The notes under the pieces are model-generated. The model saw nothing but the letters and a program-made list of their open reading frames with translations. It ran no database searches and was not told where the DNA came from. From IMG/VR virus record IMGVR_UViG_3300031918_000150, positions 1 through 23,971 of that record: 23,971 bases of DNA. One strand, 5' to 3'. Below, piece by piece: positions 1-23,971 of the stretch. Numbering within the stretch: the first letter of the stretch is position 1; each line of letters opens with the position of its first letter. This DNA is from a virus. The position numbers were made by a program, and so were the translations under genes.

Positions 1-1
1 G

Positions 2-595
2 TCCGTATCTCTTGCAATGTTGGTCAAAGACCCACCAATAGCACGTATCACGATGCTAATTGAGTATCTTAGGCCAATAGTGTCACAGGTCGTGATCGTT
101 GTTGACGACAGAACGTCGCAAGAAGACGTAGACATTCTTACTGGGCTAGGCGCAGAGATAGTCATGTTTCACTGGGTAGATGACTTCGCGGCTGCTAGAA
201 ACGCTGCGCTGCCGTTCTGTTCAGGTGACTGGGTTCTGCACCTTGACCCTGACGAGTTGCCATCAGTTGAGATGTTCAACTTCATCAAGAAGATAGACGA
301 AAGAGGCCCGTGGACGGAAGGCGACCCTGTTGGGTGGCTGTTCTGGACTAGAGGGTTCACAGACGGCAAGAGAGCCCCTGATCTAGAGTCAAGTTGGCAT
401 TGCCGAATGTTCAGACATGGCAGCGGAGAGTGGTACAAGAAGGTACACGAGCAGGTAAGACTCGACGGACAGGATGAGTCGAAGACTCGTGGAACTCCTG
501 TTCTGAGAAAAGCTCCAGCAACAGCAGATTTCATACACTCGTTCTCTGAAAACCCAGAGAAGATAGCCTACTACGCAACTCTTCCAGAAAGATAG
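2..595 (+). CDS. Family 2 glycosyltransferase, 5' end outside window
   Basis: The reading frame is open from base 2, so the gene begins upstream of the window. The first visible residues (SVSLAMLVKDPP) match the usual start of GT-A fold family 2 transferases (ISLCMIVKNE type), and the first ATG at 17 is therefore probably internal. A hydrophobic strand followed by VVDDRTSQED and a later LDPDEL motif correspond to the nucleotide-sugar and metal-binding parts of the fold. The family transfers a sugar from an activated donor; the acceptor (DNA, capsid or host surface sugar) cannot be read from the sequence. It is followed 11 bases later by a SAM methyltransferase, and the pair could modify the same target. 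Family call is good; substrate unknown. Confidence 0.8.
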   Translation, partial: SVSLAMLVKDPPIARITMLIEYLRPIVSQVVIVVDDRTSQEDVDILTGLGAEIVMFHWVDDFAAARNAALPFCSGDWVLHLDPDELPSVEMFNFIKKIDERGPWTEGDPVGWLFWTRGFTDGKRAPDLESSWHCRMFRHGSGEWYKKVHEQVRLDGQDESKTRGTPVLRKAPATADFIHSFSENPEKIAYYATLPER

Positions 596-606
596 AAGGT
601 ACTTTG

Positions 607-1110
607 ATGCCATATAGCTCCGAAGAAGGCAAGGAATGGATGAAAAAGACCATCCTTGACCTAAATCCAAGTTCAGTGCTTGACATCGGGGCCGGAAGTG
701 GTACATACTTCGATCTTGCGGCCCAAAAGGGCCAAAAGTGGTGGGCAGTAGAGATTTGGAGCCCTTACATACAGCAATTTGGGCTCGCAAACAAGTACGA
801 TGGCATAATTCTAGGGGATGTAAGAGACATCCTGTGGCCTAAGGTCGAATTGACGATCTTTGGCGACGTTCTGGAGCATATGTCCAAGGAAGATGCTCTG
901 ATCGTCTGGAATAAGGCAATATCGCACTCTCGGTACGTTCTTTTGTCGATCCCGTTGGGTGAGTACCCTCAGGGTGCATACGAAGGAAATGAATACGAGG
1001 AACATAAGTCAACCTGGACCCACGAAGAGTGCATGAGACTCCCTGGCGTTAAGGCTAGCGAGGAAGGAAAGGTAGTCGGGACGTACCTGGCTATGGGAAT
1101 TCCGACATGA
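607..1110 (+). CDS. Class I SAM-dependent methyltransferase
   Basis: A 167-residue protein with the SAM-binding glycine motif VLDIGAGSGTY at about residues 24-34, an acidic strand-2 end (AVEIW) and a FGDVLEHM motif typical of the methyltransferase 11/23 families. A TTG codon at 604 is also in frame, but ATG 607 is preferred because AAGG at 596-599 sits 7 bases upstream. Short for the family, mostly catalytic core. It follows the glycosyltransferase closely and overlaps the next small ORF by ATGA, so the three are probably one operon. The acceptor could be a sugar or small molecule; nothing in the sequence fixes it. Confidence 0.8.
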   Translation: MPYSSEEGKEWMKKTILDLNPSSVLDIGAGSGTYFDLAAQKGQKWWAVEIWSPYIQQFGLANKYDGIILGDVRDILWPKVELTIFGDVLEHMSKEDALIVWNKAISHSRYVLLSIPLGEYPQGAYEGNEYEEHKSTWTHEECMRLPGVKASEEGKVVGTYLAMGIPT

Positions 1111-1262
1111 GACTCTACAACCTAGTCCTAAAGTGGCCTGCATTCGCTTGCTGGCTCGATCTGCACCAGAATACCGAAGTAGACAAAGGTAAATATGGTG
1201 CGGCTCTGGTTTGCAGTAAGTGCGGTAAGGTTCAATGGGTCATTAGGGCTGGAATACGATAA
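1107..1262 (+). CDS. Small Cys-containing protein, 51 aa
   Basis: The ATG overlaps the methyltransferase stop (ATGA, 1107-1110), a standard translational coupling arrangement. The product is 51 residues with a CSKCGK motif (Cys36, Cys39) and a further Cys15, so a half zinc-ribbon or redox motif is possible. The first half is hydrophobic (LVLKWPAFACWL). It ends three bases before tRNA-Ile. No family recognised. The coupling and the clean frame are the reasons for calling it; function unknown. Confidence 0.6.
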   Translation: MRLYNLVLKWPAFACWLDLHQNTEVDKGKYGAALVCSKCGKVQWVIRAGIR

Positions 1263-1265
1263 CAT

Positions 1266-1343
1266 ACTCCCGTAGCACGGCCTGGTCAGTGCAACCGGCT
1301 GATAACCGGTAGGTCGGAGGTCCGAATCCTCCTGGGAGTACCA
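1266..1343 (+). tRNA. tRNA-Ile(GAT)
   Basis: Complete cloverleaf: acceptor ACTCCCG/TGGGAGT, D arm GCAC/GTGC with GG in the loop, anticodon stem ACCGG/CCGGT with loop CTGATAA, T arm GGAGG/CCTCC with loop TCCGAAT, discriminator A and encoded CCA. First gene of the array, 3 bases after the preceding stop codon. Confidence 0.95.
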
Positions 1344-1344
1344 C

Positions 1345-1429
1345 GCTAGTGAGTACGGTTTACATGGGTCGCTCCCAAGGTCGGTTCGACTCCGACGTGG
1401 CATAACAGGTTCGATTCCTGACACTAGCA
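1345..1429 (+). tRNA. tRNA-like locus with two T-arm motifs, identity unclear
   Basis: The ends pair as a perfect 7-bp acceptor stem (GCTAGTG 1345-1351, CACTAGC 1422-1428), and the spacing of 85 bases fits a long-variable-arm tRNA. Two T-arm-like hairpins lie inside: GTCGG-TTCGACT-CCGAC and CAGG-TTCGATT-CCTG. The first could instead be an anticodon arm reading CGA (Ser), but with C at position 37. A third option is a Gly(CCC)-type loop CTCCCAA inside an enlarged 15-base loop closed by GGGTCG/CGACTC, with a short D arm GTA-CGGTT-TAC. None is standard, and the 3' end lacks CCA. It may be a composite, a decayed gene or a tRNA with an insertion. Confidence 0.4.
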
Positions 1430-1433
1430 TCTC

Positions 1434-1507
1434 TGCCCTGTCTTTCAATGGCAGGAAAGCGGCCTCTGAAGCCGGTAATGATGGTTCGAGTCCATCTGGG
1501 GCAGCCA
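1434..1507 (+). tRNA. tRNA-Gln(CTG)
   Basis: Acceptor TGCCCTG/TGGGGCA with two G-T pairs, D arm TTTC/GGAA with GG in the loop, anticodon loop CTCTGAA on a CGGC/GCCG stem (outermost pair is G-G), T arm GATGG/CCATC with loop TTCGAGT, discriminator G and encoded CCA. Confidence 0.92.
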
Positions 1508-1513
1508 ATATAT

Positions 1514-1588
1514 ACGCCCGAAGCTCAATGGATGAGCAGGTCGCTACGAACGATCCGGGTGCAGGTTCAAGTCCTGTCGGGCGTGCCA
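1514..1588 (+). tRNA. tRNA-Arg(ACG)
   Basis: Acceptor ACGCCCG/CGGGCGT, D arm GCTC/GAGC, anticodon stem GGTCG/CGATC with loop CTACGAA, T arm GCAGG/CCTGT with loop TTCAAGT, discriminator G and encoded CCA. A34 would need conversion to inosine by the host deaminase to read all CGN targets. Confidence 0.95.
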
Positions 1589-1606
1589 AATCAGATCGGA
1601 GACAAC

Positions 1607-1666
1607 GTGGCTAAGTGTAAGGGCAAAGGAAAAGGCCGAGGATACGGCCGCGATCTACCGTTCTAA
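1607..1666 (+). CDS. Possible 19-aa basic peptide between tRNAs
   Basis: A GTG start at 1607 has GGAG at 1598-1601 five bases upstream and opens 19 codons ending at TAA just before tRNA-Cys. The peptide is rich in Lys and Gly (MAKCKGKGKGRGYGRDLPF), which suggests nucleic acid binding, but such a short ORF could be chance. It fills the gap between two tRNAs exactly. Confidence 0.35.
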   Translation: MAKCKGKGKGRGYGRDLPF

Positions 1667-1673
1667 CAACAAG

Positions 1674-1748
1674 GGCTAAGTGCAGGAGTGGTAAGCTGCT
1701 CTGCCTGCAAAGCAGAAGTCGAGGGTCCGATTCCCTCCTTGGCCTCCA
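1674..1748 (+). tRNA. tRNA-Cys(GCA)
   Basis: Acceptor GGCTAAG/CTTGGCC, three-pair D stem CAG/CTG with GG in the loop, anticodon stem TCTGC/GCAGA with loop CTGCAAA, T arm GAGGG/CCCTC with loop TCCGATT, discriminator T and encoded CCA. Confidence 0.95.
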
Positions 1749-1755
1749 TCTAATC

Positions 1756-1830
1756 TAGGGTGGCTCCCTTATCGGTCTAGGCCGACCTAGAGCATCCTAC
1801 GTCACGCCATACAGGGGGCGAAAGCGTGAC
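1756..1830 (+). ncRNA. Two-hairpin structured spacer
   Basis: The gap between tRNA-Cys and tRNA-Arg holds two clear inverted repeats: TAGGGTG (1756-1762) with CATCCTA (1793-1799), containing an inner CTAGG/CCTAG hairpin, and GTCACGC (1801-1807) with GCGTGAC (1824-1830). The first has the length of an acceptor stem but lacks T-arm and CCA, so I do not call a tRNA. It may be a decayed tRNA or a processing signal. Confidence 0.35.
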
Positions 1831-1836
1831 ACACTT

Positions 1837-1908
1837 CCTCAGGTCCGGTCGGATCGGTAATGGTGTTCTAAGCCATGATTGTGGGTTCGAATCCCGCTCT
1901 GAGGGCCA
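1837..1908 (+). tRNA. tRNA-Arg(TCT)
   Basis: Acceptor CCTCAGG/TCTGAGG, D stem CCG/CGG, anticodon stem ATGGT/GCCAT with loop GTTCTAA, T arm GTGGG/CCCGC with loop TTCGAAT, discriminator G and encoded CCA. It reads AGA/AGG, and AGA is used often in neighbouring phage genes such as the HNH genes and portal. Confidence 0.93.
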
Positions 1909-1909
1909 T

Positions 1910-1985
1910 ACTCGCACAGCATGTTGGTTCGTGCATCTGTCTTATAAACAGAAGGGTAGTAGTTCGAGTCTACTTGCGAGTACCA
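1910..1985 (+). tRNA. tRNA-Ile(TAT)
   Basis: Perfect acceptor ACTCGCA/TGCGAGT, D arm GCAT/GTGC with GG in the loop, anticodon stem TCTGT/ACAGA with loop CTTATAA, T arm AGTAG/CTACT with loop TTCGAGT, discriminator A and encoded CCA. The anticodon TAT at 1943-1945 reads ATA without needing lysidine modification. Most bacteria use a CAT anticodon modified by TilS instead, so this is uncommon. Confidence 0.93.
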
Positions 1986-1993
1986 AACATTAC

Positions 1994-2024
1994 AAGAGAG
2001 GCCGACCTGAACTCGGCCTCTCTT
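1994..2024 (+). terminator. Long stem-loop, terminator or processing hairpin
   Basis: A perfect 12-bp inverted repeat (AAGAGAGGCCGA, 7-base loop, TCGGCCTCTCTT) follows tRNA-Ile and precedes the HNH gene. The downstream tail is TCTTCC-like with no continuous T run, so termination would be partial; an RNA processing role is equally possible. Confidence 0.55.
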
Positions 2025-2046
2025 CCTCTGTTCAGTAGAGGAAGAC

Positions 2047-2343
2047 ATGGCCCACAGATACCCCGAATTGAACCGGGCATCCGTAAAGAGACACGCAGCC
2101 AGAAATACGCAGATCATTAGAGAAGCTAAAAATGTACCGTGTACTGACTGCGGAGAAGAGTTTCCATACTACGTTATGGACTTCGACCACAGAGAGTCGT
2201 CTTTGAAGAGACAATCTGTAGGGACCATGACTACATACAGCAAGGGCAATCTTCTTGCTGAGATAGCAAAGTGCGATGTTGTGTGCGCTAATTGTCACAG
2301 GATTAGGACATTTGAGCGACTGGAAGATAAAGGCAGCCAATAG
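2047..2343 (+). CDS. HNH homing-type endonuclease
   Basis: A 98-residue protein with the compact zinc-HNH layout common in phages: CTDC at residues 32-35, FDHR at 46-49 (general base His48) and CANCHR at 80-85 completing the metal site. Such enzymes nick or cut DNA and often spread as freestanding homing genes, especially next to tRNA genes. ATG 2047 is supported by GAGGAA at 2038-2043. It sits between a hairpin and a promoter inside the tRNA array, so it interrupts rather than belongs to the tRNA series. Full length for this small class. Confidence 0.82.
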   Translation: MAHRYPELNRASVKRHAARNTQIIREAKNVPCTDCGEEFPYYVMDFDHRESSLKRQSVGTMTTYSKGNLLAEIAKCDVVCANCHRIRTFERLEDKGSQ

Positions 2344-2441
2344 GGATCGCAAGCGTAAGACGCGAATGGTTGTCTCCAATACTTCCATCTTCACCATTCA
2401 AGCGACCATCGGTCGCAAATATAAAGATACCGCAACAAAAC

Positions 2442-2470
2442 TTGACAAACCGAAAACGACACGGTAAAGT
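2442..2470 (+). promoter_or_regulatory. Sigma70-type promoter for main tRNA block
   Basis: TTGACA at 2442-2447 and TAAAGT at 2465-2470 are separated by exactly 17 bases, with a perfect -35 and a four-of-six -10. It lies in the 160-base gap after the HNH gene, preceded by a GCGACC/GGTCGC hairpin at 2402-2416, and 33 bases upstream of tRNA-Tyr. Transcription would run into the tRNA block that ends at the terminator at 7043-7065. Confidence 0.65.
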
Positions 2471-2503
2471 TTGTGATCTTGTGGGGCCGATGGCCTAATC
2501 AGT

Positions 2504-2589
2504 GGGAGTAATGTAGACAAACGGTCAGTCGGCTGTCTGTAAAACAGTTCTCTAAGAGCAGTTGGGTTCGACTCCCAATGCTCCCACCA
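2504..2589 (+). tRNA. tRNA-Tyr(GTA)
   Basis: Acceptor GGGAGTA/TGCTCCC, anticodon stem GCTGT/ACAGT with loop CTGTAAA, a long variable arm (CTCT/GAG) as expected for bacterial tRNA-Tyr, T arm TTGGG/CCCAA with loop TTCGACT, discriminator A and encoded CCA. The D arm is weakly paired (GAC/GTC). At 86 bases it is the one clear class II tRNA in the array. Confidence 0.92.
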
Positions 2590-2769
2590 ACTAAATACAC
2601 TCTGGACAGAGCCTCCAGGTTTTCTCAGTAGAGACTGGAATGACGGGAGTTCGATTCTCTCCCCCGGCGACAATCATGCTGGGGTAGCTCAGTGGTTAGA
2701 CAGAGGATAATGCGATGTCCCGCTGTAATGTTGCGACAACCTCCTGGTAACAGAGGGATAAGCGGTACC
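2590..2769 (+). other. Decayed tRNA fragments, no CDS
   Basis: This 180-base gap carries tRNA pieces that do not fold into complete genes. At 2645-2661 there is a full T arm (GGGAG, TTCGATT, CTCTC) with no matching acceptor. At 2679-2700 there is a textbook acceptor plus D-arm sequence (GCTGGGG, TAGCTCAGTGGTTAGA), followed by a weak hairpin and no T arm. The stretch ends with GCGGTACCA, which looks like a tRNA 3' end. Two nested hairpins (CTCT/AGAG and CCAG/CTGG) precede the first fragment. Probably remnants of two or more tRNAs. Confidence 0.45.
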
Positions 2770-2838
2770 ACGCCAGTAGTTCAACGGCTGAACGCAGGCC
2801 AGAAAGCCTGATTCCGGGTTCGAGTCCCGGTTGGCATT
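2770..2838 (+). tRNA. tRNA-like gene with abnormal anticodon loop
   Basis: D arm GTTC/GAAC with GG in the loop and T arm CCGGG/CCCGG with loop TTCGAGT are perfect. The acceptor ACGCCAG/TTGGCAT has one C-A mismatch. The anticodon stem CAGGC/GCCTG closes a loop of only six bases (CAGAAA); opening one pair gives eight, and neither puts T at position 33. No CCA follows. It may be a non-decoding or decayed tRNA. Confidence 0.5.
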
Positions 2839-3045
2839 ATGATTTTGGGACTAGGATATGATGAGGGAACTGTTGCATTGTTACCTTCGGGTGACAGCGT
2901 TGAACGCCTATCGTCCATGAATGCCTAGACCGGATGGGAAGAATTGAAACTTGGCGAACCATCCAAAAGCGCAATTCGGGTGCGCTATATAAGTACGAGA
3001 AGCTAGTCAACCCTTCAATTGAAGGAATAAGGGCTAGCACACAAT
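2839..3045 (+). other. Spacer with several hairpins and a possible 29-codon ORF
   Basis: Visible structures are a GTTACC-TTCG-GGTGAC tetraloop hairpin (2880-2895), GGATGG/CCATCC, AGCGCA/TGCGCT, and the palindrome CCTTCAATTGAAGG flanked by CTAG repeats upstream of tRNA-Pro. An ATG at 2839 opens 29 codons ending at 2928 but has no SD sequence, so I do not call it a gene. Confidence 0.35.
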
Positions 3046-3120
3046 CTAGGTGTAGCGCAGTTTGGTCAGCGTACTCGGCCTGGAACCGAGTGGTCACAGG
3101 TTCAAATCCTGTCACCTAGA
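3046..3120 (+). tRNA. tRNA-Pro(TGG) with C33
   Basis: Acceptor CTAGGTG/CACCTAG, D arm GCGC/GCGT with GG in the loop, anticodon stem CTCGG/CCGAG, T arm ACAGG/CCTGT with loop TTCAAAT, discriminator A. The loop CCTGGAA gives anticodon TGG, but position 33 is C instead of the near-universal T. CCA is not encoded (CAT follows), so maturation needs the CCA-adding enzyme. The body resembles bacterial tRNA-Pro. Confidence 0.82.
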
Positions 3121-3145
3121 CATCAACGACTTCAAGGAGTCAAGG

Positions 3146-3550
3146 ATGAGTACAGGTAACGATCAGAAGGCAAAGCTACTAGGAATGCCTTTCGGAACAG
3201 CTACAAGTAGACTTAGAAAGTCTCTGTTGTTTCAGATGGCACAGCAGCTAGGGCGAGATATTTGTTACAGGTGTGGGGCAAAGATAGCGGTCCTTGAAGA
3301 ATTCTCTATAGAACACAAGAAAGCATGGGCATCTGCGTCATGTCCGGTAACTGCATTCTTTGACCTAGGGAATATCGAGTTCTCTCATTTATCGTGTAAC
3401 TCAGGTGCTGGATACAGAACAAGAGTTTACTCTGACGATAAAGAGAGATACAGGGAGGGATTCAAGAGATTCTATTCCGACCCTGACAATAGGGCTAAGT
3501 TTCTAGAGCGCAAACGCGAAAGATATCGCGTTTCAACATCGGGGATATAG
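3146..3550 (+). CDS. HNH endonuclease, second copy type
   Basis: A 134-residue protein with CYRC at residues 40-43, IEHK at 55-58 and NIEFSHLSCN at 76-85, the zinc-HNH pattern of phage endonucleases that share the LSCN ending. ATG 3146 is chosen over the upstream ATG 3062 because the latter lies inside tRNA-Pro, while AAGGAG at 3134-3139 sits six bases before 3146. It differs from the first HNH protein in sequence and is not a duplicate. The C-terminus is Lys/Arg rich, and its last three codons lie inside tRNA-Ala. Confidence 0.8.
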   Translation: MSTGNDQKAKLLGMPFGTATSRLRKSLLFQMAQQLGRDICYRCGAKIAVLEEFSIEHKKAWASASCPVTAFFDLGNIEFSHLSCNSGAGYRTRVYSDDKERYREGFKRFYSDPDNRAKFLERKRERYRVSTSGI

Positions 3551-3615
3551 GCATAGTGGTAGTGCCCTTGCTTTGCACGCAAGAGGTCAGGGTTCGATTC
3601 CCTGTTTCTCCACCA
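3541..3615 (+). tRNA. tRNA-Ala(TGC)
   Basis: D arm GGC/GCC with GG in the loop, anticodon stem CTTGC/GCAAG with loop TTTGCAC (the same loop as E. coli tRNA-Ala), T arm CAGGG/CCCTG with loop TTCGATT, discriminator A and encoded CCA. The acceptor GGGGATA/TTTCTCC contains one T-T mismatch. Its first 10 bases overlap the end of the HNH gene. Confidence 0.9.
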
Positions 3616-3617
3616 CA

Positions 3618-3734
3618 GCACGGTAACCAGTCCGTGCGAGCTAGCGGAGATTGTAGGCTAGTTCCAACGAACTCCCGGTAGTTGGATTGTTGGTGAGATA
3701 GCTGGTACCGGTTGTCCCGACAATCCAATCCGGG
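3618..3734 (+). ncRNA. Structured RNA element, three hairpins
   Basis: Three hairpins follow one another: GCACGG/CCGTGC (3618-3637), CTAGC/GCTAG (3641-3661), and a long one in which CCCGG (3674-3678) plus TTGGATTGT (3682-3690) pair with ACAATCCAA (3720-3728) plus CCGGG (3730-3734). The last has 14 pairs around a small internal loop. No ORF and no tRNA loops are present. It may be a small RNA, a processing element or a strongly decayed tRNA. The next 54 bases to the initiator-like tRNA contain only an AGGCGT/ACGCCT hairpin. Confidence 0.45.
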
Positions 3735-3788
3735 ATGCTACAATACTCGAACGAGGCGTCATAGGCACGCCTACCGTTAGTACATCGT

Positions 3789-3865
3789 CGCGGTCGTTAC
3801 AGTGAAGACACTAACCGGGTCTCATAAGCCTGGTACCTGGGGAGCGTTACCCCCGGCCGCAACCA
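3789..3865 (+). tRNA. Initiator-like tRNA-Met(CAT) with abnormal elbow loops
   Basis: At 77 bases it is the same length as E. coli tRNA-fMet, and it shares that molecule's hallmarks: C1 opposite A72 with six pairs below (CGCGGTC/GGCCGCA), 3' end AACCA, and anticodon loop CTCATAA on a GC-rich stem (CGGGT/GCCTG). The remaining arms are odd. The D arm is AGTG-AAGA-CACT with no GG, and the T arm GGGG/CCCC has loop AGCGTTA instead of TTCAAAT. The elbow contact G18G19 with T55C56 cannot form normally. It is one base from tRNA-Gly. Standard tRNA models may miss it. Confidence 0.7.
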
Positions 3866-3866
3866 T

Positions 3867-3942
3867 ACCCCGTTTGCCTAACGGCTAGGGCGTCTGCCTT
3901 CCAAGCAGGAGAGTAAGGGTTCGAATCCCTTACGGGGTACCA
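3867..3942 (+). tRNA. tRNA-Gly(TCC)
   Basis: Perfect acceptor ACCCCGT/ACGGGGT, D arm GCCT/GGGC with GG in the loop, anticodon stem TCTGC/GCAGG with loop CTTCCAA, T arm AAGGG/CCCTT with loop TTCGAAT, discriminator A and encoded CCA. Confidence 0.95.
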
Positions 3943-4304
3943 TATACGAGACGGTCGAAGCTGGTTCGAACCAACCTTGACGATAAGGTTGATATACAGC
4001 ACTACGTCTCCCAAATCGTTTTCATCGGTATAAGTACCCTGCGACGGCAGGTTGACCGACCCGGACACTGTAACCGGGAACTAAATGAACGGTTGCAATA
4101 CCTCTCTAGGATCGAGCTAGAAGGTCGCCAATTTGCAGAGTTTCTGGCGGGCAATACGTCACCGCTATCAATAATGAGATGTCCGGCCTCCCGTAACACA
4201 GCTAGTAGCAACAATCCCTGAACGGTAGTACGTCAACGTCGGGAGGGCTTCTAGCAAATGGGAGTGACACCGGGAGGACGGTAATTGGTATCCCGCCCAC
4301 CAAT
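3943..4304 (+). other. Hairpin-rich non-coding stretch with tRNA-like remnants
   Basis: No credible ORF or canonical tRNA lies in these 362 bases, yet tRNA-sized foldbacks follow each other. GAGACG/CGTCTC (3948-4010) encloses CAACCTT/AAGGTTG and ends in CCA. GGTAT/ATACC (4027-4102, 76 bases) encloses three hairpins (CCTGC/GCAGG, CCCGG/CCGGG, AACT/GGTT). CCTCCCG/CGGGAGG (4187-4246) is a 7-bp closing stem. GGGAGGG (4241-4247) pairs six of seven with CCCGCCC (4292-4298), followed by ACCA. None has a TTCRA loop. They may be decayed or unconventional tRNAs. Confidence 0.4.
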
Positions 4305-4381
4305 ACTGCTGTATCCCAACTGGTAGAGGAAACAGTCTTAGAAACTGTGTAGTGCGGGTTCGAATCCCGCTAGCAGTACCA
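4305..4381 (+). tRNA. tRNA-Leu(TAG) with short variable loop
   Basis: Acceptor ACTGCTG/TAGCAGT, D stem TCC/GGA with GG in the loop, anticodon stem ACAGT/ACTGT with loop CTTAGAA, T arm GCGGG/CCCGC with loop TTCGAAT, discriminator A and encoded CCA. The anticodon reads CTA, a codon frequent in this phage. The variable loop is only five bases (GTAGT), whereas bacterial tRNA-Leu normally has a long variable arm. Confidence 0.88.
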
Positions 4382-4383
4382 AT

Positions 4384-4457
4384 ACCGGATTGATGTAATG
4401 GTAGCGTCTCTGTCTTACATACAGATGGCGGGGGTTCGATTCCCTCATTCGGTACCA
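4384..4457 (+). tRNA. tRNA-Val(TAC)
   Basis: Acceptor ACCGGAT/ATTCGGT, D stem ATG/CGT with GG in the loop, anticodon stem TCTGT/ACAGA with loop CTTACAT, T arm GGGGG/CCCTC with loop TTCGATT, discriminator A and encoded CCA. Two bases separate it from tRNA-Leu. Confidence 0.94.
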
Positions 4458-4458
4458 C

Positions 4459-4533
4459 GGTCTCAGCGTTAGCTGGTGAAGACACCCGCCTGTCGAGCGG
4501 GATTGATGGGTTCGATACCCATTGGGACCGCCA
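4459..4533 (+). tRNA. tRNA-Asp(GTC)
   Basis: Acceptor GGTCTCA/TGGGACC, D stem GTT/GAC with GG in the loop, anticodon stem CCCGC/GCGGG with loop CTGTCGA, T arm ATGGG/CCCAT with loop TTCGATA, discriminator G and encoded CCA. Confidence 0.94.
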
Positions 4534-4552
4534 CTCATACTTAGAGGTTGTC

Positions 4553-4771
4553 ATGGCTACTGATGCCGAAAAGATACAGGCAATGCTTGATACCATAGCA
4601 ACCTCTATAACTGCGCTGAACGTAGAAGTTGATGCGCAGTCAGCGATAATTGAAGCAGCTAAATCTCGTAGAGACGTTCTTCTAGATGAACAGAAGAGTC
4701 TGTATGACGTACAGGGCCTCTTGACAAAGCAACTTGCTGGTGGTACATTCCGTGGAATTCCACTTAGCTAA
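4553..4771 (+). CDS. Small alpha-helical protein, 72 aa
   Basis: ATG 4553 has AGAGG upstream at about 4541-4545. The sequence is mostly helix-forming with hydrophobic residues every three to four positions (KIQAMLDTIATSITALNVEVDAQSAII and onward), so a coiled coil over about residues 5-62 is likely, followed by a short Gly/Pro tail. No family recognised. It sits alone between tRNA-Asp and tRNA-Phe and is probably read from the tRNA transcript. Fourteen residues are Ala and there is no Cys or Trp. Confidence 0.7.
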   Translation: MATDAEKIQAMLDTIATSITALNVEVDAQSAIIEAAKSRRDVLLDEQKSLYDVQGLLTKQLAGGTFRGIPLS

Positions 4772-4775
4772 ACAT

Positions 4776-4851
4776 GCCGCTGTAGCTGAGATAGCTCTAG
4801 CGCCAGCTTGAAACACTGGAGAGGGTGGCGCAAGTCCACTTAGCGGCACCA
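4776..4851 (+). tRNA. tRNA-Phe(GAA) with altered D and T loops
   Basis: Acceptor GCCGCTG/TAGCGGC, D stem GCT/AGC, anticodon loop TTGAAAC on CCAGC/ACTGG (the pair nearest the loop is C-A), T arm GGTGG/CCACT, discriminator A and encoded CCA; total 76 bases. The D loop (GAGATAGCTCT) has no GG and the T loop is CGCAAGT instead of TTCRANN, so T54 and T55 are both replaced. Otherwise it is a full cloverleaf. Confidence 0.8.
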
Positions 4852-4854
4852 TAC

Positions 4855-4930
4855 GAGCCCGTAGCTCAGCGGTCAGAGCAGAAGCCTCTTAATCTTCTGG
4901 TCCTGGGTCCGAATCCCAGTGGGCTCACCA
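4855..4930 (+). tRNA. tRNA-Lys(CTT)
   Basis: Acceptor GAGCCCG/TGGGCTC, D arm GCTC/GAGC with GG in the loop, anticodon loop CTCTTAA on GAAGC/TCTTC (C-T mismatch next to the loop), T arm CTGGG/CCCAG with loop TCCGAAT, discriminator A and encoded CCA. Confidence 0.93.
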
Positions 4931-4932
4931 AT

Positions 4933-5006
4933 ATGACGGTCGTTCAAAGGTAGGATCAGCGTCTCCAAAACGCCGGATCAAGGTTCGACTCCTTGTCGTC
5001 ATGCCA
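4933..5006 (+). tRNA. tRNA-Trp(CCA)
   Basis: Acceptor ATGACGG/TCGTCAT, D arm GTTC/GATC with one T-T mismatch, anticodon loop CTCCAAA on GCGT/ACGC, T arm CAAGG/CCTTG with loop TTCGACT, discriminator G and encoded CCA. Confidence 0.93.
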
Positions 5007-5007
5007 A

Positions 5008-5083
5008 GCCTGTCAAGCTCATGTGGATGAGCGCCAGTTTCGTAAACTGGAGGTAGAGAGTTCGAATCTCTCGGTGGGCTCCA
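5008..5083 (+). tRNA. tRNA-Thr(CGT)
   Basis: Acceptor GCCTGTC/GGTGGGC with several G-T pairs, D arm GCTC/GAGC with GG in the loop, anticodon stem CCAGT/ACTGG with loop TTCGTAA, T arm GAGAG/CTCTC with loop TTCGAAT, discriminator T and encoded CCA. One of three Thr tRNAs in the array. Confidence 0.93.
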
Positions 5084-5084
5084 T

Positions 5085-5158
5085 TGCTCTGTCGTACAAT
5101 GGTAGTACGCCAAGCTGTTAACTTGGTTACATAGGTTCGAATCCTATTGGAGCAGCCA
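5085..5158 (+). tRNA. tRNA-Asn(GTT)
   Basis: Acceptor TGCTCTG/TGGAGCA, D arm GTAC/GTAC with GG in the loop, anticodon stem CCAAG/CTTGG with loop CTGTTAA, T arm ATAGG/CCTAT with loop TTCGAAT, discriminator G and encoded CCA. Confidence 0.95.
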
Positions 5159-5160
5159 CA

Positions 5161-5254
5161 CCCCGACGCCTCGGAACTGCGGTCGGGTCATCCTCTCGGG
5201 GTTCTGTCGTTTCCCTGACGGACGTAAGGCTAGTAGCGTAGCTCGCGCCCCGAG
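5161..5254 (+). ncRNA. Structured spacer, two stem systems
   Basis: CCCGAC/GTCGGG forms one hairpin at about 5162-5187. CTCGGGG (5195-5201) then pairs perfectly with CCCCGAG (5248-5254), enclosing a GCTA/TAGC hairpin and a GTC/GAC foldback. The 60-base closed element has an acceptor-like stem but no T loop or CCA. It is the leader of the next gene, so it could also be a 5' regulatory structure. Confidence 0.4.
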
Positions 5255-5272
5255 TATACATAAGGTACCAAG

Positions 5273-5482
5273 ATGCCGATTGTTGCAATTAGGCTAGAGA
5301 TTCCAGACAAGGTTTACGTGGATGCAGGCTCCTTACAGGTCATGGGACAGATGCAAGAGTTCGCTAACTACATGAAGCTTCTGAAATACGATACCTTCTA
5401 CCTCTCGGCTGATACAATTAAGATGAACCACGTAGTCGTGGCAACAAAGGGCACCACAGAGGACACGAATGGCTTGCGATAA
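5273..5482 (+). CDS. Small protein, 69 aa
   Basis: ATG 5273 follows AAGGT at about 5261-5265. The start is IVAIRLEIPDKVYVD, an alternating beta-like pattern, followed by a helix-forming stretch (MGQMQEFANYMKLL) and a VVVATKG strand, so a small alpha/beta fold is likely. No family recognised. It overlaps the next ORF by 14 bases, indicating a coupled pair. A structured spacer lies directly upstream. Likely real because of SD, overlap and even composition; function unknown. Confidence 0.68.
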   Translation: MPIVAIRLEIPDKVYVDAGSLQVMGQMQEFANYMKLLKYDTFYLSADTIKMNHVVVATKGTTEDTNGLR

Positions 5483-5642
5483 CTGCGGGACGGTACAGGG
5501 TCCATTCTTGAAAGTAGATACCTTGAAGAAGGTCTGCGGACCAGTTGAGTTCGACAAGCAAGACAAGCTTGTCGGTCGGGCTAAGGAATGTCTTGACAGA
5601 CGTGATAAGCTTGACGCACAAAAGTATGGCGCTGTCGTCTAG
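5469..5642 (+). CDS. Small Cys-motif protein, 57 aa
   Basis: ATG 5469 lies within the end of the previous gene in another frame, with AGAGGA just upstream. The 57-residue product begins MACDNCGT, giving a CxxC pair near the N-terminus, with single Cys residues further on (KKVCG, KECLDRR), so a four-Cys zinc site is possible. The C-terminal half is charged and helical. Its stop codon at 5640-5642 lies 15 bases inside tRNA-Glu(CTC), so the last codons are read from tRNA sequence. No family recognised. Confidence 0.65.
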   Translation: MACDNCGTVQGPFLKVDTLKKVCGPVEFDKQDKLVGRAKECLDRRDKLDAQKYGAVV

Positions 5643-5703
5643 ACGGTCAGGACGCTAGGTTCTCAACCTAGCAACCGGAGTTCGATCCTCCGTGGCGCCC
5701 CCA
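5628..5703 (+). tRNA. tRNA-Glu(CTC)
   Basis: Acceptor GGCGCTG/TGGCGCC, D arm GTCT/GGAC with GG in the loop, anticodon stem CTAGG/CCTAG with loop TTCTCAA, T arm CGGAG/CTCCG with loop TTCGATC, discriminator C and encoded CCA. Its 5' 15 bases overlap the preceding small CDS. Confidence 0.94.
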
Positions 5704-5705
5704 AT

Positions 5706-5782
5706 AGCCCTCTAGCCGAACTGGCAGAGGCAACGCGCTCAAACCGCGTAATTTGTGGGTTCGAATCCCACGAGGGCTACCA
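5706..5782 (+). tRNA. tRNA-Leu(CAA) with short variable loop
   Basis: Perfect acceptor AGCCCTC/GAGGGCT, D stem GCC/GGC with a Leu-like loop, anticodon stem ACGCG/CGCGT with loop CTCAAAC, T arm GTGGG/CCCAC with loop TTCGAAT, discriminator A and encoded CCA. The variable loop is five bases (AATTT) instead of the long arm of bacterial tRNA-Leu. It shares this trait with the TAG tRNA at 4305. Confidence 0.9.
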
Positions 5783-5915
5783 TATACTCCGATCTGACTT
5801 GATAGCTAACGTAATAAGTCAGCCAGCCTCAACGGTGACGCGGTGCGCATAGGGTGAAAGTTAGACCGCTAGCGCGATTGGTTCTCGGGCTCTGCCGAGA
5901 TAGGACGTTGATTAC
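5783..5915 (+). other. Spacer with foldbacks
   Basis: CTGACTT (5794-5800) pairs with AAGTCAG (5816-5822), GCGGT (5840-5844) with ACCGC (5865-5869), and CTCGG with CCGAG around 5884-5899. No ORF with an SD site and no tRNA loop motifs. It may be another decayed tRNA pair or a processing spacer. Confidence 0.3.
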
Positions 5916-5992
5916 GGGGCGGTCGTCTAGTGGCCTAGGACGCCGGACTTTCAATCCGGTAGACCACGGTTCGAGTCCGTGTCGCCCTACCA
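5916..5992 (+). tRNA. tRNA-Glu(TTC)
   Basis: Acceptor GGGGCGG/TCGCCCT (terminal pair G-T), D arm GTCT/GGAC with GG in the loop, anticodon stem CCGGA/TCCGG with loop CTTTCAA, T arm CACGG/CCGTG with loop TTCGAGT, discriminator A and encoded CCA. Confidence 0.95.
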
Positions 5993-6009
5993 AACCAGGA
6001 GACAGTACG

Positions 6010-6063
6010 ATGATATGCGCAGTGATACTACTGATAATCATAGTCATCAAGTGTCTCTCGTAA
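6010..6063 (+). CDS. Possible 17-aa membrane peptide
   Basis: A strong SD (AGGAG 5997-6001, 8 bases before ATG) opens 17 codons that encode MICAVILLIIIVIKCLS, an almost purely hydrophobic helix with a Lys near the C-terminus, ending at TAA one base before tRNA-Thr. Length and composition fit a single-pass membrane micropeptide. The fit of SD, ORF and tRNA spacing makes chance less likely, but there is no homology basis. Confidence 0.5.
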   Translation: MICAVILLIIIVIKCLS

Positions 6064-6064
6064 T

Positions 6065-6139
6065 GCTGCTGTCGTTCAACCGGCAGGACCGCTGTTTTGT
6101 AAGCAGCGTATCAGAGTTCGAATCTCTGCGGTAGCTCCA
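6065..6139 (+). tRNA. tRNA-Thr(TGT)
   Basis: Acceptor GCTGCTG/CGGTAGC, D arm GTTC/GGAC with GG in the loop, anticodon stem GCTGT/GCAGC with loop TTTGTAA, T arm CAGAG/CTCTG with loop TTCGAAT, discriminator T and encoded CCA. Confidence 0.94.
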
Positions 6140-6152
6140 CTTATGGTACAGC

Positions 6153-6905
6153 ATGATAAAATTGGTTCATGGTGATTGCCTTGACGCAATGACTGACATA
6201 GACTCCGAATCAGTAGACATGATCCTAACGGACTTGCCTTACGGTACAACAGCGTGTAAGTGGGATAGCGTAATTCCTCTTGATCGTATTTGGGAACAAT
6301 ACATCAGGATAGCTAAAAAGGATGCAGCGATTGTACTTACGTCTGCGCAACCTTTTACAAGCGCGTTGGTTATGAGCAACCCGAAAATGTTCAAGTACGA
6401 ATGGATTTGGGATAAGAAGATTCCTAGCGGAATGAGTTACGCAAGATTCCAGCCTATGAGACAGCACGAAAGCGTGCTTGTCTTCAGCAGAGGCACACCG
6501 ATCTACTTTCCGCAGATGACACAGAGAGACAAACCGATAAGGGGCGGGGGGATGTCCAAGGGAGAAACCACAGGCAACGAAGACCTAGTGGCCCTAAGGA
6601 AAACCTACGACCAGAAGAACCCTACGACTATCCTTAGGTTTGATAAGGTAAGGCTAGGTAGTCTTCATCCTACACAGAAACCTGTTCCTTTGTTCGAATA
6701 CCTGATTCGCACGTACACTAAACAAGGCGATCTTGTCCTTGATAGTTGCGCAGGAAGCGGTACGACTGGCGTTGCGTGTCTAAACTCAGGTAGAGATTGT
6801 ATTCTAATAGAACGAGACGCAACATACTATCAGATAATGTCTGATAGACTCCAAGCCTTGCAAGTACATATGGATGTACGCGATCTTGGTAAGATCGAGG
6901 TATAG
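6153..6905 (+). CDS. DNA methyltransferase (N6-adenine or N4-cytosine type)
   Basis: A 250-residue enzyme with catalytic motif IV DLPY at residues 26-29 and the SAM-binding motif CAGSGTTG near residue 198, preceded by HPTQKP, which is the order of the beta class. It would transfer methyl from SAM to an exocyclic amino group in duplex DNA. No restriction enzyme is nearby, so it is probably an orphan enzyme protecting phage DNA or marking it. No good SD lies before ATG 6153, which is 13 bases after a tRNA. The core ends near MSDRLQ; the last 17 codons (6855-6905) are simultaneously the 5' two thirds of tRNA-Thr(GGT). Confidence 0.88.
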   Translation: MIKLVHGDCLDAMTDIDSESVDMILTDLPYGTTACKWDSVIPLDRIWEQYIRIAKKDAAIVLTSAQPFTSALVMSNPKMFKYEWIWDKKIPSGMSYARFQPMRQHESVLVFSRGTPIYFPQMTQRDKPIRGGGMSKGETTGNEDLVALRKTYDQKNPTTILRFDKVRLGSLHPTQKPVPLFEYLIRTYTKQGDLVLDSCAGSGTTGVACLNSGRDCILIERDATYYQIMSDRLQALQVHMDVRDLGKIEV

Positions 6906-6930
6906 GGTTCGAATCCCTAGCTTGGCTCCA
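6855..6930 (+). tRNA. tRNA-Thr(GGT) embedded in methyltransferase 3' end
   Basis: D arm GTAC-ATATGGAT-GTAC, anticodon stem CGATC/GATCG with loop TTGGTAA, five-base variable loop, T arm TAGGG/CCCTA with loop TTCGAAT, discriminator T and encoded CCA all fit; total 76 bases. The acceptor GCCTTGC/GCTTGGC has two adjacent T-T mismatches in the middle. Bases 6855-6905 are also coding for the methyltransferase tail. It could be functional with a weak acceptor or slowly decaying under coding constraint. Confidence 0.72.
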
Positions 6931-6931
6931 T

Positions 6932-7006
6932 ACTCCGGTCGTTCAACGGCCAGGACGCCAGCTTGCCAAGTTGGTGATGAGGGTTCAATTCCCTCTCGGA
7001 GTACCA
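6932..7006 (+). tRNA. tRNA-Gly(GCC)
   Basis: Acceptor ACTCCGG/TCGGAGT, D arm GTTC/GGAC with GG in the loop, anticodon stem CCAGC/GTTGG with loop TTGCCAA, T arm GAGGG/CCCTC with loop TTCAATT, discriminator A and encoded CCA. Last tRNA of the array, one base after tRNA-Thr(GGT). Confidence 0.94.
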
Positions 7007-7042
7007 TTTATACATAACTTAGTGTGATTTACACTTATTGTC

Positions 7043-7065
7043 AGCCCGCTTCGGCGGGCTTTTTT
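7043..7065 (+). terminator. Intrinsic terminator of the tRNA array
   Basis: AGCCCGC-TTCG-GCGGGCT, a perfect 7-bp GC-rich stem with a TTCG tetraloop, runs straight into six T residues. A smaller AGTGT/ACACT hairpin precedes it at about 7020-7034. It separates the tRNA transcript from the virion genes. Confidence 0.93.
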
Positions 7066-7090
7066 ATTGCCCAAATTCTAAGGTACTGAG

Positions 7091-7132
7091 ATGCCATACA
7101 GAGACCCAGTTGCGGCTAGGGACCATGCGTAA
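7091..7132 (+). CDS. Leader peptide, 13 aa, coupled to next gene
   Basis: ATG 7091 has a good SD (AAGGT 7080-7084). The 13-codon frame ends in TAA at 7130-7132, whose last A is the first base of the next ATG (TAATG). The next gene has no convincing SD of its own, so coupling is likely. The peptide MPYRDPVAARDHA resembles the first residues of many phage HNH proteins (MPYKDP type), so it may be a leftover of one that now serves as a leader. Confidence 0.5.
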   Translation: MPYRDPVAARDHA

Positions 7133-7338
7133 TGGAAGAACTTGCATACATCAAGTGTCCTCATTGTGGGACTCTTTTTGGAATCGAGAACGCTGATGGA
7201 AAACTAGCCATCAAGTTCAAAGACCTTTACAGAGAGATAGACGGTCGAGTCTCGGGTCCATGCAGAAAATGCGGCAGCCAAGTCGTTTGGCCGACAGAGC
7301 TAGACTTCGTGGTCGTAGGCCACAGCGAGAAGGGATAA
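7132..7338 (+). CDS. Zinc-ribbon protein, Com-like
   Basis: A 68-residue protein with CPHC at residues 9-12 and CRKC at 44-47, about 31 residues apart, which together would hold one zinc. The IKCPHCGTLF start and the short length recall the Com family of phage translational regulators and other small zinc ribbons; the match is by pattern only. It is the first substantial gene after the terminator and lies directly before the portal, where a regulator or packaging accessory would fit. Start overlaps the leader stop by one base. Confidence 0.65.
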   Translation: MEELAYIKCPHCGTLFGIENADGKLAIKFKDLYREIDGRVSGPCRKCGSQVVWPTELDFVVVGHSEKG

Positions 7339-7342
7339 CCAA

Positions 7343-8737
7343 GTGGCCGGAAGAAGCATTACAGACATCATTCTACGTCGCTTCCCGGTAGAACGGGCAC
7401 AAAGCGACATAATCAAGCTAAGCCCGACTGAACAGAGACAGGTTGCTCCTGCCAACTACGATACTTATACTTCAATGTACAAGTCTCACCCAATAGTTAG
7501 AGCAGTTGTAGACAAGCTGGCTAAGTCGTGCGTAGCTTCTGGTTACACCTTTGTTCCAAGAGATTCAAAGGGAACTCCAAACGAGCCTGCAAAAGCTACA
7601 CTCGATCTTATCTTTGCTCACTCCAGAGCGATAGAACTGCTTCGTAAGACTTACGTAGACATACTTATCTACGGTGACTCTTACTGGATGATAACTCCGT
7701 CTAGGCTAGGAGACCCATACGCCTTTAGACGCATTCATCCTTCACAGGTATCGGTCGTTATAGACCTAGATACCGCCGAAGAGACGCAGTACATCTACAG
7801 GGACAAGCAAGGCAAGGAGTTTTCGTCTCCTGCTACGGAATGGCTTCACTTCAAGCTGTTTGACCCAGATAACGACACCTACGGTCTTAGCCCGCTTGAA
7901 TCACTGAAGTCAACGGTCGCACAAGACCTTTACGCGGCCACATTCAACGAGAACTTCTTCGCCAACAGTGCCACCACTGGAATAATCTTCAATATGCGTA
8001 ATGCTTCGCAGCAAGAAGTAGAACGCAACCGTGAGTTCTTGAAGAAGAACTACGTTGGAACTGCAAACGCCCACAAGCCATTGCTTCTAGAGGGCGACGT
8101 TGACGTTCAGAAGTCAGTGGCCTCGCCTGCTGAGATGCAGTTCATAGAGGGTCGCAAGTCGCTGAAAGAAGAGATTCTTGCAGTGTTCGACCTTCCTGCC
8201 ACAAAACTTGGCGGAAGCACAGAGAGTGCCAACCGTTCACAGTCAGCAGAGAACGACAAGAGCTTCCGTGCTGAATCAATTACCCCGTTGCAAGGGATAG
8301 TTGAAGAAGTAATCAACGAAGGCTTCATTGCTATCGTAATGAATATGCCAGACACGGTATTCAACCACAACGAAGTTGACCTTCGTGACGAGAAGGAAGT
8401 TGTTGATATCGCAATCGAAGAACTGAACCACGGCATGATGACGCTCAACCAGTATCTCGATACTGTTGGACGTAAGCACGTCGATGGTGGAGATATCGCA
8501 TTCTTCTCAACGTCTAAGGGCATAATGCCGGTAAGCGATCTGATACAAGCTGCTGAACAAGGATTGAAGCCTCCACAGGTTCCAGTTCCAGGCCAACAGC
8601 CGTTCGGTCAGCCAGCAGACCCAAATGTACAGCCTAACTCGGCTCCGTCACCAGGGGCTAAGCAGGTCAAAGTAACAACTGCCCCCAAGGCTTCTGCTAA
8701 GGGGGCAAAGCCCAATCCGTCTACTACAGGACAGTAA
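7343..8737 (+). CDS. Portal protein, HK97 family
   Basis: A 464-residue protein with the usual portal layout: an N-terminal region with HPIVRAVVDKLAKS, a wing and stem region with WLHFKLFDPDNDTYGLSPL, the helical FIEGRKSLKEEILAVFDLPATKLGG segment typical of the family, and a Pro/Gln/Ala-rich C-terminal tail. Twelve copies would form the DNA entry ring at one capsid vertex and bind terminase and connectors. GTG 7343 is used with AAGGGA upstream. Large terminase is not in the window and must lie elsewhere. Confidence 0.93.
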   Translation: MAGRSITDIILRRFPVERAQSDIIKLSPTEQRQVAPANYDTYTSMYKSHPIVRAVVDKLAKSCVASGYTFVPRDSKGTPNEPAKATLDLIFAHSRAIELLRKTYVDILIYGDSYWMITPSRLGDPYAFRRIHPSQVSVVIDLDTAEETQYIYRDKQGKEFSSPATEWLHFKLFDPDNDTYGLSPLESLKSTVAQDLYAATFNENFFANSATTGIIFNMRNASQQEVERNREFLKKNYVGTANAHKPLLLEGDVDVQKSVASPAEMQFIEGRKSLKEEILAVFDLPATKLGGSTESANRSQSAENDKSFRAESITPLQGIVEEVINEGFIAIVMNMPDTVFNHNEVDLRDEKEVVDIAIEELNHGMMTLNQYLDTVGRKHVDGGDIAFFSTSKGIMPVSDLIQAAEQGLKPPQVPVPGQQPFGQPADPNVQPNSAPSPGAKQVKVTTAPKASAKGAKPNPSTTGQ

Positions 8738-8740
8738 GAC

Positions 8741-9892
8741 ATGAGTGAACAGTGGAAGATTACCATTCCGGTCATGCTGTCGGAAGATAGAGCAGACGGA
8801 AGATGGCTAATCGGTGAAGCATCAGGTACCGAGGGCGACACCAAGGGTACTGAGATGGCACCAGAGTGCATCGCGGACTTCCGCGATCAGATCGTTTCTC
8901 GTGCCCAGGCAGGAGACCCGATTCCTTACAAGGATAGTCACGATAAGACCGGAACCGTTCTAGCCGACCTAGGTTGGGTTATGGACGGCGAGGTTACTCG
9001 TGACGAACACCTTAGAGTTGCAGTAAAGCTAGACGATAGCAACCCGGCATCAGTGTTCCTACACGAACAAGTCAAACGCGGCAAGCAGTACGGAATGTCC
9101 GTTTCTGGCGACGGCGTTAAGGCTCGCGTGGAACGAAATGCCTCCGGTAGAGTAATGCGTATGCAATTCGTAAAGGTGATTCTACATGAGATTTCCAACA
9201 CGACCCGCCCATCATGGGTACCGTCGTTTGGAACAGTGCTTGCCCGTTCTATTGACGGCGAGGTAGGAGAACTAATGGTCGCAGAACTTGCCCCGGCCTC
9301 TGAAGAGACCACCGAGGAAATCGTAGTACGCGAGGAAACCCCGCCAGTAGAAGAGGGCAACCCCGAGACTCCACCAGAAACGCCCGTAGTTGAAGCAGCG
9401 CCGGAAGGCGAGGCTCCGGTCGAGCGTGGTGTACTTAACAAGGGCGAACGTGATGCCCTTCTGTCAACTTACCTTGACTTCGGGGCTAAGCTCCATGCTC
9501 TAGGTATAGACGTGCCGCAGCCTGTTGCTCCAGCACAACCAGAAGGTCTAGCAACGCCAGAGGCAACCCCTGAGAGCGCAGCCGTTCCGGTCCAGAACTC
9601 AGACACGGGAGAACTTATCGACTTCGCAGGTGTGAAGATCGAACGAGCAGCATATGAAGCCATCCAGGCTGAGATTACTGTCGCTGTAGAGCGTGCGGTT
9701 GAAGAACTGAACACTAAGCTCACAGAGAAGGACACTTACATCTCTGAACTAGAGGCAATGCCCGCCGGTCACTTCCCAGTAGCCCGCGACCGCGCTAAGT
9801 TCCAGAACCCTCAGATTCCTGCAAATCTGGACGATCTTCCCGCTGACGAGAAACTGAAGGTTGGACTTCGGGGACTCTACGGGGACAACTAA
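8741..9892 (+). CDS. Prohead protease with fused scaffold domain
   Basis: A 383-residue protein. The first 180 residues look like an HK97-type (S78/U35-like) prohead protease: DSHDK gives the catalytic His67, and GMSVSG gives the likely nucleophile Ser120. Residues 180-300 are Glu/Pro/Thr/Ala-rich and low complexity, then a predicted coiled coil (AAYEAIQAEITVAVERAVEE) and a C-terminal tail. This protease plus delta/scaffold layout means one protein guides shell assembly and then digests itself. It is directly after portal and before major capsid. ATG 8741 follows the portal stop by 3 bases. Confidence 0.85.
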   Translation: MSEQWKITIPVMLSEDRADGRWLIGEASGTEGDTKGTEMAPECIADFRDQIVSRAQAGDPIPYKDSHDKTGTVLADLGWVMDGEVTRDEHLRVAVKLDDSNPASVFLHEQVKRGKQYGMSVSGDGVKARVERNASGRVMRMQFVKVILHEISNTTRPSWVPSFGTVLARSIDGEVGELMVAELAPASEETTEEIVVREETPPVEEGNPETPPETPVVEAAPEGEAPVERGVLNKGERDALLSTYLDFGAKLHALGIDVPQPVAPAQPEGLATPEATPESAAVPVQNSDTGELIDFAGVKIERAAYEAIQAEITVAVERAVEELNTKLTEKDTYISELEAMPAGHFPVARDRAKFQNPQIPANLDDLPADEKLKVGLRGLYGDN

Positions 9893-9910
9893 CAACTCTT
9901 AGGAGATTCA

Positions 9911-10801
9911 ATGACCGTCGAAGGTGCGCTGTCTACCCTGACAGCATCGACTGGTAACTACCTTGTACCAACGGTAGTTGATCCAGTTGTTCGTGACTAC
10001 ATTCAGAAGGCAACGCCTATTCTGAACCTAGTCACGCGGGTAAGCTGGCCGACCCAGACTTACTACATCCGTAAGCGCACAGCACTGCCTACTGCTACAT
10101 GGTCAGCCGATGGTGGTTCGCTACCTACCGCAACCATGTCTCAGTACACGATGGTTGCTAAGCCGGTTAAGTTCCTCTACACTCGTGGTGAGGTAACTGG
10201 CCCGCTTATTGCAGCGTCAGGTGGCGTGGTAAACGCTCTACAGACCGAGATTCAGATTCACTCTGCTGAAATTGCAGAGAAGCTAGCTACCGACATCATT
10301 TCTGCTGACGGTAGCCCTGCTGAAGAAATCGAAGGTATGCTAACGCAGATTCCTGCGACGGCAGTTACCGCGGCTTCTACTGAAGGTGGAACGCTAGACG
10401 TTTCTGCTCGTAACCCTAAGGTTCTGACTCTAGCTATGCTAGACGAAGCCTTGGATATGACCAAGAACGAGGCTGACGTTATCCTCTGCTCTCCTGCGGT
10501 AAAGCGCAAGATCAGTGCCCTGCTTCAGTCACAGCAGCGTTTCAACGACACGACAGTGATCGGTGGCGGATTCCGTGTTAAGACTTACGACGGCGTAGCC
10601 ATTGTGAGTGACGCGCACTGGAACGACGACACGCAGATCATCTTCTATCGTGTTCGTGACGCGAAGCTTCTAGTGAACCAGGACTTCACTTACGAGCCGC
10701 TAGCCAAGACGAAGGACTCGGAAGACTTCTTCATCAAGGCATACGTTGGTTTCGCACTTGAAGGCCGTCCGGTTCTTCTAAAGGGCTTCACCCTAGCGTA
10801 A
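9911..10801 (+). CDS. Major capsid protein, HK97 fold
   Basis: A 296-residue protein preceded by a strong SD (AGGAG at about 9901-9905). Features of the fold are an N-terminal arm (STLTASTGNYLVPTVVDPVVRDYI), a long-helix segment with HSAEIAEKLATDIISADG, a P-domain strand region (DVILCSPAVKRKI) and a C-terminal beta region ending ALEGRPVLLKGFTLA. Shorter than HK97 gp5, consistent with cleavage substrates sitting on the separate scaffold protein. Codons look more optimised (many CGT, GGT, CTA) than in flanking small genes, fitting very high expression. Confidence 0.92.
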   Translation: MTVEGALSTLTASTGNYLVPTVVDPVVRDYIQKATPILNLVTRVSWPTQTYYIRKRTALPTATWSADGGSLPTATMSQYTMVAKPVKFLYTRGEVTGPLIAASGGVVNALQTEIQIHSAEIAEKLATDIISADGSPAEEIEGMLTQIPATAVTAASTEGGTLDVSARNPKVLTLAMLDEALDMTKNEADVILCSPAVKRKISALLQSQQRFNDTTVIGGGFRVKTYDGVAIVSDAHWNDDTQIIFYRVRDAKLLVNQDFTYEPLAKTKDSEDFFIKAYVGFALEGRPVLLKGFTLA

Positions 10802-10809
10802 GCTAGTAT

Positions 10810-10835
10810 ACGGGGGAGTCGCAAGGCTCCCCCGT
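10810..10835 (+). terminator. Hairpin after major capsid gene
   Basis: ACGGGGGAG and CTCCCCCGT form a perfect 9-bp stem with an 8-base loop. The following TTCTAAT is only weakly T-rich. It probably acts as a partial terminator or protects the capsid mRNA 3' end. Confidence 0.65.
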
Positions 10836-10854
10836 TCTAATATCGAGGTCTAAG

Positions 10855-11085
10855 ATGCCCCGCGCAAAGTCAAACACAGATGCCACAGGACCGTGGGTCA
10901 TGGTGGTACTTCCTCCGTATGAATCATCTACGTACACAGAGTTTCTTTACGACGGTGAGCTAAAAGTCATCGAGGGAAGAGTAGAGATACCTCGTGGACG
11001 AAATGAATGGGCAGGACGCTTACTACAACTAGGTTACGCATGGGCTGATGGCGTAGTTCCGTCAGACTTTGAGCCAGTAAGGTAG
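10855..11085 (+). CDS. Small structural-block protein, 76 aa
   Basis: ATG 10855 has GAGG at about 10844-10847. The protein is soluble, with beta-like stretches (WVMVVLPPYESSTYTEFLYDG, KVIEGRVEIPRG) and a WAGRLLQLGYAW segment. Its position after major capsid is where capsid decoration or head-fibre proteins often lie, but no family is recognised. The following gene starts 4 bases after its stop. Confidence 0.68.
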   Translation: MPRAKSNTDATGPWVMVVLPPYESSTYTEFLYDGELKVIEGRVEIPRGRNEWAGRLLQLGYAWADGVVPSDFEPVR

Positions 11086-11089
11086 TAGG

Positions 11090-11302
11090 ATGTGTGAACA
11101 CTACTTCGAAGTCTTCAACGAAGACTTTATATTCTGCCGTAATTGCGGTGAGTTCAAAACTGCTCCTGTCATAGAAAACACCCCTGAAGATGTGCCATTT
11201 CTACCGTTCCAAAAACTCCCTAAGATTCCCAACAAGATTCCGAACAACCCATATATTCAGCCTTGGGGAAGAGCAACCTACAGTAAACACACTTGTCTAT
11301 AA
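11090..11302 (+). CDS. Small CxxC protein, 70 aa
   Basis: ATG 11090 is preceded by AGTAGG just at the previous stop. The product has MCEHYFEV at the start and FCRNCGE at residues 15-21, so Cys2, His4, Cys16 and Cys19 could bind zinc. The second half is Pro/Asn-rich (LPKIPNKIPNNPY), suggesting a flexible tail, with a final CL. No family recognised. It sits between the capsid genes and a glycosyltransferase. Confidence 0.6.
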   Translation: MCEHYFEVFNEDFIFCRNCGEFKTAPVIENTPEDVPFLPFQKLPKIPNKIPNNPYIQPWGRATYSKHTCL

Positions 11303-11336
11303 AGTAGATAGATAGCATACAAAGTAGATAGCATAC
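11301..11336 (+). repeat. Imperfect tandem repeat, two units
   Basis: AAAGTAGATAGATAGCATAC (11301-11320) is followed directly by AAAGTAGATAGCATAC (11321-11336), the same unit without one GATA. It fills the short gap before the glycosyltransferase and is AT-rich compared with its surroundings. Replication slippage is the simplest origin; an operator or promoter role cannot be excluded. Confidence 0.7.
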
Positions 11337-11359
11337 AAAAGATGCCGTAGAGGTACACA

Positions 11360-12601
11360 GTGAACATCCTAATGCTTGGTGATAGTCCGTTCATACAAAC
11401 AGGTTTCGGCATAGTCAATGCCCAAGCTTGCGAAGCACTTGTCAAGGCTGGTCATAAGCTAGTCGTATTAGGGGGACAAGACACCAAAGAGAGAGACCCG
11501 GAAGACTTCACGTTCATCCCGGTTACGTCTCTTATAGCCGACATGCTTGGATGGTCTCAGGTAGATAAGATCATCGAAGACTACAAGATAGACGCAATCC
11601 ATATCATCGCTGATCCAGCCACGGTTTCATCTTGGCTAATCAGGGACAAGGTGGCTTCGTTGCCGATTGTGGCCTACGTGCCAATCGAGGGCGAGCCACT
11701 TAACGAAAGATGGATCATAGCCCTTAGAGGCGCAAACGACCTACATCTACTGACTTGCTCCAACTATGGTGTTAGCGTTCTAGATAAGGCTGGTTTCTCA
11801 GCCAAGATGGTGTACCACGGTGTCTCTGGTGACTTCATGGAGGCCACTCCAGAGACTAAGCAGAGTATGCGTTCCATAGTTGGATGGGAAGACAAGTTCG
11901 TAGTAATGATGGTCGCCCAGAATGTCCATCGCAAGCAGTGGCCTAGGGTGTTCGAAGCTGTTGTTATGTTGCGAAAGCGCATACCAGAACTAATACTCTA
12001 CGCTCATACTACACCATTCAACAACTTCTGGCTAGGCGGTCACGACTTGCCGCAAATGGCAATTCACATGGGTATTGACGATATTGTCGTCTTCCCCTCT
12101 GACCACATGGCCCACAACGACGCCACACCGCTCTGGGGCAACGAAAAGCCAGGATTGGTCGATCTGTACAACATGGCAGATGCGTTCGTCCTACCGTCTC
12201 AGGTAGAAGGATTCGGGTTGCCGCTAGCAGAGGCTATGCGGGTAGGGCTTCCGGTGATAACCACGGACTACGCCGCTGGCGCAGAGGTCGTAGGTAAGGC
12301 CGGTATTCTTCTACCAGTAAATGACTGGGATTACAACCAGAGCCACAGTAAGTACGCCAACGTAGCGCCTCGTGACATAGCAAGTGCAATCGAAAGACTG
12401 TACAAGAGTCAAGAGCTACGTCGTCAGTACGCCCGCAAGGGCCAGGAAAGAGCGGAAGCGTTCACTTGGGACTCTTACCGGGAAGCAATAGTTGAGGAAT
12501 TCGATGCCATTGCCACCCGCCTACCAGAGACTCGGGGGGAAAGCGTACTTCAGACTGCTACAAGCGGCCATGAAGAAGTTCCAACCCAAGTGGAAGAATA
12601 G
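11360..12601 (+). CDS. Family 4 glycosyltransferase (GT-B fold)
   Basis: A 413-residue enzyme of usual GT4 length. The N-terminal donor-side start MNILMLGDSPFIQTGFGIVN, the linker region VVMMVAQNVHRKQWPR, and the EX7E motif EGFGLPLAE (Glu283 and Glu291) followed by GLPVITTDYAAGAEVV are typical of GT-B retaining transferases using nucleotide sugars. GTG 11360 has AGAGG at about 11349-11353. Its place inside the head-tail block suggests the target is a virion protein or the phage's own surface, but this is inference. The C-terminal end overlaps the next ORF by 32 bases. Confidence 0.88.
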   Translation: MNILMLGDSPFIQTGFGIVNAQACEALVKAGHKLVVLGGQDTKERDPEDFTFIPVTSLIADMLGWSQVDKIIEDYKIDAIHIIADPATVSSWLIRDKVASLPIVAYVPIEGEPLNERWIIALRGANDLHLLTCSNYGVSVLDKAGFSAKMVYHGVSGDFMEATPETKQSMRSIVGWEDKFVVMMVAQNVHRKQWPRVFEAVVMLRKRIPELILYAHTTPFNNFWLGGHDLPQMAIHMGIDDIVVFPSDHMAHNDATPLWGNEKPGLVDLYNMADAFVLPSQVEGFGLPLAEAMRVGLPVITTDYAAGAEVVGKAGILLPVNDWDYNQSHSKYANVAPRDIASAIERLYKSQELRRQYARKGQERAEAFTWDSYREAIVEEFDAIATRLPETRGESVLQTATSGHEEVPTQVEE

Positions 12602-12794
12602 CGTATTTGCAAAAGAGCAAGGCCGCAAGAAGCATCTTGATCTATCTGGGTCTAAGAGCCAAGCCTTCAGACATCGCAAGCTGAGCTTGGTTTCGAGGGC
12701 TAGAATCGCCGCCTCCGTCTCTCGTTACTACAAGTCGTCACCATTCATTCACAAGAAGCATCCTAGAAGTAGCTACCTAAAGAGAAGAGTGTAA
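12570..12794 (+). CDS. Small highly basic protein, 74 aa
   Basis: ATG 12570 is preferred over the upstream in-frame ATG 12492 because the latter lies far inside the glycosyltransferase; the shorter form overlaps it by 32 bases. The protein is rich in Lys, Arg and Ser (MKKFQPKWKNSVF, then KKHLDLSGSKSQAFRHRK, ending SYLKRRV) with no acidic patches, so nucleic acid or tail-DNA contact is plausible. It ends 3 bases before the connector gene. No family recognised. Confidence 0.6.
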   Translation: MKKFQPKWKNSVFAKEQGRKKHLDLSGSKSQAFRHRKLSLVSRARIAASVSRYYKSSPFIHKKHPRSSYLKRRV

Positions 12795-12797
12795 GTA

Positions 12798-13340
12798 ATG
12801 GCTGACAGAATGTACATCACGCCAAGCGAATACAGGGCTTTGCCTTTGGGCGGCGTGAAGAACCTCGGCCTAAAGGGCGACGAGATTCTAGAGCATTACA
12901 TTGCCATTGCCACAGCTAACGCTGAAGCCTTTACGGAGCGAATCTTCACGTCCCAGGAGTATACCGAAGTATTCCGTGGCGACGACTCAGCGACATTTCT
13001 AACAGATAACTACCCGATAACAAAGGTTACTGAGATAAAGCAGGCCGTATCTGGGACTACTATCGACGCCAATGCGATAGTTGCGACTACGATCAATATG
13101 AATTGCGGCAAGATAGAACTTCTATCGTCAACGTTTTCAAGCGGTACTATCTACTCTATCAAATACACCGCTGGATACATAAGCGTACCGATAGTGGTGA
13201 AGCACGCTGTAGCTCTTTGGGTTACGGAATTGCTACAGCCTGACTACCTAGGCCCCACAGAAGGGCAGCCGGACCTTGTTGCGCTTTCAAGCCAACAGAT
13301 TTCTGATCTTCTGACTCCACTTCGGCGTAGGAGAATCTAA
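12798..13340 (+). CDS. Head-tail connector (gp6/gp15-like adaptor)
   Basis: A 180-residue protein with an N-terminal helical region (ITPSEYRALPL, EILEHYIAIATANAEAFTERIF) followed by beta strands (YTEVFRGDD, YPITKVTEIKQ) and a C-terminal helix with basic end PLRRRRI. This helix-then-strand layout with the tyrosine-rich SIKYTAGY strand is that of the adaptor proteins that ring the portal (HK97 gp6, SPP1 gp15). The gene order after capsid agrees. Its TAA overlaps the next ATG by one base (TAATG). Confidence 0.78.
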   Translation: MADRMYITPSEYRALPLGGVKNLGLKGDEILEHYIAIATANAEAFTERIFTSQEYTEVFRGDDSATFLTDNYPITKVTEIKQAVSGTTIDANAIVATTINMNCGKIELLSSTFSSGTIYSIKYTAGYISVPIVVKHAVALWVTELLQPDYLGPTEGQPDLVALSSQQISDLLTPLRRRRI

Positions 13341-13981
13341 TGCCTACCGGCAACTTCAATAGGCCGGTCCTGGTCGGGTCTTACCACTCTCCGCTATTTG
13401 CTGCCGGGAAGAAATCCGTAACCCAGAACGGCCAGACGATAGTGTTCGAAGGCTTCGACAAGATGAGCCTAGACCTAGGTGAGCTAGCGTCGTGGTTGAA
13501 CAACTTCGCCGCTTCATCTGGACCCACGTTTGGTAGAAAAGCAAACAACGTATTCCAACAAGGCCAGGACAAGTACATACAGAGAGTGTCACAGGTATTT
13601 GATACCGAAGGCGCTTCTGCTACATACAACTGGGCTCCGCTAAGTCCTCAGCGTGCAGCACAAAGAATGCAGCAAGGATTTGGAGCGTACCATCCCATCC
13701 TAGAGGCCACAGGCGATCTACGCAGGGCGGCTACCTGGCCTGATGTTTCTTACTCCGGTAAGAACATTTCCTTTCATAAGGAGATAGAACCTCACGAAAT
13801 GCGTTTGGTTCTAGAAGGCGACAAGGTTCAACATGATACCGGTTACGTTTGGAAGCCACCTGGCGCTAGGGGAAAATCTCGTGTCGTTCCGCCCAGACCA
13901 TTCTGGCCCGACGAAGAGCTAGATCGAGACCTATTCTTCCAGCCCTTCGTGGACTGGGTAGACGCATTTTTGTCTAGGTAG
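13340..13981 (+). CDS. Neck or tail completion protein (HK97 gp10/Mu gpG-like)
   Basis: A 213-residue protein containing the marker segment ILEATGDLRRAATW, a late strand-rich part and the conserved ending PPRPFW (here VVPPRPFWPDEELD), both characteristic of virion morphogenesis and tail completion proteins. It would sit at the neck between connector and tail. The N-terminal 60 residues are an extra, Phe/Ser-rich extension compared with the core family. Start overlaps the connector stop by one base. Confidence 0.75.
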   Translation: MPTGNFNRPVLVGSYHSPLFAAGKKSVTQNGQTIVFEGFDKMSLDLGELASWLNNFAASSGPTFGRKANNVFQQGQDKYIQRVSQVFDTEGASATYNWAPLSPQRAAQRMQQGFGAYHPILEATGDLRRAATWPDVSYSGKNISFHKEIEPHEMRLVLEGDKVQHDTGYVWKPPGARGKSRVVPPRPFWPDEELDRDLFFQPFVDWVDAFLSR

Positions 13982-13989
13982 GAACGCCA

Positions 13990-14469
13990 ATGAGAGTAAC
14001 TATAGACAAGCTAGTAGAACGTGTTGGCGTGTTTGCTGAAACCAATAAAGCAAACGGCGGGATCAAAGACGTACTAGAAATCAAGGCAATCTACTTTGGT
14101 GATCCGGGGATAATCCCGGTAAGCAACTTTCCGTGCATGACTGTTGAACCCGATTTGAAGTCGCCTAGCGGCGAGAACACCGGGATGGACAAGAGAAGTC
14201 TTGACATCGTGATTGGTATCCACATTGATGCAAGAGAGTATTACGACCAAGATGCCGATGAGGCAACTGGCGACAGAATGTTGGTGGATGCTACAGAGGC
14301 CCTAGAGGCATGGTTCCGTGGGCGTGACGAAAGACAGCTACAAGGTACTGTCCAAGATGTTGCGTTTGCTGGCACTAGCTATCAGCCGATCCGACGTGGC
14401 ACAACCGTCATCAGCAAGTCGTCAAGGACCAACTTCGTTGTTCGCAAGAACTACATGCGACAACCATAG
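13990..14469 (+). CDS. Probable tail terminator protein
   Basis: A 159-residue protein with an N-terminal helix, a central beta sheet (FPCMTVEPDLK, RSLDIVIGIHID) and a helix with DATEALEAWFRG. Its length, place directly before the tail tube gene and alpha/beta pattern agree with the tail terminator family that caps the tube and joins it to the head (lambda gpU position). No diagnostic motif is visible, so the call rests on synteny and fold pattern. RBS GGAACG is weak and the spacing to the previous stop is 8 bases. Confidence 0.65.
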   Translation: MRVTIDKLVERVGVFAETNKANGGIKDVLEIKAIYFGDPGIIPVSNFPCMTVEPDLKSPSGENTGMDKRSLDIVIGIHIDAREYYDQDADEATGDRMLVDATEALEAWFRGRDERQLQGTVQDVAFAGTSYQPIRRGTTVISKSSRTNFVVRKNYMRQP

Positions 14470-14483
14470 GAGAATGAGATAAC

Positions 14484-15464
14484 ATGGCAGACATCGGCAT
14501 CGGTGCCCTTGGTTATGTGGGATTCGGACGCGAAGTATCGGAAGGTGGTCAGGTATCGCCGGCCCACTTTATTCCGGCCAACAGTGCGGACTTCCCAGAT
14601 AACAACGACTACCTAACCCCGCTTCAGATTCGCGGAACCCGTGACATTGTTGTGGCTATGCCAGCCCCTTACAACGTCTCAGGTACGGTCGAGTTTGACC
14701 TAATCAACACAGACATTGGAACTATCCTACAGTCTGCGTTTGCTGCTACTGTATCAACGTCAGCTTACGCTGGTGGTGGTTACACGCACGTATTCGCTCC
14801 TGGTAACACTTCTCCTACAATGTCGTGGGAAAAGTCGGCCCAGAACGAACTCATCATGCGTTACACCGGAGTCCGTGTAAACACACTAGAAATCAAGGGC
14901 TCGTTCGGAGAAATCGTTACAGCCTCTCTTGGGCTAGACGGTATCGACCGCGCTCAGATTGCTAAGCTCTCAGCCGCCACACCATCATACGCTGCGTCGT
15001 CTGTATACCCGTTCCACTTCAACGGAGCCAAGGTGCAGATTGCAGGTGTTGATTCTGGCGTGGTTAAGGACTTCACCTTCGGCGTCAACAACAACGTATC
15101 CCACATCGGCACACTACGTAAGACTCGTGCTTACAAGCGTGTTGCTATGGGCGCTCGTGAATTGACACTGAGCATGAGCCTCGACTTCTACGATGACACT
15201 GAGTACGCCCGTCTTCTAGGTGACACAGAGTTCGCAGTAACTCTTATCCTAGACGGTCCAAACCTTATCGGTGCTGCTGGCGCTAACCCGGTAAGTTTGA
15301 CGATAGCACTTCCTCGTGTCAAGTACAAGACCGTAGGTCTTCCTATCAATGCCGGTGACTTCTTGACTCAGGACGTGCAATGCACCGTTCTGAAGCCGGT
15401 TGCCGCTGACATTTGCACAGTAACCCTGAGCAATGCTGAAACCAACGCAACCCTGCTAGGTTAA
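14484..15464 (+). CDS. Major tail tube protein
   Basis: A 326-residue beta-rich protein with AGGAG upstream at about 14468-14472. Gly/Ala/Thr-rich strands (VSGTVEFDLINTDIGTIL, YTGVRVNTLEIKG, GEIVTASLGLDG) match the tube-forming family, and a C-terminal part with PVSLTIALPRVKYK resembles an added Ig-like region. Longer than the simple 200-residue tubes, so a decoration domain is possible. It would stack as hexamers around the DNA channel. A strong hairpin follows the gene. Confidence 0.87.
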   Translation: MADIGIGALGYVGFGREVSEGGQVSPAHFIPANSADFPDNNDYLTPLQIRGTRDIVVAMPAPYNVSGTVEFDLINTDIGTILQSAFAATVSTSAYAGGGYTHVFAPGNTSPTMSWEKSAQNELIMRYTGVRVNTLEIKGSFGEIVTASLGLDGIDRAQIAKLSAATPSYAASSVYPFHFNGAKVQIAGVDSGVVKDFTFGVNNNVSHIGTLRKTRAYKRVAMGARELTLSMSLDFYDDTEYARLLGDTEFAVTLILDGPNLIGAAGANPVSLTIALPRVKYKTVGLPINAGDFLTQDVQCTVLKPVAADICTVTLSNAETNATLLG

Positions 15465-15478
15465 GTCAATGCGTAGAC

Positions 15479-15506
15479 GGGGAGGCCGCTTAATCTCGGT
15501 CTCCCC
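15479..15506 (+). terminator. Hairpin after tail tube gene
   Basis: GGGGAGGCCG pairs with CGGTCTCCCC (ten pairs, one G-T) around an 8-base loop, with a further AGAC/GTCT beyond small bulges. No T run follows. It is probably a partial terminator or mRNA stabiliser that raises tube over chaperone levels. Confidence 0.6.
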
Positions 15507-15534
15507 TAGTCTATTGAAAGGAACATGATTCCAA

Positions 15535-15972
15535 ATGGGATTCCTAAAAGTAGCTGACCGTGAAACTAAGAGATTCGAACACAAGGCTAAGGATGGCTCA
15601 GTAGACGCTTGGATCGAAGTCCGAGCCAGAATGTCTAAGGCCGAGGAAAACATCGTTCAGTCTCAGCTTCCAGCGGAAATGATGGAACTTCAGGATGTGG
15701 ACGTAGCCAACGACAAAAAGGCTGCTGCTATCGTCATGGCCCACATTACGCCACAGCTTTCAGCGATAATCTTCGAAGCCCTTGTAACGAGTTGGAGCCT
15801 AGAAATTCCGGCTACAAAGGCTAACTATCTTTCACTAGAGCCGGAACCGGCTGCTTGGATAGATGGTATCATCATAGAACACTACAACAACAGCAAGACT
15901 TCCCAGGACGAACTGGGAAAGCCTTCGACCTCGCCAAAGGGCTCTCGGAAGGGTACCCCCGCGACGGAATAA
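15535..15972 (+). CDS. Tail assembly chaperone, upstream frame (G-type)
   Basis: A 145-residue product in the position of lambda gpG, between tail tube and tape measure. It is acidic and helical (ADRETKRFEHKAKDG, ARMSKAEENIVQSQLPAEMMELQ). Ribosomes that do not shift stop at 15972 and make this short form; those that slip at 15915-15921 make the longer chaperone. ATG 15535 is the first in-frame start, but SD AAAGGA (15517-15522) is 12 bases away and closer to an out-of-frame ATG at 15525 that opens only ten codons, so initiation may be weak. Confidence 0.82.
   Translation: MGFLKVADRETKRFEHKAKDGSVDAWIEVRARMSKAEENIVQSQLPAEMMELQDVDVANDKKAAAIVMAHITPQLSAIIFEALVTSWSLEIPATKANYLSLEPEPAAWIDGIIIEHYNNSKTSQDELGKPSTSPKGSRKGTPATE
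15915..15921 (+). promoter_or_regulatory. Programmed -1 frameshift slippery site
   Basis: The heptamer GGGAAAG lies in register as G GGA AAG (codons ctg gga aag of the upstream frame), identical to the lambda G-T site. The overlap with the -1 frame, open from upstream of the site and continuing to 16226, is 52 bases beyond the slip. GC-rich repeats including GGGTACCC follow and may help pausing. Confidence 0.88.
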
Positions 15973-16226
15973 TCCGTCGTTACCCACGTTTGGCAGAGGC
16001 ATGGAGCCAGTACAATCAATGCCGTCTACGGCAGTTGGTTCAACGCGAAGTACCCAAGTCGGGAGGCAAGTCGGTAGAAAATAGGATAATCTCTTATCCT
16101 ACTGGATACTCGATCTTGCCATACTCGGGAGGACTCCTAGACCAGCCTGCTTACCTAGTCGATGTCTTCGCTCAGTTCATGCAAGCAGAGCGTGTCGTCG
16201 CTATGAAGCAACTGACTAAGGGTTAG
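15921..16226 (+). CDS. Tail assembly chaperone, -1 frame extension (T-type)
   Basis: These 101 codons are reached only by -1 slippage at the preceding site and give a fusion of about 230 residues. The first residues after the slip are AFDLAKGLSEGYPRDG, then an aromatic, Pro-rich region (YPTGYSILPYSGGLLDQP) and a helical end. As in lambda gpGT, the fusion would hold the tape measure protein and recruit tube subunits, while the short form coats it. No independent SD start is seen at the beginning of this frame. Stop TAG 16224-16226. Confidence 0.82.
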   Translation, partial: AFDLAKGLSEGYPRDGIIRRYPRLAEAWSQYNQCRLRQLVQREVPKSGGKSVENRIISYPTGYSILPYSGGLLDQPAYLVDVFAQFMQAERVVAMKQLTKG

Positions 16227-16250
16227 TCCTTCGCTTCTATAGCCCATCCC

Positions 16251-16295
16251 GACCCGCTCTATGACTAACCATCATAGGGCGGGTCTTTTTCTTTT
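16251..16295 (+). terminator. Intrinsic terminator between chaperone and tape measure
   Basis: GACCCGC plus CTATGA pair with TCATAG plus GCGGGTC (13 pairs around a one-base internal loop, 7-base loop), followed by TTTTTCTTTT. It ends 11 bases before the tape measure ATG. A strong terminator inside the tail operon would lower tape measure expression. Confidence 0.85.
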
Positions 16296-16305
16296 GGTGA
16301 GCCTC

Positions 16306-19300
16306 ATGGCACAGCGTCGTCTACAAATCACAATATCAGTCGATGCGGCACAGGCTGCGGCTCAGATAACAGGGCTGAATAATGCCCTAAACGGAAACAC
16401 GTCCTCAACAAAGGCGGCTGGTGCTGCGGCTGGAACGGCTGCTGCCGGACTTGAAAAGTTGAAGGGCATGTCTGCCACCTTGCAGAACCAGATGGATCAA
16501 AGCAGACGTACTGCGTACGCTTTTACCATCGCTGGTTATCAAGTCGCAGCAGCGGGTAGAGCTATTACAAGCTCCCTGATGTCTTCGTTTGATGCGTTTA
16601 AGCAATTCGACTTCAACTCTAGACGTGCTGCTGGTGCCCTAGAAATATTTGACACTAACTCTAGTACGTTCAAGGAGCTAGAAACAAGCGTAAAGAACGT
16701 TGCTGCTGCCACTGGTCTATTTGATCCAGCTACAATATCTAAGGGTCTATACTTCTGGGCGTCTACAACAGGACAAGTGGTAGATCAGAACACTAAGCTT
16801 GCTGATATTATGGAACAACTTGATCCCGTAATGAAGGCAGCTATGATGACGGACACAGACATGGAGACGGCCATAAAGGGCGTAATCTCTGTTGCGCAGG
16901 AATACAACCTGTCCATGTCGTCTGTGTCCGATATTACAGAGAAGCTGTTCTATGTGGCTCAGAAGACAGCATCAGAGTTCCCTGACCTAATCAACTCCCT
17001 TAAGATGCTTGGCCCTGTTGCCGCTCAGATGGGAATATCCCTTGACGATACGCTACAGCTACTTGGTGCATTGGCTAACGCCGGTATCAAGGGAACAATG
17101 GCTGGACGTGCTTTGCGTCAGATGTTCAGACAGTTCTCTCGTGAAACACCAATGGCCGCGTCGGCTTTGGACTCAGTTACCCAGGCCGCTCTCGGCACAA
17201 GCAAGAGCTTCCAAGACATTGTAAACGAAGGTGGCAAGTTCAATCTCGATACCTACCTTAGTACCCTGGCTAATGCAACCAAGGGCCTAGGTGATGCCCA
17301 GAAGGCTTACTTGTTTGCTACTATATCAACAGCAGCAGAAATGCCTGCTTTGATACAGTTGGTAAACGAGGAAAGTGATGCCATCGCAAACGGTACAAGT
17401 ATCCTAGGAGAAGCCGGTCTAAACCTTGACGATGCGTCTTCAAACTTCCAGAACAACTGGAAGATGATGTCGGAGAGCGCAACGGCTGAATGGGGCAAGA
17501 TTCAGAACGCTATTATGCCAGTAATCCTAGACATAGGACAGGCGTTTACTAACGGTCTGAAGATGATATCACCGTTCGTGACGCAGATAGCCAAGTTTGT
17601 TAGCACTCTACTTGAAGCTAACCCAACACTAACTGCCTTGGTGGTTGCGGTTGTTTCTTTGGCTGGTGTAATTGCTACTCTTGGCGGCGCTCTGTTTATC
17701 TTGATGGGCGGGTTCAAACTGTTCACTGGAACAGTATTCCGCGCCTTCACTCTTGAAGTTATACGTAACGCTATAGCCCAAAGAGATAATACAGAGATAA
17801 CAATGGCTTCCGCTAAGGCTGCCATTGCAGCAGCAGGCGCTAAGGACTTGCAGACAAAGGCCATGCTGGCTAACACAGCCGCTAACCTAGAAAATACTAC
17901 ATCTACTGGCACTTCCGCCGCAACTACCGAAGTACAAGCAGTTGCTACAACGACAAGCCTTGCCAAAAAACTGAAGAACATCATCATTGGCTCCAGCGCC
18001 CAAATAGCTTTGATTGCTGCGGCCATATTTGTAGCAGGATTCGCTGCTGCTAAGGACAAAGTTGATAGTGCTGGTCAGAAACTACTTGACCAGACAACTT
18101 CTTGGGCTAAGAAGGCTTCCGACGCTGAACTAGCAGCAGGTAAGGCATCCATACTGAACTCCAAGAACGAAACGGCGTTCAATATCCCTATTCTTTCCGA
18201 CATGCTAGGAGCAAAGGAACAAGCCGATAAGGCTGCCGACGCAGTAACGAAGGAAATCACCCTTAGGATGATAAAGGGCCTAGACACAACGCAACTGAAA
18301 GCTAAGGCAGACGAGGTAAAGGCTGTCATAGCTGATCTCGCAAAGAGTCACATTGGTGATCCTAAGTGGTTCCAAGATAACGCACAAGCACTGCACGATT
18401 ATCAAGTTCAGTTTGACACCATAACTGGAGCGGTTCAAGGTCAAGCTGATCTAGTTACTAAGATGAAGATGATTACCGGACAAATATCATCTGACGCAGA
18501 GGATATGACTTCGGATACATTCGACAGCTTCGTACAACTAAGTGGAGCGGTGTCCCAGGGCGGTAAGGTCGTTGGGATAACGCTTGATAAGATGTCAACT
18601 GATTTGAACAAGAGATTCTTCAAGTCAGGCGAAGATGCAGTTCACTTCTTTAACGCCGGGTTCTACAAGGACACTTCTTCGTTTACAGGCGATCTGAACA
18701 ACATGATCGACCTTGCACTGGGCCAGATAAACAACACTGACACCAAGTTTGCCGAGTCTGGCACCGCCTCTCTGTCGTCCTTCATAAAAGGGTGGTACGA
18801 TAGCGCCGATGCTAATGTTGCTCCAGCAACTAGAGCAGTCGCAGACATGGCTAACACCATGCTGCAAAGCGCAAACCCACAGATGCGCCAGAACGGACTT
18901 GCCCTGATGGAGAGCCTTGCTCTTGCCATTAGAAGCGGAAACACTGGGGAAGTGGCACAAGCTATCAACTTCACCATGTCAACGATAACCGGACTTATGC
19001 AAAGCAGTAACCCTGCTATGAATAAGGAAGGCGCAAACATGATGATTGCGTTGGCCCAAGGTATCAAGGATGCTTACGGTCCAACGAGCTATGCCGCTGC
19101 GCAGATGGACTTGGTTATCGCTGAACTTCAGTCTGCTGATCCCGCAGCTTGGCAGACCGGATATGGTACCCTGGCAACATGGGCTGCTGGCGCACAAAGC
19201 GCACTCCCTGTTGTCGGAAAGGCCCTAGACAAGTTCATTGATATGCTTACCCCGGTTGTCGGGCTAGACCCAACAGGTATAGCCGGAATCGGACTAAGCT

Positions 19301-20856
19301 TGCTGACCAAGATAAAGGGCCAGATCGCATCACAGATAGCTAACATGCCTAAGGTTGTAATACCTAATTACACTCCTAAGGCACCTAAGACATCTAAGTC
19401 TTCTGGTTCTGGTAGTGGTGGAAGTAGTTCGTCTACATCTAACCCACTTCAGGATGCACTTACTACCGCGCAAAACGGTGTAGCCCTTGCAACTGCATTG
19501 AAGTCACTTGAAGGCGTAGACCTAAAGGGACTTGTGCAAAGCACTATGGGTAGCATCGCTGAAGCGGTTGCCCTTTCTGTAACCATAACACTTACATATG
19601 CCAAGAAGGTATCAACTGCCGACTTGACCACTGTAAGCAACTTCTCGAATACCGTTAGCGCCGTAGCCGGTGCTATTGGTTCTGCGGCGACTGCCTTTGC
19701 AGGCATTGACCCAACAAAGATTCCAGTTAAGTCAGTAATGGACTCCATTATTGCAACTATGTCTGGAACGGTAACGTCAATGGCCGTCGAGGGTAAGAAG
19801 TTCAAGGCGGCGGACCTAGCTAACGCGAGCGACTTCGGCACGGTAGCGTCTACTGTGTTCTCTGCTATCGGATCAGCTATAGATGCTCTAGCTAAGTTCC
19901 CGACTTCCTATGTAGGTTTGTCTGACACGGCGCTAGACTCTATCGTTGAAGATATAGGCAGAACAGTTAGGGCTATGGCAGACGTAGCGCCAACGTTCAG
20001 CGCAAACGAAATTACGGTAACAGACAACTTCTCCAATACGGCTTCAGCCGTTGTTGGGGCGGTTGCATCAGCTATCTCAGCTTTCTCTGGACTAGCTAAC
20101 TACATTGCACCAATGCCTGAAACGGTTCAGTCAATCGTAGATGCTATGTCGATGACGATAGCCAAGATAAAGGTTGCCGCAACTAACGCTAACCTTTCTA
20201 CTGACGACATGACAAAGCTTACTACCTTTGCTACTTTGGCAAAGGCCGTTGCTGATGCCATATCGGCTACTTACTCGGCATTCAACCAAACGATCCAGTT
20301 CGTAGACCAATTCCGTGAGAGGGTGAATCTAGACCAAGTGTTCGCTGACATGGACGCCTCGGTTGGCGGATTCATCGTCATTGCTAACAAGTACGGTCCA
20401 GATGCAGTCAAGGCTGCGGGCGACCTGGCGGCCACAGCGTCTTCGATAGCCACGGCCATTGAAGCATTCTGGGGTCTAGGCGCCAACGCTTCTCACGACC
20501 CAGACGTTCTAAGTCAGCAAGTGCAGCAAGCCCTTGATGCGGTGATGGCAACGGTAGCGTCGTTCATCTCTAGCTTCAAGGACATTGGCGCAAGTATGAT
20601 CCAGAACCTAGTGGCTGGTATTGATTCGCAAGAGTCTTTGCTGGTTGCTGAGATGGCTAAGATCAGTGGTGACTTGTCACTCCCTGCTAGTCCATTGTCT
20701 GTGGTGACTCACGGCGAGGCACAGAACGTGACCATTACCCACGTCATCAAGGACCCAGATGGTGCCTTGAAGAACGCGAATGCGCAGGACGTAGCTACAC
20801 TACTAAGCGGTAGCCAGTTCATCTCGAACTTGCAACACGCAGTAGCAACCCAGTAA
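16306..20856 (+). CDS. Tape measure protein
   Basis: A 1,516-residue protein that sets tail length. ATG 16306 with GGTGAG at about 16296 is preferred over ATG 16261, which lies inside the terminator hairpin. Order: an N-terminal Ala-rich coiled-coil region; a PhageMin_Tail-like domain near residues 100-290 with GIKGTMAGRALRQMF; two hydrophobic segments at about 440-475 and 558-582; a Ser/Gly linker near 1030-1045; five repeats of about 65 residues from 1105 to about 1430, each with an SAV..A..SAI.AF-type core; and a short C-terminal end. Typical tape measure lengths imply a tail of roughly 200 nm or more. No peptidase motif was seen. Confidence 0.92.
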   Translation: MAQRRLQITISVDAAQAAAQITGLNNALNGNTSSTKAAGAAAGTAAAGLEKLKGMSATLQNQMDQSRRTAYAFTIAGYQVAAAGRAITSSLMSSFDAFKQFDFNSRRAAGALEIFDTNSSTFKELETSVKNVAAATGLFDPATISKGLYFWASTTGQVVDQNTKLADIMEQLDPVMKAAMMTDTDMETAIKGVISVAQEYNLSMSSVSDITEKLFYVAQKTASEFPDLINSLKMLGPVAAQMGISLDDTLQLLGALANAGIKGTMAGRALRQMFRQFSRETPMAASALDSVTQAALGTSKSFQDIVNEGGKFNLDTYLSTLANATKGLGDAQKAYLFATISTAAEMPALIQLVNEESDAIANGTSILGEAGLNLDDASSNFQNNWKMMSESATAEWGKIQNAIMPVILDIGQAFTNGLKMISPFVTQIAKFVSTLLEANPTLTALVVAVVSLAGVIATLGGALFILMGGFKLFTGTVFRAFTLEVIRNAIAQRDNTEITMASAKAAIAAAGAKDLQTKAMLANTAANLENTTSTGTSAATTEVQAVATTTSLAKKLKNIIIGSSAQIALIAAAIFVAGFAAAKDKVDSAGQKLLDQTTSWAKKASDAELAAGKASILNSKNETAFNIPILSDMLGAKEQADKAADAVTKEITLRMIKGLDTTQLKAKADEVKAVIADLAKSHIGDPKWFQDNAQALHDYQVQFDTITGAVQGQADLVTKMKMITGQISSDAEDMTSDTFDSFVQLSGAVSQGGKVVGITLDKMSTDLNKRFFKSGEDAVHFFNAGFYKDTSSFTGDLNNMIDLALGQINNTDTKFAESGTASLSSFIKGWYDSADANVAPATRAVADMANTMLQSANPQMRQNGLALMESLALAIRSGNTGEVAQAINFTMSTITGLMQSSNPAMNKEGANMMIALAQGIKDAYGPTSYAAAQMDLVIAELQSADPAAWQTGYGTLATWAAGAQSALPVVGKALDKFIDMLTPVVGLDPTGIAGIGLSLLTKIKGQIASQIANMPKVVIPNYTPKAPKTSKSSGSGSGGSSSSTSNPLQDALTTAQNGVALATALKSLEGVDLKGLVQSTMGSIAEAVALSVTITLTYAKKVSTADLTTVSNFSNTVSAVAGAIGSAATAFAGIDPTKIPVKSVMDSIIATMSGTVTSMAVEGKKFKAADLANASDFGTVASTVFSAIGSAIDALAKFPTSYVGLSDTALDSIVEDIGRTVRAMADVAPTFSANEITVTDNFSNTASAVVGAVASAISAFSGLANYIAPMPETVQSIVDAMSMTIAKIKVAATNANLSTDDMTKLTTFATLAKAVADAISATYSAFNQTIQFVDQFRERVNLDQVFADMDASVGGFIVIANKYGPDAVKAAGDLAATASSIATAIEAFWGLGANASHDPDVLSQQVQQALDAVMATVASFISSFKDIGASMIQNLVAGIDSQESLLVAEMAKISGDLSLPASPLSVVTHGEAQNVTITHVIKDPDGALKNANAQDVATLLSGSQFISNLQHAVATQ

Positions 20857-20861
20857 TTCCT

Positions 20862-20893
20862 AGTGGGCTAGGCTAACCACCTAGCCCACTTTT
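20862..20893 (+). terminator. Terminator after tape measure gene
   Basis: AGTGGGCTAG (20862-20871) pairs perfectly with CTAGCCCACT (20881-20890) around a 9-base loop, and TTT follows. The short T run suggests partial termination, and the SD of the next gene begins 9 bases later. Confidence 0.75.
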
Positions 20894-20911
20894 GTCCAAT
20901 AAGGTGAAACT

Positions 20912-23900
20912 ATGCCGTCAATCACATTGTCAGCAAACTCAGATGCAGTCATGCTTCGCTACTCCTACCTAAGTGACATAATCTACTACTGGGACGGTGG
21001 TGAGGCCCACACTTGCTGTGGAACCATAAGACTTGGCCCTGATGACGGCGGCGACTACTACTACTATGTATTCCGTAGCGTAGTAAAGTTTCCTATAGAC
21101 TCTAGTGGTTGGACAGGTATTACGTCAGCTACTCTTAGGTTTAGGAACGATGGCGGTGCTGTACACGGAAACCAGAGCGGAAACCACTACGCCATAGTGT
21201 CTAGGATGACACAGGACTGGTCTGAGACCGGTGGTTCTGGCGAGACATACACTCACAACGGCCCTTACAGTTGGGCCAACAGAAACTCTTCATACACAAC
21301 GTCTAATCAGGTTACTTCATCTGTGTGGAATGGAGCCCTAAACGGTAACAAGGACATAGACGTTACCGCGATAGTTAGGGACTGGTTCAACGGTCAACCT
21401 AACTATGGTTTCATGGTAAGAAACTCGGCCGAAAGCTCTGACTACTTCGAGTTCAAGACAAGAAACTACGGTGGCGGCTCTCTCGTACCTCAACTGATAA
21501 TCAACTACACAACTAACGTTGCTCCTGATGCTCCTACTGGCCTTTCCCCTAACCACACTATGACTTACTCGGTGAACCCACCAGTTTTTCATGGCACGTT
21601 CACCGACGCTGACGCTGGAGATACTATCAGCAAGGCACAAGTACAAGTGTTCTCAGATGCAGGAGGAACTAACCTTGTCTGGGATTCGGGCCAGGTAGAC
21701 GGTAGACCAACCTACAGTGACTTCAGCATACAAGGGCCATCATTGACCTTCGGTACGAGTTACTGGAAGGCTAGAGTTGCAGATAGCCATTCTGCATGGG
21801 GAGTGTGGTCTAGCCTAGAGTCATTCTTTATCGACAACCCCCCACCTACACCAACTGGATGCTCTCCTACTTCAAACATAACTGTTGGAAGTGTTATCCC
21901 GGTGTTTTCAGGAACAAGCCAAGACCCTGATGCTGGCGACCATCTTGCCACTGTTAGAATAGTTGTAACTAGGTTGTCTGATTCGGTTGTTGTATGGGAC
22001 AATACTTCTACTGCCTCTGGATCAACATTCTCAGTTACATATGCTGGTCCTACTCTTAACTGGGCCACTACATACAAGTGGAATGGGTATGTCACCGATA
22101 ACTATGGGGCTTCATCAGGAAGTACAGCAGACAACCTGTTCACTACTCCTGCCTCTGGCCTTGTGACCCCGACTGCGCCAAACAACACGAAGCTAAACTC
22201 TTTGGCAACCAACTTCACAGGTACGACTCCATCCACAATGAACGCCGTCCAGGTAATTCTGTATGACGGAACCGGAACTAGTCAGATATACGATAGTGGA
22301 ACCGTTGCTGCTTCTGGCACAAGTTTCTCAACTGCATATACGCTTCCAGCCTTGGCGTCTAAGTATATGTGGAAAGCTAGATTCAGAGATAGTGCAACCT
22401 CCGTATGGTCAGTATACACGTCTCTGATACCATTCTGGACTAACTACTCTCCATCAGCTTCTATAACTAGTCCTATATCTGGCGGGTTTGTTTCTGGTAT
22501 CGTCCCGACCTTCACGTCTGTGTACGGAGACCCTGACCTGTCTAACGGATTCTCAGACACTCCAACTTCGTATGAGATTGAAGTGTCAAGAGTATCTGAC
22601 GGCGTGGTAATGTACACGCTTTCAAGAACGACAAGTCTAACTAGTTCAGTGAACAGCATGAAGGCCGGAGATGCAGGAGTTACACAAACTGCTGGTGCTG
22701 GCGGAAACACTCTTACTCTAGAAACTTGGTATCGTTGTCGTGTTAGATACGCAGATAACTCTGGGGCAGCAAACGCAACAGGTTCTTGGACTTCTTACAT
22801 AACGTTCAAGCCTACGACATGGCCCTCTCTAAGTAGAACCATATCTACAATCAGCGTTGCTAACCCCACAGTTGTAACAACTTCAGCCGCGCATGGACTT
22901 ACAAGTACAGACGTAGTAGAAGTGTTTGGGTCTAACTCAACCCCAACTATAACCGGCAGAAGAGTTGCAACAGTATCAAGCGGTTCCGCATTTACGGTTC
23001 CGATCAACGTTACTGTGGGTGGGAACACAGGGTCCGTATCGCGGTTTGTGGTCCAGGCAGCGTCGCTTGATGTTAGCGGCAACATATCTGGGCCAATGCC
23101 AGTCCTGTCATGGCTTGCCTACTTTGGTGGGTCTAAGACACAGACAGCAGTTTCAATCAAGGTTCTAGACGCCAACAACAACGACTCCATCGTTTACAGT
23201 GTAGACAATATATCAACTGCGTTGACTACCTATACGATACCTGCCGGTGTTCTACTAAACGGTGGATGTTACAAGTTTAATCTGTTTGTGACAGATTCAG
23301 ACGGGCTAATATCTCCATCAGTTACAACAACGTCATACAACACCCTATGGACCCCACCTAGCCCACTTGCTAACATGAGCGTAGTTGCGACTGACTTCGG
23401 GTACATCCAGATATCCTGGGACGCATCTCTACTAGGAGTTGACTTCGATCACTATACGGTTTACCGCAGAGTGGCAGGGTCAACCTCGTGGACGACCCTA
23501 GGATACATTTCGTCAGTTTCTTCCCTGGAATACACTGACTACGTTGCTGGTCTAAACATAACCTATGAGTACATGGTTACTCAGTGGAAGAAGGTGGCTA
23601 GTTCAACGCCAATAGAATCAACTAACAACATTGTCACTTCGACAAGTTTGTCAGTTGACGACTGGTTCATAGTAGTTGTTGGAAGGGACGACCTGTGCTT
23701 TTCTTTCTCGTCAGACCAAGAAGAGCATAAGAGCCCGTTCGCATCAGAAACATTCGAGCCATTCGGTAGAGATAGAAAAGTAATAGTCAGAGCAGGAGTT
23801 CTAGGTAGAGAAGGTAGTGTATCAACTATCATACCTGCCGAGGATGTATCCTCCACTATGACATCCCTTCGGGCTATCTTCTACTTGAACAACGTTGATG

Positions 23901-23971
23901 TGTTCCTGAAGAATCCATTCGGTGATGTCAACTCTGTTTACATAGATGCTCCAGATGAGCAATACATAAAC
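20912..23971 (+). CDS. DNRLRE/Ig/FN3-like tail fibre protein, 3' end outside window
   Basis: The frame is open for exactly 1,020 codons from ATG 20912 (SD AAGGTG nearby) to the last base, so the gene continues. Residues 1-200 match a DNRLRE domain: FRSVVKFPIDSSG, ITSATLRFRN, DVTAIVRDWFNG and a final LIINYT strand. Next come about four Ig-like or fibronectin-like repeats beginning with Pro-rich linkers (APDAPTGLSPN, PPPTPTGCSPT, SPSASITSPISGG), then an FN3 near residue 812 with YIQISWDASL and HYTVYRR, and a mixed alpha/beta part. Such arrays form surface-exposed fibres or tail tips that bind host cell wall or sugars. Confidence 0.85.
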   Translation, partial: MPSITLSANSDAVMLRYSYLSDIIYYWDGGEAHTCCGTIRLGPDDGGDYYYYVFRSVVKFPIDSSGWTGITSATLRFRNDGGAVHGNQSGNHYAIVSRMTQDWSETGGSGETYTHNGPYSWANRNSSYTTSNQVTSSVWNGALNGNKDIDVTAIVRDWFNGQPNYGFMVRNSAESSDYFEFKTRNYGGGSLVPQLIINYTTNVAPDAPTGLSPNHTMTYSVNPPVFHGTFTDADAGDTISKAQVQVFSDAGGTNLVWDSGQVDGRPTYSDFSIQGPSLTFGTSYWKARVADSHSAWGVWSSLESFFIDNPPPTPTGCSPTSNITVGSVIPVFSGTSQDPDAGDHLATVRIVVTRLSDSVVVWDNTSTASGSTFSVTYAGPTLNWATTYKWNGYVTDNYGASSGSTADNLFTTPASGLVTPTAPNNTKLNSLATNFTGTTPSTMNAVQVILYDGTGTSQIYDSGTVAASGTSFSTAYTLPALASKYMWKARFRDSATSVWSVYTSLIPFWTNYSPSASITSPISGGFVSGIVPTFTSVYGDPDLSNGFSDTPTSYEIEVSRVSDGVVMYTLSRTTSLTSSVNSMKAGDAGVTQTAGAGGNTLTLETWYRCRVRYADNSGAANATGSWTSYITFKPTTWPSLSRTISTISVANPTVVTTSAAHGLTSTDVVEVFGSNSTPTITGRRVATVSSGSAFTVPINVTVGGNTGSVSRFVVQAASLDVSGNISGPMPVLSWLAYFGGSKTQTAVSIKVLDANNNDSIVYSVDNISTALTTYTIPAGVLLNGGCYKFNLFVTDSDGLISPSVTTTSYNTLWTPPSPLANMSVVATDFGYIQISWDASLLGVDFDHYTVYRRVAGSTSWTTLGYISSVSSLEYTDYVAGLNITYEYMVTQWKKVASSTPIESTNNIVTSTSLSVDDWFIVVVGRDDLCFSFSSDQEEHKSPFASETFEPFGRDRKVIVRAGVLGREGSVSTIIPAEDVSSTMTSLRAIFYLNNVDVFLKNPFGDVNSVYIDAPDEQYIN

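What the first reader, a model, noticed from the sequence alone, without database searches (positions are those of the whole stretch)
3789..3865. Initiator-type tRNA with a non-canonical elbow
The C1:A72 mismatch, AACCA end, CTCATAA loop and 77-base length all point to an initiator, yet the D loop has no GG and the T loop is AGCGTTA. Phage-encoded initiator tRNAs are rare, and one that cannot form the normal D-T loop contact would be structurally new. It could bias initiation to phage mRNAs or replace an initiator cut by host defence.
Basis: partly seen in the sequence, partly recalled or inferred. Interest (0 to 1): 0.75.

Follow-up and report, generated by a model that had tools for sequence, protein, structure and literature searches.

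The report
Phage initiator tRNA with rewired elbow
A virus of bacteria carries its own start-of-protein tRNA whose L-shaped corner is held together by a different base combination from the near-universal one, and the same swap recurs across tRNAs of many uncultivated phages, many of which an ordinary tRNA finder misses.

Summary
The 77-nt element at 3789-3865 is real and is a tRNA gene. It lies 1 nt before tRNA-Gly in a phage tRNA array. ARAGORN and the Rfam tRNA model miss it. A covariance model built only from unrelated phages' CAT tRNAs finds it at 45.4 bits, E=3.7e-10. The syntenic position in related phage contigs holds a tRNA-Met(cat) with the same anticodon arm and six both-side compensated stem pairs.

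It carries most bacterial initiator marks: C1:A72, G2:C71, C3:G70, A73, CAU, G29:C41, G30:C40. U31:G39 and G11:C24 differ.

Across 616 non-redundant tRNAs the elbow bases change together. In the subset with unambiguous numbering, U55 goes with G18 (120/120) and G55 with A18 (28/28). This tRNA (D loop AAGA, T loop AGCGTTA) belongs to the A18/G55 class.

That class covers 32 anticodons in 33 loci, is nearly complete in some phages, and occurs in a few Patescibacteria chromosomes. I found no description of it in the searchable literature. Expression, charging and elbow geometry are inferred. Why phages use it is open; escape from elbow-reading enzymes is the leading guess.

The parts
3789..3865 (+). 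whole initiator-type tRNA gene (CAT) with encoded CCA end
   Evidence: covariance model R1 (window not in the model) 45.4 bits, E=3.7e-10; synteny with L003/L004 tRNA-Met(cat)
3789..3795 (+). acceptor stem 5' strand CGCGGTC (C1 unpaired with A72; G2, C3 formylation determinants)
   Evidence: sequence; pairs with 3855-3861
3796..3800 (+). 5-nt linker GTTAC between acceptor and D stem; its first G can pair with C65, giving an 8+4 acceptor/T branch in the MFE fold
   Evidence: 4-nt insertion relative to the model
3801..3812 (+). mini D arm AGTG-AAGA-CACT; loop carries A18 G19
3816..3832 (+). anticodon arm CGGGT-CTCATAA-GCCTG (G29:C41, G30:C40, U31:G39; anticodon CAU at 3823-3825); stem extends to 7 bp in the MFE fold
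   Evidence: 15-base identity with L004
3838..3854 (+). T arm TGGGG-AGCGTTA-CCCCC; A54 G55 C56 G57 U58
   Evidence: same heptamer in at least 20 other phage CAT tRNAs
3855..3865 (+). acceptor 3' strand GGCCGCA, discriminator A73, CCA
3867..3942 (+). tRNA-Gly(TCC), 1 nt downstream; the same neighbour follows the ortholog in L003/L004
3541..3615 (+). tRNA-Ala(TGC), nearest upstream tRNA; the same neighbour precedes the ortholog in L003/L004
4776..4851 (+). tRNA-Phe(GAA), the second tRNA of this window with the A18/G55-type elbow (D loop contains AG, T loop CGCAAGT)

Best explanation
The element is a phage-encoded initiator-type tRNA (CAU) that, by inference, is cut from the polycistronic tRNA array transcript, charged with Met, formylated and used in the P site. 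Its elbow is not broken but rewired: A18/G55 replaces the usual G18-pseudouridine55 contact while the outward-facing G19-C56 pair is kept, the 54:58 intraloop pair is A:U instead of U:A, and the D arm is reduced to a 4-bp stem with a 4-nt loop. It belongs to a wider class of phage tRNAs with the same exchange. Because U54, U55 and A58 are absent, this tRNA cannot receive the standard T-loop modifications. My preferred reason for the change is selection to stay functional while not being read by enzymes that recognise the standard T loop (host modification enzymes or T-loop nucleases). Shown: the gene, conserved stems, initiator determinants, elbow covariation. Inferred: expression, maturation, charging, initiation, elbow geometry and the selective reason.
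For: Independent covariance model: E=3.7e-10, window not used in the model. Model family: 23/23 pairs fully paired in 15 sequences, 10 pairs with both-side changes, slid controls at 34-47% paired. Synteny Ala-[CAT]-Gly with L003/L004, with six both-side compensated pairs (6:67, 7:66, 10:25, 12:23, 50:64, 52:62) and the elbow changed on both loops, CGGC/TTCGACT versus AAGA/AGCGTTA. Elbow covariation: U55 with G18 120/120, G55 with A18 28/28, U56 with A19 3/3, p=8e-31; in loci fetched without any elbow criterion, p=3.8e-19. The strict scan that collected these tRNAs gave 0 hits on 3.45 Mb of reversed sequence. Initiator marks: G2:C71 with C3:G70 in 26/37 CAT tRNAs having G29G30:C40C41 versus 27/562 of other anticodons; 1:72 unpaired in 17/37 versus 19/562. 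The same determinants are described in PMC7949028. Cellular precedent: 8 of 192 sampled genomes of one Patescibacteria phylum have CAT tRNAs with this elbow, four of them initiator-like.
Against: The A18/G55 contact is inferred from covariation, with no structure. The third GC pair (G31:C39) and A11:U24 of E. coli tRNA-fMet are absent. This copy has a 5-nt D linker and a U49/C65 mismatch not seen in the model family. There is no expression, charging or formylation data. The evasion step has no direct evidence here: PMC9086364 reports one tRNase that cuts within the T loop, a precedent only.
Confidence: 0.78

Rival explanations
1. It is a decaying pseudogene of a canonical phage tRNA-Met that has lost its D-T contact.
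For: ARAGORN and Rfam miss it; the 5-nt linker and U49/C65 mismatch are irregular; the L003/L004 ortholog has a canonical GG/TTC elbow.
Against: Stems stay paired through six both-side changes versus the ortholog. D and T loops changed together to a combination found in many unrelated phages. The CCA end, 1-nt spacing and initiator determinants are intact.
Confidence: 0.1
2. It is a functional CAU tRNA but not an initiator: an elongator Met tRNA, or an Ile tRNA whose C34 is converted to lysidine.
For: The CTCATAA loop is shared by all three CAU tRNA types (my knowledge). Several CAT members of the class have paired 1:72 and lack G29G30 (L188, L244, L261). It is the only CAT tRNA found in the window.
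Against: C1:A72, G2:C71, C3:G70, A73 and G29:C41, G30:C40 together are the initiator set. 1:72 is unpaired in only 19/562 non-CAT tRNAs.
Confidence: 0.12
3. The A18/G55 elbow is not an evasion device but follows the host: these phages infect bacteria whose own tRNAs or modification enzymes use this elbow.
For: Chromosomal CAT tRNAs of some Patescibacteria carry the same exchange.
Against: Only 8 of 192 genomes matched, and where a second CAT tRNA was found in those loci it had the canonical elbow. In this window 19 of 24 tRNAs keep U55, and the related arrays L004 and L023 are all U55. Hosts are unknown.
Confidence: 0.25
4. It is a tRNA-like decoy or regulatory RNA rather than a translating tRNA.
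For: Untypical elbow and loss of T-loop modification sites.
Against: Full cloverleaf, CCA, initiator determinants and anticodon are conserved in unrelated phages; in some phages nearly every sampled tRNA has this elbow (L261 12/13, L331 9/10, L289 6/6), which fits translation better than a decoy.
Confidence: 0.05

Closest known systems
Bacterial initiator tRNA-fMet (E. coli metY/metZWV type)
   Same: C1:A72, G2:C71, C3:G70, A73, CAU, CUCAUAA loop, G29:C41, G30:C40
   Different: U31:G39 instead of G31:C39; G11:C24 instead of A11:U24; 4-nt D loop; A18/G55 and A54/U58 instead of G18/pseudouridine55 and m5U54/A58
Eukaryotic initiator tRNA (tRNAi-Met)
   Same: A54 instead of U54 in the T loop (PMC7912444)
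   Different: Has an A54-A58 pair and (my knowledge) keeps U55 and C56; here G55 and U58
tRNA-Sec
   Same: 4-nt D loop (PMC7609411)
   Different: tRNA-Sec has a 6-bp D stem, a long variable arm and the canonical D-T contacts; this one has a 4-bp D stem, a 5-nt variable loop and CAU
Phage tRNAs with anticodon-loop changes that evade tRNA nucleases (PMC10264068)
   Same: Phage tRNA arrays whose members depart from host tRNAs at conserved positions; evasion proposed
   Different: There the changes are in the anticodon loop; here in the elbow, with paired D/T-loop changes
Syntenic tRNA-Met(cat) of contigs L003/L004
   Same: Position between Ala(TGC) and Gly(TCC), anticodon arm, A72/A73-CCA, 4-nt D loop
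   Different: Canonical GG/TTCGACT elbow and U1:A72

Membership tests
tRNA (cloverleaf family) | four-arm cloverleaf with CCA end and conserved stems across relatives | tested here: met
   R1 search 45.4 bits, E=3.7e-10; pairs 100% in the model family
tRNA (cloverleaf family) | recognised by general tRNA models (ARAGORN, RF00005) | tested here: not met
   ARAGORN finds 507/518 canonical but 36/77 of this elbow class, so this is a limit of the models
tRNA (cloverleaf family) | G18 with U55 (pseudouridine) elbow contact | tested here: not met
   D loop AAGA, T loop AGCGTTA
tRNA (cloverleaf family) | G19-C56 tertiary pair possible | tested here: met
   G in AAGA and C56 in AGCGTTA; 147 of 148 C56 tRNAs have G19 in the fixed-register set
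Bacterial initiator tRNA | unpaired 1:72 | tested here: met
   C1:A72; rare in other anticodons, 19/562
Bacterial initiator tRNA | G2:C71 and C3:G70 | tested here: met
   invariant in 15/15 model sequences
Bacterial initiator tRNA | three G:C pairs 29-31/39-41 | tested here: not met
   two of three; position 31:39 is U:G, as in 35/37 of the phage set, partly by search design
Bacterial initiator tRNA | A11:U24 | tested here: not met
   G11:C24 in AGTG/CACT
Bacterial initiator tRNA | charged with Met, formylated, used at start codons | not testable with these tools
   needs biochemistry
A18/G55 elbow class (defined here) | AG in the D loop together with GC at 55-56 | tested here: met
   AAGA with AGCGTTA; 28/28 fixed-register G55 tRNAs have A18
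tRNA-Sec | 6-bp D stem, long variable arm, UCA anticodon | tested here: not met
   4-bp D stem, 5-nt variable loop, CAU

The most novel reading that the evidence does not exclude
Phages have evolved a second, fully functional solution for the tRNA elbow (A18/G55, often with A54/U58), used for nearly whole tRNA sets in some phages. It makes their tRNAs, including the initiator, independent of the host's T-loop modifications and invisible to enzymes or nucleases that read the T-psi-C loop: a modification-free, defence-resistant translation kit.
Probability: 0.25. Interest if true: 0.92.

Novelty: new variant of a known kind. Interest (0 to 1): 0.74.

Why it matters
The G18-pseudouridine55 contact and the T-psi-C loop are treated as near-universal and are built into tRNA finders. 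A recurrent covarying alternative shows what the elbow really requires, and explains why about half of such genes are missed by a standard finder. It also makes the question of what drives phage tRNA divergence testable: modification independence, defence escape or host match. For initiation, it identifies widespread phage initiator-type tRNAs where they were thought to be largely avoided.

Tried and rejected
Chance cloverleaf: a relaxed structure scan alone cannot exclude it (decoy 17.2 versus 16.2), but the independent covariance model does.

Known cultured phages: blastn of the element and of three other class members against 50,697 phage records gave no real match.

Closer relatives through the major capsid protein: only contigs of the same phage.

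First D-arm reading GTTA/TAAC with a 12-nt loop (my scan): replaced by AGTG/CACT from the MFE fold and the covariance alignment.

Literature searches for A18/G55 elbows or phage tRNAs with altered T loops found no report; the library is open-access only, so absence there is weak.

Counting the D-loop class by simple presence of GG/AG gave misleading tallies; I replaced it with a fixed-register test.

Full report
What was checked. The window is a 24-kb phage fragment with portal, major head and tail proteins and a tRNA array of at least 25 genes between 1266 and 7006. ARAGORN and the Rfam tRNA family miss the element, the latter even at E up to 1. The minimum-energy fold is a cloverleaf with D arm AGUG-AAGA-CACU, a 7-bp anticodon stem and an 8+4 acceptor/T branch, but its z-score is only -1.74.

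Is it more than chance? A relaxed cloverleaf scan gives it 16.2, and one reversed-sequence decoy scores 17.2, so structure alone does not decide. Homology does. The contig L004 (and L003), whose portal protein is 62% identical, carries the same array order around it, and an ARAGORN tRNA-Met(cat) sits in the same place between Ala(TGC) and Gly(TCC), with the same 1-nt gap to Gly. The two share the anticodon arm. They differ by both-side changes at six pairs that keep pairing (6:67, 7:66, 10:25, 12:23, 50:64, 52:62), by a one-sided change at 28:42, and only 49:65 is unpaired in the window copy, where C65 can pair with G8 instead.

A covariance model was built from 15 CAT tRNAs of unrelated phages; the window was left out. 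All 23 pairs of that family are paired in all 15 sequences, 10 with both-side changes. The model finds the window element at 45.4 bits, E=3.7e-10, with the best clearly non-tRNA place in the window at 9.2 bits. The L003/L004 ortholog scores 46.8 bits.

The elbow. The same scan on 3.45 Mb of reversed sequence gave none. After removing near-duplicates, 616 remain. T-loop positions 55-56 are TC in 518, GC in 77 and TT in 14.

TC goes with GG in the D loop (505 of 518). GC goes with AG: 66 of 77 lack GG altogether (Fisher 2.4e-62; 3.8e-19 in loci fetched with no elbow criterion), and the rest mostly carry AG as well. TT goes with GA. In the 151 tRNAs with a 7-nt D loop, where numbering is unambiguous, U55 goes with G18 in 120/120, G55 with A18 in 28/28 and U56 with A19 in 3/3. 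The fixed-register set mixes unbiased and biased fetches, and sequences are related within loci, so the p-values are indicative; the G55 members there still span 15 anticodons and 17 loci.

The alternative is thus a coordinated exchange at 18 and 55 with G19-C56 kept. A structural review describes G18-pseudouridine55 and G19-C56 as part of the conserved core of the elbow (PMC4810234). In the G55 set, 54:58 is A:U in 37, U:A in 25, G:G in 7 and C:A in 6, against U:A in 482 of 518 canonical ones. The window element, AAGA with AGCGTTA, fits the class, and the tRNA-Phe at 4776-4851 appears to belong too. For the 4-nt D loop of the window element, the assignment of A18 and G19 within AAGA is by analogy with the class, not by fixed register.

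Extent. The class covers 32 anticodons in 33 loci, and in some phages nearly every sampled tRNA has it (L261 12/13, L331 9/10, L289 6/6). ARAGORN finds 507 of 518 canonical tRNAs in this set but 36 of 77 of the G55 class. The same exchange was found in CAT tRNAs of 8 of 192 sampled genomes of one Patescibacteria phylum, four of them initiator-like. Neither the element nor three other class members has a real match in 50,697 phage records.

Initiator identity. C1:A72, G2:C71, C3:G70, A73, G29:C41 and G30:C40 are present; the mismatch, the GC pairs and the 2:71 and 3:70 pairs are the described determinants (PMC7949028). The third GC pair is U31:G39 and 11:24 is G:C. Across the phage set, G2:C71 with C3:G70 occurs in 26/37 CAT tRNAs that carry G29G30:C40C41 against 27/562 of other anticodons, and 1:72 is unpaired in 17/37 against 19/562. 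U31:G39 in 35/37 is partly built into the pattern, but the pattern did not ask for it and its CAT members share it.

Mechanism. Best reading: a working initiator tRNA with a rewired elbow. Loss of U54, U55 and A58 removes the m5U54, pseudouridine55 and m1A58 sites, while the outer G19-C56 face used by RNase P and the ribosome is kept. That suits a tRNA that must pass the standard machinery without standard T-loop modification. Whether the driver is modification independence, escape from T-loop nucleases (one tRNase cutting between T and pseudouridine in the T loop is known, PMC9086364), or host match is not decided. Phage tRNA divergence as defence escape has been proposed for anticodon loops (PMC10264068), where phages were said generally to avoid tRNA-fMet.

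Verdict. Observation confirmed; interpretation partly supported; a new variant of a known kind. The 'cannot form the D-T contact' part is replaced by a covarying alternative contact.

Noticed in passing
window 1266-1343, 1674-1748, 4855-4930: Three tRNAs (Ile GAT, Cys GCA, Lys CTT) have C55 (TCCGANT) with GG in the D loop, so 5 of 24 tRNAs in this window lack U55, against 0/25 in L004 and 0/30 in L023.
   Followed up: partly
window 1837-1908: A tRNA-Arg(TCT) with CCA end and canonical TTCGAAT loop but a short D arm, missed by ARAGORN and Rfam.
   Followed up: no
window 6153-6905 and 6855-6930: The open frame of the DNA methyltransferase inside the array runs 51 bases into the tRNA-Thr(GGT) gene.
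   Followed up: no
window 2047-2343 and 3146-3550: Two HNH endonuclease genes lie between tRNA genes of the array, perhaps homing-type elements.
   Followed up: no
L050, L126, L307, L331, L354, L356 and others: A third covarying elbow class: GA at 18-19 with UU at 55-56, i.e. G19-C56 replaced by A19-U56 (14 non-redundant tRNAs).
   Followed up: partly
alignment A2, columns 21-23 with 42-44: The AGCGTTA-class CAT tRNAs have an anticodon stem lengthened by three pairs beyond a bulged base, two of them varying with pairing kept.
   Followed up: partly
L390-L397: Chromosomal CAT tRNAs of some Patescibacteria carry A18/G55, in the initiator in some genomes and in an elongator-like one in others.
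   Followed up: partly
L032, L063, L068, L099, L102, L114 (e.g. L032:8239): Phage CAT tRNAs with GG in the D loop but T loop ATCGTTA (A54/U58 only), showing that the 54:58 exchange can occur without the 18/55 one.
   Followed up: no
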